From positions 1-55,326 of the forward strand of contig NZ_AULM01000026.1 in assembly GCF_000422285.1 (NCBI RefSeq): 55,326 nt of DNA, read 5' to 3'. Positions 1 through 55,326 of this stretch are shown one piece after another; position 1 is the first letter of the stretch, and every line of letters begins with the position of its first letter. Both the position numbers and the translations under genes were made by a program. This stretch comes from Desulfatiglans anilini DSM 4660 (GTDB taxonomy: Bacteria; Desulfobacterota; DSM-4660; Desulfatiglandales; Desulfatiglandaceae). A model generated the notes under the pieces. That model saw nothing but the letters and a program-made list of their open reading frames with translations, had not been told where the DNA came from and ran no database searches.

Positions 1-118
1 TTTGGCCAATATCAAGGAAATCAAGCGTTTGCGCGGAGGCGACCTGCAGGTCGCCGCACAAGCAAACGTGCAGATTGACGCCGAGATTGGCCAAAAAGAC
101 CATTTCCGGATGGAAACT
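1..118 (+). repeat. Dispersed palindromic element, copy R1 (left end outside window)
   Basis: Copy of a repeat found at least eight times in this window. It reads TTTGGCCAAT at 1-10, CGTTTGC at 26-32, an exact 18-bp palindrome GGCGACCTGCAGGTCGCC at 38-55, GCAAACG at 62-68 and ATTGGCCAAA at 86-95, ending in a CATTTCCGGA motif at 101-110. Matching arms lie symmetrically about the central palindrome, so the whole unit can fold into one long hairpin. An apparent open reading frame across it is an artefact of the repeat. The left portion is cut off by the window edge. Confidence 0.85.
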
Positions 119-466
119 GTAGATAACATCGTCACCCCTATCAAAGTCAACGGAAAAATCCCCCCAGTCTGCTCCCCCGGCGCCTCGATGCGACGGGGCA
201 GAGGTTCTAAATATTCCGATCGAATAGGTTTTTTCCAGCCACGCGGCCGGACCCCACCCGTCGCCCGGCGATCACGCGGGCTGGAACCGTACCCGACCCG
301 CGCTTGCTGCTCAATCCCCGAAGATGCCTCTCATGGAAACAAAAAAAACCAGGAACGGATTGTAAAATCAGGAACAGTTACTAGTTTTAAAGAAATCAAA
401 ATATCCGACAGGCAATCAATCCGGGCAAACCATCGATTCCGGATGAAATGAGAGGAGGGACGGGAC
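119..466. other. Non-coding stretch upstream of the DVU0772-like gene
   Basis: About 350 bp without a convincing gene. The reading frame that crosses it has no ribosome-binding site and a composition unlike the neighbouring proteins. A purine-rich ribosome-binding site (GAGAGGAGGG) closes it just before the next gene. No clear promoter was identified. Confidence 0.5.
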
Positions 467-847
467 ATGCTGGGACTCGAAGACATCAAAAAGCGCAATG
501 ATCTCATCGAAGTCATCGACTGGGATATGACACCCGAGGAGGCGGTCACTCTTTATCTGGAGTGGGGGAACAACTGGACGCACGGAAAAAACCTGATCCG
601 TTCGAAAAATGACGTATCGCGATATTTTGTCGTCAACACATGGGAAGAGCCGCCCAAGATATACCTCATCGAAAGGAACTCGGAGGCGGCTGTGGAATTG
701 GCCAGGATCGACATGCCGGAGGCGCTCAGGAAAGCCTATCTTTCCCGCATAGCCCGTCGTAAAGGCGTTTACGCCATCGACGAAGAGGTCCGCGCCTGGC
801 TCGAAGAGAAGCTCTACGGGCAGGAACCGAAAGGCTATGTCAACTGA
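467..847 (+). CDS. DVU0772-like small conserved protein
   Basis: A 126-residue soluble acidic protein without signal peptide or membrane segment. The central stretch (WDMTPEEAVTLYLEWGNNW, then RSKNDVSRYFVVNTW) resembles what I recall of the small DVU0772 family of sulfate reducers; this is recognition from memory, not a search. No catalytic motif or cysteine pair is visible, so its biochemical role is unknown. The start is supported by a strong GAGGAGGG site 6-9 bases upstream. It is followed after 36 bp by a ferredoxin on the same strand and is probably co-transcribed, so a redox-linked role is possible but unproven. Confidence 0.7.
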   Translation: MLGLEDIKKRNDLIEVIDWDMTPEEAVTLYLEWGNNWTHGKNLIRSKNDVSRYFVVNTWEEPPKIYLIERNSEAAVELARIDMPEALRKAYLSRIARRKGVYAIDEEVRAWLEEKLYGQEPKGYVN

Positions 848-883
848 TCACGGTCGCTTGATGAACAGACAAAGGAGAAGCCA

Positions 884-1078
884 ATGAAGGTCAAGATCGA
901 TCCAGATTTGTGTATGGGAGACCGGAACTGCAACAAGGTCTGTCCGGATGTCTTCGCTTATGATGAGGACAAAATGCTGTCCGTTGTTCAGGTGGACACC
1001 GTGCCCGCGCATCTCGAGGAGGCCGTACGCCGAGCAGCACGGGAGTGTGCGCCCGGCGCGATCGTAGTCATCGAATAA
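884..1078 (+). CDS. Ferredoxin, single-cluster, Asp-ligand type
   Basis: A 64-residue monocluster ferredoxin. Cluster ligands follow C10-x2-D13-x2-C16-x3-C20-P, with the distal cysteine at C56. The second ligand position holds Asp instead of Cys, as in Pyrococcus furiosus ferredoxin and some Desulfovibrio ferredoxins, where it gives an exchangeable [4Fe-4S]/[3Fe-4S] cluster. The distal motif is CAPG rather than the usual CP. The start follows an AAAGGAGAAG site. It is a cytoplasmic low-potential electron carrier; its partner is not evident, although it follows the DVU0772-like gene closely. Confidence 0.93.
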   Translation: MKVKIDPDLCMGDRNCNKVCPDVFAYDEDKMLSVVQVDTVPAHLEEAVRRAARECAPGAIVVIE

Positions 1079-1085
1079 AACGCCT

Positions 1086-1117
1086 GGACGCGTCCCGCCT
1101 CGAGGCAGGACGCGTCC
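1086..1117. terminator. Bidirectional hairpin between convergent genes
   Basis: GGACGCGTCC at 1086-1095 and again at 1108-1117 (self-complementary) flank GCCT-CG-AGGC, giving one long GC-rich stem. It lies between the convergent ferredoxin and universal stress genes and can serve either strand. There is no strong T-tract. Confidence 0.6.
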
Positions 1118-1129
1118 GCTCTTCCTTCG

Positions 1130-1573
1130 TCAATCCTTGATCGGCACTGTCACAACGCTGACAGGCGAATGCTTGAGCACCTTGTCAGCCACGCTGCCGA
1201 AGAAAAAATGCCCCTTCCGCCCGCGCGTCGCCATGACGACCATATCGACCTTTTCTTCGCTGATCATCTTCAGGATCTCGTCCGCGGGATCACCCAGGGC
1301 GACGTGTTTGACGTAAAGCCGACACCCTTTGAGATACGTATCGCAAATCTCATCCAGCCTTTTTGCGGCTGTATTCCGTTCCCACTCGTGAATCTTGTCG
1401 ATGTGCGAACGGTCGAACTCCCCATACCACGGCTCATGCAGCCCCAGCTCGGGAATCACATACAGGACATGCACCTCGGTCTGGAATTTTTCCGACAGCG
1501 CCGTCACATACGGCAGCGCCTTGGCGGCGTTTTCGGAGAAATCCGTGGGCCAGAGGATCTTTTTGACTTCCAT
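1130..1573 (-). CDS. Universal stress protein, UspA family
   Basis: A 147-residue single-domain Usp. It opens with the typical strand KKILWPTDFSENAAKAL, has the nucleotide-site Asp (VDMVVMATRG) and ends with GSVADKVLKHSPVSVVTV. The ATP-binding loop reads GRKG-HFFF-GS, about two residues shorter between the glycine motifs than the common GRxG-x6-GS form, so nucleotide binding may be altered. A cytoplasmic stress or energy-status protein whose partner cannot be told from sequence. The start is preceded by GGAGGTGG. It is transcribed alone, convergent with the ferredoxin gene. Confidence 0.92.
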   Translation of the reverse strand: MEVKKILWPTDFSENAAKALPYVTALSEKFQTEVHVLYVIPELGLHEPWYGEFDRSHIDKIHEWERNTAAKRLDEICDTYLKGCRLYVKHVALGDPADEILKMISEEKVDMVVMATRGRKGHFFFGSVADKVLKHSPVSVVTVPIKD

Positions 1574-2064
1574 ACTCCACCTCCTCGAAAAAGGATTCTT
1601 GCCTGCCTGTTCCCAACCTCGCTACCATCGGCCAATCACGATCGTCCGGGAGCAGGTCTCCAATCCTGAGATGCCGCTCTTTATTCACCGGCCGCACCTG
1701 CGCCATCCAACCGTTCAGGGAGAATCCCCGGATGGCTGACAACCGAAGGCTCCTATCGCTCGAAAGCCGAAGCCGGCCTGAACACCATCCCAGCGGACGA
1801 AGCAAACAGGTGGATGCTGAATATTGTCATCCGCTCCCCTTCTTTGTAAAGATTATAATCCCTTTAGGAAACCAGGGAAACCGCTATTGCAGCCCAGCCC
1901 GTGATAACCGCCCGTGTTTTCGATTGCAGAAGGAAGGGTCGGCTTAGTAGAATGGAGGCTGACGTCCACGCACATTTCCCTAGGAACCTCAAACCACTCA
2001 GCATCCGTACTCTCACAACAGCTGGATATTCCAGCAAAAGAAGGATCGAACCGAAAGAATTACA
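1574..2064. other. Divergent intergenic region
   Basis: About 490 bp between the divergent Usp and thioredoxin genes. It must hold both promoters, but no convincing -35/-10 pair, repeat or hairpin stood out. Reading frames crossing it overlap incoherently and lack ribosome-binding sites. Confidence 0.4.
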
Positions 2065-2397
2065 ATGAAAACGCCCGTCACCGATTTGACCGATGCCGCA
2101 TTCACCGAAGCCGTCTTGGAGTCCAAGACTATCTGTCTCGTCGATTTCTGGTCGCCGCGCTGCGGAACCTGCCACTCGTTGGCCCCGGCCCTTGAAGCGT
2201 TTGCCGCCGCCAACGAGGGAAAGGTGCATGTCTACAAGCTCGACGTGGACGACAATCCGATCACCAGCGAAAAATACGAGATCAAGAGCACCCCCACACT
2301 GGTCTTTTTCAAGGACGGCAAGCCCATCGACGTCACCAGGGGGACCCTTTCGGCGTCCTCCCTGCAGTCGAAGCTCGAAAGCGTGGGCGGCCCCTGA
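2065..2397 (+). CDS. Thioredoxin-like protein with CGTC active site
   Basis: A 110-residue thioredoxin fold covering the full family length. The active site is FWSPRCGTCHSLAP, so the dipeptide between the redox cysteines is Gly-Thr instead of Gly-Pro. The cis-proline segment IKSTPTLVFFKDGK and the preceding YEIKSTP are typical. It is a cytoplasmic thiol-disulfide protein; loss of the CGPC proline usually shifts redox potential and stability. It ends 19 bp from the end of the convergent nifS-like gene. Substrate unknown. Confidence 0.9.
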   Translation: MKTPVTDLTDAAFTEAVLESKTICLVDFWSPRCGTCHSLAPALEAFAAANEGKVHVYKLDVDDNPITSEKYEIKSTPTLVFFKDGKPIDVTRGTLSASSLQSKLESVGGP

Positions 2398-2416
2398 GCC
2401 TTTGTGGCCAAAAGGA

Positions 2417-3592
2417 TCAGGCCGGCTGTTTATTGGGATAGAGCGGTGAAATGTCCCGCAAGGTCGTGACCGCACCCCTCAGTGCCTCCAAGAAACGGAC
2501 GATGTGCTCCTCCGTATTCTCGATGCCGAAAGTGATCACCAGGGTACCCTGGGCATCCGCGAACTCCCGCCCGATCGAAAGCAGCACGTGGGAGGCCTGC
2601 AGCGCCCCCGCGGCGCATGCGGAACGGGTCGAGACCGCGATGCCCTCCTCATCCAGCATCAGCACAACGCTCTCCCCCTCGATGTACTTCACTGAGACGG
2701 ACAGGAGATTCGGCAGACTGAACTCGGGATGGCCGTTGATGATGAACTCATCGATGTAATTCGGCAGTTCCTTCAGGAGGAAATGCTTCAGCCCGGCTGC
2801 ATGCTCGGTGCGCCGGGACATATCTCGGAGGGCCAGTTCCGCGGCCATGCCCATCCCGACGATACCAATGAGATTCTCCGTCCCAGCTCGCTTGTTATTC
2901 TCCTGAACACCGCCGTCAAGCAGCGGCCAGATGCTCGTTCCGCGGCGGATGTACAAGCCCCCGACCCCGGCCGGACCGTAAAAGGTATTGGACGCGAAGC
3001 TCAAGAGATCGACCCCGAGATCCTGCACATCCACAGGGATGACACCGACAGAGTCCACGGCGTCGCTGTGGAACGTGATCTTTCGCTCCCTCGTAATGGC
3101 GGCGATTTCCCTTATGGGCTGCAGCGTTCCGATCTCATTGTTGCTGTGCATGATGCTCACGAGGATGGTCTCGTCTTTGAGGGCCCTCGCCACATCATCC
3201 GGATTCACCCGGCCGTCGGAGTCCACGGGTACGGACGTCACCTGGTAATCCATCAGTTTGAGCCGGCGAAGACTTCGAAGGACGGCATTGTGTTCTATAT
3301 TGGAGGTGACGATGTGCCTGCCTTTGTCCGCCTTCGCGAACGCTACGCCCTTGATGGCATGATTGATGGATTCGGTCCCGCTGGATGTGAAAACCACCTC
3401 TTTTTCCAGAGCGCTGTTGATCAACCTTGCCACACGTCCGCGCGCCGCTTCGAGCGCCTCGGCCGCACCATCCCCGAGGCGATGCTGACTCGAGGGGTTT
3501 CCGAAGGTCTCCCTCATTACGCCGATCATCGCGTCCTGCACCTCGGGCAGAAGCTGATTGGCCGATAGATGATCCAGGTTGACGATCTTCAT
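2417..3592 (-). CDS. NifS/IscS-like class V aminotransferase-fold protein lacking the PLP lysine
   Basis: A 391-residue protein clearly of the NifS/IscS family: N-terminal NLDHLSANQLLPEV, TSSGTESINHA, SNIEHNAVL (the PLP-stacking His), HSDAVDSVG, RAGTEN and the sulfur-carrying loop STRSACAAGALQ. Three usual active-site residues are changed. The SGHKFYGPKG segment reads SNTFYGPAG (codons AAT ACC), so the Schiff-base Lys is Thr; the Gln after DAV is Asp; and the SSIRFSLGR segment reads GTLVITFGI, removing the Arg that holds the cysteine carboxylate. Classical desulfurase activity is therefore doubtful, though the mobile Cys is intact. The start at 3592 follows GGAAGGGAGG; a 19-residue upstream extension is possible. 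It lies 26 bp after the nifU-like gene. An Archaeoglobus fulgidus IscS with Asp for the Lys is a known precedent. Confidence 0.9.
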   Translation of the reverse strand: MKIVNLDHLSANQLLPEVQDAMIGVMRETFGNPSSQHRLGDGAAEALEAARGRVARLINSALEKEVVFTSSGTESINHAIKGVAFAKADKGRHIVTSNIEHNAVLRSLRRLKLMDYQVTSVPVDSDGRVNPDDVARALKDETILVSIMHSNNEIGTLQPIREIAAITRERKITFHSDAVDSVGVIPVDVQDLGVDLLSFASNTFYGPAGVGGLYIRRGTSIWPLLDGGVQENNKRAGTENLIGIVGMGMAAELALRDMSRRTEHAAGLKHFLLKELPNYIDEFIINGHPEFSLPNLLSVSVKYIEGESVVLMLDEEGIAVSTRSACAAGALQASHVLLSIGREFADAQGTLVITFGIENTEEHIVRFLEALRGAVTTLRDISPLYPNKQPA

Positions 3593-3618
3593 CGGTTTCC
3601 CTCCCTTCCTTTCAAGGT

Positions 3619-4131
3619 TCAGTGCTCGGCAGTCAGATCCGTCTGACACGCCTTACAGAAGGTCACCCCCTCGGGGACCTCGGCATCACAGTAGGGGCAG
3701 TAGCAGTGATCGCCATGGGTATGTTCGTGTTTCTCGCTCCGCTTCGGAACCTTCGGCTCCATCCCTGCCTTCCGGTCTTCATAATCCTTGATGGCCTGAT
3801 GAAGCGCATCCGCGCCGAGGTTGGAGCAATGCAGCTTGTTCTTGGGCAGCCCTTCGAGCGCCGCGGCCACATCCTTGTTCGAGATCTTTTTGGCCTCTTC
3901 GATGGTTTTTCCCTTGGCCATCTCCGTCAGCATGCTGGATACGGCGATGGCGGCGCCGCACCCGAACGTCTGGAATTTGATATCGTCGATCCGTTCATCC
4001 TTGATTTTCAAATAGATGCTCATCATGTCGCCGCATAGGGGATTGCCCACCTCCCCGAAGCCGTCCGGGTTTTCGATGACGCCCACATTCCGCGGGCTTT
4101 TGAAATGATCCATCACCGTTTTCGAGTACAT
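3619..4131 (-). CDS. IscU/NifU-type Fe-S scaffold with C-terminal zinc ribbon
   Basis: A 170-residue protein. Residues 1-125 are an IscU scaffold with its three cluster cysteines (GNPLCGD, TFGCGAAIA, LHCSNLG) and the Asp after the first. A His-rich linker (HEHTHGDHCYC) leads to a CPYC-x10-CKAC zinc ribbon at the C-terminus, not part of standard IscU or NifU. It assembles transient [2Fe-2S]/[4Fe-4S] clusters in the cytoplasm. The start MYSKTVMDHF follows GGGAGGGG; a 16-residue upstream extension lacks such a site. It is first gene of a two-gene operon with the nifS-like gene. The zinc ribbon may recruit a partner or shield the scaffold; this is inference. Confidence 0.9.
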   Translation of the reverse strand: MYSKTVMDHFKSPRNVGVIENPDGFGEVGNPLCGDMMSIYLKIKDERIDDIKFQTFGCGAAIAVSSMLTEMAKGKTIEEAKKISNKDVAAALEGLPKNKLHCSNLGADALHQAIKDYEDRKAGMEPKVPKRSEKHEHTHGDHCYCPYCDAEVPEGVTFCKACQTDLTAEH

Positions 4132-4382
4132 GGCCGACCCCTCCCAGAAAAGGTTAATAACAAAAAATCTAATCATCACAGCGAATAAGTAAAGCTTGCC
4201 TTTTCGACTATGACGGCGTCTTCATCGTATCCCGCTATCGCCTCAGACTCCGGTTTCCCCGGATGAAAACCTACAGGCGGTTGCCTAACCGTCCATATCC
4301 GGAAAAAGAAGGATCGTCGATACTTCTCATCCGGGAGCCAGTCCCCAGGGGATCGGACCGAGATGAATATTCCCCACAGGAC

Positions 4383-4410
4383 TTGATTAATTATATTTTC
4401 TCTTTATTAT
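4383..4410 (+). promoter_or_regulatory. Putative sigma-70 promoter for the FKBP gene
   Basis: TTGATT at 4383-4388, a 16-bp spacer and TATTAT at 4405-4410, in a very AT-rich stretch about 35 bp before the start codon and just ahead of the AGGGAGGA ribosome-binding site. Confidence 0.5.
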
Positions 4411-4444
4411 ATTACATTAAGTCAAAAATTTTAGGGAGGATTCA

Positions 4445-4876
4445 ATGACCAAGGCAAAAAACGGCGACAAAGCAAAAGTTCACTACACCGGCAGGCTGGA
4501 AGATGGAACTGTCTTTGACAGTTCCAACGGGCGGGAACCCCTTGAATTTACCCTGGGTGAAGGGCAGCTGATTCAGGGCTTCGAGCAGGGTGTCCTCGGC
4601 ATGCAGGTGGGGGAATCCAAAACCGTCACCATTTCGCCTGAAGAAGGCTACGGACATCCCAAAGAAGAGTTGAAAGTGACGGTCAGCAAGACCGACTTTC
4701 CGGCCGATATCGAACCGGAGATCGGACAGCGCCTTCAGCTTCAGAATATGCAGGGCCAGCCGATCCCCGTGATCATCAGCGCCGTCGAAGGGGAGACCGT
4801 GACCCTGGATGCCAATCATCCATTGGCCGGCAAAACCCTCCATTTCGATCTCGAACTGATGGAATTGACCGCATGA
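4445..4876 (+). CDS. FKBP-type peptidyl-prolyl isomerase, SlyD-like
   Basis: A 143-residue SlyD-type FKBP: VHYTGRLEDGTVFDSS opens the fold, followed by GQLIQGFEQGVLGMQVGE, the EEGYGHPKEE turn and an inserted-in-flap chaperone domain (about residues 70-120), closing with LAGKTLHFDLELMEL. It catalyses proline isomerisation and acts as a folding helper in the cytoplasm. The metal-binding His/Cys tail of E. coli SlyD is absent. The start is preceded by AGGGAGGATTCA. Monocistronic, with its own promoter and terminator. Confidence 0.95.
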   Translation: MTKAKNGDKAKVHYTGRLEDGTVFDSSNGREPLEFTLGEGQLIQGFEQGVLGMQVGESKTVTISPEEGYGHPKEELKVTVSKTDFPADIEPEIGQRLQLQNMQGQPIPVIISAVEGETVTLDANHPLAGKTLHFDLELMELTA

Positions 4877-4884
4877 TCGGTTCT

Positions 4885-4919
4885 GAGCCGTGTCCTTCCG
4901 CTGCTGGAGGACACGGCTC
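4885..4919 (+). terminator. Intrinsic terminator after the FKBP gene
   Basis: An 11-bp perfect stem GAGCCGTGTCC (4885-4895) / GGACACGGCTC (4909-4919) eight bases after the stop codon, followed at a short distance by CTCTTTTTC. Confidence 0.75.
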
Positions 4920-5125
4920 CCGGCTCCCGCCTCTTTTTCAAAAGAACCCCTTCCAAGTGTCATTTTTTATTTTCCTGCGGTCTTCTCAAGATGCAGCCGT
5001 GCGGCAAAAAGCATCCCGCAGGGAAAGACCAGCCGTCCCGTCCCATCCGGCAGGACCCGGCGCCTCGCCTTAGCCTGATGCACGACTGGAAGGTTCGTCC
5101 TCTAAAAACCCCCGGGAATTTCAGT

Positions 5126-5153
5126 TTGTATTCCCCGGAGCATCTGGTATAGT
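5126..5153 (+). promoter_or_regulatory. Putative promoter of the lutABC-like operon
   Basis: TTGTAT at 5126-5131, 16-bp spacer, TATAGT at 5148-5153. It lies about 75 bp upstream of the first start codon, downstream of the FKBP terminator. The 350-bp gap between FKBP and lutA-like genes holds nothing else recognisable. Confidence 0.5.
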
Positions 5154-5229
5154 TTCCGCTGCCTCCGCTGAGCGGCCGTCGAGCCGCCGCCGGGTGCAGC
5201 CGGCATCGACCCCCAAGGACATTTGCAAA

Positions 5230-6000
5230 ATGGCGTCTCCAACCACGGTCCTGTTATTTGTCCCATGCCTGGTGGACCTGATCTCCACTGAGACCGGGGA
5301 AGCGGTGCAGAACGTTCTCGAACGGCTGGGGCTGCGTGTGATCTGCCCCGAACGCCAGACGTGCTGCGGTCAACCCGCCTTCAACGCCGGGTACCGTCAG
5401 GAGGCCAGGCGCCTCGCCAAACGCTTCCTGCAGTGCTTCGAAGAAGGCCTGCCCATCGTCAGCCCATCCGGCTCCTGCGTCCACATGGTGCGCCGCCACT
5501 ACCCGGATCTTTTTCGGGGGGACCGTACATGGGAGCCCCGGGCTAGGGAGACGGCGGCGCGCACCTTCGAGTTTAGCGAGTTTCTGGTGGACATCTTGCG
5601 TGTCGAGGATGTAGGGGCCGCCTTCGAAGGCAGAATCACATACCACGATTCGTGCCAGCTGGCGCGCGGCCTGGGGATCCGCGAACAACCCCGCCGGCTG
5701 CTGCGGAGCCTCCGCGGGGCAGAGTTCGTGGAAATGGCGGATTCGGATCGATGCTGCGGGTTCGGGGGCGCCTTTTCCTTCAAATACCCTGAGATCTCGA
5801 CCGCCCTCGTCCAGGAAAAGGTCGAACTCATCCTGGCCAGCGGCGCCGACGCAGTGGCCGGCTGCGACAGCGGCTGTCTCATGAACATCCAGGGCCGGCT
5901 GAGCCGTATAGGCTCCCGTGTAAAGGCCATCCATATCGCCCGCATCCTGGATTCAACCGAGGAGCACGTCCGTGCGGCATCCAACCCCGCAAGACTATAA
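5230..6000 (+). CDS. lutA: LutA-like (Fe-S)-binding oxidoreductase subunit
   Basis: A 256-residue protein with two CCG (cysteine-rich) domains as in heterodisulfide reductase HdrB and LutA/YkgE. The first has VPCLVD and QTCCGQPAFNAG with PSGSC; the second has HDSCQLARGLG and DRCCGFGGAFS. These bind an Fe-S cofactor in the lactate-oxidising LutABC complex. ATG 5230 is chosen because AAGGAC lies at proper spacing; an upstream GTG at 5194 would add 12 residues. Its last 29 bases overlap the next gene, implying translational coupling. Together with lutB- and lutC-like genes it suggests L-lactate oxidation to pyruvate, although no lactate permease is present. Confidence 0.9.
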   Translation: MASPTTVLLFVPCLVDLISTETGEAVQNVLERLGLRVICPERQTCCGQPAFNAGYRQEARRLAKRFLQCFEEGLPIVSPSGSCVHMVRRHYPDLFRGDRTWEPRARETAARTFEFSEFLVDILRVEDVGAAFEGRITYHDSCQLARGLGIREQPRRLLRSLRGAEFVEMADSDRCCGFGGAFSFKYPEISTALVQEKVELILASGADAVAGCDSGCLMNIQGRLSRIGSRVKAIHIARILDSTEEHVRAASNPARL

Positions 6001-7414
6001 AGACGCCGCACGCCGGGGCCTGTCCAACCCTGTCCTGCAGGCAGCCATGGCCGACATGCAGAACCGGCTCGGACCGGCGACAGCCCGGGCCTATCAAGCC
6101 CTGCCCGAAGGTCCCGGCCTGCGCGACACCGCGCACGACCTCCGCATGGCGGCAATCGAAAACCTGGATATCCTCCTCGCCGCCTTCGCTGAGGGTGTGA
6201 GAGAACACGGCGGACACGTCCTCTACGCCCCGGACGCGCAAACGGCGGTGGCCCACGTGCTCGGGATCGCTCAACGCCACGCGGTCCGCCGGATCGTCAA
6301 AGGCAAATCCATGCTGAGCGAAGAGATCGGCCTCAACCCCGCCCTTGTCGAAGCCGGCATCGAGGTCATGGAAACCGATCTCGGGGAGTACATCGTGCAA
6401 CTGGCGGGCGACAGGCCCTCGCATATCCTGGGGCCGGCCATGCACATGACGCGCCGGGAGATCGGGGCCCTGTTCACCGAACACCTGGGAATCCCCTATT
6501 CCGAAGACCCACCGACCCTGACCCTCGCCGCCCGCCGCGCCCTGCGCGATAAATTCTTCAAGGCCGACATGGGCATCTCCGGGTGCAATCTGGCCTGCGC
6601 TGAAACCGGACACATCACCATCCTGTCGAACGAAGGCAACGTGCGCATGGCCACCACCCTTCCGAAGGTCCACGTCGCCCTCATGGGGATGGAGCGCATC
6701 GCCGCCCGGCTGGAGGACCACGATGTCTTGCTCCGCCTGCTTTCCACCGGGGCCACCTCCCAGAAGATGGCCACCTACGTGAGCTACGTTGGCGGACCCC
6801 GATCGCCTGATTTCGAGGACGGCCCCGAACACTTCTACGTCGTGATCGTCGACAACGGCCGGAGCCGCATTCTCGCCGACCCGGTCTTCCGGGAGATCCT
6901 CTGCTGCATCCGCTGCAGCGCCTGCCTGAACGTCTGCCCCATCTACCGCAAGATCGGCGGACACGCCTACGGGTCGATTTACTCCGGCCCCATCGGCGCC
7001 GTCATCACCCCGCTGCTCTGGGGGATCGAACGTGGAAGACACCTCTGTCAGGGGGAAACCCTCTGCGGTGCGTGCGAAGACGCCTGTCCGGTCCACATCC
7101 GGATCCCGAAGCTGCTCCTCGAACTCCGCGCGCGCCTCGCGGAAGGCGACCCCGCATGGGAAACCCGCCCGGCGCCCATCGCGGAGAAACTGGCCTACAA
7201 GGCCTGGGCCCGCATGGCCTGCAACCCCCGTGTCTATCACCTTTTCATGCGGGCTGCATCGTTCGCGCAGCGCCTTTTGCCGCGCCGAACCGGAATGATC
7301 CGCAGGCTTCCAGCCCCCTTCGACGGCTGGACCCTTTCACGGGACATGCCACCGCTCGCCCGCAGACGGTTCCTGGCACGCAGCCCGTCGCGCAGGGCTA
7401 TGAATCCCCCATAG
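5972..7414 (+). CDS. lutB: LutB-like LUD-domain iron-sulfur protein
   Basis: A 480-residue protein with an N-terminal LUD domain (about 60-300; contains KGKSMLSEEIGLN and HITILSNEGN) and C-terminal [4Fe-4S] motifs CIRCSACLNVCP and CGACEDACPVHI, the arrangement of LutB/YkgF. It is the presumed catalytic and electron-transfer subunit of lactate oxidation. It starts with GTG at 5972 inside the lutA-like gene, behind GAGGAG. The C-terminal tail beyond residue 440 is rich in Arg and Pro and is not part of the core domain. Confidence 0.92.
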   Translation: MRHPTPQDYKDAARRGLSNPVLQAAMADMQNRLGPATARAYQALPEGPGLRDTAHDLRMAAIENLDILLAAFAEGVREHGGHVLYAPDAQTAVAHVLGIAQRHAVRRIVKGKSMLSEEIGLNPALVEAGIEVMETDLGEYIVQLAGDRPSHILGPAMHMTRREIGALFTEHLGIPYSEDPPTLTLAARRALRDKFFKADMGISGCNLACAETGHITILSNEGNVRMATTLPKVHVALMGMERIAARLEDHDVLLRLLSTGATSQKMATYVSYVGGPRSPDFEDGPEHFYVVIVDNGRSRILADPVFREILCCIRCSACLNVCPIYRKIGGHAYGSIYSGPIGAVITPLLWGIERGRHLCQGETLCGACEDACPVHIRIPKLLLELRARLAEGDPAWETRPAPIAEKLAYKAWARMACNPRVYHLFMRAASFAQRLLPRRTGMIRRLPAPFDGWTLSRDMPPLARRRFLARSPSRRAMNPP

Positions 7415-7464
7415 CCCCCTTGAAGAATCGAGAAGGGGGATCATTGCAAGGATCAAAAGCGATC

Positions 7465-8250
7465 ATGAACGACCCGGAGAACCTATTTCTGAGCAGGGTG
7501 CGACAGGCTTTGGGTGCAGAGAGCCGCAGGGCGCACACGACCCTGCAGCCGGAAGGCGCGCCGCCGGAAGAGACCCTCAGGGTCCTTGACCGGATCGCCA
7601 ACCGTGAAGGGAAGGATCGTCTGGCCTTGCTCGAGCGGCTGATGGAGGAGGGGCGGGCCATCAACCTGGAGGTGCACCCGGTCGAAGGGTTTCAGGAGGC
7701 GGCTGACGTCATCCATCAGATCGCCGTCGACCACCCGGAGCACCCTGCCTCCCGTCGTGGGATCCTCTGCTGGCGCCATCCCCTGCTCGACCCGCTCGAT
7801 CTGAAACATCGACTGGCCGGCCTGGGAATTCCCTTCTTTCCCGTCGACCTGCAGGACCCGGCGCTTGGCGGGCTCAGCCAAGACGAACGCCGGGCCCGCA
7901 TACGGGAGGCACTCGGTCTGGCCTGCATAGGCGTCACCTCCGCCGATTTCTGTGTCGCTCAAAGCGCAACCCTCGTCCTTCGAAGCCGGGCCGGGCAGCC
8001 CCGTGCGGTCTCCCTCGCACCCGACGTGCACGTGGCAGTCATCGAACCAGGTCAGATCCTGGCCGATTTCGAGGAGCTTTACACGGTCCTCAAATGGCAC
8101 CCAGAGATCCGCCGCGAGGGGCTGGGACCGAACCTCACCTTCATCACGGGCCCGAGCAAGACCGCTGACATCGAACTCCATATCGTCTACGGCGTTCACG
8201 GCCCGAGGAAGGTCCACCTTGTAGTCCTGACCGGGACCGGCGCCGCTTGA
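7465..8250 (+). CDS. lutC: LutC-like LUD-domain protein
   Basis: A 261-residue LUD-domain protein corresponding to LutC/YkgG. Recognisable elements are the GVTSADFCVAQSATLVL stretch, SLAPDVHVAVIEPGQI and the closing TGPSKTADIE with HGPRKVHLVVL. LutC is required for lactate oxidation with LutA and LutB; its exact biochemical role is unsettled. The ATG at 7465 follows AAGGATC at rather long spacing; the same frame stays open far upstream but overlaps lutB, so the longer start is rejected. The N-terminal about 100 residues are more variable than the LUD core. Confidence 0.88.
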   Translation: MNDPENLFLSRVRQALGAESRRAHTTLQPEGAPPEETLRVLDRIANREGKDRLALLERLMEEGRAINLEVHPVEGFQEAADVIHQIAVDHPEHPASRRGILCWRHPLLDPLDLKHRLAGLGIPFFPVDLQDPALGGLSQDERRARIREALGLACIGVTSADFCVAQSATLVLRSRAGQPRAVSLAPDVHVAVIEPGQILADFEELYTVLKWHPEIRREGLGPNLTFITGPSKTADIELHIVYGVHGPRKVHLVVLTGTGAA

Positions 8251-8313
8251 AAGGCCGCAACGAACCCCTGGCCTCGACGAGACACGCGCGCTGAAAACAC
8301 TGGAACGAACATC

Positions 8314-8901
8314 ATGGACCCGACCCTGATCGACCGCCTCAACCGTTTGTGGGGCCCCATTTACCCCCACCTGGCGGATTGGATCGCGCCCTGGTGCCCT
8401 GAGAGATCCGGGCGAGTGCTCGAACTCGGCCCCTTCTCCGGCGGGATCAGCGCGGCGATTCGTAAGAAGCGCCCGGAAATGGCGCCGGTCTGCCTCCTCC
8501 GGGAAAGTTATCTGCTCCCGCATCTTCGGCAGGCGTTTCCAACGGGCGGCGCATGGGTGATCGGAGAACTGACACAGCCTCCGTTCCAGGCGGCCTTCGA
8601 CCTGGTCGTCTTCCGGGGGGCCTTTTTTTTCCTGACCCCCACCATGCTGCCCGGGATATTCGATGTGCTCCGGCCCGGCGGGCAGGCGCTCATAGGGGGC
8701 GGATTCGGCCCGCTGACCCCCAAGGAACAGATCGATCCCATCGCCGAGGAATCCAGGGAACTCAACTATCGCCTCGGCAAAAAATGGATCTCGAGGGATG
8801 AGTTGGAAGGAATGCTCGCCGTAGCGGCGATTCCGCCCGATGCCGCCACGATCCTGGAATCCGGCGGATTGTGGCTTCTGGTTCATCGCGCCGGCCCTTG
8901 A
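8314..8901 (+). CDS. Class I SAM-dependent methyltransferase-like protein
   Basis: A 195-residue protein with a Rossmann-type methyltransferase core: motif I VLELGPFSGGISAAI, an acidic motif-IV region FDLVVFRGAFFFL and the LRPGGQALIGG step characteristic of UbiE-like enzymes. Substrate unknown. It lies 63 bp after lutC and may be the last gene of that operon. It is shorter than most UbiE-like enzymes, with a divergent second strand, so it could be inactive or act on a small substrate. Confidence 0.75.
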   Translation: MDPTLIDRLNRLWGPIYPHLADWIAPWCPERSGRVLELGPFSGGISAAIRKKRPEMAPVCLLRESYLLPHLRQAFPTGGAWVIGELTQPPFQAAFDLVVFRGAFFFLTPTMLPGIFDVLRPGGQALIGGGFGPLTPKEQIDPIAEESRELNYRLGKKWISRDELEGMLAVAAIPPDAATILESGGLWLLVHRAGP

Positions 8902-9079
8902 GCCGCCCAGATGGACGATGGCCTATGACGCGGAAGGGACCTCCAGACCGCCGACGCACAGGCACGAATTGACGCGGAAATGGGCAAAAAAGGCCGTCCC
9001 GAATGCCATCTGCACGACACTCGATCGAAGCGGCAAACCCTCAGGATCAAAAATAAAAACAATTTTTATAAAATAATGC

Positions 9080-9107
9080 TTGCTTTTCTTAAAAAATCAG
9101 GTATAAT
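9080..9107 (+). promoter_or_regulatory. Cold-shock gene promoter and long leader
   Basis: TTGCTT (9080-9085), 16-bp spacer and a consensus TATAAT (9102-9107) in an AT-rich stretch. Transcription from here gives a leader of about 100 nt before the start codon, as is common for cspA-type genes. The preceding 9-kb region up to 8902 has no other feature. Confidence 0.7.
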
Positions 9108-9217
9108 TTTTGACAATATTAAGATTTCGAAGTTCTTTTCAGGAAACAATCCATTTGTCAAGAGTGGCACCTGAAGTTTGGAACTGCGAGAAATTTTCGC
9201 GAAAGGAGGTTGTCACC

Positions 9218-9418
9218 ATGGCGAATGGAACGGTCAAGTGGTTTAATGACAGCAAAGGCTTCGGCTTCATCGAGCAGGAAAACGGTCCCGATGTTTTCGT
9301 GCACCATTCAGGGATTGCAGGCAGCGGATTCAAGTCCCTGCGAGAAGGTGCTCATGTCTCGTTTGATATCGAAGAAGGCAAAAAGGGCCCGGCTGCCGTC
9401 AATGTAGTCGAGCGCTGA
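9218..9418 (+). CDS. Cold-shock domain protein (CspA family)
   Basis: A 66-residue OB-fold protein with both RNA-binding motifs, KGFGFI (RNP1) and DVFVHHS (RNP2), in the canonical [11 protein letters not shown] context. It binds single-stranded RNA and DNA and acts as RNA chaperone or antiterminator. A consensus AAAGGAGG precedes the ATG. It has its own promoter, long leader and strong terminator, so it is a monocistronic unit. The RNA helicase gene with a leader terminator at 42 kb could be one of its targets; that is inference. Confidence 0.97.
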
Positions 9419-9436
9419 TTTTTTCCCCAGCACTCC

Positions 9437-9472
9437 AGACGCTTCCCTTGTACAAGGGAGGCGTCTTTTTTT
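9437..9472 (+). terminator. Strong intrinsic terminator after the cold-shock gene
   Basis: A 14-bp stem AGACGCTTCCCTTG / CAAGGGAGGCGTCT with one G-U pair (9437-9450 and 9453-9466), followed directly by TTTTTT. Confidence 0.92.
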
Positions 9473-9550
9473 GGTCTTTGAAAAGCCAGGGGATCCTGCA
9501 ACACCCGACTTGGATCTTCATTCACCCGGCCCCTGAGGGTAATCGAACCG

Positions 9551-10162
9551 ATGAAAAAGGCAGAAAAACTGGAGATCCACTCCCACGACCTGAGGATCCT
9601 GAAACCCGTACACCGGTCGATCCGGAGAATCAAACGCGACCATTCCCCCACCGTCCACGGGTTTCGCATCTGGAAATCAAGCTGGATGCTGATCGACTTC
9701 ATCCAGCACCAGCACCTGCCGGGCGGCCTGAATATCCTGGATGTCGGCTGCGGCTGGGGATTGGCCGGGATTTACTGCGCCAAGAATTTGGCCGCAAAGG
9801 TCACCTGCATGGATATCGACGCAGAGGTGTTCCCCTTCCTGCAGATTCAGGCCCAGGCGAACGACGTCGACATCAGGACGCTCCGCCTCGGAATAGCGGA
9901 CCTCACACAAGACGATCTGCAGGCTTTCGATATCGTCATGGGTGCGGACATCTGCTTCTGGGACGAGCTGGTATCCCCGTGGCACAAACTGATACGCCGG
10001 GCCAACCGGACCGAAAAAACCGCCGTCATCCTGGCCGACCCGGGCAGAACCCCCTTCGACAAGCTCGAGCGCCGCTGCATCACGGATTACAACCAGGAGG
10101 CGGTTTCATGGGAGATCTCCGATCCCTTCTCCTACAGGGGCCGCATCCTGAAGATCGACTGA
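9551..10162 (+). CDS. Protein methyltransferase-like, family 16 type
   Basis: A 203-residue class I methyltransferase with motif I ILDVGCGWGLAGIYCA, the acidic ribose-binding CMDID and a post-II segment GADICFWDE that fits the (D/E)xx(Y/F) signature of methyltransferase family 16 (METTL21/ETFB-lysine methyltransferase group, with bacterial members acting on ETF-beta). ETF is the electron acceptor of the acyl-CoA dehydrogenase encoded nearby, so ETF is a conceivable substrate, but no ETF gene is in the window. No strong ribosome-binding site; the gene ends 30 bp from a convergent crotonase gene. Confidence 0.78.
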   Translation: MKKAEKLEIHSHDLRILKPVHRSIRRIKRDHSPTVHGFRIWKSSWMLIDFIQHQHLPGGLNILDVGCGWGLAGIYCAKNLAAKVTCMDIDAEVFPFLQIQAQANDVDIRTLRLGIADLTQDDLQAFDIVMGADICFWDELVSPWHKLIRRANRTEKTAVILADPGRTPFDKLERRCITDYNQEAVSWEISDPFSYRGRILKID

Positions 10163-10192
10163 CGCCTGTGCTCGAAGGCATATGTCGAAAAA

Positions 10193-11071
10193 CTATCTCC
10201 CGGTGAAGTCCGGCGCACGCTTCTCCAGGAAGTGCGCGACGCCCTCTTTGGCATCCTCAGAGCGAAAACTAAGCAGCATCTCGGCATCCGCCTCCTGCCA
10301 GGCCTCGGCCAGGGTCTGAAACTGCGCACGGTAGACCTGCCGTTTCATGACGCCAAGCGACCGGGGGGAGACCTCCGTCGCAAGGACGGAGGCATAATCC
10401 TTCACGCGCGCCATGAATTCGCCCTGGGGAAACACCCGGCTCACCAGGCCCATGCTCAAGGCCTCCGAGGCGTCGATCATCCTTGCGGAGAAAAGCAGAT
10501 CCAGGGCGTTCGCCAGGCCTGCAATCCTCGGCAGGATCCAACTGATGCCGTGCTCGGCGATCAAACCGCGCCGGGAAAAGGCCGTCGAAAACCTCGCCTG
10601 GTCCGATGCAAACCGGATGTCGCAATAAAGACCGACCACAAAGCCCAGACCGACAGCAGGCCCGTTGACCGCCGCTATGACCGGTTTATCGACGCCGAGG
10701 AAATAAGAGAACCGCTTCCGGAAATCCCCCCGCTTGCCGGACGGGTTTTCCGGATCGAGTTCTTCATCCGTCTTCGTCTTCATCAGAATGGACACCTGTT
10801 TCTCAGGTGCATCCTGATTGTCCTCTCTCAACACCTCTTGCAGAAGATTCCCTGCATCTTTCAATTCATCCAGGTCGGCGCCCGAACAAAAGGCATTTCC
10901 GGCGCCCGTCAGCACGACCACCCGGACATCACGGTCACGCTCGGCCCTGAGCATCGCATCCCTGAGTTCGTTGGCCATCACCCACGTCCAAGCATTGCGC
11001 TTTTCAGGGCGGTTCAACGTAATGGTCAGGATATTTTTTTCAACGCTGTAGGTTATTTGCTGATATGACAT
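10193..11071 (-). CDS. Enoyl-CoA hydratase/isomerase family protein
   Basis: A 292-residue crotonase-fold protein. It shows the CoA-binding FCSGADLDELKD, the oxyanion-hole helix NGPAVGLGFVVGLYCDIRFAS and the second catalytic region RRGLIAEHGISWILPRI with a Glu at the usual site. The first catalytic Glu position (GGGxELA in classical hydratases) is replaced (GFVVGL), so it may be an isomerase or other crotonase activity rather than a hydratase. An insertion of about 30 charged residues follows the CoA loop. ATG 11071 follows GGAG; a TTG two codons upstream is less likely. Last gene of the minus-strand catabolic cluster. Confidence 0.9.
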   Translation of the reverse strand: MSYQQITYSVEKNILTITLNRPEKRNAWTWVMANELRDAMLRAERDRDVRVVVLTGAGNAFCSGADLDELKDAGNLLQEVLREDNQDAPEKQVSILMKTKTDEELDPENPSGKRGDFRKRFSYFLGVDKPVIAAVNGPAVGLGFVVGLYCDIRFASDQARFSTAFSRRGLIAEHGISWILPRIAGLANALDLLFSARMIDASEALSMGLVSRVFPQGEFMARVKDYASVLATEVSPRSLGVMKRQVYRAQFQTLAEAWQEADAEMLLSFRSEDAKEGVAHFLEKRAPDFTGR

Positions 11072-11311
11072 ATCCAATGGCTCCGCTTAGGCAGCAGGAA
11101 TCCGCACGTCGATTCCCGGAAACAAGTTGAATCCACCACACAACACCCATCCGGAAAAGAGCATCCGGCACGACAAGATCTTCAGTCGGCAAATGGGAAT
11201 TTTTCTTCACATGCTTCGGCCGTTCAGAAGGCGGGTCGAGTCTGTTTTCACCCTTCAGCAGGGAACCTATTCCGGTTGCTGACCATCTACGGGATAAAAA
11301 TATTTGCGCTT

Positions 11312-12169
11312 TTATGCGTACCGGTACCAGCCTCTGCCGCATTTTTTCCCGATATGGCCGGCGTACACGCGCTGCTTGAGCGCGTCTCCGAAGCGGAACC
11401 GGTCTCCGTGGGCCTCCTTCAACAGATTGCCTACGTTGAGTGCCATACCGAGATCCGCCATGTCCATCAGGGCGAAAGGCCCAAGCGGATGCCCCAATCC
11501 CAATCTACAGGCCGCATCGATATCCTCACATGAGGCGACGCCTTCATCCACGAGCCTCACGGCCTCCCCGAACATAGCGAACAGCATCCGGTTGACTACA
11601 AAGCCCGCCGTATCCTTGACACGCACCGCCGTCTTGCCAATGATTCGACAGGCCTCCATCGCAAAATCGATGGTTTCCCCGCCGCTCTCCAGCCCCGGGA
11701 TCACTTCTACCAGCTTCATAGTGAAAGCGGGAGCGAAAAAATGCATTCCTATGAACAGTGGACGTCTGTTTTCACCGACCGCGGTCGATAGCAAGGTAAT
11801 CGGAATGGAGGAGGTGTTGGTGGCGATGATGCATTCGCGCTTGCAGACCTCGTCAGCCTCTTCGAGGACGCTCTTTTTCAGTTCGATGTTTTCAAAAACC
11901 GCCTCGACCACCAGATCCACGTCAACAAACGCCTTATAGTCGGCCGTCGGCACGATACGAGCCAATACCGCATCCCGCTCCTCGGCCGGGAACCGCCCCT
12001 TGGCGACCGCCTTGTCCAGAACCTTCCCGATTTTAGCCTTTCCCTGCTCAGCCAACGGCAAGTCCGGCTCGCGCATCACGACACTCACTCCGCAGGCCGC
12101 GAAGCAAAGCGCGATCTCGGCCCCCATCTGCCCTGCACCCAAAACCCCGACTCCATTAAGTTGACGCAT
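11312..12169 (-). CDS. 3-hydroxyacyl-CoA dehydrogenase
   Basis: A 285-residue enzyme of the short HbdA/PaaH class. N-terminal NAD site GVLGAGQMGAEIA, then NTSSIPI, the catalytic His of GMHFFAPA with the Glu of MKLVEVIPG, and the C-terminal helical domain (GFVVNRML, GLGHPLGPFALMDMADLG). It oxidises 3-hydroxyacyl-CoA to 3-oxoacyl-CoA with NAD. The start follows GGCGGAGAGA and overlaps the end of the upstream flavoprotein gene by 14 bp, showing tight coupling in the cluster. Confidence 0.95.
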   Translation of the reverse strand: MRQLNGVGVLGAGQMGAEIALCFAACGVSVVMREPDLPLAEQGKAKIGKVLDKAVAKGRFPAEERDAVLARIVPTADYKAFVDVDLVVEAVFENIELKKSVLEEADEVCKRECIIATNTSSIPITLLSTAVGENRRPLFIGMHFFAPAFTMKLVEVIPGLESGGETIDFAMEACRIIGKTAVRVKDTAGFVVNRMLFAMFGEAVRLVDEGVASCEDIDAACRLGLGHPLGPFALMDMADLGMALNVGNLLKEAHGDRFRFGDALKQRVYAGHIGKKCGRGWYRYA

Positions 12170-13031
12170 TCTCTCCGCCTTTCGATAAGTTCATGCGGGC
12201 CAGTCCCGCGATGATTTCTTCGGATTCTTCGATCATGTTCCGTATGAACTGGTCCACGGTCGGTATCGATTCGATCACCGTCGAGGCCAGCGAGTGCTTG
12301 ATGCCATGCCCCATCTGATAAACCTTGCGGCGGTAGTCCGCATCCAGGACGCTCTGTTCGACGATGGCCCGCTTCAGCGCCCCGGAGGCCTGAAACTCCT
12401 GCGTCGCCATCATCGCCGTTCCCAGATAGACGGCCGCAGCGCCCATGGCGAGCGCGCCGACGAAGCCGCGGGCGTCGCCAATGCCGCCGGCTGCGATCAG
12501 GGGCGTGTCGATCAGCTTCCGGGTCGCCGTGATATTGATCAAGGTGGAGTTCTGGAGCGGGCTTTTGAAGCCGGTCCCCTCGAAACCTACCAGCACGATG
12601 GCGTCCGCCCCCTTTCGGGCGGTCGAAACGGCGTGCTCGATGGCCGCGCACTTGTGGATCCAGATACACCCCTCGGCCTTGCACCGCCGTCCGATCGCCG
12701 ATCCGTCGTAAGCCGAGGTGAAGATGATCCACACCCCCTCCTCGAGGGCGATCTTGACATACGCCTCGTGGTGGTCCTCCAGGATCCCGCGGTCCTTGAA
12801 GAGGGAGAAATTGACCCCGAACGGCTTTTCGGTCCGGGTCTTGGCATCCCGGATATCCTGCTGGAATTCATCTGGATCCTTATAGGAAATCGAGGTCATG
12901 ATCCCCAGACCGCCAGCCTCGGAAACCGGCACCGCGATCCGGGAGGTGCCCATCCCCTTCGGCCCGAAGGCCCCCTGAATGATGGGATACCGGATGCCGA
13001 GCATCCGCGTCAGAGCGGTATCAAAGGCCAT
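12156..13031 (-). CDS. Nitronate monooxygenase/2-nitropropane dioxygenase-like flavoprotein
   Basis: A 291-residue TIM-barrel FMN protein with YPIIQGAFGP at the start, the phosphate-binding AAGGIGDARGFVGALAMGAAAVYLGTA and a C-terminal helical tail. The family includes nitronate monooxygenase and FabK-type enoyl reductases. In an anaerobe and between 3-hydroxyacyl-CoA dehydrogenase and molybdenum-enzyme genes, an acyl-CoA reductase or other oxygen-independent role is more plausible, but this is inference. ATG 13031 is preferred because GAGGG lies nine bases upstream; ATG 13040 is too near that site. The gene overlaps neighbours on both sides. Confidence 0.85.
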   Translation of the reverse strand: MAFDTALTRMLGIRYPIIQGAFGPKGMGTSRIAVPVSEAGGLGIMTSISYKDPDEFQQDIRDAKTRTEKPFGVNFSLFKDRGILEDHHEAYVKIALEEGVWIIFTSAYDGSAIGRRCKAEGCIWIHKCAAIEHAVSTARKGADAIVLVGFEGTGFKSPLQNSTLINITATRKLIDTPLIAAGGIGDARGFVGALAMGAAAVYLGTAMMATQEFQASGALKRAIVEQSVLDADYRRKVYQMGHGIKHSLASTVIESIPTVDQFIRNMIEESEEIIAGLARMNLSKGGENAST

Positions 13032-14013
13032 TTCTTCCATCCCTCGAAAGCGCCCTTTTCACTAAAGCTTTGGCGATCTCGATTTTGTATACGTTCCGGC
13101 TCAGGGGCACAGCGCCCTCCAAGGCTGCTGCGGCTGTGCTCTCCGCGGTGCCGGCATCGATCGGCTTTCCCCGAAGGAATTCTTCGGCCTTCAGCGCCCT
13201 GTAGGGTCCAGGCGCCACCGCGCCCAGCACGATGCGGACAAAGGAGCAAACACCGTGTTTCAGGGCAAGGACCACTCCCACGCTTGCAACCGCAAAATCG
13301 ATCGAACCCCTGACCCTGTGCTTGAGAAACACCTGTCTGCTCCCGGACGGCGGGCGGGGAATGAGGATCTCCGTCACGATTTCCCCAGGGGCCAACGCAT
13401 TGCCCAAGGCATCGTAGAATGCGCCCGCATCGAGGCTGCGTCCCCCGTCGGGCCCGGCGATCCGAATCTGTGCACCCAGGGCGGCCAGGGCGACCGCGGT
13501 GTCCGATGGGCAGACCGCAAAGCACCGTTTGCCTCCGAAGAGGGCGTGATACCGGTTGTCGCCGGTGACAGCCAGGCACGGCCCTTCCCCTTTCCTCCGG
13601 CACAGGATCCGGCCGCCGATTTCGTGGGGGTATCGGTAATACCAGCAGCGCGTCTCCTGGGCCAGATTGCCGCCGATCGTGCCCATGTAGCGGATCTGCG
13701 GCATCCCGACCGATTCGGCGGCGTCAGCCAAGATCGAGTAATCCCGCCTCAGCAAAGGCGATTCAACGATGTCGGCAAGCGGAGTTAGGGCCCCAATCCG
13801 GGCGCCGTCGCCGTCTGTCTCGATGGCATCCAACCCGGGGATCCTCTTGATGTTGATCAGGAGCTCCGGATAGTCGGGCTCGGCCCGGGTCTTGAGCAGC
13901 CCGAGGAGGTCGGTCCCCCCGGCGAGGAACCGCGCCTTTCCGCGGTGGGCATTTTTCAGTTCGATCGCCTCGGCAACCGTTTGGGCATCGATATGTCTGA
14001 AAGGTTTCAACAT
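13021..14013 (-). CDS. Molybdenum hydroxylase FAD subunit with extra [4Fe-4S] loop (HcrB/PaoB type)
   Basis: A 330-residue FAD-binding subunit of the xanthine oxidase family: FLAGGTDLLG and GTIGGNLAQ are the FAD loops. Between about residues 125 and 175 sits a cysteine-bearing insertion (RCWYY, ILC, GPC, KRC, AVCPSD) like the one that binds a [4Fe-4S] cluster in 4-hydroxybenzoyl-CoA reductase HcrB and aldehyde oxidoreductase PaoB. The spacing, with GDNRYHALFGG between the last cysteines, looks more PaoB-like than HcrB-like. It shuttles electrons between flavin and the Fe-S subunit. Start follows GGGAGA. Encoded 12 bp after the molybdenum subunit. Confidence 0.9.
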   Translation of the reverse strand: MLKPFRHIDAQTVAEAIELKNAHRGKARFLAGGTDLLGLLKTRAEPDYPELLINIKRIPGLDAIETDGDGARIGALTPLADIVESPLLRRDYSILADAAESVGMPQIRYMGTIGGNLAQETRCWYYRYPHEIGGRILCRRKGEGPCLAVTGDNRYHALFGGKRCFAVCPSDTAVALAALGAQIRIAGPDGGRSLDAGAFYDALGNALAPGEIVTEILIPRPPSGSRQVFLKHRVRGSIDFAVASVGVVLALKHGVCSFVRIVLGAVAPGPYRALKAEEFLRGKPIDAGTAESTAAAALEGAVPLSRNVYKIEIAKALVKRALSRDGRNGL

Positions 14014-14025
14014 AGGGTCTCCCGA

Positions 14026-16287
14026 TTATATCTTACCCAAGGCCTTCAGGACCTTGTCCGAGGTCACGGGGTAATCCATCACCCTCGCGCCGATGGCGTT
14101 GTACACGGCCATGAGCACGGCGCTCGGGCCCGGTGAGGTGGCGATTTCGCCTACGCCCACAGCGCCGAAGCGGTGGCTCGGGGCAGGGGTCTCCAGGATG
14201 ATGTTCTTGAAATTCGGCAAGTCGGCAAAGGTGCGCCACTTGTAATCCACCATGTTGCCGTTCAAGATCCGCCCGGATCTTTCGTCCAGGACTGTTTCCT
14301 CGAAAATGGCGGTGTCCAACCCCGCGGAGCCCAAGGCACCATGCAGCTGCCCCTCGAGGGCCTTCGGGGAGATGATCCGGCCGCAGTCCGTGGCGTTGAC
14401 CACACAGAGCAGCTCCACGACGCCCGTTTCCGTATCGACCTCCACTTCGACGAAAGTCATCAGAAAATTGCAGAGCGAATAATCCGGGTCGAAGCGGCCT
14501 TCGCCCACACAGGTGCGTGTCAAGCCCATGATCCGCCGCCAGTGGATGCGCTCGTCGGGGCGGCCTACCCGGTACACCATACCGTCTTTGGTCTCGAGCT
14601 GTTCGGGCGTCGCATGGAGCATGGGAGCGGCCATCTCCAAGAGCCTGCGCCGCGCATCCTCGGCGGCGTTGATCACTGCGGACCCGACGGCGTAAGTGCC
14701 CCGTGACCCCATCAGACCGAACTCGAAGGGGTTGACATGGGTATCCGGCGGGGATAGATTCACCCGTTCGAGCGGAAGGTTCAACACTTCGGCCGCCATC
14801 TTGCAGAGGCTGCTCCGCTGCCCCGGACCGGATTCGGAGACGCAGCAAAACACCGTGGTCCGCCCGTCCGGCGTCAGCTTGACGAGGGCTTCGGAGGAAT
14901 CCTCACCGACATCGGCATTGCTGTGGACGCCGACCCCTACGCCCCGTCTCTTCGAGCCCTCGGCCAAGGTGTATTTCCCCCAGCCGCGCCACTTCTCCTT
15001 CCAGTTGAAGGCTTCTGCGCCCCGGTCGATGGCCTTGGAAAAATCGATGCCCCGGTAGGACCACCAGTTGCCCTCGCGCCAGAAATAGCCGTCCCCGGCC
15101 TTGACGATATTCTTTCTGAAAAAGGCTACCGGATCGACACCGGCTTTCTCCATGGCGATGGATACGACCGGCAGGATCGAGCTTTCCAGTTCCTGCCCGC
15201 CGTACCCTCGAACGATCCCTGAAGGAGAACGATTGGTGCAGACGAGGCGCGTCTTCAGGTCCCAATGGGCGCAGCGCAGAACCAGTTGCAGCTCTCCGCA
15301 TCCGACGGCGATCTGGAAAGGGCCCGACTCCGAACCCGATCCTGTGTTGACGAACCATTCGCCCGAAACCGCGGTGAGCGTCCCATCCCGCTTGATCCCC
15401 ACCCTCGCCCGAACGCGGGACCCCAGCCTCAGCGAGTAGGCGTGGAAATGCTCTTCCTTGGTGTAATAGACCTTGACGGGCCGGCCTGTCGCCCGGGCCA
15501 GCAGGGCGGCATAGCCGACCGGTGTCATATTGGCGTTTTTGGTGCCGTAGCTGCCGCCGCACTGGGTGCTAACCGCCCGCATATCCGCCATGCCGATGAA
15601 CGGGATTCCGATGAAGCGGTTGAAAGCGATGGATTGTGACGGGGTGTAGATCGTCAGGCGGTCCTCGGTCTCCCACTCGGCGATCACCCCAGGCGGTTCG
15701 GGAGGCAGGGGGTTCGGAAATATCTCGTAACCGCAGACCCCCTCGACGACGAAATCCGCCTCGGCGAACCCCTTCTCGACCTCCCCCATGCGTACGCCGT
15801 TAAGTAGTTTCGGCTCGAATACAGGCGGGTCTCCGGGATAGGTGTTGCGGGGATACTGGCTGTAGATCGGCGGGCTGTCCACCTCGATTGCCGCCGCGGC
15901 GTCGTAGACCGCCGGGAGCGGCTCATATTCGACTTCGATCGCCTCCAGCGCGGCATCGGCCGCATCGAGGGTCTCTGCCGCAACCACCGCCACCGCGTCC
16001 CCCACATACCGGACCTTCCGGTCGAGCACTTTCATGTGCTTGGGGATGCCCCACGCCAAGTCCGGCACATCTTCATGGGTCAGCACCGCCTTGACGCCCG
16101 GGAGTGCCCTCGCACGGCTGCAGTCGATCCGTTTGATCTCGGCATGCGCCAGGGGGCTGCGGAGAACCTTCCCGTGGAGCATCCCCGGCCGCACGATATC
16201 ATCGATGTATCGAGCCCTCCCGGTGACGATGTCCCTGGCGTCCTTGCGGGGGGTCTCTCTTCCAATATGCCTGTAGTGCTCAGTCAT
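14026..16287 (-). CDS. Molybdenum hydroxylase large (Moco-binding) subunit
   Basis: A 753-residue xanthine-oxidase-family catalytic subunit: an N-terminal aldehyde oxidase a/b-hammerhead domain (GRARYIDDIVRPGMLHGKVLRSPLAHA), QCGGSYGTKNA, the Moco-binding segments and the active-site Glu near the C-terminus (GAVGVGEIATSPG). The set HcrC-HcrA-HcrB fits 4-hydroxybenzoyl-CoA reductase or a related aromatic or CoA-thioester hydroxylase/dehydroxylase, but nothing in the sequence fixes the substrate. ATG 16287 follows GGGAGG; it overlaps the small subunit gene by 8 bp. Requires molybdopterin cofactor made elsewhere. Confidence 0.93.
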   Translation of the reverse strand: MTEHYRHIGRETPRKDARDIVTGRARYIDDIVRPGMLHGKVLRSPLAHAEIKRIDCSRARALPGVKAVLTHEDVPDLAWGIPKHMKVLDRKVRYVGDAVAVVAAETLDAADAALEAIEVEYEPLPAVYDAAAAIEVDSPPIYSQYPRNTYPGDPPVFEPKLLNGVRMGEVEKGFAEADFVVEGVCGYEIFPNPLPPEPPGVIAEWETEDRLTIYTPSQSIAFNRFIGIPFIGMADMRAVSTQCGGSYGTKNANMTPVGYAALLARATGRPVKVYYTKEEHFHAYSLRLGSRVRARVGIKRDGTLTAVSGEWFVNTGSGSESGPFQIAVGCGELQLVLRCAHWDLKTRLVCTNRSPSGIVRGYGGQELESSILPVVSIAMEKAGVDPVAFFRKNIVKAGDGYFWREGNWWSYRGIDFSKAIDRGAEAFNWKEKWRGWGKYTLAEGSKRRGVGVGVHSNADVGEDSSEALVKLTPDGRTTVFCCVSESGPGQRSSLCKMAAEVLNLPLERVNLSPPDTHVNPFEFGLMGSRGTYAVGSAVINAAEDARRRLLEMAAPMLHATPEQLETKDGMVYRVGRPDERIHWRRIMGLTRTCVGEGRFDPDYSLCNFLMTFVEVEVDTETGVVELLCVVNATDCGRIISPKALEGQLHGALGSAGLDTAIFEETVLDERSGRILNGNMVDYKWRTFADLPNFKNIILETPAPSHRFGAVGVGEIATSPGPSAVLMAVYNAIGARVMDYPVTSDKVLKALGKI

Positions 16288-16807
16288 ATGACCTCCCCGA
16301 TTGAGCGGCATCCAGCACGGCCTGGACCACCTCGTAGTGGGAGATACAGCGGCAATAGTGCCCAGCCAGGGCCTGCTTCACGGCGTCTTCTCCGGGGGCC
16401 GGATCTCTCTCGAGCAGGGCCTTGGAGCTCATCAGAATGCCCGGCGTGCAAAAACCGCACTGAAAGGCCGTGTTGTCGATGAAGGCCTGCTGAAGAGGGT
16501 GCAGCCGGCCGGTCGCGCCGTCTTCGAGCCCCTCTACGGTTTCAATGCAGCGGCCGTGACATTCGACTGTCAGGGTCACGCAGGACAGCACCGGCTTTCC
16601 GTCCATCAAAACCGTGCAGGCCCCGCACGCCCCCTGGTCGCACCCGACCTTGGTCCCGGTCAGACCCAGGGTCTCCCGCAACGTCTGCGCCAAAGTGTGC
16701 GCCGGTGCGACTGCGCCGTGGGCGTCCCCAACCGGCAGATCATAGGATCGGCCGTTGACCATCAGGTTTATGATATGTCTTTCCCGCTCTCTGCGCTCTT
16801 CGTTCAT
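16280..16807 (-). CDS. Molybdenum hydroxylase small [2Fe-2S] subunit
   Basis: A 175-residue two-cluster iron-sulfur subunit. Plant-type [2Fe-2S] ligands GCDQGACGACTVLMDGKPVLSC in the N-terminal half and the four-helix cluster motif CGFCTPG...GHYCRC in the C-terminal half are all present. It passes electrons from Moco to the FAD subunit. The N-terminal about 15 residues are charged with no Tat signal, so the enzyme is cytoplasmic. A GGAGG lies 11 bases before the ATG. First gene of the three-subunit enzyme, 67 bp after the thiolase. Confidence 0.94.
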   Translation of the reverse strand: MNEERRERERHIINLMVNGRSYDLPVGDAHGAVAPAHTLAQTLRETLGLTGTKVGCDQGACGACTVLMDGKPVLSCVTLTVECHGRCIETVEGLEDGATGRLHPLQQAFIDNTAFQCGFCTPGILMSSKALLERDPAPGEDAVKQALAGHYCRCISHYEVVQAVLDAAQSGRSYD

Positions 16808-16874
16808 CTCTTATAGCGCCTCCCGCCCGGGGATAAGCCGGGCGAAGCAGTATGTCTTTTGCATCAACAGCCTG

Positions 16875-18071
16875 TTACTCCGCACGCTCGACGATGATGG
16901 CCTGGCCGTGTCCGCCTCCCCCACACAAGGAAGCCATCCCCCGCTTCAGACCCCGCTTTTCCATCTCGTGGATCAAGCTTACAACAATACGGCAACCTGT
17001 GTTTCCGATCGGATGGCCCAAGGCTATCCCGCTCCCATTGACATTGACGATCTCCCGGTTCAGTCCGAGTTCCCGTTCTACGGCCACTGAAGGGGCCGCG
17101 AAGGCCTCGTTGATCTCGAACAGCTCCATTTCTTCAAGCGAAAGCCCGGTCTGCTTTAAGAGTTTGCGGATGGCATAAATCGGCCCGATCCCCATATAAC
17201 GCGGGTCCACACCGACAGCCGCCGAGCCTACCACCCACCACTGTCTTTTCATTCCGCACTCGTCCGCCATGCGCTTCGAAAGCACCAGGACGGCGCTCGC
17301 CCCGTCGTTCAGACCGGAGGAGTTTCCCGGCGTGACGGTCCCTCCCTCCTTGAAGGCGGGCGGCAGTTTATGCAACTCTTCGAGGGTCGTTTCAGGCCTC
17401 GGATGCTCGTCGGTATCCACCACGATATCGGGTTTGCCCCTCTTACCCGGAATCACCACAGGAACGATTTCGTCCTTGAACCGCTCACTTTCCAACGCCC
17501 TTTTGGCCCTCATCTGGCTGACAAAAGCGAATTCGTCCTGGTCCTCCCTGGAGACGCCGTACTTTTCAGCCACGTTTTCGGCGGTCATACCCATAATGAG
17601 CCCCGAGTGGTGATCGGTCAAGCCGTCCCAGATCCCGTCGGAGAGTTCCTGATGCCGGAGGCGCAACCCCCACCGGGCGTTTTTGATGCTGTAGGAGACG
17701 TTGCTCATGCTCTCACCGCCGCCCGCAATCAGCGCCTCGCCTTCCCCGAGTCGGATCGCCATGGCGGCGATGCGGATCGCTTCCATGGAAGAGCAGCAAG
17801 CGCGGTTGACGTGCACTGCCGAGACATGCTCAGGGATGCCGGCCTTTAAGACCGCACCGCGCGCCAGCCCGTTTTCGTCGCTCCGCGGCATCGCCACCCC
17901 CCAATAAACGTCATCCAATCGTTCTTTCGGAAAATTCACCCGTTCGCAGACTTCCTTCAAAACCGTGACGGCCAACTGCTCCTGCAACAGCGCACGCAGA
18001 GATCCGCCGAAATCGCCTATCGGGGTCCTCACCGCCGATACGATCACAGGTTCGTTCTTAGCTATTGACAT
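16875..18071 (-). CDS. Thiolase family acyl-CoA acetyltransferase
   Basis: A 398-residue thiolase with the nucleophile in VNRACCSSMEAI, the FEINEAFAAPSVA motif, the His of GIALGHPIGNTG and the second Cys of LCGGGGHGQAI. The usual CASG around the nucleophile is CCSS and the third motif has GHG where GMG is common; both are variants within the family. It cleaves 3-oxoacyl-CoA with CoA, closing beta-oxidation, or acts in the reverse direction. AGGAAAGG precedes the start. 65 bp after the acyl-CoA dehydrogenase and in the same operon. Confidence 0.95.
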   Translation of the reverse strand: MSIAKNEPVIVSAVRTPIGDFGGSLRALLQEQLAVTVLKEVCERVNFPKERLDDVYWGVAMPRSDENGLARGAVLKAGIPEHVSAVHVNRACCSSMEAIRIAAMAIRLGEGEALIAGGGESMSNVSYSIKNARWGLRLRHQELSDGIWDGLTDHHSGLIMGMTAENVAEKYGVSREDQDEFAFVSQMRAKRALESERFKDEIVPVVIPGKRGKPDIVVDTDEHPRPETTLEELHKLPPAFKEGGTVTPGNSSGLNDGASAVLVLSKRMADECGMKRQWWVVGSAAVGVDPRYMGIGPIYAIRKLLKQTGLSLEEMELFEINEAFAAPSVAVERELGLNREIVNVNGSGIALGHPIGNTGCRIVVSLIHEMEKRGLKRGMASLCGGGGHGQAIIVERAE

Positions 18072-18136
18072 ATCCTTTCCTCGCTTTCAACGATTACATT
18101 CTGTCACTTCCGCCAATCCCTCTTCAGTGCGGTGAA

Positions 18137-19306
18137 CTACCAGCCCATGACCTTCAAGCCGTTTCCCTTGAGAAGCCTTTTGGCGATAATGAGCTTTTCG
18201 ATCTCCTTGCTGCCCTCATAGATCTCGACGATCTTCGCGTCCCGATAGAAACGGCTGATGTCGTACTCGTCCATGAAACCGTATCCGCCGTGCAACTGAA
18301 GGGATTCATCGACGACCCGCACCCCTGTCTCTCCGGCGAACCACTTGGCCATCGAGATCAACATTTCTTCAAGCTCTCCCCTGTCGAGCTTCCACGCCGC
18401 CTTGTAGACAAGGTTTCTTGCCGCCTCGGTCAAGGTCGCCATCTCAGCCAGCTTCCCCTGCACCATCTGGAACGTAGACAGGGTCGTACCGAACTGCCGC
18501 CTCTGCTTGACATGCTTCAGAGCCATCTCCAGGGCCCCCTGTGCAACGCCCACGCCCTGCGCAGCCACATACGACCGGGAGCGATTGAAAAACGCCATGA
18601 AAGATTTGAACCCGCTACCCTCTTCACCGATCAAGTTTTCGGCGAGCACCTCGACGTTGTCGAAAACGATCTCGGCCGTGTCGTGCGCCCGGATGCCGAG
18701 CTTGCCCCTCAACTTGCTGCGGCTGATCCCAGGCCGCGACGCCTCGATGACCATCACACTGTGCCTCTCGTGCCGGGACCCGGCATCCGGATTGGTCAAG
18801 CACAACGTCACGAAGAAATCTGCGATGTTTCCATTGGATATAAACATCTTGGAACCGTTGACGATATACTTGTCTCCGCTCTTTTCCGCCCGTGTCGCGA
18901 CAGAGAGGACATCGCTCCCCGCATCCGGCTCGGTGGCGGCCACCGCACTGATGGCCTCCCCCTTGCAGATCGGCATGAGCAACTTTTTCTTCTGCTCCTC
19001 CGTGCCGAAGAGAAGGATCATCTCGGCGCCAAAACAGGGGCAAAGAGTGGCGCCCCCCAGCCCTGGGTCGACCCGCCAGAACTCTTCCGTCACCAGGGCG
19101 TTTTCGAGATACCCGTAACCGCCGCCGCCGTAGGCCTCGTCGATGAATAACCCCACGAATCCGAGTTCGCAAGCCATCTTGATCAGTTCAAGACTGGTTT
19201 TCTCCTCCCGATCGCACTCTTTGGCTACCTTCGGGAATTCACCCTCCGCAAATTCCCTGGCGGCCTTCTTTATTTCTTTTTGTTCACGCGTTAAATTGAA
19301 ATCCAT
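18137..19306 (-). CDS. Acyl-CoA dehydrogenase
   Basis: A 389-residue FAD-dependent acyl-CoA dehydrogenase: ATEPDAGSD and SNGNIADFFVTL flavin-binding strands, KLGIRAHDTAEIVFDNVEV, RQFGTTLSTFQMVQ, LHGGYGFMDEYDISRFYRDAK and a catalytic Glu in VEIYEGSKEIEKLIIA. It introduces the alpha-beta double bond and passes electrons to ETF. The second ATG (19306) is chosen because GGAGG sits nine bases ahead; the first ATG (19315) would lie almost on it. First gene of the cluster running to 10193; substrate chain length is not evident. Confidence 0.95.
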   Translation of the reverse strand: MDFNLTREQKEIKKAAREFAEGEFPKVAKECDREEKTSLELIKMACELGFVGLFIDEAYGGGGYGYLENALVTEEFWRVDPGLGGATLCPCFGAEMILLFGTEEQKKKLLMPICKGEAISAVAATEPDAGSDVLSVATRAEKSGDKYIVNGSKMFISNGNIADFFVTLCLTNPDAGSRHERHSVMVIEASRPGISRSKLRGKLGIRAHDTAEIVFDNVEVLAENLIGEEGSGFKSFMAFFNRSRSYVAAQGVGVAQGALEMALKHVKQRRQFGTTLSTFQMVQGKLAEMATLTEAARNLVYKAAWKLDRGELEEMLISMAKWFAGETGVRVVDESLQLHGGYGFMDEYDISRFYRDAKIVEIYEGSKEIEKLIIAKRLLKGNGLKVMGW

Positions 19307-19351
19307 TACAGTCATTCCTCCAGCATTTTCACATTTTAATTTTTTTAGTGC

Positions 19352-19380
19352 ATTATAGAGAAAATTTGGCTTTTCAAATA
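19352..19380 (-). promoter_or_regulatory. Putative promoter of the acyl-CoA dehydrogenase cluster
   Basis: On the minus strand a consensus TATAAT lies at 19357-19352, about 45 bp before the start codon, with weak TTTGAA- or ATTTGA-like -35 candidates 15-16 bp upstream. The surrounding 170 bp (19330-19500) are exceptionally AT-rich, unlike the rest of the window. Confidence 0.45.
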
Positions 19381-19507
19381 ATGATTTTTAAATTATTTAA
19401 TATATAAACATTGAAATATTTAGAGTTAAATTCTTTATCTACATAAAAAAATTTGAAATCATAATATTACTATTTTTATAAAGATAACTTTTATTGTCTT
19501 TTGTAGC

Positions 19508-19690
19508 ATCCATCCGGAACTGAGGATCATTTTCACACCCTTCCACTCTCACCCTGCAGAGGTGGATTCCGGATGTCCCCAATGTCAGAGAAAAAACAAT
19601 CTATTGCACAGAGGTGGCCGCTAAGCCTTTGGACAAGGAAGCGTGCAGACTGAGGCCGAGACTGGCAAAAAAGACTCTTTCCGGAATGTA
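19508..19690 (+). repeat. Dispersed palindromic element, degenerate copy R2
   Basis: A diverged copy: CATCCGGAACTGAGGAT and TTTTCACACCCTTC at the left match the reverse complement of copy R8, and the right part retains GCGTGCAGACTGAGGCCGAG, TGGCAAAAAAGAC and TTTCCGGA. The central palindrome is lost. It ends 11 bp from the end of the crotonase gene that follows. Confidence 0.65.
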
Positions 19691-19701
19691 TACAACTAGC
19701 C

Positions 19702-20472
19702 TCAAATTCCCTTGAACACAGCCGTTCGCCGCGATTTGAAGGCCGTAATCCCTTCGTTTTTGTCCGCAGTCCTGCAAAGACGCGCAAACCGCCCGGTTTC
19801 CTCCGCCAGTCCTTGATCCAGAGGAAGAGACATAGTGTCATAGACGGCGGCCTTTATCTCCGATATGGCGAGAGGGGCATTTTTCACCATCCTAGCGGCC
19901 ATTTTCAAGGCCAGATCCAATGCAGATTCAACGATTGCCACCTGCTCGACCAAACCGAGCTGCAGTGCATCGTTCGCATCGATGATCATCCCCGTAAACA
20001 TCATCTCCATGGCCTTTCCGGCACCTACCAGGCGCGGAAGCATCTGCGTTCCGCCGGCCCCTGGGAGCACTCCCAGAGTCACCTCGGGCAACCCCATGCG
20101 GGCATTCTGATCGGCGATCCGGACGTCACACGCCATCGCCAACTCGAGCCCGCCACCGGCGGCCATGCCGTTGATAGCAGCGATCACGGGCTTTCCACCC
20201 TGCCTCATCTCCCGATGCAATCCCTTGACGCCATCGGCCATCTTCCGGCCGGCGTCCATATCCGCAGCCAGCAACCTGTCCAAGTCGGCACCGGCAACAA
20301 AGATTTTCCCGGCCCCCGTTATAACCAGGACCCGGACACGACCATCAAGCATAGCCGCTTTGACGGCATCTCTCAGCTCATCCACTATTTCTTCGTTCAA
20401 GGCGTTTACGGGAGGTCTGTCAATGGTCAGGACCCGTACCCCACTCACAGGGTTTTCAATATTCACGTTCAT
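19702..20472 (-). CDS. Enoyl-CoA hydratase
   Basis: A 256-residue crotonase with both catalytic Glu positions, AAGGGLELAMACDVRIA and LPEVTLGVLPGAGGTQ, and the oxyanion loop FVAGADLDRLL. It hydrates trans-2-enoyl-CoA. The start MNVNIENP is taken at 20472, ten bases after AAGGA; a longer frame to 20565 lacks a site. It lies upstream of the acyl-CoA dehydrogenase gene but separated by 395 bp and by copy R2, with copy R3 on its other side, so it forms an isolated single-gene unit bracketed by repeats. Confidence 0.94.
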   Translation of the reverse strand: MNVNIENPVSGVRVLTIDRPPVNALNEEIVDELRDAVKAAMLDGRVRVLVITGAGKIFVAGADLDRLLAADMDAGRKMADGVKGLHREMRQGGKPVIAAINGMAAGGGLELAMACDVRIADQNARMGLPEVTLGVLPGAGGTQMLPRLVGAGKAMEMMFTGMIIDANDALQLGLVEQVAIVESALDLALKMAARMVKNAPLAISEIKAAVYDTMSLPLDQGLAEETGRFARLCRTADKNEGITAFKSRRTAVFKGI

Positions 20473-20642
20473 CAGTAAATAATCCTTTTCATCCCGGTGT
20501 CTGTAGAGCTCGAAACCCGCGTCCAGATCTCCCATTTTCCGACTTGAAACACTTCCGAGCGCCATGGCCGATCAGGAACACCCTCAGGCGGATTGTGCTG
20601 AGATCTCCGCTCTGGGGAATCAACCCCGTGTATAGTTTGTTC

Positions 20643-20817
20643 CCATCCGGAAATGATTTCCCAGTAGAACCCGGTTTCCAATCCGGAAATGAAAATTTTT
20701 GCCAAATATCAAGCAAATCAAGCATTTGTGCGGAGGCGACCTGCAGGTCGCCGCACAAGCAAACATGCAGATTGACGCCGAGATTGGCCAAAAAGACCAT
20801 TTCCGGATGGAAACTGT
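20643..20817 (+). repeat. Dispersed palindromic element, full copy R3 with left module
   Basis: The core carries the exact palindrome GGCGACCTGCAGGTCGCC at 20735-20752, flanked by GCATTTG/GCAAACATGC and TTTGCCAAATAT/ATTGGCCAAA arms. The outer ends are AATCCGGAAATGA (left) and CATTTCCGGATGG (right). A further module of about 45 bp (CCATCCGGAAATGATTTCCC, AGAACCCGGTTTCC) is attached at the left. The rest of the 400-bp gap around it has no gene. Confidence 0.88.
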
Positions 20818-20874
20818 TTGCAGATATAAGCATGCGACTTCATCTGAGTCAGTGAAATGACCTGTTTCGGATGG

Positions 20875-21363
20875 CTAAACCCAATAACCGAACCGTTCCC
20901 AAAATTCCTTATTTTCCTTTTTCCAGTCGGATCCAAACTTTTTTTCGTAATAATGATCAAACCGTTCAAGCCAACGCCTCATAAAACCCTTGCCCTTTTG
21001 CTGCGCTTCCAACACTTCATTCAGGATCGTTTCAATCTGGTTCATTTCCTCCTTAGGAACGTAGGAAACAGCACCATCCTGAAACGATTTCATCGTATCC
21101 TGTACACTCAGCGCATTGGCTGTCAACATGACCGGAATGATCTGCTTTTCTCGGGCTAGCTCCAAGAGCTTATATCCATCAACGCCCATAATATCCAAAA
21201 CAGCAATATCAAAGTGCTTTGTTTCAATATTCTGCTTAGCTTCTTCAAAGGTCTGAGCAGTTGTAATGTCACACATCGAAAGAAAATCCGACAAAGTTTC
21301 CAGAACATCTACTTCATCATCGACAATGAGAATTCTCTTGCCATCCAACAGACTATTTTTCAT
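20875..21363 (-). CDS. Receiver-only response regulator with helical tail
   Basis: A 162-residue protein: residues 1-120 form a receiver with the acidic pair (VDDE), phospho-acceptor Asp (VLDIMG), Thr (MLTANA) and Lys (VPKEE). There is no DNA-binding or enzymatic output domain; the C-terminal 40 residues are a charged, aromatic-rich tail (RFDHYYEKKFGSDWKKEN, FWERFGYW). ATG 21363 is seven bases after GGGGG; an upstream in-frame GTG is less likely. No histidine kinase lies next to it. It may act by protein contact; the target is unknown. Copy R3 is 57 bp from its 3' end. Confidence 0.88.
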   Translation of the reverse strand: MKNSLLDGKRILIVDDEVDVLETLSDFLSMCDITTAQTFEEAKQNIETKHFDIAVLDIMGVDGYKLLELAREKQIIPVMLTANALSVQDTMKSFQDGAVSYVPKEEMNQIETILNEVLEAQQKGKGFMRRWLERFDHYYEKKFGSDWKKENKEFWERFGYWV

Positions 21364-21593
21364 GCTCACACCCCCATATATCGGCAGAAGAAGCTCACAC
21401 TATTCAAAATAAAGCATTGAGTCGGCTTTTGTTCACTATCTCTTCAAAAATTCCATAAAAAAGTAGTTTTAAAAAAGTAATCAACTATCTATTCTCGAAT
21501 ACATGAAAATTGATAGACTTGATTTTAAAATTATCAACTCAATTGTTAATCATATATGAGATGATATTCGACGTATTAAAATATAATCTATAA

Positions 21594-22907
21594 TCATTTT
21601 ATCAATAGATTAGGTAGCCAAGTCACCAGATCAGGGAACAGAATAATAATTAAAAGGCAAAGCGCCTGAATAGCCACAAAAGGAAAAACCGATTTATAAA
21701 TATCCACCATGGTGATTGAATCTGGGACAATGCTTTTCATATAAAACAGATTGAATCCGAGGGGTGGTGTCAGATAGGACATCTCCATATTGATGATAAA
21801 CAGAACCCCAAACCACACGGGATCGAACCCCAGGGTCTTGATAAGCGGCACGAACACCGGCGTGCATATCATGATGATTCCACCGGGGTCCAGCAGCATG
21901 CCTAGAAAAATTAGAAAAATCTGAATGCCGATCAGAATTACATAGCGGGACACATCAAACGAAGCGACCGTCTCACTGATAAAATCCACCGCGCCAAGAG
22001 CGGTGTAGGTGGACGTCAGACATGTCCCTCCGATGATGATCCATATGATCATGCAAGAAAGGGAGAGTGATTGATAGGATGCCTGTTTGAAGATATTCCA
22101 GTTCAGGTTACGCGAAATCAGCGCACAGAAAAGCGCCCCGAGTGCGCCGATAGCGGCCGCCTCCGTAGGGGTGGCGACGCCCTTGAAGATGACCCCGAGC
22201 ACAAGAAGAATCAGGATGATGGGAAGAATAACGGCTCTGAGGGACACGAGTTTCTCCCGCCAACTCGCCCTCTCCTCTTTCGGCAGTGATGGTCCAAGTG
22301 ACGGATTTATATAGGACCGCACGCCGATATAGATGATGTACATCAGAGCCAGAAGGCCGCCCGGCAGCACTCCGCCGGCAAACAGGGCGCCGATGGACTC
22401 TCCTGCAAAGACGCCGTAAACGATCATCAGCACGCTAGGCGGGATGAGAATCCCCAGGGCCCCTCCCGCTGAAATGCACCCCACCGCAAGGTCTTTCTTG
22501 TACTGGTGTTTCAGCATGGAAGGCAACGCAATCACTCCCATCGCCACGGTTGCAGCCCCGCTGATTCCCGACATCGCAGCGAAGAAGGTGCAGATGATGA
22601 CCGTCCCCATGGCAAGCCCGCCTCGAATCCCCCCGATCCACTTGTACATCATCTCATAGAGGGCCTCGGCGATGCCGGAGTGCTGTAAAACGATCCCCAT
22701 GAACACAAAGAGGGGTATCGAGATCAGGATGAAATTGCTCATCACCCCATAAGCCGTGGACGAGATCATGAAGAGAGACGCCGGCCCCAGAAAGAAATAG
22801 TTGAAGATGACCGACAGCCCACCCAGTATGTAAACGAGCGGGAGCCCCGTTAGAAGACCGACCACCAGCGACAAAAAAAGAAGGGCGGTTATGCTTCCGA
22901 CTTCCAT
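21594..22907 (-). CDS. dctM: TRAP transporter large permease (DctM family)
   Basis: A 437-residue membrane protein with about 12 hydrophobic segments and the DctM hallmarks GLPLVYILGG, SGISGAATVAMGVIALPSM, GALGILIPPSVLMIVYG and LGMLLDPGGIIMICTPVFVP. It is the sodium-coupled import channel for an organic acid bound by DctP. It overlaps dctQ by 19 bp. The start follows AGGGGAGC. The neighbouring acyl-CoA ligase suggests the cargo is a carboxylic acid destined for CoA activation. Confidence 0.96.
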   Translation of the reverse strand: MEVGSITALLFLSLVVGLLTGLPLVYILGGLSVIFNYFFLGPASLFMISSTAYGVMSNFILISIPLFVFMGIVLQHSGIAEALYEMMYKWIGGIRGGLAMGTVIICTFFAAMSGISGAATVAMGVIALPSMLKHQYKKDLAVGCISAGGALGILIPPSVLMIVYGVFAGESIGALFAGGVLPGGLLALMYIIYIGVRSYINPSLGPSLPKEERASWREKLVSLRAVILPIILILLVLGVIFKGVATPTEAAAIGALGALFCALISRNLNWNIFKQASYQSLSLSCMIIWIIIGGTCLTSTYTALGAVDFISETVASFDVSRYVILIGIQIFLIFLGMLLDPGGIIMICTPVFVPLIKTLGFDPVWFGVLFIINMEMSYLTPPLGFNLFYMKSIVPDSITMVDIYKSVFPFVAIQALCLLIIILFPDLVTWLPNLLIK

Positions 22908-23419
22908 TGGTCTGCTCCCCTTTCGGTAATGAGTGCACGGATGTCACGAATCAATTTGACTAGAAGTTGAAGCAAAAGGAGTAAGGCCCCTAGCGGCAAA
23001 ACCATTCGGATCGGAAAAATCGGAGGCCCCCACTGGGTCGAGGCACGCTCGAGCATTAGCAGGGATTTCCACGCCGTTGCCCCTCCCTTCCACAGCAAAA
23101 CCCCCACGAAAAAAAACGCAACAAAGAAAGTGAGGATATCCACTGCCGCCCGAATGCGCGTAGGAAGAGCTCTCTGAACAAGATCCATATTCACGTGCCC
23201 GCCCCGCATTGCCGTATACGCACCCCCTACAACAATGAAAGTGCCGAAAAGCATGGCTGACACCTCATGTCCCCAGACCGTCGGGCTTTTGAAGACGTAT
23301 CTCGCGACAACCCCGTACCCGACCACAACCGCCAGCCCAAAGATTAAAAAACTAACAGCCTTGCCTGTCCATTCGCTGACTGATTCAATCAAACGCAAAC
23401 ACCGATCAAGTCGTCTCAT
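22889..23419 (-). CDS. dctQ: TRAP transporter small permease (DctQ family)
   Basis: A 176-residue protein with four predicted membrane helices (for example FLIFGLAVVVGYGVVARYVF and IRMVLPLGALLLLLQLLVKLI) and the family segments WGHEVSAMLFGTFIVVGGAYTAMRGGHVNMDLV. It supports the large permease. ATG 23419 follows ACGGAG; 14 extra residues upstream would run into the repeat copy R4. Part of a dctP-dctQ-dctM set. Confidence 0.93.
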   Translation of the reverse strand: MRRLDRCLRLIESVSEWTGKAVSFLIFGLAVVVGYGVVARYVFKSPTVWGHEVSAMLFGTFIVVGGAYTAMRGGHVNMDLVQRALPTRIRAAVDILTFFVAFFFVGVLLWKGGATAWKSLLMLERASTQWGPPIFPIRMVLPLGALLLLLQLLVKLIRDIRALITERGADQWKSEA

Positions 23420-23432
23420 GGTCGCTCCGTCA

Positions 23433-23619
23433 TTTCCATCCGGAGATGGCCTTTTTCCCAATGTGGGCCTTTCAATCTAAGCACTTGTCTGTAAAGCGAG
23501 CACCACAGGTCTCCTCCCTACAAACGCGAGATACACTTGATATCGCATGAAACAGGACACACCCCAAAGGGGCGGGACTGAGCGCGCGCAGCGTGTGAAG
23601 AAAACCCCATCACTTCCGG
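23433..23619 (-). repeat. Dispersed palindromic element, degenerate copy R4
   Basis: Begins TTTCCATCCGGAGATGGCC and continues with TTTTTCCCAATGTGGGCC, matching the left end of R8. Its right part carries GGGGCGGGACTGAGC and AGCGTGTGAAGAAAA, then CACTTCCGG, the same order as in R8. The middle is strongly diverged. It fills the gap between the dctP and dctQ genes and touches the dctQ start region. Confidence 0.65.
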
Positions 23620-23713
23620 CCACAAAATCTGCTCGTTTTGGATAAGCGCTGTACGGAAAAAACTCTCGAAAGGATGCATGGACATAGGCTCCATACATCC
23701 CTTCAAGATCTCA

Positions 23714-24745
23714 TTATTCGATGTAACCGAGTTCCTTGAGGAGCTCTTTCATCATATCGATCGCTTTCGCATTGGCCGGATCCTTTTTCGCCATCTTGTC
23801 CCAGATGACCATGGCGGCAGCTTTCATCTTTTCAACCTCGGTCTCAGGCAACGTATTGACGCTGACATTCCACTCCGCAACCATCTTGTGAAGCGATGTC
23901 TCGGCGATGACCCTCGTATAATCAACCGATCTGGAACTGCCAAACGCCATGGCGGCGGTCTCGATAATGTTCTGCTGCACTGGAGTCAAACGCTTCCAGA
24001 CATCCATATTGATCAGGAGGTTGTTCCATCCCCCCACGATGGGCTCCGGTTTCATGTAATTTTTCAAAACCTCATGAAATTTCATGATGTACATGGGGCC
24101 TGCATCTCCCCAATGCAGCCCGTCGACGACCCCCGTCGCCAAAGCGGTATAGAGTTCACCTCCCGGAATATACATCGTTGAAGCCCCCAGCTCCGTCAGC
24201 CATTCGGCCATGACACCGTACGCGCGAAGCTTCATGCCTTTCAGATCCTCAGCCTTCGTAACCGGCTTCCGCGTCATGAGACCCACCGGATACGCCTCGT
24301 ACGGGATGTGATAAACGTTATGCTTTGCGTAGCCCTCCTTCAGAAGGTCACTGTACCCTCTGTCGAACATGAAATATTTGGCCTCGTAGATATTTTTGAA
24401 GGCGAAAGGCAACCCAGCGACCTCGCTCACGGGAACAAGCTTGTGCCAGTACCCTTCGGCTATCAGGGCCATCTCCAGGGTGCCCTGCCCAACGGCATTC
24501 AAAACCTCCTCCATGGGGACGATCGAACCAACGCCGAAAAGTTTGATCTCGATCTGCCCTTCGGACAATTCCGAGACAGCCTTCGCAAATTTCCCCATGG
24601 TACGTTCAGTGTCAGAAGGAATCAGATGAGCCTGTAATTTCAACGTAATTTTCTTTGGAGAATCAGCAGCATCAGCGATCTGTGTCAAACCGCAGAACAC
24701 CATTGCAACGAGAGCAAATAAGAACCATCTTTTTTTCATCCGCAT
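23714..24745 (-). CDS. dctP: TRAP transporter solute-binding protein (DctP family)
   Basis: A 343-residue periplasmic binding protein. A signal peptide MRMKKRWFLFALVAMVFCG...ADA is followed by ITLKLQAHLIPSDTERTMGKFAKAVSELSEGQIEIKLFG, and the family segments VAGLPFAFKNIYEA and DLKGMKLRAYG, AEWLTELGAST. The ligand is a carboxylate, probably held by the Arg of KLRAYG as in other DctP proteins. ATG 24745 follows AAGGAGG. Transcribed ahead of dctQ with copy R4 between them. Confidence 0.95.
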   Translation of the reverse strand: MRMKKRWFLFALVAMVFCGLTQIADAADSPKKITLKLQAHLIPSDTERTMGKFAKAVSELSEGQIEIKLFGVGSIVPMEEVLNAVGQGTLEMALIAEGYWHKLVPVSEVAGLPFAFKNIYEAKYFMFDRGYSDLLKEGYAKHNVYHIPYEAYPVGLMTRKPVTKAEDLKGMKLRAYGVMAEWLTELGASTMYIPGGELYTALATGVVDGLHWGDAGPMYIMKFHEVLKNYMKPEPIVGGWNNLLINMDVWKRLTPVQQNIIETAAMAFGSSRSVDYTRVIAETSLHKMVAEWNVSVNTLPETEVEKMKAAAMVIWDKMAKKDPANAKAIDMMKELLKELGYIE

Positions 24746-24823
24746 ATCATGCCTCCTTTCGTTGACGCCCCTAAAAATAAAATTACGAACCAATGTTTCC
24801 CACACCGCTCAATAAGCCCCCTT

Positions 24824-26470
24824 TCATATTTTTTTACTCTCTTCAAGCAAAACCCGCCTCAATATCTTTCCAGCGGCACTTCTAGGCAAATCATCTCGGA
24901 ATTCAACCTCTCTAGGCCGTTTGTAAGTCGCCATATTCTCTTTGCACCATGCGATGACATCTTTTTCATCAATCTTGTTCTTATACTCCGCTTTCAAAAT
25001 AATATAAGCTTTTGGGCTCTCACCCCTGTAAGGATCCTGAACACCGACCACGGCAACATCTGCGACTGCAGGCAATTTAAACAACAAATTTTCGACTTCG
25101 CTCGGGAAAACACTATAGCCGCTGCACTTGATCAATTCCTTTTTCCTTCCTACAATTTTGAGATAACCCTCTTCATCAAGCATTCCGATATCGCCCGTAT
25201 AAAGCCATCCATTGCGGAAGGTCAACTGCGTCTCCTCGGGCCTGTTCCAATATCCCGCGCAGACCGTCGGGCCCTTGATGACGATTTCCCCCTCTTCTCC
25301 AGGGGCAAGTTCTTTCTCGCCGTTTTCGAGGTCTACGATCTTCATTTGACTCAATTGCGGGATGCCTACAAAGCCGGGCTTGTAGCGAAGGAGCGGAGTG
25401 ATCGCGCCCCCCTGCGACACGCATTCCGTCAATCCATAGCCTTCGCCGATAATCGCATTCGGAGCCAAATCCTTGATTTTGACTTGTATCTCAACCGAGA
25501 TCGGCGTCCCCCCGCTCCAAAGGCATCGCAAAGAGCCGAAATCGTATCGTTCAATCCCGGGCGTTTCGAGAAAGGCAATCAAACTGGTCGTCGCTGTCAC
25601 CCAGTACGTACACCGATACAACTCAATCGCCCGCGCTGTGACCTCCGCATCAAAACGCGTCAAAACGACTATCTGCCCTCCGGAAATCAGCGGCGTACAC
25701 ATCAACTGCTGCATCCCCATGATATGGAAAAATGGCGTCACACCCAGATGGACATCGTCGTATCTGTGCCTGTACCAATGTACGGTGCCCACACAAGCAT
25801 AGGATAAATTATAATGAGTCAGCATGGCCCCTTTGGGCAGCCCCATGGTTCCACCAGTATATTGCAGAAGGGCCAGATCATCGAGATTGGTTATATTGTT
25901 GGTGGGGGTTGCAGGGGCGTTTTGTATAAAATCCAGAAAACTGATTGCACCTTTATAGGTCATTTCTCTTTCCAGAGAATCTTTAGGGAAAGGGAGAATA
26001 GGGTCGGAAGGCATATAATCTTTCAGTGAAGTCAGAATCACATGCTTCAGTTGAATTTGCGATTCGATTTTCTCGACTTCCGGATATAAAGAGTCGAGGC
26101 TTATAAGAATTTCACTTCCCGCATCGCTGATCTCGTATTCCAGTTCAGCCTGTTTGAACATGGGATTCAGGCAGACAACCACGCCGCCGGCCCTGAGGAT
26201 ACCAAAGTAGGTGATGACAAATTGCGGACAATTTTGCATGAAAAGGGCAACGCGGTCCCCTTTCTCGAGCCCCAAAGCCAAGAGACCTTGAGCAAACCGA
26301 TCGATGCTCTCGTTCAGTTCTGCATAGCTGATATCCCGCCCGTAGAATCTCAGCGCAATCCGATCAGGAGAAAACTCGGCCCACTCCCGAAGATATTCAG
26401 ATACCGGTTTCTCGACTTGCAGGATCTTCGGGACGAGTGGCGGCCAGACCTTTTGCGACAGGTTCTCCAT
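24824..26470 (-). CDS. AMP-forming acyl-CoA ligase
   Basis: A 548-residue ANL-superfamily enzyme with P-loop YTGGTMGLPKGAM, EGYGLTEC, YTGDIG, GRKKELIKCSGYSVFP and the C-terminal catalytic Lys of RSAAGKILRR. It activates a carboxylic acid to its CoA thioester using ATP, in the cytoplasm. Resembles long-chain or aromatic acid CoA ligases; specificity is not readable. The start MENLSQKV follows GGAGGGGAG; 12 upstream residues are unsupported. It lies just upstream of dctP in the same direction and downstream of the TetR gene, consistent with import then activation of one substrate. Confidence 0.95.
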   Translation of the reverse strand: MENLSQKVWPPLVPKILQVEKPVSEYLREWAEFSPDRIALRFYGRDISYAELNESIDRFAQGLLALGLEKGDRVALFMQNCPQFVITYFGILRAGGVVVCLNPMFKQAELEYEISDAGSEILISLDSLYPEVEKIESQIQLKHVILTSLKDYMPSDPILPFPKDSLEREMTYKGAISFLDFIQNAPATPTNNITNLDDLALLQYTGGTMGLPKGAMLTHYNLSYACVGTVHWYRHRYDDVHLGVTPFFHIMGMQQLMCTPLISGGQIVVLTRFDAEVTARAIELYRCTYWVTATTSLIAFLETPGIERYDFGSLRCLWSGGTPISVEIQVKIKDLAPNAIIGEGYGLTECVSQGGAITPLLRYKPGFVGIPQLSQMKIVDLENGEKELAPGEEGEIVIKGPTVCAGYWNRPEETQLTFRNGWLYTGDIGMLDEEGYLKIVGRKKELIKCSGYSVFPSEVENLLFKLPAVADVAVVGVQDPYRGESPKAYIILKAEYKNKIDEKDVIAWCKENMATYKRPREVEFRDDLPRSAAGKILRRVLLEESKKI

Positions 26471-26567
26471 ATTTCTCCCCTCCAAAATCCATTCCGTGTT
26501 TCTCAAATATTTGGATCGCTCGAATTAATTTTTTGACAAAAAAAGCATTTTTTCAATCCATCGACCA

Positions 26568-27242
26568 TTACAGCGTCCTCGGCCGTGACAGCCCAAGGCC
26601 TTTGAAACTAAAATCTACCATGAACTCGACCGAATCTCTTACCGGTCTGCTTTTTAGATTCCAACCTCTGAGGGCTAAAAATACAACAATATAGGCAATC
26701 AAATTGGCAGAAAAATCAATATCTATATCAATTGCTTGCTGTTTTGACGCATTCCTGATGAGATCACGCCAATATTCAACGACATTGCGATTATCCATCT
26801 CTAGTACAACTTTCAAATGGTTTTTTGCCAAATATTTGCTTTCCGTGTAAATAAACTGAATCAGATCCTTATTTTCAACAATAAATACTAGAGATTCTTT
26901 CAGAGCCGATTCAAGCTTCTTTGTTGCATCGTCAATTTCTTCAATCTCGGCATCTGTCAACCTCTGGTACCATGACGTCTGCATATGCTTGTGAATCAGA
27001 AAGAGAACGTCGTCTTTGGACGATATATAATGATACATTTGTCCCATAGACATTCCCGCGGCTTCCGCGATTTCCCGCATCGATGTCGGGTGAAAGCCCT
27101 TCTTGAAAAATACACGGCATGCACCTTCAACTATCTGACGATGCTTTGATTCGACCGCACTGGCTTTCTTGGCCGAAATCTTGATCAACTCTTCAATATG
27201 GCCTTCCCAACATCTCTCGAAAGAATCGCTTTTCTTGCTCAT
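26568..27242 (-). CDS. TetR/AcrR family transcriptional regulator
   Basis: A 224-residue repressor with an N-terminal helix-turn-helix at about residues 35-80 (IVEGACRVFFKKGFHPTSMREIAEAAGMSMGQMYHYISSKDDVLFLI) and a C-terminal ligand domain of the type fused to fatty-acid and CoA-linked regulators. The ligand is probably an acyl-CoA, by context only. It sits between the 3-hydroxyacyl-CoA dehydrogenase and the ligase gene and likely controls this catabolic block. The first about 30 residues precede the DNA-binding domain and are unusually long. Confidence 0.93.
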   Translation of the reverse strand: MSKKSDSFERCWEGHIEELIKISAKKASAVESKHRQIVEGACRVFFKKGFHPTSMREIAEAAGMSMGQMYHYISSKDDVLFLIHKHMQTSWYQRLTDAEIEEIDDATKKLESALKESLVFIVENKDLIQFIYTESKYLAKNHLKVVLEMDNRNVVEYWRDLIRNASKQQAIDIDIDFSANLIAYIVVFLALRGWNLKSRPVRDSVEFMVDFSFKGLGLSRPRTL

Positions 27243-27379
27243 GATGCACCCAAAAATTAGATCGATTGCTCTGAATAATAGTTAACCTCCAAAGATAAAT
27301 CAACGGTTTTCCTCAGGTCCTATCATGAACACCCCAAAACTCGAAGCCTCAGCCACCGGGCAGAAAGCCAGGATCCTCC

Positions 27380-28252
27380 TCAGACGTCATATTCGTAGAA
27401 ACCTTTTCCGGACTTCCGTCCCAGCCACCCCGCACTGACCATACGTCTGATCCTGACCGGACAGGCATACTGCGGATCGTTCAATTCACGAAACATGGCA
27501 TCTGTGCCCAGAGCGAGGGTATCCAGGCCGATCAGGTCCATCAGCTCGAACGGCCCCATGGGGAGCCCCAAGCCGGTTTTGACCGCGGCTTCGATGTCTT
27601 CTTTGCCTGCGACCCCTTCATCCAGTAAACGGACCGCGTTCAGGAGAATCGCGGTCAGAATGCGATTGACGATAAAGCCCGGACGATCGTTCGAGACCAC
27701 CACCTTTTTCCCGATGTGTTCGCCAAAGGCTGCCATCCTGCGCACAATCTCGGGATCCGTCTTCAGCGTCCTCACAAGTTCCAGCAGTGGAATGATGTCA
27801 GGGGGCGTCAGAAAATGCGTCCCCAGCACCTGATGAGGCCTCGAAGTCACTTTTGCGATCTCGATGACGGACAAGACCGACGTGTTGGTGGCCAGGATCG
27901 TTTTCTCTGGACAAATACGATCCAGCATCTCGAAAATGTGTTTCTTGAGTTCAAGGTCCTCGGTCACCGCCTCGATCACGAGGTCACAGGCATCAAATCC
28001 TTCCCATCGACTGGTACTGACGATCCTTCCGAGGGTCTCGGATTTGTCTGACTGGGATAACTTGCCCTTCTCAACGAGTCGGGACAAAGCTGAACGTATG
28101 CGCTCCATGCCTTTGGCAAGAGTTGCCTCGCTCGCTTCGGAGACAATGACGGAATGCCCTCTCTGCGCGCATAGCTGCGCAATCCCAGATCCCATGACCC
28201 CGCATCCGACGATGCCGATTCTGCCTATTTTCATTCCCGTCTTCTTTTTCAT
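27380..28252 (-). CDS. 3-hydroxyacyl-CoA dehydrogenase (second paralogue)
   Basis: A 290-residue NAD-dependent enzyme: IGIVGCGVMGSGIAQL, NTSVLSV, the catalytic His of GTHFLTPP with Glu in LLELVRT, RPGFIVNRIL and GLGLPMGPFELMDLIGLD. The His is followed by LTPP rather than FNP/FAP, so the substrate pocket differs from the 12-kb paralogue. The start is uncertain: 28252 is given, 28234 (MKIGRIG) agrees better with the family and 28279 (TTG) is also open; none has a strong site. It lies 45 bp after the HpaB-family gene, in the same operon. Confidence 0.92.
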   Translation of the reverse strand: MKKKTGMKIGRIGIVGCGVMGSGIAQLCAQRGHSVIVSEASEATLAKGMERIRSALSRLVEKGKLSQSDKSETLGRIVSTSRWEGFDACDLVIEAVTEDLELKKHIFEMLDRICPEKTILATNTSVLSVIEIAKVTSRPHQVLGTHFLTPPDIIPLLELVRTLKTDPEIVRRMAAFGEHIGKKVVVSNDRPGFIVNRILTAILLNAVRLLDEGVAGKEDIEAAVKTGLGLPMGPFELMDLIGLDTLALGTDAMFRELNDPQYACPVRIRRMVSAGWLGRKSGKGFYEYDV

Positions 28253-28297
28253 CGGTGAAAATCTATCCGGCCCTTGCAATGCGGCCGGGTGCTCTCC

Positions 28298-29785
28298 CTA
28301 CAATTCAGGTGGAAATTGCGGAAGGGAATCGAAGACCGGATGTCTATCCGGGTTCTTTATGCCTGCTGCCCGCATGGCGGCCGCCTTGTAACGCTTCATA
28401 TCGCCAAGGACCAGGATCGACAGCTTCTGTGCCTCCAGAGAACCCTCGGCGTGGATCGTGAGGACATCTTCGTAGGAAGAAGTGAGATCCCGGACGAGCT
28501 TCACCATGCGGAGTCTGTCTTCCGTAGGGATTCCTGCTTTCCCGCCGAGCACCTTTTTGAGCACCTCGTGAATCTCAGGATGGAAGAAATCCTTTGCGGA
28601 AGGACAAGTAGCCACGATCCCACCGGCGATATCCTGAATGTATTTGGTGGCCTGATGCCAGTTATCCGCAAAATAAAATTTGCAGATGTTGGCATACATA
28701 GGGTTCGGGTAGACCAGGTCCGAATCGGACTCGGCGTTGCAATATTCGCATGCAGCCCGTCCCAGAACTTCTACCGCCTCTGTGTACATCACCAGCCAAG
28801 TCAATTTCTCCCGAACGTGGGGCGCCTTTTCTATGCCGTTGTACTCCGCCATGAGCGTCGCGGCGCCGGTGAAGAGTTCGAGTTCCATCGCCTTATAAGT
28901 CTCGGCGCTGAGGCGGTGGAAATTGGCGAACATGTAGGCCACTTGGCCAGCGAATTCCCACTCCCCTTTAAGAAAAATTCGATCATTCGGAATAAAAACG
29001 CGGTCAAAAAGGATCGTGGCGTCGTTGATAAAGACGCTCCCGGCAATCGGATGATCGAAGAGGTTCGTATCTGCGGCAATCTCCGGCTCCGCCGAAACGA
29101 GCGTCAGGCCCTCGGCGTTCACTGGCACACCGAATGCCACGGCATAGGCCTTGTCGTTTTCTGTCATGGCACGACAGGGTGCGATCAGGATTTCATTGCA
29201 GAGCGGTGCCTGGCTGATGTGCGTTTTCGCTCCGCTGACGACGATGCCGTCCTCCCGCTCTTCCACGATATGCACATAATAATCGGGGTGTTCCTGCTGA
29301 TGCGGACGAAGACTCCGATCCCCTTTGGTATCCGTCAGCCCCATTGCGAACGCCAGATCGTTTTGTTGAAGGTGTCTCCGGTAGGCTTCGACATTTTCCG
29401 CGTAGTGCGTACCGTACTTTGTGTCGACCCTCCTGCTTACGACCGTCAACGCATTGAGGCCGTCCTTGGCCACGAATTTCGCACCAGGGGGCTTGCCGAA
29501 ACATACCCTCGCCCACAGTTTGACGACCTCGCGCAGACGCAGCAAGTCCTCCTTCGTGCGCTGCGGCATCAGGGCAAAACTCACCCTTTCCCCGTCCTCG
29601 TTGACATCGGTCAACAGGTCCTGGAACCGGGGATCATTATTCAACACATAGTCCATGGCCACCCAGTCCCTGCAGACCTTCAAAACCGGGTGTTCGGTCA
29701 CATCCGGCACCTTTTCGCCGTTACAATATACAACCCGCCCGTCCTTGAGGCTCTCGATGTACTCCTGGGGTGTCTTGATTGCCAT
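28298..29785 (-). CDS. HpaB-family flavoprotein without Fe-S ligands
   Basis: A 495-residue member of the 4-hydroxyphenylacetate 3-hydroxylase/4-hydroxybutyryl-CoA dehydratase family: TDTKGDRS, HPDYYVHIVEEREDGIVVSGAKTH, LFDRVFIPNDRIF, LMAEYNGIEK and DIAGGIVATCPS. Compared with the paralogue at 42.7 kb it lacks the C-x3-C pair (here VCFGKPPGAKF) and the downstream Cys (FHRLSAETYKAM), so it cannot hold the [4Fe-4S] cluster of a true dehydratase. It is more likely an FAD-dependent dehydrogenase, hydratase-like or hydroxylase enzyme. The start follows GGAGACG. Operon with an SDR and a 3-hydroxyacyl-CoA dehydrogenase. Confidence 0.9.
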   Translation of the reverse strand: MAIKTPQEYIESLKDGRVVYCNGEKVPDVTEHPVLKVCRDWVAMDYVLNNDPRFQDLLTDVNEDGERVSFALMPQRTKEDLLRLREVVKLWARVCFGKPPGAKFVAKDGLNALTVVSRRVDTKYGTHYAENVEAYRRHLQQNDLAFAMGLTDTKGDRSLRPHQQEHPDYYVHIVEEREDGIVVSGAKTHISQAPLCNEILIAPCRAMTENDKAYAVAFGVPVNAEGLTLVSAEPEIAADTNLFDHPIAGSVFINDATILFDRVFIPNDRIFLKGEWEFAGQVAYMFANFHRLSAETYKAMELELFTGAATLMAEYNGIEKAPHVREKLTWLVMYTEAVEVLGRAACEYCNAESDSDLVYPNPMYANICKFYFADNWHQATKYIQDIAGGIVATCPSAKDFFHPEIHEVLKKVLGGKAGIPTEDRLRMVKLVRDLTSSYEDVLTIHAEGSLEAQKLSILVLGDMKRYKAAAMRAAGIKNPDRHPVFDSLPQFPPEL

Positions 29786-29815
29786 GATCGTCTCCTTCGT
29801 TTCAAAGATAGGTTG

Positions 29816-30580
29816 TTATAAGCCGTGCCACGCACATAGCTCGTGATCCGTCGCGACAGTCCCTGTAACCGAACCTGCATGCTGTGCTGCCAGAAAAACG
29901 GCGCATTTCACCATTCTGTCCGGCGGCTCCCAGCCTTGCCGATCCTTTTCCGGCACCCAGAAACGCATCCCCTCGGTGCTGACGACATTTTTGGGTTTAA
30001 TGCAATTGACGGCTATATTGTGCTTTCCAACCTCCGTAGCCAGACCCCATGTAAACCGATCGACCGCAGCCTTCGCTACGGCATAGGCCACGCCTGTCGG
30101 GACGGTGCCTTCATCCCGCTCGTCGGCGGCGAGCGAAGAGATATTGATGATCGATCCGCTCCGCCTCTCGATCATCGAAGAGAGCACGGCCTTGCTGCAC
30201 AGAAAGACGCCCTTCAGGTTGACGTCGATTACGATCTCCCATTTCCTGAGAGGCGTCTCCACAACTGGAAAATAGAATGCCACACCGGCATTGTTCACAA
30301 GGATGTCTATGCGCCCGAATTCCTTGAGCGCCGCATCGACCATCGCCTGGACGCTGTTCTCGTCCGTCACATCGCATTGAACGGGCAATGCGCGGCGACC
30401 GTGCTTCTCGACCTCTTCAGCGGTTTCATAGATAGTACCGGGAAGCCTTTCATGCTTCTGGTTCGCACTCCGCGCAGCCACGACCACATTCGCACCCTCT
30501 TTGGCAAAACCCGCTGCGATTGCCCTGCCGATCCCCCGGCTGGCGCCTGTCACAATGGCGACTCTATCCTTAAGTTTCAC
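29816..30580 (-). CDS. Short-chain dehydrogenase/reductase
   Basis: A 254-residue SDR with the NAD(P)-binding TGASRGIG, NNAGVAF, the Ser of IINISSLA and the Y-x3-K pair (GVAYAVAKAA). It oxidises or reduces a hydroxyl group. The Arg after the nucleotide strand (AARS) suggests NADP preference. GTG start at 30580 with GGGGAGG five bases before. An insertion of about 15 residues follows the nucleotide strand. It leads the operon SDR, HpaB-family, 3-hydroxyacyl-CoA dehydrogenase. Confidence 0.95.
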   Translation of the reverse strand: MKLKDRVAIVTGASRGIGRAIAAGFAKEGANVVVAARSANQKHERLPGTIYETAEEVEKHGRRALPVQCDVTDENSVQAMVDAALKEFGRIDILVNNAGVAFYFPVVETPLRKWEIVIDVNLKGVFLCSKAVLSSMIERRSGSIINISSLAADERDEGTVPTGVAYAVAKAAVDRFTWGLATEVGKHNIAVNCIKPKNVVSTEGMRFWVPEKDRQGWEPPDRMVKCAVFLAAQHAGSVTGTVATDHELCAWHGL

Positions 30581-30669
30581 GCCGACCTCCCCTCAAGATG
30601 ACATAGCTCAATGGGTCGAAACATTGAAGCGGCCTATTTCTTGGCCCGGAAATGAAAAACCGAAAAGAC

Positions 30670-30740
30670 CGCTCAATTTATTTCGAGCGCTCATTTTAAA
30701 TTTTCCTCAATATGTAATTTAAATTTTCAGAGGTTGTCAA
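30670..30740 (-). promoter_or_regulatory. Putative promoter with palindromic operator for the SDR operon
   Basis: On the minus strand a perfect TTGACA lies at 30740-30735, then 18 bp and TACATA at 30716-30711. Just downstream, at 30689-30670, is CGCTC-N10-GAGCG, an inverted repeat of TetR-operator size overlapping the expected early transcribed region. The TetR protein at 26.6 kb is the obvious candidate binder. Inference from motif shape. Confidence 0.45.
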
Positions 30741-31014
30741 CACTTTTTTCGGGTGGATTACACTCGCCGGCAAAAACCGACTGCGATTCGCGTCTCTTTC
30801 CTTCGAACCTCTGGCGGTCTTTTTCAGAAGGGTTCAAATACGGAAAAGAGTTGGGCGATGCGTCTGAGAGGCTTTTCGGTTCGACGCAAGGAGCAGGCCT
30901 GACCCTATTCCGAAGGGGAAAAACGGTGGATGGCATCTCAGCCGGTCCAGGCAAAAAGAATCTCTTCAATGCATCCAGGGAGCCGTCCGGGCGGCGCCGA
31001 ACGGCACGGCCGGC
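30741..31014. other. Gap between divergent-facing operons
   Basis: About 270 bp between the SDR operon promoter and the end of the BaeR-like gene. It contains no gene that I can support and no strong hairpin. Confidence 0.4.
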
Positions 31015-31713
31015 TCAGAGGTCTTCAGGCTCCAGGCTGAACTTGTAGCCAACCCCATAGACCGTCCGGATCACCTCCTGATCAGGGATCCCTGCGGCGA
31101 TCTTTTTGCGGAGATTTTTGATGTGCGTGTCGATGGTGCGGTCGTAACCGTCGAAGGCGTAGCCCTGAACGCGGTTGATGAGTTCGTTGCGGGAAAATAC
31201 GCGCCCTGGCTGCGCCATCAGAATCTTCAGGAGCCCGAACTCGCTGGGGGTGAGATTCAGGGGGTGTCCGGCCGCGCTCGCTTCGCGTCTGGCCTCGTCC
31301 AGGAAGATGGGGCCAGCCTCCAGCGGGGCGGACCGGCCCGGTTCGGCGCGTGTCCTGCGCAGCACAGCCTTGACCCGTGCCACGACCTCACGCGGGCTGA
31401 ACGGCTTGCAGATATAGTCGTCGGCCCCGAGTTCCAGGCCGACAATGCGCTCGATCTCCTCCACCCTGGCGGTGATCATGATGATCGGAACCGCAGAGAA
31501 TCGCCTGATCTCACGGCAAATATCGGTTCCTTCCATTCCGGGAAGCATGATATCGAGCAGGATCAGCGCCGGGGGCTCTCTTCTGACCTGCGCGATCACC
31601 TGATCGCCCCGGTGCAGGATCGAGGCTGTAAACCCCGCCGCCGTGAGGTAATCCGACAAGATCTGCGCGATTTTCCGCTCGTCTTCTACGATCAGAACCT
31701 GGTTCCGGGCCAT
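31015..31713 (-). CDS. baeR: OmpR/BaeR-type response regulator
   Basis: A 232-residue response regulator: receiver domain (VEDERK, phospho-Asp in LILLDIMLPGMEG, Thr in MITARV, Lys in DDYICKPFSP) and a winged-helix OmpR domain with LTPSEFGLLKIL and DRTIDTHIKNLRKKI. The DNA-recognition helix resembles BaeR. It activates envelope stress and efflux genes once phosphorylated by the adjacent kinase. It begins 4 bp after the kinase stop, so it is translated from one transcript. The Spy-like and efflux genes divergent from it are the likely regulon. Confidence 0.92.
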   Translation of the reverse strand: MARNQVLIVEDERKIAQILSDYLTAAGFTASILHRGDQVIAQVRREPPALILLDIMLPGMEGTDICREIRRFSAVPIIMITARVEEIERIVGLELGADDYICKPFSPREVVARVKAVLRRTRAEPGRSAPLEAGPIFLDEARREASAAGHPLNLTPSEFGLLKILMAQPGRVFSRNELINRVQGYAFDGYDRTIDTHIKNLRKKIAAGIPDQEVIRTVYGVGYKFSLEPEDL

Positions 31714-31717
31714 TTCC

Positions 31718-33208
31718 CTACCTCTTTTCAGCGCTCCCCGCCGCCCGCTTCGGAGCGCGCGGAAAGGTCATGCGGATGAGCAGCCCGCCTGCCGGGCTGT
31801 GCTCGGCGCGAATCGCACCGCCGTGAGCAAGGACGATCTGACGGCAAATAGCCAGGCCCAAGCCGCTCCCGCCCAGTTCACGGCTTCTGGATTTGTCGAC
31901 CCGGTAGAGGCGGTCGAAAAGCCTCCCGAGGGCTTCTTCGGGAACGCCCGGCGGGGTGTCCTCGAAGCACAGCAACAGTTGACCGCCCTCCTCCCGCCCC
32001 GTAATCGTCAATAGCCCGGGGGCATCCGTGTAGCGGAGGGTGTTTTCCAAGAGGTTTCCGTAAAGCTGCGCCAGACGATGTTCGTCCCCCTGCGTGACAA
32101 AATCCCTGCAGCCCTGCACATCCAACGAGAGCCCGATGCCCTCACGGTCAAAGAGCGGCAGGAAGCCGGCGGCAGCCTTCTCCAGGACCTCAACCGGCCG
32201 AACAGGGGCGTTGTGCTGCATCAGGGCCTGGGAATCGGCCAGCGAGAGAAGGTGCAGATCGTCCACCATCTTGCCGAGGCGGACGATCTCGGCATGCAGG
32301 GATTGAAGGGTATCCCGGTTCGCCTTCCGGATCCCGTCCTGCAAAGCCTCGATCTCCCCCCGCAGGACCGCCAGGGGTGTCCGCAGCTCGTGGGAAATAT
32401 CCGCCACCCACTGCCGGCGCATCTCTTCATATTTCCGGAGCGTATCCGCCATTCGGTTGAAGTCCTCCGCGAGCTGTCCAAGCTCATCCCTGGTGTCGAC
32501 CTCGATCCGCGCGTCGAAATCGAAGTCCGCAAGAGAACGGGTCCCCTTGGCCAGGCGGCCGATCGGCCTCAGGATGTGCTTGGAGAAAAGCAGGGAAGCC
32601 AGCCCGACGAGCAGGAGAACGCCGCCCCCCACCAGCAGGAATGCCCTTGACTGCGCCTTTCTGAAGTCGGCCTCCAGCGGGGTGTGTGGACGCTCGCGCC
32701 GTGGCAGGCCCACCCACCCGGCTGGAACCCCGTCGACGCGGATCTCACGCATCGCATAGGTCGCCGGGTCGCGGCCGGCAAGCCTTCCGGCAACCGCCTT
32801 GCGGTCTGAATCGAACAGGACGAGCCCCTTCAACATCCAGCGGTACGGCGAGGGCAGGCGCTGCCCCGTCGTCTCGTCCAATCGTTTGTCCTCCTGCGCT
32901 GTGGCCTCCGGCAGGTCTTCTCCCGGTCGCGCCCCCTGACGCTCCTTCGGCTCAGGGTCGCTCTGGGAGCCGAAGCGCCGCAACGTAGCCCGCCAGCGAT
33001 CCGGCTCGGACGTGAAGGCCGTCCAATTTCCATCCACCCGATAGACGTCGGCCAGCTCGGTGACCAGGTCGTCCATTGTTTCAAGGGCCGCTTGATTGAT
33101 GTAATCGCCGAAGCGGTGGGACAGGTAGACCTGGAGCACGGCGATCATGACCACCGCCGCCAGGGCCGTCGCCAGAAAGGCAAAAAATGTCTTGTAAACC
33201 AATCGCAT
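31718..33208 (-). CDS. baeS: BaeS-type sensor histidine kinase
   Basis: A 496-residue inner-membrane kinase with two membrane segments (residues 8-30 and about 190-212), a roughly 160-residue periplasmic sensor, a HAMP domain, the phospho-acceptor DISHELRTPLAVLRGEIEALQDGI (typical of BaeS) and an ATPase domain with NLLENTLRY, FEDTPPGVP and GGSGLGLAICRQI. The ATPase D-box reads EDTPPG rather than the usual DNGPG/DTGPG. It senses envelope stress. The start follows GAGGAA. First gene of the baeSR operon. Confidence 0.93.
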   Translation of the reverse strand: MRLVYKTFFAFLATALAAVVMIAVLQVYLSHRFGDYINQAALETMDDLVTELADVYRVDGNWTAFTSEPDRWRATLRRFGSQSDPEPKERQGARPGEDLPEATAQEDKRLDETTGQRLPSPYRWMLKGLVLFDSDRKAVAGRLAGRDPATYAMREIRVDGVPAGWVGLPRRERPHTPLEADFRKAQSRAFLLVGGGVLLLVGLASLLFSKHILRPIGRLAKGTRSLADFDFDARIEVDTRDELGQLAEDFNRMADTLRKYEEMRRQWVADISHELRTPLAVLRGEIEALQDGIRKANRDTLQSLHAEIVRLGKMVDDLHLLSLADSQALMQHNAPVRPVEVLEKAAAGFLPLFDREGIGLSLDVQGCRDFVTQGDEHRLAQLYGNLLENTLRYTDAPGLLTITGREEGGQLLLCFEDTPPGVPEEALGRLFDRLYRVDKSRSRELGGSGLGLAICRQIVLAHGGAIRAEHSPAGGLLIRMTFPRAPKRAAGSAEKR

Positions 33209-33444
33209 CGGGTATTCCTCGGGGTTGATCCGCCGGCATGGGGCCCTCTGGAAAGAAGATCCTGGAACGCCCCGCTTGCAGCTTTGAGAATTAGGCCTTG
33301 TCCGTCACGATTTCAAGTCAATTCGGCCGCTCCCCGAACTCCCCATCCCTTCTTCATGCTTTCTCCCCATTTCCGGGCGTACTCCTCTCTATGCAATTGA
33401 CATCCCGGCTCCATAGTCTCTTCACAATCGGAGGCTATCTTCTT

Positions 33445-33560
33445 CCCATTCGGAAATGGTCTTTTTGGCCAATCTCGGCGTCAACCTGCACCTTCGCTTG
33501 TGCGGCGGCCATGACACCGCCACCGCGCAAACGCTTGATTGCCTTGATATTGGCCGATCC
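33445..33560 (-). repeat. Dispersed palindromic element, copy R5
   Basis: Reads TTCCCATTCGGAAATGG, CTTTTTGGCCAATCTCGGCG, TGCACCTTCGCTTGTGCGG, then CGCGCAAACGCTTGATT and CTTGATATTGGCC, i.e. the core in the same direction as R8. The central palindrome is altered to CGGCCATGACACCGCC. The following CCGGGACCCGCCCCGG resembles the R8 insert. It occupies the gap between baeS and the Spy-like gene, where both promoters must lie. Confidence 0.8.
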
Positions 33561-33644
33561 GGGACCCGCCCCGGACTCGAAACCCTGGCCGTGATCATGG
33601 ATCGTGAACCATCCCGCGGCCGCACCTTGAGCAAGGAGGTTGTC

Positions 33645-34157
33645 ATGAAGCACAGGATCCCTATCGCCACTCTCATTGCGTTTCTCGCCCTTCTGATTGC
33701 GATCCCCCTGAACGCGGCAGCGTTTAAAGGACCAGATCTGGAAGGACGAAAAGGCCCCTGCATCCACCGCCATAAAAAGGACGGCGCCGAGCTCTGCATG
33801 CGCTTCGTCAACCAGAACCTGGCCGTCGAAGCGATAGCCGAACTAAGCGGTCAGCCGCAGGAGATCATCCGGCAGAAACTCGACCGTAAACGGCCTTATC
33901 TGCTGCTGGCCGAATACGGCATCGAACCGAAGGCCTTTCGGAGTGCCATGGAGATCAGGCATCGTGCGCTACTCTATAAACTCAATGAAATGGGGTACCT
34001 GACTTCAGACCAGTTGACCCTGATCCAGGAACGGAAAAACCGCCGTGCCGAACGTCGGGCCCTCATGCAGAAACTGGTCGAGGCCGGTCTGGAGAATGGC
34101 ACCATCACCCAGGAAGAGGCCGCCTCTCTCGTGCCCCGCGACCGAGGTCGTTTTTGA
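33645..34157 (+). CDS. Periplasmic Spy/CpxP-like stress protein
   Basis: A 170-residue secreted protein: a signal peptide (MKHRIPIATLIAFLALLIAIP, then NAAA) precedes a charged, helical mature part of about 145 residues with two cysteines (GPCIHRHKKDGAELC) that could form a disulfide. No catalytic motif. Length, all-helical character and its place beside a BaeSR-type system recall Spy, CpxP and ZraP, which are controlled by BaeSR or similar systems, but sequence homology is not evident. ATG 33645 follows GCAAGGAGG. It lies upstream of the efflux operon on the same strand. Confidence 0.7.
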   Translation: MKHRIPIATLIAFLALLIAIPLNAAAFKGPDLEGRKGPCIHRHKKDGAELCMRFVNQNLAVEAIAELSGQPQEIIRQKLDRKRPYLLLAEYGIEPKAFRSAMEIRHRALLYKLNEMGYLTSDQLTLIQERKNRRAERRALMQKLVEAGLENGTITQEEAASLVPRDRGRF

Positions 34158-34383
34158 GCCTATGCCGCCCAAAAAAAGCCGCCGTTTCTGGATTGGAGAG
34201 CGGGTTGCACCTGGCACACAGAACCTGTGCAAGGGAGCGAAGCCCTTTCCATTCCGCAAACGGGGCTGTAAGCCACCGGCCTGTTTTTTAACCGCAGCCT
34301 CGGGAGGCGATCGGTGTGAAATGGAGGATGAACGAGAAAATGGATCACTTCGTCCAGGCGGAGCCAGGGAAAACGGGGCCCGA

Positions 34384-35862
34384 ATGATGAGGACATTCCA
34401 CAAACCGAGCGGCGGCAGTGCGCTTGGGACGGTCCTGCTGCTGATCCCGGCGGTTTTGCTCCTGCTCCCCGCGTGCGCCGCCGTGGGGCCGGATTATGTC
34501 AGACCCGAGGCCGCTTCGCCTGCCGCCTGGAACACCCGCCTCGACGAAGGCTTGAGCCCGAAGACCCCTGACGTTCCGACACTGTCGCAGTGGTGGATGA
34601 CACTGGAAGATCCGATCCTCTGCGGCCTCATCGACCAGGGCATCGCCCGCAACCTCGATATCAAGACAGCACGAGCGAGGATACGCGAGGCCCGCGCCCA
34701 GCTCACCGCCGCCGGGGCCAGCCTGTGGCCCGGCGTCGACACGGCCGGCAGTGCTACCTGGAGCCAAGGCAGCGAAAACCGCGGCGGCGGGGGCACGACG
34801 GAGCTCTATAGCCTCGGCTTCGATGCCTCGTGGGAACTGGATCTTTTCGGCGGGAACCGCCGCACGGCCGAAGCCGCTTCAGCCGAACTGGAGGCCGAGG
34901 AGGAGAATCTCCGCGATGTCCTGGTCACGCTGCTGGCCGAGATCGCCTTGAACTACCTGGACCTGCGCACGGTTCAGGCAAGGCTCCGCGTAACGGAGGA
35001 AAACCTCACCGCGCAGCAGGAAACGGCGGATCTAGCCCAACTGCGCCGGCAGGCCGGATTGACCGATGAACTGGCGGTAGAACAATCCCGCTACAACCTG
35101 GAGAGCACCCGCTCACAGATCCCGTCGCTGCGCACCGCGATCGAGTCGGCCAAGAATCGTCTGGCCGTCTTGACAGGGTCTGCGCCCGGTGAACTTCACC
35201 GGAGGCTCGATGCCGTGGAACCGGTCCCTGCCCCGCCCGCCGAGATCGCAGTGGGGGTGCCGGCCGAAACCCTTCGCCAGCGGCCGGACATCCGACGCGC
35301 CGAGCGCTCCCTTGCGGCCCAGACGGCGCGGATCGGCGCCGCGACGGCGGATCTGTACCCGCGTCTCAGGCTCTTCGGGAGCATCGGACTCGAGTCCCTC
35401 TCGGCCGGGAACCTTTTCGACGCCCGCAGCCTCGCCCGCAGCATCGGCCCCAGCCTGAGCTGGCCCCTCTTCGATGCCGGAGCGATACGCAGCAACATCG
35501 AAGTGCAGTCAGCCCTTCAGGAGCAGGCTCTCTGCCAGTACGAAGCGACTGTCCTCGGCGCACTCGAGGAGGTCGAAAACGCCCTCCAGGCCTATCAGGA
35601 CGAACTGGAACGGAAGCGCACCCTCGCGCGGGCGGTCGAGGCCGCCCGGAAGGCCGTCGAGCTTTCCCGGATCAAGTATGAGGCAGGGCTGACCGACTTC
35701 GTCAGTGTGCTCGAGGCTGAGCGTTCCCATCTGGGTTTCGAGGACCAGATGGCCCAAAGTGCCGGAAACGTCGCAGCCGACCTGGTGAGGATCTACAAGG
35801 CGCTGGGGGGAGGGTGGGATGCCCTTGCCTCCAAGGAAGCACGGGGTGGAAATCCTTCATGA
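34384..35862 (+). CDS. Outer-membrane efflux lipoprotein (NodT/OprM-type TolC family)
   Basis: A 492-residue outer-membrane factor. It has a lipoprotein signal ending LLLLPAC, the entry AAVGPDYVRPEA, the W-x-x-x-DP-L segment (QWWMTLEDPILCGLI), a first OEP repeat with SLGFDASWELDLFGGNRRTAEAA and a second (ADLYPRLRLFGSIGLES, PLFDAGAIRSNIEVQ). It forms the exit duct of a tripartite pump. The start is uncertain; ATG 34384 is nearest to the signal peptide, with 34321 an alternative. It overlaps the next gene by an ATGA. Confidence 0.94.
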   Translation: MMRTFHKPSGGSALGTVLLLIPAVLLLLPACAAVGPDYVRPEAASPAAWNTRLDEGLSPKTPDVPTLSQWWMTLEDPILCGLIDQGIARNLDIKTARARIREARAQLTAAGASLWPGVDTAGSATWSQGSENRGGGGTTELYSLGFDASWELDLFGGNRRTAEAASAELEAEEENLRDVLVTLLAEIALNYLDLRTVQARLRVTEENLTAQQETADLAQLRRQAGLTDELAVEQSRYNLESTRSQIPSLRTAIESAKNRLAVLTGSAPGELHRRLDAVEPVPAPPAEIAVGVPAETLRQRPDIRRAERSLAAQTARIGAATADLYPRLRLFGSIGLESLSAGNLFDARSLARSIGPSLSWPLFDAGAIRSNIEVQSALQEQALCQYEATVLGALEEVENALQAYQDELERKRTLARAVEAARKAVELSRIKYEAGLTDFVSVLEAERSHLGFEDQMAQSAGNVAADLVRIYKALGGGWDALASKEARGGNPS

Positions 35863-37175
35863 AAGACATCGTCTCCGAAAATCAGACTGCCCGCGACCCT
35901 CTGCCTGCCGCGAGGCTTCCCGGCCTTGACGACGACCGGCGGACCCGCGGACGCTTCCGATGGTGGATGATCTGGGCATTCCTGGCCGTCCTCTCGGCGC
36001 TGGTGGTTCTCAAGATCACCGCCGTCCGAAAAGCGGAGGGCGTACAATACAAGACGCAGCCCGCGCGGTCAGGCGGGATTACGGTCACGGTCTCCGCCAC
36101 CGGGAATCTCGAGCCGACCAACCAGGTCGAGATCGGCAGCGAGCTTTCGGGCACCGTGAGGACGGTTGAAGTGGACTACAACGACCGCGTGCAGGCCGGA
36201 CAGGTCCTTGCTCACCTGGACACCGCCCGCCTCAAGGCCCAGGTGCTGCAGTCGAAGGCCTCCCTCGCCTCGGCCCGCTCCGCCCTGCTCGAAGCCCAGG
36301 CCACGGTGGGGGAATCACGGAGCAACGTGGCAAGGCTGAAGCATGTCAGCAGTCTGAGCGGCGGGCGGGCGGTCTCCCGGCAGGATCTGGACGCCGCCGA
36401 GGCGGCGCTGGAGCGCGCCAAGGCCCTGGAGGCGGTGTGCCGAGCGGCCATTTCCCAGGCCCAGGCCAACCTGGAGATCAACGAAACCGACCTGTCGAAG
36501 GCGGTCATCCGCTCACCGATCGACGGCATGGTCCTCAGCCGCTCCGTGGAGCCCGGACAGACCGTGGCGGCCTCCCTTCAAGCCCCGGTCCTGTTCATTT
36601 TGGCGGAGGACCTCACCCGCATGGAACTGCACATCGATGTCGACGAGGCCGACGTGGGCCTGGTGCACGCCGGACAAACGGCCGATTTCACGGTGGACGC
36701 CTACCCGGACCGCCGGTTTCCGGCAAGCGTCCGGCAGGTCCGCTTCGCCTCGCAGACCGTCGACGGCGTCGTCACCTACGAGACGGTGTTGACCGTGGAC
36801 AACCACGACCTGACCCTGCGGCCGGGGATGACCGCGACAGCCGACATCGTCGTGGCGGAGGTGAAGGAAGCGCTGCTGGTCCCCAACGCCGCGCTCCGTT
36901 TCCAGCCCTCCGACCCGGATGGGGCGGGAACCTCTGCAAGCAGCGGCGGAATCCTCCAGAAGATCCTGCCGCGCCCTCCGAGGTCTTCCCCCAAAAAGAT
37001 CAAGCAACAGACCGACAACAAAAAGGACCAGCAGGTCTGGATCATCGAAAATGGGGTGCCGACCGCTATTCCGGTGACGGTCGGATTGACCGACGGCCTG
37101 ATGACCGCACTGATCGCAGGCGACGTGCGGCCGGGGATGGAACTCGTCGTCGAGCAGCTGGAGAAAAAGCGATGA
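35859..37175 (+). CDS. macA: MacA-like periplasmic adaptor (HlyD family)
   Basis: A 438-residue membrane fusion protein: one membrane segment (residues 34-52), an N-terminal lipoyl half (GNLEPTNQVEIGSELSGTVRTVEVDYNDRVQAGQVLA), a long coiled coil (about 110-190), the second lipoyl half (DLSKAVIRSPIDGMVLSRSVEPGQTV) and beta-barrel. An Ala/Ser/Pro/Lys-rich linker (about 360-395) is inserted near the C-terminus, longer than in MacA. It joins the inner-membrane ABC pump to the outer-membrane factor. ATG overlaps the preceding stop and its own TGA overlaps the next start, so all three are translationally coupled. Confidence 0.94.
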   Translation: MKDIVSENQTARDPLPAARLPGLDDDRRTRGRFRWWMIWAFLAVLSALVVLKITAVRKAEGVQYKTQPARSGGITVTVSATGNLEPTNQVEIGSELSGTVRTVEVDYNDRVQAGQVLAHLDTARLKAQVLQSKASLASARSALLEAQATVGESRSNVARLKHVSSLSGGRAVSRQDLDAAEAALERAKALEAVCRAAISQAQANLEINETDLSKAVIRSPIDGMVLSRSVEPGQTVAASLQAPVLFILAEDLTRMELHIDVDEADVGLVHAGQTADFTVDAYPDRRFPASVRQVRFASQTVDGVVTYETVLTVDNHDLTLRPGMTATADIVVAEVKEALLVPNAALRFQPSDPDGAGTSASSGGILQKILPRPPRSSPKKIKQQTDNKKDQQVWIIENGVPTAIPVTVGLTDGLMTALIAGDVRPGMELVVEQLEKKR

Positions 37176-37903
37176 GCCGAAACGCCGCAGCCGCTGAAAC
37201 CATGCTCGAACCCATCATCCGGCTGACCAACGTCACCAAGACTTACGGTTCGGGCAGCGCGGCCATGCAGGCCCTCAAGGGCATTGACCTCGCCATCCAC
37301 CCGGGGGAATTCGTCGCCGTCATGGGTCCGAGCGGATCGGGCAAGTCCACCTGCATGAATATCCTGGGCTGCCTGGACACGCCCAGCAGCGGGGTCTTCC
37401 TCTTCGACGGCGTCGATGTGGCAAGGCTGACCCGGGACCAGCGGGCGCTTCTGCGGCGCCATGACCTGGGGTTCGTTTTCCAGGGCTTCAATCTTCTGAG
37501 CCGCACCTCGGCCCTCGAAAACGTCGAACTCCCGCTGATCTACCGCCGCGTCCCGGCCGCCCGGCGCCGTGAACTGGCGCTGCGCGCTCTGGCCGCCGTC
37601 GGTTTGAGCGGGTGGGAGTCCCACACGCCGGCCGAACTCTCCGGGGGCCAGCAGCAGCGTGTCGCCATCACCCGGGCCATCGTGACGGAGCCCAAGGTGC
37701 TGCTGGCCGACGAGCCGACGGGAAACCTGGATTCGGCCCTGAGCCGCGAGGTCATGGAGCTTCTGCAGTCCTTCAACCGAAGCCGGGGTCTGACCATCGT
37801 CATGGTGACCCATGAGGCCGACATGGCCGCGTACGCCGAACGGCGGATCCTCTTCCGGGACGGACGCATCGCCTCCATCGAAACGGAAAGGAATCCAGCC
37901 TGA
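37172..37903 (+). CDS. MacB-type ABC transporter ATP-binding protein
   Basis: A 243-residue ABC ATPase with Walker A GPSGSGKST, Q-loop FVFQGFNLL, signature LSGGQQQRVAITRAI, Walker B VLLADEPTGNLDS and the switch His of VMVTHE. It belongs to the MacB/LolD class. It powers mechanotransmission or export of antibiotics, siderophores or lipoproteins. Start codon overlaps the macA-like stop (ATGA); ATG at 37202 is an alternative. The nucleotide-binding part is a separate protein here, unlike E. coli MacB, where it is fused. Confidence 0.95.
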   Translation: MSRNAAAAETMLEPIIRLTNVTKTYGSGSAAMQALKGIDLAIHPGEFVAVMGPSGSGKSTCMNILGCLDTPSSGVFLFDGVDVARLTRDQRALLRRHDLGFVFQGFNLLSRTSALENVELPLIYRRVPAARRRELALRALAAVGLSGWESHTPAELSGGQQQRVAITRAIVTEPKVLLADEPTGNLDSALSREVMELLQSFNRSRGLTIVMVTHEADMAAYAERRILFRDGRIASIETERNPA

Positions 37904-39114
37904 TGCTGTGGGAAACGATCCTTCTGGCGGGGCGCGCCATCCGCCGCAATCTGCTCCGGTCGATCCTGACCATGATCGGGATCATTGTGGGAGTCGGGGC
38001 CGTCATCACGATGGTCACCCTCGGCGGAGGAGCCACCGCTCAAGTCACCCAGCAGATATCGAGCCTCGGCACCAACCTCCTCCAGGTTCGTCCGGGACAG
38101 GGCTTCCGCGGCCCCGGCGGCGTCCGCTCGGAGGCCCCGCTCTTCACGGCGGCGGATGCCGAGGCGATCAAGCGGGAGATCTCGGGGCTTGCGGCCGCAG
38201 CACCGGTGGCGAACGCGGCGACCCAGGCCATCTACGGGAACCGCAATTGGTCTACCGCCATAACGGGCAGCACCAACCAATTCCTCCACGTCCGCAACTG
38301 GACGATCGCCTCGGGGCGGTCCTTCACCGACAGGGAAATGCGCGCGGGCAAGGCCGTCGTCATCCTGGGATCGACCGTGAAGAACCAGCTCTTCGGCGCG
38401 CAGGATCCGCTCGGCGCCACCATCCGCCTCCAGAAACTGGCCTGCCAGGTCATCGGGGTCCTCGAATCCAAGGGGCAATCCTCCTTTGGAACCGACCAGG
38501 ACGACTTCGTCTTGATCCCGCTGAAGACCCTGCACCGGCGTGTCGTCGGCAACACGGATGTCAGCGCGATTTACGTGTCCGCCGCGGACGGCGTCTCGAC
38601 CGAGCGCAAGATCGCCGACATCCAGAACCTGCTCCGGGAGAGACGGCGCCTAGCGCCCGGAGACGACGACAATTCCCATGTCAGCAACATGCGGGAGATC
38701 CTCAACACCCTGACCGGAACCACGCGGGTCCTGACCGGGCTCCTGGGCGCCGTGGCGGCCGTGAGCCTCCTGGTCGGCGGCATCGGCATCATGAACATCA
38801 TGCTGGTGTCGGTGACGGAGCGCACCCGGGAGATTGGGATCCGGCTGGCGATCGGCGCACTGGAACGCGAGGTCCTCCTCCAGTTCCTCGTGGAGGCCAT
38901 GGTCCTGTCCTCCTTCGGCGGATTGCTCGGCATCGGAGTCGGGCTGGGCGCCGCGGCCCTCGGGGCCCGAATCCTCCAGATCCCCTTCGTACCGAACTAC
39001 GGCATCCTCGTCGTCGCCGTCGTCTTCTCTGGGGCCATCGGGATCCTCTTCGGCTATTTCCCCGCCCGCAAGGCCGCCCGGCTGGACCCAATCGAGGCCC
39101 TGCGCTACGAGTAG
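37903..39114 (+). CDS. MacB-type ABC permease (FtsX-like)
   Basis: A 403-residue permease: an N-terminal helix (LLRSILTMIGIIVGVGAVITMVTL), a periplasmic MacB-PCD domain of about 220 residues, and three C-terminal helices in the FtsX domain (VLTGLLGAVAAVSLLVGGIGIMNIMLVSVTERTREIGIRLAIGA). These form the four-helix MacB fold. It starts on the last base of the ATPase stop (TGATG). The tail FPARKAARLDPIEALRYE is the standard family ending. Last gene of the tripartite efflux operon. Confidence 0.95.
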   Translation: MLWETILLAGRAIRRNLLRSILTMIGIIVGVGAVITMVTLGGGATAQVTQQISSLGTNLLQVRPGQGFRGPGGVRSEAPLFTAADAEAIKREISGLAAAAPVANAATQAIYGNRNWSTAITGSTNQFLHVRNWTIASGRSFTDREMRAGKAVVILGSTVKNQLFGAQDPLGATIRLQKLACQVIGVLESKGQSSFGTDQDDFVLIPLKTLHRRVVGNTDVSAIYVSAADGVSTERKIADIQNLLRERRRLAPGDDDNSHVSNMREILNTLTGTTRVLTGLLGAVAAVSLLVGGIGIMNIMLVSVTERTREIGIRLAIGALEREVLLQFLVEAMVLSSFGGLLGIGVGLGAAALGARILQIPFVPNYGILVVAVVFSGAIGILFGYFPARKAARLDPIEALRYE

Positions 39115-39189
39115 GAGGTCTGCGCCTGACGGCGTGTCGAAAAATCCGTTGTGCGGAGGTCGTTAAAAACGGCGTTTTTTCCCGGCCTG

Positions 39190-40560
39190 CTAGGATATCC
39201 GCCGGGCGAAGAGGCGGTAGACCCCCATCCCGGCGGCGATGGTGCCAAGGCCGAACAGGGCCGCCACCGGCCGGCTCTTGAGAGAGAAGAAGATGATCCA
39301 GGCGTTTCCCAGGATGAAAAGCAGGGGAGTCACGGGATAGCCGAAGGTCCTGTAGAGGTCTTCAGGGGCGGGCGCGCGCCGGCGGATGCGCATCAGGCCG
39401 ATGACGGTCAGCATCGCGCACAATGACAGCGTAAAGCCGATGTAGATCAGCAGGGTCTCGAACGAGGCGGAAAGCACCATCAACACGGCCAGCACCGCCT
39501 GCAAAAATATAGAAGCGGCCGGCGTCCTGCGCGCCGGGTTTAGTCTCGCAAACAAGCTGAAAAAGACCCCGTCCCGAGCCATAGCGTAGTAGATCCGTGG
39601 ACCGGTCAGGATCATCGCGCTCAGGACCGAGAGGATGCCCAGCGCCACCGCCCCGCTGAAGACCCGGCTGATGCCGGGGCCGAACAGGGCCACGGCGGAA
39701 CGGGCGCCGATCTCGAGCACCCCATACATCTCCGCAGGCGGCAAGGCATACAGATAAACCCCGTTCAGCAGCAGGTACAGGCCAATGACGACGATGGTCC
39801 CGGAGATCAGGGCAATCGGGATGTTGCGCTGCGGCCGGATGATCTCCGCCCCGATGTAGGCCGCCGCGTTCCAGCCGCTGTAGGCGAACGAGACGAAGAT
39901 GAGGGCCACGGCGAATGCCTCGGCCGACAAGGGCTCGCCGGCCTCGACGGCATAATGCGAGGCCGATCCCTTCCCGAAAAAGAACCCGCCCAGGATGAAT
40001 GCTGCGATCAGGGCGATCTTGAACAGGGTCAGCCCGTTCTGTACATTCCTGCCGGCCACCAGGCTCTGGTAGTGGACCAGGGAAAAAAGGACCACGACCC
40101 CGATCGCCGTCGCCGTCAGAGGAGAAACCTCGACCAGGCGAACACCCCGCACGGCGATGCTCAGCAATGGTTCGCCCGTGGGAATGGAGAAGGCGTCGAA
40201 GGCGTAGGTGGCGAAGGCGATCGCCGCTGCGGCGATCGGGGCCGAAAAACCCACGATCAAAGAGATCCAACCGGAGAGGAACCCCACACCCTTGCCGAAG
40301 CTCTCCTTCAGAAAGGTGTATTCCCCGCCCGCCCGGGGATAGCGGGCCCCAAGCTCCCCGTAGCAGAGGGCGCCGCACAGGGCGAACACGCCGCCGCAGA
40401 GCCAGCAGAGGAGCAGTGCCCTGGCCGAGCCGACCTCGGCCATGATGAAGCCCGAGGTCGTGAAAATGCCCGTGCCCACCATATTGGCGATGACGAGCAC
40501 GGTAGCCGAAAAGAGGCCTATCTCCCTGCGCAGATCACCTGCATCGTCCTTGTGTTTCAC
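39190..40560 (-). CDS. APC-family amino acid permease
   Basis: A 456-residue membrane protein with about 12 transmembrane segments. The unwound first helix carries VIANMVGTGIFTTSGF and the family segments GELGARYPRAGGEYTFLKESFGKGVGFLSGW and FVSFAYSGWNAAAYIGAEI. It exchanges or imports amino acids or amines. A GTG start at 40560 follows GGGAGTGG at 11 bases; an upstream TTG at 40647 lacks a site. It stands alone, convergent with the MacB-type permease. Confidence 0.9.
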   Translation of the reverse strand: MKHKDDAGDLRREIGLFSATVLVIANMVGTGIFTTSGFIMAEVGSARALLLCWLCGGVFALCGALCYGELGARYPRAGGEYTFLKESFGKGVGFLSGWISLIVGFSAPIAAAAIAFATYAFDAFSIPTGEPLLSIAVRGVRLVEVSPLTATAIGVVVLFSLVHYQSLVAGRNVQNGLTLFKIALIAAFILGGFFFGKGSASHYAVEAGEPLSAEAFAVALIFVSFAYSGWNAAAYIGAEIIRPQRNIPIALISGTIVVIGLYLLLNGVYLYALPPAEMYGVLEIGARSAVALFGPGISRVFSGAVALGILSVLSAMILTGPRIYYAMARDGVFFSLFARLNPARRTPAASIFLQAVLAVLMVLSASFETLLIYIGFTLSLCAMLTVIGLMRIRRRAPAPEDLYRTFGYPVTPLLFILGNAWIIFFSLKSRPVAALFGLGTIAAGMGVYRLFARRIS

Positions 40561-40765
40561 GGTTCCATCCACTCCCTTGAAGGCGTTCCGGCCAAGGCGG
40601 GACTGGGGCGAGAAACCCTTTGATACGCAGAAAAAGGGATCTCTCAAGCGCCCCTGGGCCGAGGGGGACGAACTCTGTCCCGATGGAATGGATTAGCACA
40701 TAAACGGGCTTTTGTGTACCTGTCGCTGCAGCAGACGGTGATCCGGATCCTTTTTCAGACAGATC

Positions 40766-42025
40766 CTACCTGCGCCCGGCCGAAGCCTTCGGCCTGTCAC
40801 CGGCGGCCTTTCCGTGCCTGCCGGCGTGCGCATCGAATTCACCTCGCCGGGGAAAAGACCCACGCCCCGTCCGGGGCCGGACATCTGCGCTCACTGACAC
40901 GGGGCGATCATAATCGAAGTCTTTCAAGGTCCGCCGTTCGATCGGGGACCCGATCACCCGGTCGATGGAGCACACCACACTCTTGTCTTCCCGGGTGACG
41001 AGGGTGAGGGCGGCACCGCTGCAGCCGGCACGCCCCGTGCGCCCGATCCGGTGGATGTAGGCCTCCGGGGTGGACGGCACGTCGTAGTTGATCACGTGCG
41101 ACACCTTGGAAATATCGATCCCGCGCGCGACGATATCGGTCGCCACCAGGACCTGGAACCTGCCGCTGCGAAATCCGTCCAGCGCCGCCTGACGGCGCCC
41201 CTGAGAGAGGTTCCCCTGCAGCGAGGCCGACCGGTGCCCGGCCTTGGCCAGCTGCTCGCCCAGACGCTTCGCCCTGTGCTTGGTGCGGGTGAAGACGAGG
41301 ACAGGCCCGCTCCCAACCTGGACCAGCAGTTCCATCAACAGGGCCGTCTTGAGATGCTGGGCGACCGGGTAGAGGGCGTGGCTCACCGTATGGGCAGGCG
41401 CATCGGCCCCGATCCGGCAGGTGGCCGGGTCGCGCAGGACCTCGCCGGCGAGGCGTTTGATCTCGGTTGGCATCGTCGCGGAAAAGAGCAGATTCTGCCT
41501 CCTGGACGGAAGATATCCGATAATCCGCCGGACATCCGGCAGGAAGCCCATATCGAACAGGTAGTCAGCCTCATCGAGGATCAGCACTTCGACATGCGCC
41601 AGATCCAGGGTGCCTTGACGGAGGTGGTCCAGGAGCCGGCCAGGGCAGGCGATGACCACCTCGACCCCCCGTTTGAAGGCCGAGGCCTGCGGGTTGAAGC
41701 CGACGCCGCCATAGACTGCCGTGCTGCGGATCCGAGTCCCGCGCGCGAGGGTCTGGAATTCTCCGTGGATCTGTTCGGCGAGTTCGCGCGTGGGAGCCAC
41801 GACCAGGGCACGCACCGGGCCGGGCTTTGCCTGCAGAAACCGTTGCAGAACGGGCAGCGCAAACGCGGCGGTCTTGCCGGTGCCGGTCTGGGCCAACCCC
41901 AGGACGTCGCGTCCCTGCATCACCAAGGGGATGGCTTGTTTCTGGATTGGAGTGGGGGTGGTGTAACCCGCGGCCGCCACTGCGGCCATCAGATTGCGAT
42001 TCAAACCAAATGTTTCAAAACCCAT
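40766..42025 (-). CDS. DEAD-box ATP-dependent RNA helicase (RhlE type)
   Basis: A 419-residue helicase with the complete motif set: Q motif (TTPTPIQKQAIP), AQTGTGKTAAF, PTRELAEQ, LDEADYLFDMGF, SATMP and HRIGRTGRAG. The Arg-rich C-terminal tail of about 40 residues is RNA-binding and short as in RhlE. It unwinds or remodels RNA duplexes. ATG 42025 has only a weak AGAAGA site. Expression is probably controlled by the terminator-containing leader directly upstream, a fit with cold induction of such helicases. Confidence 0.95.
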   Translation of the reverse strand: MGFETFGLNRNLMAAVAAAGYTTPTPIQKQAIPLVMQGRDVLGLAQTGTGKTAAFALPVLQRFLQAKPGPVRALVVAPTRELAEQIHGEFQTLARGTRIRSTAVYGGVGFNPQASAFKRGVEVVIACPGRLLDHLRQGTLDLAHVEVLILDEADYLFDMGFLPDVRRIIGYLPSRRQNLLFSATMPTEIKRLAGEVLRDPATCRIGADAPAHTVSHALYPVAQHLKTALLMELLVQVGSGPVLVFTRTKHRAKRLGEQLAKAGHRSASLQGNLSQGRRQAALDGFRSGRFQVLVATDIVARGIDISKVSHVINYDVPSTPEAYIHRIGRTGRAGCSGAALTLVTREDKSVVCSIDRVIGSPIERRTLKDFDYDRPVSVSADVRPRTGRGSFPRRGEFDAHAGRHGKAAGDRPKASAGRR

Positions 42026-42053
42026 CAAATTCTTCTTTCTCTTTCTGAAGGTC

Positions 42054-42081
42054 AAAAAAAAACCCCGGAACGATTCCGGGG
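42054..42081 (-). terminator. Intrinsic terminator in the helicase gene leader
   Basis: On the minus strand CCCCGGAA-TCG-TTCCGGGG (42081-42063) is followed by nine T residues (42062-42054). It lies 28 bp before the helicase start and downstream of its putative promoter, so it would end transcription ahead of the gene unless read through. Confidence 0.85.
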
Positions 42082-42129
42082 TTCACGCTATTGTCATGTC
42101 TACCTGGGAAAAAGCCGTTTACTGTGTTT

Positions 42130-42158
42130 AAGCTATCCTTTGCTATGATCATTGTCAA
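42130..42158 (-). promoter_or_regulatory. Putative promoter of the helicase gene
   Basis: On the minus strand TTGACA at 42158-42153, 17-bp spacer, TAGCTT at 42135-42130. Transcripts from here would cross the hairpin at 42081-42063 before reaching the coding sequence. Confidence 0.5.
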
Positions 42159-42397
42159 GCATTATCCGTTTTTAAATTTTCCAATCGCTTGCCACACGCT
42201 GCTGCATCGGTCCGTAATCACCGAAACCGGTTCCGTATCCTCTTCGAGTTCTCCTGTGCAGATCAAAGACGCCTGCGAAACAAACGCTCTTTTCGGATTA
42301 AAAACCCGGCCGCGCCGGATTGTCATTTCAGTGTAGACAGTGCATAGGGCCGACCTGGAAACGACTATCCAACACGGCTGCATCTCTGAGCCAAGAA

Positions 42398-42516
42398 TGA
42401 GGATTCTTATATCACTCTAAAATAAATCAACCATTTGCGCAAAAGCTAGTGGTAAAGCGCTGCGGCAGCAAATGCGCAGATTGACGCCGCCATCGGGGAA
42501 AGAGACTATCTCCGGA
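42398..42516 (+). repeat. Dispersed palindromic element, degenerate copy R6
   Basis: Diverged copy: AATGAGGATTCTTAT at the left, then CCATTTGCGCAAAAGC, AAATGCGCAGATTGACGCCG, and AAAGAGACTATCTCCGGA at the right. The 18-bp central palindrome is replaced. The remaining roughly 200 bp on either side, between the helicase promoter and the dehydratase-like gene, contain no gene I can support. Confidence 0.55.
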
Positions 42517-42743
42517 GGCAGACCGGACAGAGGCGCCTTGACGCTCTTCCCCTTTTCGCTTGACGCAAACCCGGCAGTCGGTTATAGCGCTTTCCTGAGT
42601 ATTTAAATCTTCGCCACGGCATTTCGGTGACTTTCCTTCCTGAACAACATGAATTCAGAGATTCAGCACGCGATTCGCGGTGTGTCGCCGCAAATCGGCA
42701 AATCAACAGCGATTGTCCGGTCCATCTCAAAGCGGAGGGGAAA

Positions 42744-44189
42744 ATGGCTATCAAGTCCGAACAGGAGTATCGGGAGCGTGTGTCCAAACTGAGGCCGAAG
42801 CTTTTCATCGGGGGCAGGAAGGTCGAGGACCTGAACGCGCACCCCGTCACCCGGAGCGTCATCGAGGCGACCGCGCGCGTTTACGAGCTGACCCTGGATC
42901 CCCGTTACCAGGACACCATGCAGAGCGTCTCGCACCTGACCGGAGAACCGGTCAGCCGGGCCCTGCACATCCACCAGAGCCGCGAGGACCTCCTCAAGCG
43001 CCTCGACATGGCGCGCCTGAGCAGCCAGAAGCTCGGCACTTGCAACTACCGCTGCCCTGGCAACGAGATGCTCCCCTCCCTCGCCTCGACCACCTGGGAG
43101 ATCGATCAGGACAAGGGCACTGAATACCACCAGCGCTTCAACGCCTACCTGAAGTATGCCCAGGAGAACGACCTGGTGGTGAGCGGCTCCGTCACCGACC
43201 CGAAAGGGGATCGCAGCAAGCGGCCCCTCGAACAGGACCCCGACTACTATGTCCACGTCGTCGAAAAACGGCCCGACGGAATCGTGGTGAGCGGGGCGAA
43301 ACAGCATGCGACAGGCGCTTACGCGGCGGACGAAACGCTGGTGCTGCCGGGGATCTCATGCCGAAAGGGCGAGGAGGACTATGCCCTGGCGTTCGTGATC
43401 CCGAACGGGGCCGAGGGGGTGACCTACATCGGCCAATACAACGCCTTCAGCACGGAGCGGGAGTCCGAATCGGACCTGCGGGTGATCGGCAACCCGGTCT
43501 ATGGACAGCGCGAAACGTGCCTCGTCGTGTTCGACCGGGTATTCGTCCCCTGGGAACGGGTCTTCATGTGCGGTGAGGTGGAGTACACCCAGAAGTTCAT
43601 CACCCGGTTCGCCAAGACCCACCGGATGAACTGCGGCGGGGCCTGCAAGGTGGGTTTCATGGACCTGATCATCGGCGCGACCCAGTTGATCGCCGAATAC
43701 AACGGCCTCCCCAACGTCTCGCACATCGCCCAGAAGATCACCCGGATGCTCCAGTTGAACGACACGTCCCTCGCCTGCGCGACGGCCGCCGCCTTCATGG
43801 GAAAAGAAGAGCCGGCCGGCTCGGGCGTCTTCATGCCTGATGAGGCGATGAGCAACATCGCCAAACTCAACACCAACGACGGCTTCTGGGAGGTCATGGC
43901 CCTCGCCGGGGACATCGCCGGCGGCGTCTCCGTGACCATGCCGAGCGAAAAGGAGCTCGACAACCCGGAAACGAGGGACTACGTCATGAAGTATCTCGGC
44001 GCGGCGGCGCCGGCGCACAAACGGATGCGGATCATCCGGTTCCTGCAGAACTGGGTCGCCGGACTCCATGGGGTCGGGACCTATCAGGGCTCCGGCCCGA
44101 GCCAGAACCAGATCATGGTCCTTTACCGCATAGCGGATCTCGAAAGCAGGAAGCGCATGGCCGAGGAACTGGCCAACGTCCACGCCTAG
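42744..44189 (+). CDS. 4-hydroxybutyryl-CoA dehydratase/vinylacetyl-CoA isomerase-like protein
   Basis: A 481-residue HpaB-fold flavoprotein with the cluster ligands expected in AbfD: GTCNYRCPGNEM (C-x3-C) and THRMNCGGACKVG (His plus Cys), together with the flavin site TDPKGDRSKRPLEQDPDYYVHVVEKR and FDRVFVPWERVFM. AbfD uses [4Fe-4S] plus FAD to dehydrate 4-hydroxybutyryl-CoA to crotonyl-CoA. The His-Cys segment contains an extra Cys and spacing one residue longer than I remember for AbfD. GCGGAGGGG precedes ATG 42744; the frame is open 39 codons further up. Monocistronic; no partner genes for a 4-hydroxybutyrate pathway are adjacent. Confidence 0.88.
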   Translation: MAIKSEQEYRERVSKLRPKLFIGGRKVEDLNAHPVTRSVIEATARVYELTLDPRYQDTMQSVSHLTGEPVSRALHIHQSREDLLKRLDMARLSSQKLGTCNYRCPGNEMLPSLASTTWEIDQDKGTEYHQRFNAYLKYAQENDLVVSGSVTDPKGDRSKRPLEQDPDYYVHVVEKRPDGIVVSGAKQHATGAYAADETLVLPGISCRKGEEDYALAFVIPNGAEGVTYIGQYNAFSTERESESDLRVIGNPVYGQRETCLVVFDRVFVPWERVFMCGEVEYTQKFITRFAKTHRMNCGGACKVGFMDLIIGATQLIAEYNGLPNVSHIAQKITRMLQLNDTSLACATAAAFMGKEEPAGSGVFMPDEAMSNIAKLNTNDGFWEVMALAGDIAGGVSVTMPSEKELDNPETRDYVMKYLGAAAPAHKRMRIIRFLQNWVAGLHGVGTYQGSGPSQNQIMVLYRIADLESRKRMAEELANVHA

Positions 44190-44201
44190 AGTCGGCGGAT
44201 G

Positions 44202-44236
44202 GCCTGGGAGCGGCTGTGAAGAGCGCGCTCCCAGGC
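44202..44236 (+). terminator. Hairpin after the dehydratase-like gene
   Basis: Perfect 11-bp stem GCCTGGGAGCG (44202-44212) / CGCTCCCAGGC (44226-44236) 12 bases after the stop. No T-tract follows, so Rho-independent activity is uncertain. Confidence 0.5.
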
Positions 44237-44312
44237 GGCCCGGGTGGTGATCACTGCGCAGACATGCGTAACGGCGCGCCGCAGGACTCCATCTCGTCAA
44301 AGCCTGGCCTTT

Positions 44313-44948
44313 TTATCCGCGGGAGCCCCTTTTCACGGCCTTGATGGCGATAAAAGCGCCCTTTCCGAACCCGTCCTCCACGGTTCCGGGCAGCCCCCCC
44401 GGGATCAGGGTCTGTTTTATCTCCACGGGGTCGAAGTCCGTCTCCCGCAAATGTTCCATCACCTCGTCGGTCGAGAAGAACGTCGCCTCCCGGTAAAACC
44501 GGCTTTCTCCCTTGTGGGCTGCATATCTTCTGCCGAGTTCGCTCAGCCTGTCCACGAAACCCACGATGATGGAGCCCTCGCGCTTCAAGACCCGCGCAGC
44601 CTCCCTGAACGTTGCAAGGATGTCGTCCACGAAGCAAATCGTGGTCACCATCAGCACGAAATCGAAGACACCGGTGCGGAACGGCAGGGCCTCGGCCACG
44701 CCCCGGCAGACATCGAGGCCAAGCACCCTGGCCTTCTCAGACATCTTTTCAGAGGGGTCGACCCCGATCTTCACACCGAATGGGACAGCGAACTTCCCGG
44801 ATCCGATGCCTACCTCCATGCCTCTTGCGCCAAGGGGAGGAATCAGCCTGCGCACCGCTTCGAGTTCCAGGTGATAAAAAGCAGGATGCCTGTCGAACCA
44901 ATCCTCGTAGGCATCGGTAAACGCGTCGAACGCTTCTGTTCTAGCCAT
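44313..44948 (-). CDS. Class I SAM-dependent methyltransferase
   Basis: A 211-residue UbiE-like enzyme: MEVGIGSGKFA (motif I), IGVDPSEKMSEKAR (ribose binding), AEALPFRTGVFDFVLMVTTICFVDD (motif II/IV) and REAARVLKREGSIIVGFVDR. Substrate not evident. ATG 44948 is preferred over an upstream GTG; its ribosome-binding site is weak. It is convergent with the dehydratase-like gene and separated from the next gene by about 330 bp in which I see nothing but AT-richer sequence. Confidence 0.87.
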   Translation of the reverse strand: MARTEAFDAFTDAYEDWFDRHPAFYHLELEAVRRLIPPLGARGMEVGIGSGKFAVPFGVKIGVDPSEKMSEKARVLGLDVCRGVAEALPFRTGVFDFVLMVTTICFVDDILATFREAARVLKREGSIIVGFVDRLSELGRRYAAHKGESRFYREATFFSTDEVMEHLRETDFDPVEIKQTLIPGGLPGTVEDGFGKGAFIAIKAVKRGSRG

Positions 44949-45281
44949 CACAGTCTCACGGACCTTTCACTCTTCACACAAGGGAGCCTGTCGGCATCGC
45001 AGGACCATGCTCTGGCAACAGCAGGGAAACATGAGGATATTCAAAAAGCGATGCACATATACCTGTGCAACCCGCCATTATAGCGTTGCAGCAAAGGCGG
45101 ACAACCCGCAAGCGTTTCGGGCCGGGGGTGGAAATGAAAACGGTTTTGTCTTCCGGCATATCTCTTGCTTAATCGTAGGCGGCTGGATGTAAACCCTCCT
45201 CACGACAAAAGCTGAATCTCAATGCGCATGATTTCATTACCCACAGGATGTAACATATCCGTTGCCTAAAGGAAAACTTCA
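44949..45281. other. Intergenic region without recognised features
   Basis: About 330 bp between divergent genes. It should contain both promoters. No convincing gene, repeat or hairpin was found, and reading frames through it have no ribosome-binding sites. Confidence 0.35.
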
Positions 45282-45743
45282 ATGGAACGTTTCAATGCCC
45301 TGATCAAGAGATTCGGAGAAACCATCGGGATTCCCGATCTCGACCTGGACGAAGACGGGTACTGCTGCCTGGAGTTTGACGGTCACATCGTCAACATCGA
45401 ATTCGCCCCACGCTCGGAGGAATTCTTCTTTTACGCCTGCATCGCAGACCTGCCCGAAACGGATCACCAAGCCCTCTGCGAGATGCTCCTCGAAGCGAAT
45501 TTCTTTTTCCGCGGGACCCATGGGGCTACCTTTGGCATCGACAAACAATCGAAACAAATCATCCTGGCCGCAAAGAAACCTATCGCGGCGGTTGACGGAC
45601 GCCTTTTCGAATCGATGATGGAAGATTTCGTCAACGCCACTATCGGTTGGAAACAAAGGCTTGCGGCCTTCCAGGAGCGGAACGGATCGGAGGAAGCACC
45701 GGAGACCGGATTCAGCTCCGATTTTCTTGAGCGAAGGGCCTGA
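45282..45743 (+). CDS. CesT/Tir-type chaperone family protein, orphan
   Basis: A 153-residue small acidic protein with the fold pattern of type III secretion class I chaperones: an N-terminal helix (FNALIKRFGETIG), a beta strand with EFDGHIVNIEF, FFFYACIADLP, and a later helix-strand pair (EMLLEANFFF...GATFGIDK, ILAAKKPI). Such proteins bind an extended stretch of a client. No type III secretion or effector gene is nearby, so it may be an orphan chaperone of another client. AAAGGA precedes the start. Assignment rests on pattern only. Confidence 0.65.
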   Translation: MERFNALIKRFGETIGIPDLDLDEDGYCCLEFDGHIVNIEFAPRSEEFFFYACIADLPETDHQALCEMLLEANFFFRGTHGATFGIDKQSKQIILAAKKPIAAVDGRLFESMMEDFVNATIGWKQRLAAFQERNGSEEAPETGFSSDFLERRA

Positions 45744-45748
45744 GCCTA

Positions 45749-45920
45749 GTTTCCACCCGGAAATGAGGATTTTTGGCCCATATCAAGGAAATCAAGCGTT
45801 CGCGCGGAAGCGACCTGCAGGTCGCCGCACAAGCAAACGTGTAGATTGACGCCGAGATTGGCCAAAAAGACCATTTCCGGATTGGAAACCGGGTTCTACC
45901 GGGAAATCATTTCCAGATGG
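45749..45920 (+). repeat. Dispersed palindromic element, full copy R7 with right module
   Basis: Left end TTTCCACCCGGAAATGAGG, core TTTTTGGCCCATATC, GCGACCTGCAGGTCGC in the centre, CCGCACAAGCAAACG, ATTGACGCCGAGATTGGCC, then CATTTCCGGATTGG and a module ACCGGGTTCTACCGGGAAAT, CATTTCCAGATGG. It lies 82 bp from the 3' end of the giant kinase gene, whose 5' end is followed by copy R8. Confidence 0.88.
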
Positions 45921-46002
45921 GAGCGAGCCTAACGAAACGGGAGGCGTCCAATACAGCCGCTTATGGTTCGCCGCGTCTGATGGGTGTTGGACAAGGGCTC
46001 GA

Positions 46003-49000
46003 TCATCTTTCGCTCAGGAAAGCCTCCATGACTGCTTTCGTTTCCCGCAACCGATCTTCGAGCACCGCCAATCGAGACCGTGCCGCGTCCACATCACCTC
46101 TGCCAACGGATTTTTCGATCTCCATGGCCTCATGCCGTATCGCCTCTGCACCCACACTCGCGGCGGCCCCTTTGATCGTATGGGCCCACCGCTCCGCACC
46201 GGGACCGTCCCGGCTCTCAAGAAACGTTCCAAGACGTTGAATCTGCTGCGGGATGTCCAACAAAAAGGCCTCGGCAATCTCCTCCATCAGATCGTGGTCT
46301 CCCATCAACCGATCGAGGAGGCCACTCCTGTCCCAAACGGACATCTCAGAAGGGGACGGTTTTTCCGTTTCTTTCGCTCCCTCCCCTGGATGCGTCTTTG
46401 CCCTCCTGCTCGCATCATCCGCCAGCCACTTTTCGAGGACTTCGGCCAGGGCCAAATGCCCCACGGGCTTCGCCACATAGTCGTTCATGCCGGCGGCCAG
46501 GCATCTTTCCCGGTCCCCCGCCATGGCATGGGCCGTCATGGCGATGATGGGGACTGTGTTCGGGCCAGACAGGTTTCTGGAGCTGCGGATCGCCCTGGTG
46601 GCCTCCAGACCGTCCATCACCGGCATCTGGACATCCATCAGCACCAGGTCGTAAACGACCTGCTCCAAGGCTTCGATCGCCTCGGCGCCATTGGCAACGG
46701 CATCGGCCTTCAGCCCCAGCTTTTTAAGGATGCCCAAAGCCACCTGCCGGTTGGTGGCGTTGTCCTCGGCCAACAGGATGCGCACCGGACGATCGGCAAA
46801 AATCATCAGCGCTTCACGCGCCGAATGCCGTGTGGTGATAGGCCGGTGCTTCACAAACGCCCCCAAACGCTCCATCAACGACAAAGACAACGCTACCTGC
46901 AGCTCTTCGTTGCGAACGGGCTTGGTCAGGTAAGCGGCAAACCCGGCCTTCGCAAAGCGCCGGGCATCTCCCCGGCTCCCCAGAGAGGTGAGCATCACCA
47001 GGCGGGTATCGGCCAGCCGTTCATCGGCCAGAATCATCCTGCCCAATGTTTCTCCGTCCAGACCCGGCATCTGCATATCGATAACCGCCAAACGGAACGG
47101 ATCCCCTTCCTCCTTGGCCTGCAACAGGGCCTCAATAGCCGCTGGGCCGTCCTTCGACTCCTCCGGCCGCATGCCCCAGGAGGTCAACCGCCCTGTCAGA
47201 ATCTCTCGTCCGGTGGTGTTGTCATCCACTACCAGGACCCTCACCCCCCGCAGGTCGGAATAAACGGGCGGCTCCTGTTCCCCTTGCTCCGGCTGTTTAC
47301 GCAGGTCCACCGTGAACCAGAACTCAGATCCCTTGCCCTCCCGGCTGTTGACCCCCATCCTCCCTCCCATCATCTCAACCAGCTGCTTCGCTATGGCCAG
47401 CCCCAAACCGCTGCCGCCGTAGAGGCGCGTGGTCGAAGCATCTACCTGGCTGAATTTCTGAAAGATGAGTTCCAGTTTGTTTTCCGGGATACCGATCCCT
47501 GTGTCCCGCACCGTGAAGCACAGCGTCGCCTCCTCGTCCGACTCCGAGGTTACGCTGACGCGGATCGAAACTTCCCCCCTCGCTGTGAATTTGATGGCAT
47601 TGCCGGCCAGATTGGTGATGATCTGGCGAAGCCTCCCCGGGTCGCCTCGCAGCATCTTGGGAACCTGCTCCTCCCAGCTGCAAAGCAGCTCGAGCCCCTT
47701 TTCATGAGCCCGCACAGCCAGGTTGGCGGTCAAATCATCCAGCAGGCCGACCAGATTGAAGTCGACCTCCTCCAAATCGAGTTTGTTGGCTTCGATCTTC
47801 GAAAAATCGAGGATGTCGTTGATGAGGGTCAGGAGCGACTCCCCGCTTTCACGCACCACCTCCGCATAGCGCTGCTGATCCGCTGTCAGTTCCGTATCCA
47901 GCAGCAGCCCGGTCATCCCTATGATTCCATTCAGAGGGGTTCGAATCTCATGACTCATGTTGGCAAGGAATTCGCTTTTGGCTCGATTCGCGGTCTCGGC
48001 GTGCATGGCCATTTCGTTGGCGCGGGCGGTCGCCTCCTCGAACTGGCGGTTGGCTTTGAGAAGTTTTCGCTCGTATTGCATCCGCTCGTCGATATCCGTA
48101 TCCGAACCCCTGAAGCCAAGGACTTCCCCTTCCGCCCCCACCAAGGTCATGCCGCTACGCATCACCCAAAAGGGCCGCCCATCCCTGGTGACGAGCCGAT
48201 TTTCAAAGTTGGTCAGCGACTCCCGGCGGCGCATCACCCTCAGACCGAATTCCTTGACCTTTTCCTGATCGGCAGGCAGGCAAATGTCGTAAAAATACTT
48301 CCTGCCGACCAGTTCTTCGGGTTTGTAGCCCAGGATATTTTCCGCCAGAGGACTCAAAAAGGTGTACAAACCCTCGGCGTCGACCTCCCAAGTGACCGTC
48401 CTGCTCTGTTCGGCGAGCTTGTTGAAACGCTCTTCACTCTCCAGTAAAGCCTGCTCCACGTTTTTACGCTCGGTGATATCCCTCGAGACGCCCACAAAAG
48501 ACTTGAAGGCACCGTTCTCATCCTTTACGAGGCTGCCTGCGGCACTGTGCCAATGCCAGGATCCGTCGGCGTGTCTGACCCGGTATTCCGGATGGGGGAG
48601 AGACGTCTTGCCTTCAACGACCTGAGAAAGATATTCGGCGCAGATTTGGATGTCTTCCGGATGAACGAATGAACGAAACGATTTCCCGATGACCTCGACA
48701 GGATCGCGTCCCGTTATCTTGAGCCATGAGGGCGAAGCGTAGGTGAAGACGCCTTCCGGCGTCAGGCTCCATATCAAATCGGATGAATGGTCCACGAGCA
48801 GGCGGTATTTCTCTTCGCTTTCCCGCAGGGCCTCTTCGGCCAGTTTGACATCGATCGACTTCCATACCGCATCCATCAGCAGCTTGAGCTGCATCGCGTC
48901 CGACTCGTCATAGTCGGCGGCCTTGTTGGCCACACCCACCACCGCGATGATTTGATCTCCCCTGAAGATCGGTATGGTCAGAAATTTTTCGATATGGACA

Positions 49001-50106
49001 TGACCCGGGGGATACCCCCTCTTGAGCGGATTCTCCGCCTGGAAATCATTCACCAGGATCGGCCGCCGCTGCCGGACGGCCTCGCCCCAGATACCGGTCC
49101 TATCCAGGTCGTAGACCGTCTTCGGATCGGCGACGCTGCACTCCTGCATGACATCCTTCGACCAGGTATTCAAGACGAACTGCCTGCGGTCTTCATCATA
49201 GAAATAAATATATCCGATTTTGCTTTCTGTGAGATGAACGACTTCGTGCAGGGCATGGTCGAGAAACTCCTGGACCGTATCCGACGGATCCTCCAATATC
49301 TTCACAAGACTCTTGAGCCGGGTCTCGCTCCTCCGGAGCTGTTCGTCTGCCATCTGCCGCCCTGTGATATCGAGCGAGTGTTCGACAACCCGCACCAGAC
49401 GCCCCTGCTCATCAATGACAGGATGCGCGTGAATTTCGATTTGACGGGCCATCCCTCGCGCGTCGTAATGCGTGTGTCTCATGGTGGCGGGATGCAGTGT
49501 CCTGCGAACCGCATCGACGGGGCACACATGGTCCTTCCCGCTGCATGGGCTTTCCCGATGATGGGACACGGCATAGCAGGTTTTCCCTACCACGGCCCAT
49601 CCGCCATAGGCTTGATTCGCCATCTCAATCCGATAGCTCTCCGGATCGATGACGGCAAAGGGGTGGGACAGTGCGTCGATGGCCGTTCTCAAAAAGCGCT
49701 CGTTTTCCTGAACCTCCTTCTGGCGCTCGTATTCCTCGGTTGCATCGCTGAACATCAACACAGTCCCTGTGATATCACCCTCGCCCTCACAGACGGCAGC
49801 GCAGCTGCTGGAGATCCGGGACTCACGCCCCTCTCTCGAGACGAGAACGCGGCGGCCGCTCAGTTCCCGGACAGCCTCGCCGCGCATTACCCGCGCGACG
49901 GGGTCATCAACCGGGGCGCGGGTATCTGGGTCGACAATTCGAAAGACCTCGCTTACGGGGCATCCGGCCGCCCGGGCCGCAGGCCAGCCCGTCAGCGATT
50001 CGGCCATGGCATTGAGGCTGACGACATTTCCCTCCCTGTCGCAGACAATCACCCCATAGCCCATGGAGAGGAGGGCATCCGAAAGGAATCCTACATTTTT
50101 CTGCAT
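46003..50106 (-). CDS. Giant multi-sensor hybrid histidine kinase
   Basis: A 1367-residue cytoplasmic sensor (no obvious membrane segment). In order: PAS (1-130), PAS with a C-x4-H-x5-C-x6-CP motif (about 140-255), GAF (270-430), two further PAS/PAC domains (435-560, 565-690), HisKA with SHEIRTPLNG (about 735), ATPase with NLAGNAIKFT, DTGIGIP and GGSGLGLAI, receiver 1 (phospho-Asp in VIDMQMPG), receiver 2 (LMDVQMPVMDG) and an HPt domain with phospho-His in HTIKGAAASVG. It is a complete phosphorelay in one chain; its downstream regulator is unknown. Start 50106 follows AGGGG with six spacing bases; ATG 50112 would overlap that site. Both ends lie within 85 bp of repeat copies. Confidence 0.95.
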   Translation of the reverse strand: MQKNVGFLSDALLSMGYGVIVCDREGNVVSLNAMAESLTGWPAARAAGCPVSEVFRIVDPDTRAPVDDPVARVMRGEAVRELSGRRVLVSREGRESRISSSCAAVCEGEGDITGTVLMFSDATEEYERQKEVQENERFLRTAIDALSHPFAVIDPESYRIEMANQAYGGWAVVGKTCYAVSHHRESPCSGKDHVCPVDAVRRTLHPATMRHTHYDARGMARQIEIHAHPVIDEQGRLVRVVEHSLDITGRQMADEQLRRSETRLKSLVKILEDPSDTVQEFLDHALHEVVHLTESKIGYIYFYDEDRRQFVLNTWSKDVMQECSVADPKTVYDLDRTGIWGEAVRQRRPILVNDFQAENPLKRGYPPGHVHIEKFLTIPIFRGDQIIAVVGVANKAADYDESDAMQLKLLMDAVWKSIDVKLAEEALRESEEKYRLLVDHSSDLIWSLTPEGVFTYASPSWLKITGRDPVEVIGKSFRSFVHPEDIQICAEYLSQVVEGKTSLPHPEYRVRHADGSWHWHSAAGSLVKDENGAFKSFVGVSRDITERKNVEQALLESEERFNKLAEQSRTVTWEVDAEGLYTFLSPLAENILGYKPEELVGRKYFYDICLPADQEKVKEFGLRVMRRRESLTNFENRLVTRDGRPFWVMRSGMTLVGAEGEVLGFRGSDTDIDERMQYERKLLKANRQFEEATARANEMAMHAETANRAKSEFLANMSHEIRTPLNGIIGMTGLLLDTELTADQQRYAEVVRESGESLLTLINDILDFSKIEANKLDLEEVDFNLVGLLDDLTANLAVRAHEKGLELLCSWEEQVPKMLRGDPGRLRQIITNLAGNAIKFTARGEVSIRVSVTSESDEEATLCFTVRDTGIGIPENKLELIFQKFSQVDASTTRLYGGSGLGLAIAKQLVEMMGGRMGVNSREGKGSEFWFTVDLRKQPEQGEQEPPVYSDLRGVRVLVVDDNTTGREILTGRLTSWGMRPEESKDGPAAIEALLQAKEEGDPFRLAVIDMQMPGLDGETLGRMILADERLADTRLVMLTSLGSRGDARRFAKAGFAAYLTKPVRNEELQVALSLSLMERLGAFVKHRPITTRHSAREALMIFADRPVRILLAEDNATNRQVALGILKKLGLKADAVANGAEAIEALEQVVYDLVLMDVQMPVMDGLEATRAIRSSRNLSGPNTVPIIAMTAHAMAGDRERCLAAGMNDYVAKPVGHLALAEVLEKWLADDASRRAKTHPGEGAKETEKPSPSEMSVWDRSGLLDRLMGDHDLMEEIAEAFLLDIPQQIQRLGTFLESRDGPGAERWAHTIKGAAASVGAEAIRHEAMEIEKSVGRGDVDAARSRLAVLEDRLRETKAVMEAFLSER

Positions 50107-50177
50107 CTTCATCCCCTGTATGGGCCAAACCCGACTGCAGGCCCGCTGCGCTCCCTCTTAGGAAAAATTTTGGCTGG

Positions 50178-50400
50178 TTTCCATCCGGAAATGGTCTTTT
50201 CGGCCGATCTCGGCGCCAATCTGCACGTTTGCTTGTGCGGGGACCAGCAGGTCGCCTCCACGCAAACGATTTATTTCCTTGGTATTTGCCAAACAAGGAC
50301 CCGCCCCGCAGGGGTGGGACTGAGCACCCGAAGGGTGTGAAGAAAAATCCTCATTTCCGGATTGGGAACCGGGTTCTGCCGGGAAATCATTTCCGGATGG
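50178..50400 (-). repeat. Dispersed palindromic element, full copy R8 with insert and right module
   Basis: Reads TTTCCATCCGGAAATGGTC, CGGCCGATCTCGGCGCC, TGCACGTTTGCTTGTGCGG, ACCAGCAGGTCGCCTCC, CGCAAACG and TTGGTATTTGCC, so the core is inverted relative to R7. A segment of about 55 bp (AAGGACCCGCCCCGCAGG, GGGACTGAGC, GGGTGTGAAG) follows, then CATTTCCGGATTGG and the same module as R7 (ACCGGGTTCTGCCGGGAAAT). It lies 71 bp upstream of the kinase start. Confidence 0.88.
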
Positions 50401-50434
50401 ATACTAGCTGGGAAAATCGCTTCGACGGAAAGGC

Positions 50435-50470
50435 ATTGGGTGCAGCGGCGGGCCGGCCGCTGCACCCAAT
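50435..50470. other. Perfect 15-bp hairpin
   Basis: ATTGGGTGCAGCGGC (50435-50449) and GCCGCTGCACCCAAT (50456-50470) pair perfectly around a 6-base loop. No T-tract on either strand. It is 35 bp after repeat R8 and distinct from it in sequence. Confidence 0.7.
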
Positions 50471-50533
50471 CCAATATACTTCCCGGTATCCACAAAATAT
50501 CCGCATTTTTGGTGTGGAAACCCATTGACCGGG

Positions 50534-50563
50534 GCCCGGCCGGTTTCTGAAAACCGTCCGGGC
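50534..50563 (-). terminator. Hairpin after the flavodiiron gene
   Basis: GCCCGGCCGGTTT / AAACCGTCCGGGC with one mismatch (50534-50546 and 50551-50563), located 38 bp past the end of the FprA-like gene. It has no long T-tract, so it is a probable rather than certain terminator. Confidence 0.5.
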
Positions 50564-50600
50564 TCCGCGATCCTCTTTCAAGATAAACGTCGTTCCGGGA

Positions 50601-51782
50601 TCAAACGAAACCTTTCTCTTCATGCTTCCGGGCGATGGTATCGGCCATGCGCTCCAAAGCCTCGATGTGGCTCTCCGAAACAAGCCCTTTGGCCAGAATG
50701 GGCTCCAACACCTCCACCTTCAGATTGGGGATCATGCCCGCCAGGGTCTCGACGGTTTTCCCTCCCCACCCGTAGGAGCCGATAATCGAAAGGAACTGCA
50801 CCCTCGGCCTGAGGGCGTTGGCCAGGAAGGTGGCATAAGCCGCAAGCGGGTGCGGACCGGCCAGAACGGTCGGAGTACCCACAACGACGGTGGCGGCATC
50901 CACCAAGGCCATGGCCAGTTTTCCGATGTCGGTGACAGGCAGATTGAACAGCTCCACCCGCACCCCTTTCTTGACGAGGGTCGAGGCCAGGTAATCGACC
51001 ATCTGCCTCGTGCTCCCGTGCATCGATACAAAGGGTAGAACGACCAGATTGCGCGGCGGACCGCTTACCCACTGCCGGTAGGCATCCATGATCCAGGCCG
51101 GACGATCGTGAATCTGTCCGTGGCTGGGGGCGATCATCTGGATATCATACGGGGCGAGCTTTTCCAGGTTCTTTTCGATCACGTTCCTGAAAGGCATCAT
51201 GATCTCGGCGAAATACCGTTTGGCCGCCTCGTACACACGCCCCTCGTCGGTGACGTACAGATCGGCCGTCGCGATGTGAGACCCGAAAAAATCGCAGCTG
51301 AAAAGGATCCGGTCCTCCTCCAGGTAGGTCACCATGGTCTCCGGCCAGTGGACCCAGGGCGTGTGCAGGAACCGGAGCGTCTTGTCCCCCAGAGACAAGG
51401 TCGCACCGTCTTCCATCGTCAAGAAGGCGCTTTCGGGTATCTTCAGCAGATCGATCAACATGGGTTTGGCCTTGGGAGAAACAACCACCTTCGCCTCGGG
51501 AAACTTCTGGAGCACGAGAGGGATGCTGCCGGAATGATCCTGTTCCGCATGATGCGAGACGATGAAGTCCAGTTTCGGGATATCCTCCAGGAGCGCCGCC
51601 CAGGCATCGGCCATGGGTGGATCGACCGTGTCCAGCAAAGCGGTCTTTTCGCTGCCTTCGACCAGATAGGCATTGTAGGTCGTGCCGTCCGGGAGCGGGA
51701 TGAGCGAGTCAAAAAGGCGCCTGTCCCAATCGATGGCACCCATCCAATAGATCTTTTCCTTGATAAGTCTCTTGTGCATCAT
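50601..51782 (-). CDS. fprA: A-type flavoprotein (FprA, flavodiiron oxygen/NO reductase)
   Basis: A 393-residue flavodiiron protein. The metallo-beta-lactamase half has all diiron ligands: SHHAEQDHSG (H-x-E-x-D-H), the His of WVHWPETM, the Asp of LFSCDFFGSH and the His of IAPSHG. The C-terminal flavodoxin half binds FMN (VSMHGSTRQMVDYLAS; GTPTVLAGPHPLAAY; GSYGWGG). It reduces oxygen or nitric oxide to protect an anaerobe. Two adjacent ATG codons (51782, 51779) follow GGAGG; the first is given. Monocistronic. Confidence 0.95.
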   Translation of the reverse strand: MMHKRLIKEKIYWMGAIDWDRRLFDSLIPLPDGTTYNAYLVEGSEKTALLDTVDPPMADAWAALLEDIPKLDFIVSHHAEQDHSGSIPLVLQKFPEAKVVVSPKAKPMLIDLLKIPESAFLTMEDGATLSLGDKTLRFLHTPWVHWPETMVTYLEEDRILFSCDFFGSHIATADLYVTDEGRVYEAAKRYFAEIMMPFRNVIEKNLEKLAPYDIQMIAPSHGQIHDRPAWIMDAYRQWVSGPPRNLVVLPFVSMHGSTRQMVDYLASTLVKKGVRVELFNLPVTDIGKLAMALVDAATVVVGTPTVLAGPHPLAAYATFLANALRPRVQFLSIIGSYGWGGKTVETLAGMIPNLKVEVLEPILAKGLVSESHIEALERMADTIARKHEEKGFV

Positions 51783-51856
51783 CAAACCTCCTCAATGCTG
51801 CCCTCATACCAGCATGGGTTAAGGTTTCAGGATTCGATGCGGTCAGGCTTCGAGCT

Positions 51857-52393
51857 TCACATCCAGAATTCAGGGTATCGCCGGTTCTTGGGTATATTGT
51901 TGACGATCAGGGCCACGGTCAGCATGACCGCCGCACCCAAGGCGCTCGGTACGAGTACGTAGAGATAGCCCAGCCCATGCACCGAATCGCCGCCGATCAC
52001 CGCGATCAGCGCCGTAGCGCCCCCTGGAGGGTGAAGGGTCTTGGTCACGTGCATCACCGCGATGGCCGTCGAAACGGCGGCCGCTGCGGTGAGCCAGGTC
52101 TCTCCTCCCAAAAACTGAAAGGCCGTCACCCCGATCGCCGCCGACAGGACATGGCCGCCGATCAAGTTCCTCGGCTGGGCCAGCGGGCTGCGGATGGCGC
52201 CGTAAATGAGCACGGCGGAGGCCCCGAAGGACCCGATGATCATGATCAGCGACGTGTGGTCCAGGAGTTTATAGTGGATCAGCCCTACCGCCGAGATCCC
52301 CAGGAAACTGCCGACCCAGGACCACAGGACCTCTGCAGGACCGACGGCGGGGGGGCTCTGGGTATGCCCGCGCATTTTAGTGAAATAGCTCAT
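51857..52393 (-). CDS. HPP family integral membrane protein
   Basis: A 178-residue protein with four hydrophobic segments and the HPP signature THPPGGATALIAVIGG (KTLHPPGGATAL). Some members transport nitrite into chloroplasts; the role of bacterial ones is mostly unknown. ATG 52393 is chosen because AAGGGATGGGG precedes it; 52402 would be too close. It begins 12 bp after the end of the CBS-domain gene and is co-transcribed with it, suggesting that the CBS protein regulates it. Confidence 0.92.
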   Translation of the reverse strand: MSYFTKMRGHTQSPPAVGPAEVLWSWVGSFLGISAVGLIHYKLLDHTSLIMIIGSFGASAVLIYGAIRSPLAQPRNLIGGHVLSAAIGVTAFQFLGGETWLTAAAAVSTAIAVMHVTKTLHPPGGATALIAVIGGDSVHGLGYLYVLVPSALGAAVMLTVALIVNNIPKNRRYPEFWM

Positions 52394-52405
52394 TTTCCCC
52401 ATCCC

Positions 52406-53011
52406 TTATTCGATCCTGCAGAAGGCCTCGATTAGGTCCGAGCGGGTGACGATGCCGACGGGTCTGCCGTCGCCCCCCACGATCGGGAGCCGATTGATGC
52501 CCTTCTCGCTCAGCAGTGCCGATATGTCCGCCATGGAGATATCCACCGTGGCAGTAACGGCCGGCGACGTCATGATTTCCCCCGCGGTCCGTTTGAGCAT
52601 CGGAGCGGCCACACACCCCTTGTTCTGCAGACACAGGGCGATGACCTGCATGAAGGACCCCCCGGGCTCCGCGCCCATCTTTCGGAGGAAGTCTTTTTCC
52701 GAAACCACGCCGACGACCCGGCCGTCGCGATCGACCACGGGGGCCCCGGAGATCCCTTCCCGGGCCAGCAGGGCCGCCGCCTCGACCAGCCCCTGACCCG
52801 TCTCGATCACATGAACCGGGGTCCTCATGATCTGCCCGGCCTTCAAGCCTTTCATGACACGATCTCTCGCAAGGCCGTACGCCACCTGGTAGACCTCCCT
52901 GAAATCGGCCGGAGTGATGTCGATATAGCCCTGCATCGCCTTCATGGCCTCCATGACATCGGCATCGGAGATGTCGACGGAGGCGTACGCTTCGTTGGCC
53001 ATCCGATTCAC
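52406..53011 (-). CDS. Tandem CBS-domain protein
   Basis: A 201-residue protein: a helical N-terminal region (residues 1-60, SVDISDADVMEAMKAMQGYIDITPADFREVYQ) and two CBS domains (about 62-125 and 145-200) with AGQIMRTPVHVI, ISGAPVVDRDGRVVGVVSEKDFLR, INRLPIVGGDGRPVGIVTRSDLI. CBS pairs bind adenine nucleotides and often gate transporters. GTG 53011 follows GAGGAGG at 8 bases; an upstream ATG at 53068 lacks a good site. Operon with the HPP protein downstream. Confidence 0.92.
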   Translation of the reverse strand: MNRMANEAYASVDISDADVMEAMKAMQGYIDITPADFREVYQVAYGLARDRVMKGLKAGQIMRTPVHVIETGQGLVEAAALLAREGISGAPVVDRDGRVVGVVSEKDFLRKMGAEPGGSFMQVIALCLQNKGCVAAPMLKRTAGEIMTSPAVTATVDISMADISALLSEKGINRLPIVGGDGRPVGIVTRSDLIEAFCRIE

Positions 53012-53110
53012 AAGGATTTCCTCCTCTGAAAAAAGTTCGAAACGCCCCGGATCCCCACGAGCATGCATCGGGCAATACCCAGTGCAACCCCGCTTGTCAT
53101 GGCTCCTTTC

Positions 53111-53431
53111 TCAACGGATGACGGATTTGTCCGTCGCGCTCATCCGGGTGATCACCATCTTGTCGCGGTCGAGCATCTCTTTGGCCAGCGGGGCGATTTC
53201 CGTCTTCCAGTAATCGCTCTGATACACCTCTTCATAGAGGCGTTCGGCCTCTTCTTCACTCTCGAACCGGCGGATCCAGATGTAGAGATCCGGCTCGTCC
53301 AAAGCCACAAAACTGCCTACGAAGACCATGCCTTTCGACACCTGAAAGGGGATGATCTTCTCTTCCATCAGCCGGACCCAGCGCTCCCGCTTGCCATCCT
53401 TGATACGGTACTGACGCAGTTCGAAAAACAT
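53111..53431 (-). CDS. NIPSNAP family protein
   Basis: A 106-residue dimeric alpha-beta barrel protein of the NIPSNAP type: MFFELRQYRIKDGKRERWVRLMEEKIIPFQ opens it and LYIWIRRFESEEEAERLYEEVYQSDYWK closes it. No catalytic residues are obvious. The start follows GGGAGGAGGGAG. It lies 34 bp after the end of the GalT-like gene and 100 bp before the CBS gene; a common transcript is plausible but no functional link is apparent. Confidence 0.88.
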   Translation of the reverse strand: MFFELRQYRIKDGKRERWVRLMEEKIIPFQVSKGMVFVGSFVALDEPDLYIWIRRFESEEEAERLYEEVYQSDYWKTEIAPLAKEMLDRDKMVITRMSATDKSVIR

Positions 53432-53465
53432 ATCCACTCCCTCCTCCCAACGTTTCAGTGGAATC

Positions 53466-54509
53466 TCACAGCCCGGAAAGGGCCTCTTCGAAAGCCTTCG
53501 ACACGGTGTCCCGGACGGATTCCGGAGGCCGGAGGGAGCAGGGCTCCCGATGGAGCACCTGCGCGTATGTCTGGTCGCTGTTCCCGATCTCCCGCAGGAG
53601 AAGGCGCGGCGTAACCCGGGCATTCACGCGGAAGTGCTCGTTTTCCCTGCCCGAAAACACCGACACGTTGAAGCTGTAAAGGCCCTCCTGATCGAAATAC
53701 CGCAGAGCGGCCACGAGCCCCTCCAGGAAGGCGTCCCGCTCCTCATCCTTCCATTCCAGCAGCGTCCGGCACTGCTTGAAAATGCACCACAGATCCGGGA
53801 GCGCACCCTGGGGGGCGAAGTTCAAAGTCCAGAAGGTCGGGCCGATCTCCGCCAGAAAACGCTCGCCGAAGGCCCTCTCGGCATCCATGAAGTCATCCCA
53901 GAACAGGCGGCCGTTTTCCTGGAAATAGGCCAGGCTTTCCGCCGTCTGCGCACCGAGCTGCGCGGTGGGGACCTCCCCGCAGTTCACCTGGAGATGCGGG
54001 TGGACAATGCTCGATCCGGAGGGCGGCATGTAGTTCCAGTTGATCGAGAAGAACCGGACATCCCGGTCGTGCCGGACCACACTTCGAACGAAGCTCCGCG
54101 CGGCCGTGAACCCGTCCCTGATGATCGCCGGGGTGAAGCCCCCGGGTCCGATATAATGGTCCCTCCCCATGACGCACACCGCGGCGTAGCGGTCCAGGGG
54201 CAAAAGGTTCGGGAACAGCCACGCGTCCCCTTCGCGGATCCTTCCGCCGGGGAGGAGTTCGTCCGGATAGAGGGGCGTCGACGCCGCGACCGATTCCGGA
54301 CAGAAGGGGCAGGGCGTCTCGAGCGATCTTCTGACCAGTTCATCGAAATCCGGCCTCTGAATGGGCCGGTAGGGCAGGTCGAAGATCCGCGTGGAGTGGC
54401 CCGTCAGGGGGTCCCAGCGAATCTCGAAAGGGATTTCATCCATCGAAAACCCCTTGAAGGGGTTCTTCAGCCGCATACAATCCTTGATCTTTTTGAAAGC
54501 AATCGGCAT
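53466..54509 (-). CDS. Galactose-1-phosphate uridylyltransferase-like (HIT superfamily) protein
   Basis: A 347-residue GalT/HIT-superfamily protein. It shows the CPFCPE zinc-type pair, a central VHPHLQVN motif (HPHxQ; the His nucleophile) and the flanking FFSINWNYMPPSGSSI. The C-terminal half corresponds to the second GalT domain. It transfers a nucleoside monophosphate to or from a sugar phosphate or related compound. There is no Leloir-pathway gene nearby, so the natural substrate is open. ATG 54509 is given; AGGAGG lies about 15 bases upstream. Confidence 0.85.
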   Translation of the reverse strand: MPIAFKKIKDCMRLKNPFKGFSMDEIPFEIRWDPLTGHSTRIFDLPYRPIQRPDFDELVRRSLETPCPFCPESVAASTPLYPDELLPGGRIREGDAWLFPNLLPLDRYAAVCVMGRDHYIGPGGFTPAIIRDGFTAARSFVRSVVRHDRDVRFFSINWNYMPPSGSSIVHPHLQVNCGEVPTAQLGAQTAESLAYFQENGRLFWDDFMDAERAFGERFLAEIGPTFWTLNFAPQGALPDLWCIFKQCRTLLEWKDEERDAFLEGLVAALRYFDQEGLYSFNVSVFSGRENEHFRVNARVTPRLLLREIGNSDQTYAQVLHREPCSLRPPESVRDTVSKAFEEALSGL

Positions 54510-54798
54510 GACCTCGCCTTTTTACCTCCTTTCGAATGTATCATCAAGAACTGAGCCTCCGTAAGTGTCTGCTACCCATTATAGGGGCACCATGCCCTTC
54601 TCCTCCTTGTGGACATCGGCCCCCATGTCTGCTACCCATCATAGAACCATACCGCTATTCGGCAAACAGAATCAAGAAGGACGATAAGCGCATAAAAAAG
54701 GACAGATCTATTTCTCGCCCACGAAAAATAAATCTGTCCCCTCTGCTTGAAAAAATCTGTCTTTCCGATGCCCCCTTCTTCGTTCTACCGGGGGACGT
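54510..54798. other. Intergenic region with direct and inverted repeats
   Basis: Contains TGTCTGCTACCCATTATAG at 54566-54584 and a one-mismatch copy at 54626-54644 (exact 60-bp period). A hairpin with 18-nt arms (two mismatches) lies at 54700-54717 / 54722-54739: GGACAGATCTATTTCTCG with CGAAAAATAAATCTGTCC. It separates two minus-strand genes. No gene is evident. Confidence 0.6.
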
Positions 54799-55326
54799 TC
54801 ACCTGCAGTGGCGGGCCGCCAGATGCTCCACGGAAAGCCCGGTCATCCTGGAAATGTACTCCAGTTGTTTTTTCGGTGCGATATCCCGCCCGGTGGCTTC
54901 GCACCGGACCATTTCGAAGTCCGTATTCCATATCCTTCGAACGCCGTCCTTTTGCTCCATGCGAATCACATCCACCGGACAGACATACGCACATGAACCG
55001 CATGCGATGCAGTCCGCGGGCGCTTCACCGAACGGCGTCGTCACCTCGCGGTGCACCCCCCTGCCTGCAAACCCGATGGCGGAGACGCCAACGACCTCGC
55101 GGCAGGCCCTGACACACTGGCCGCAAAGGATGCATCCCTTCACCTCGGCCGGGAAGCGCGAGGAGGGAACCCCCACTCGGGACGCCATGGCAAGCAGCGC
55201 CGGGTGTTTGGGGTTGCGCGCCAGCAGGAGCTCCATGACCAGCCTGCGCACGTTCTGCACGCGCGGGGTATCCGTTTCGACCACCAGCCCTTCGGAGATC
55301 TCGTAGATGCAGGAGGCGACCAGGCG
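54799..55326 (-). CDS. HoxU/NuoG-like iron-sulfur subunit, 5'-truncated by window
   Basis: The last 175 codons of a larger gene that continues past the window edge. The visible part starts RLVASCIYEISEGLVVETDT, typical of the segment after the plant-type [2Fe-2S] ferredoxin domain in HoxU, NuoG and HymC-like proteins, then has KGCILCGQCVRACREVVG and DCIACGSCAYVCPVDVI, two [4Fe-4S] motifs. It ends after a short 45-residue tail, so it is a stand-alone electron-transfer subunit rather than a full NuoG. It likely feeds electrons from NAD(P)H or formate to a hydrogenase or dehydrogenase lying outside the window. Confidence 0.85.
   Translation of the reverse strand, partial: RLVASCIYEISEGLVVETDTPRVQNVRRLVMELLLARNPKHPALLAMASRVGVPSSRFPAEVKGCILCGQCVRACREVVGVSAIGFAGRGVHREVTTPFGEAPADCIACGSCAYVCPVDVIRMEQKDGVRRIWNTDFEMVRCEATGRDIAPKKQLEYISRMTGLSVEHLAARHCR

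Follow-up and report, generated by a model that had tools for sequence, protein, structure and literature searches.

A bacterial family of NifS/IscS-like proteins with five replaced active-site residues, encoded next to IscU in Desulfatiglans anilini and other bacteria

Textbook iron-sulfur (Fe-S) cluster assembly by the ISC and NIF systems starts from a cysteine desulfurase. The closest described system to the locus analyzed here is the IscS of Archaeoglobus fulgidus (IscS2; structures PDB 4EB5, 4EB7 and 4HVK, and the D199K mutant 4R5F), which a title cited in PMC7585200 reports to be without desulfurase activity and whose Cys321 is described in PMC7585200 and PMC9769115 as a ligand of the [2Fe-2S] cluster on IscU. 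The IscS1-IscU1 pair of Methanosarcina acetivorans, likened to our locus by its published description, is also an iscSU pair with an IscS1 reported to lack the catalytic lysine (PMC7585200); it differs in being archaeal and in having four uncharacterized genes clustered with it. The Minimal ISC System (MIS; e.g. MisS-MisU of H. pylori) likewise consists of two genes, for a NifS-like protein and a scaffold, with no dedicated carrier, but is described in PMC12192291 and PMC10653786 with a cysteine desulfurase, whereas the pair studied here has the scaffold and has lost the desulfurase centre. Finally, the SMS system (SmsC-SmsB) is reported in PMC12192291 to dispense with a cysteine desulfurase and to assemble Fe-S clusters from mineral sulfide, but it uses an unrelated SufB/SufC scaffold and contains no NifS-like protein. 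A non-desulfurase IscS is already known in archaea; what is new is a large uncharted bacterial family, here paired with a zinc-ribbon IscU. No described family of desulfurase-like proteins lacking the lysine in bacteria was found in the open literature.

The DNA analyzed (the window) is a contig stretch of 55,326 nucleotides from Desulfatiglans anilini DSM 4660. The features relevant to this work are the following.

2417..3592, minus strand: NifS/IscS-like gene without the catalytic lysine, 391 aa; start ATG 3590-3592, stop TGA 2417-2419
3560..3562, minus strand: Ala11 (GCC), replacing the N-terminal Thr of (S)ATT that is invariant in lysine-containing relatives
3053..3055, minus strand: Asp180 (GAC), replacing the PLP-binding Gln
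2984..2989, minus strand: Asn202-Thr203 (AAT ACC), replacing His-Lys with the PLP Schiff-base lysine
2615..2617, minus strand: Cys326 (TGC), the mobile-loop cysteine (sulfur carrier or cluster ligand), present in 137 of 137 lysine-less relatives
2537..2539, minus strand: Val352 (GTG), replacing the substrate-carboxylate Arg
3619..4131, minus strand: IscU scaffold gene, 170 aa (NifU_N, E 1e-49; TIGR03419 above cut-off)
3646..3699, minus strand: C-terminal zinc ribbon (CPYC...CKAC) of IscU (weak match to Pfam Zn_Ribbon_1, 20.3 bits, cut-off 25)

The first-pass annotation had correctly placed the NifS-like gene at 2417-3592, but the plus-strand frame is interrupted by stops there, and the open frame of 391 residues lies on the minus strand. 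In profile searches the protein matches Aminotran_5 (E 4e-69). Its top NCBIfam model is NifS TIGR03402 with 430.6 bits, below the cut-off of 530.75, and no other NifS/IscS equivalog cut-off of NCBIfam is reached either; two IscU-linked relatives that contain the lysine (L091 and L118) pass TIGR03402. The dN/dS ratio of the gene relative to the sister species is 0.058, and the gene is thus under purifying selection.

Inspection of the active site bore out every point that had been noticed at first: Asn-Thr stands at the site of His-Lys, the Arg of the SSIRFSLGR motif is a Val, the Gln of DAVQ is an Asp, and the Cys loop, the PLP-stacking His (His101) and Thr73 of the GTES loop are present, as are Asp177 and Arg235. 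In E. coli IscS numbering, Lys206 corresponds to Thr203, His205 to Asn202, Gln183 to Asp180 and Ser203 to Ala200. The replacement of the N-terminal Thr by Ala11 is a fifth active-site loss that had been overlooked. The internal-aldimine lysine, its adjoining histidine, the PLP-binding glutamine and the substrate arginine of a desulfurase are consequently all missing, and the persulfide cysteine is present. As suspected from the start, the protein is probably not a classical cysteine desulfurase, judging from the five lost positions.

Relatives were drawn from contigs of 84,980 species, from a set of 61 genomes in which relatives of D. anilini are included, and from about 250 genomes of the phylum. 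After removal of partial proteins, 242 full-length relatives were aligned together with the window protein and A. fulgidus IscS; 137 of them are lysine-less and 105 contain the lysine, a ratio which does not reflect natural frequency, since the window protein served as the seed of the collection. Gln and Arg are missing and Cys is kept in all 137 lysine-less proteins, whereas Gln, His, Arg and Cys are all kept in 103 of the 105 others. A scan of all columns returned exactly five positions that are at least 90% conserved in the lysine-containing and less than 15% in the lysine-less proteins, namely T11, Q180, H202, K203 and R352. His101, Asp177, Arg235 and Cys326 are conserved to 100% in the lysine-less proteins, and Thr73 and Thr238 are mostly retained. 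Such a signature would be expected from a loss of cysteine binding and Schiff-base chemistry if the PLP pocket, the fold and the Cys loop remained under selection. The lysine itself has given way to Gln (55 proteins), Pro (33), Thr (28), Ser (11), Asp (8), Ala (1) or Ile (1); thus Thr, whose frequency at this site had been of particular interest, accounts for 28 of 137 as one of seven replacements. No compensating lysine is conserved near the site in the lysine-less alignment, and the only frequent lysines in the body of these proteins are Lys81 (95%) and Lys90 (85%), both distant from it in sequence.

Some individual relatives deviate from this pattern. Three lysine-less proteins (L090, L093 and L250) have retained the His before the lysine site (His-Gln). 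A NifS-like protein encoded next to IscU in a member of the Thermodesulfovibrionia (Nitrospirota; L089, 3001-4161) has kept His-Lys, with Gln replaced by Ala and the substrate Arg by Val; its loop reads ASTCTM, which is unusual, and it may represent an intermediate or a third state.

The A. fulgidus protein had been cited as a parallel for the loss of the lysine. The parallel also holds for Gln, His, Arg and the N-terminal Thr, which are replaced in A. fulgidus IscS2 by Ala, Asn, Leu and Ala, respectively, the Lys being replaced by Asp, and is thus stronger than initially stated. Furthermore, both proteins have the NifS fold, are 43% identical and keep the Cys loop, H101, D177 and R235, and the bacterial members of the A. 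fulgidus clade, like the window protein, are encoded next to IscU. When L031, a relative within the same taxonomic family that has Asp at the lysine site, is used as the phmmer query, A. fulgidus IscS2 is the best solved match. With five replaced sites, a retained Cys, retained PLP-holding residues and a gene adjoining an IscU with C, D, C and H/C, the window protein appears to be a bacterial counterpart of the A. fulgidus protein. On the other hand, A. fulgidus IscS belongs to a separate, well-supported clade, carries Asp at the lysine site instead of Thr, Pro, Gln or Ser and Ala instead of Asp at the Gln site; the IscU of the window, moreover, carries a zinc ribbon in its C-terminal part and is encoded ahead of the NifS-like protein.

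In a tree built without the Q, S, H, K and R columns of the active site, the window protein belongs to a lysine-less clade supported by a bootstrap of 99 and an SH-aLRT of 95, with 37 sampled rows from Desulfobacterota, Nitrospirota, Aminicenantota and Elusimicrobiota. A second lysine-less clade (100/100) is formed by A. fulgidus IscS together with Asn-Asp proteins of bacteria that belong to the same order as D. anilini. This placement in two supported clades indicates that the losses are ancient and few and not a recent accident. A single joint clade is not rejected (p-AU 0.875), and a common origin of the window clade and A. fulgidus IscS would be allowed. The AlphaFold2 model of the window protein (pLDDT 91.1, pTM 0.89; pLDDT below 50 at 228-230 and in the Cys loop 325-329, with the last ten residues also weak) superimposes on 4EB5 with a Z score of 51.3 and an rmsd of 1.6 Å over 374 residues. 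Human and E. coli desulfurase complexes match the model at similar Z; thus, the fold alone cannot separate active from inactive members.

A gap of 26 bases separates the NifS-like gene from iscU, which lies upstream on the same strand, so that both form a two-gene iscU-nifS unit. The encoded scaffold keeps the cluster residues C33, D35, C58, H101 and C102, which are retained nearly always in the IscU partners of the family. Within the clade of the window protein, iscU is the first gene, and the four-Cys C-terminal ribbon occurs in 92 of the 94 IscU partners that show this order; in the other lysine-less clades iscU is the second gene. H. pylori MisU has a different architecture. The early proposal that the NifS-like protein is a partner of the adjacent scaffold agrees well with the finding that 128 of 137 lysine-less genes adjoin iscU, as compared to 42 of 105 lysine-containing ones (p 3e-20, Fisher, without correction for relatedness); some of the nine genes without such a neighbour lie at contig ends or in short fetched stretches. 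Besides IscU, no conserved neighbour, including any sulfur-supply gene or carrier, was found across 51 related loci, in which thioredoxin occurs nine times, ferredoxin and USP twice each and FKBP never. In the window, a thioredoxin gene (2065-2397, CGTC motif) is convergent with the NifS-like gene, an FKBP-type peptidyl-prolyl isomerase gene (4445-4876) is divergent from iscU, and a 126-residue open frame without Pfam match (467-847) lies upstream of a small ferredoxin gene. According to PMC10653786, the levels of MisSU in H. pylori are affected by SlyD, an isomerase related to the FKBP type.

We consider it fairly probable that the window protein is a non-desulfurase partner of IscU with NifS/IscS fold, in which Cys326 serves as a cluster ligand while sulfide or a separate donor provides the sulfur. 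The protein would serve the IscU encoded immediately upstream as a dedicated partner, both structurally and chemically, and the two are predicted, by analogy to A. fulgidus, to form a complex resembling IscS2-IscU2. PLP would probably still be held, non-covalently, as a structural cofactor. The PLP independence entertained in the first-pass annotation is unlikely, since the PLP-holding residues His101, Asp177 and Arg235 are invariant in 137 of 137 lysine-less proteins; the A. fulgidus complex 4EB5 is moreover described with PLP in PMC9769115. As in the A. fulgidus homologue, Cys326 may swing into the IscU assembly site (C33, D35, C58 and H101/C102) as a transient cluster ligand, and no sulfur would be taken from L-cysteine by the NifS-like protein. 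Sulfur may instead be supplied by sulfide, or by persulfide or sulfide produced elsewhere.

Acceptance of sulfide for assembly on IscU is plausible. The genome (4.67 Mb, 107 contigs, 98.7% complete) contains dsrA and is thus that of a dissimilatory sulfite-reductase organism by gene content, and a link to sulfate reduction had been suggested. Among 61 genomes of the order, dsrA scores above cut-off in 47; the lysine-less gene is present in 25 of these 47 and in 9 of the 14 dsrA-negative genomes (Fisher p 0.55, without correction for relatedness). A tie to sulfate reduction is therefore rejected within the order. As a simple sulfide model predicts a link to dsrA, the missing enrichment counts against the simple version of this model.

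The supply of sulfur from cysteine by other enzymes has to be weighed against a non-desulfurase partner using sulfide. The genome also encodes two lysine-containing relatives, namely a stand-alone NifS whose active-site residues are all present (G000:C26:39638-40717) and a group II enzyme (G000:C5:144593-145489). The stand-alone NifS and other class V enzymes could supply cysteine sulfur, which counts against our main reading, as does the position of A. fulgidus IscS in a separate clade. In a persulfide relay, Cys326 would take sulfane sulfur from a separate lysine-containing desulfurase, e.g. the NifS on contig C26, and pass it on to IscU, which would make the protein a carrier of sulfur and not just a ligand. 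The invariance of Cys326 would fit, as would the presence of a lysine-containing NifS away from IscU in nearly all genomes of the order that carry the lysine-less gene. However, this NifS is unlinked to the operon and in the order mostly has another Cys loop (GAACHDRSV), and one genome with the lysine-less gene (G041, a fragmented MAG) showed no strong lysine-containing relative, so that we regard such a relay as rather unlikely.

A PLP- or PMP-dependent enzyme catalyzing another reaction with non-covalently bound coenzyme, as in the lysine-less dehydratases of the DegT family, would explain why His101, Asp177, Arg235 and mostly Thr73 and Thr238, which contact the PLP ring and phosphate, are retained. 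The substrate Arg and the catalytic His, Lys, Gln and Thr sites have nevertheless become variable (Q, P, T, S, D, A or I at the lysine site), so that no new catalytic set is conserved; Cys326 is the most constant reactive residue and the genes are bound to iscU. This alternative appears quite improbable to us, as does a residual slow cysteine desulfurase activity with exogenous PLP: the 2012 PDB title of 4HVK terms A. fulgidus IscS an unusual L-cysteine desulfurase, but the later title cited in PMC7585200 reports it as inactive, and the substrate-carboxylate Arg is missing in 137 of 137 lysine-less proteins. Gene decay or a sequencing or assembly error, e.g. at the AAT ACC codons, could be suspected only from the loss of catalytic residues and from one relative (L018/L088/L191, G011:C333), whose frame is split in two in a draft assembly so that its Cys and Arg sites lie on the second part. 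The data refute this alternative: the same sites are lost in a protein 98% identical to ours, encoded in another genome of the genus, and in over 130 loci retrieved from many assemblies, the dN/dS ratio is low, and the Cys and structural residues are invariant.

Beyond the single locus, we propose only tentatively that a deep, catalytically emptied NifS family in several bacterial phyla, together with IscU, constitutes a cysteine-independent ISC-type machine using iron and sulfide, possibly of an origin shared with A. fulgidus. If this is true, IscU-based Fe-S assembly in such organisms needs no cysteine desulfurase. General profile matching would label the iscU-linked gene a cysteine desulfurase, although its residues argue that it cannot be one; cysteine-dependent Fe-S assembly should hence not be inferred from annotation alone. 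The isolated A. fulgidus case gains a widespread family with a five-residue signature in many anaerobic bacteria, and bacterial proteins are now on offer for testing sulfide as the sulfur source of IscU.

Further genes resembling those of Fe-S assembly are found elsewhere in the genome. A SufC-like and a SufB-like gene form a pair with no SufS, SufD or SufE next to it (L260, 2984-4718; G000:C10, near 45.5 kb). Its scores do not reach the NCBIfam thresholds of SufC, SufB and SmsB, and the terminal tail of the SufC-like protein contains a Cys (CSYGDVCEGESDAKCYR). The SMS system with the same two-gene layout has been shown to use sulfide (PMC12192291), and it is suggestive of a sulfide source that neither this pair nor the IscU pair has an adjacent desulfurase. 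A SufB-like protein in a frame of 424 residues stands alone with no adjoining SufC (L259, 3839-5110; G000:C5). At another locus (L194, 3608-5921; G000:C9), a NifU_N-like protein of a scaffold-like family different from the window IscU comes, as judged by eye, after dinitrogenase iron-molybdenum cofactor-like proteins and directly before two MinD/Mrp-type ATPases that carry ferredoxin inserts.
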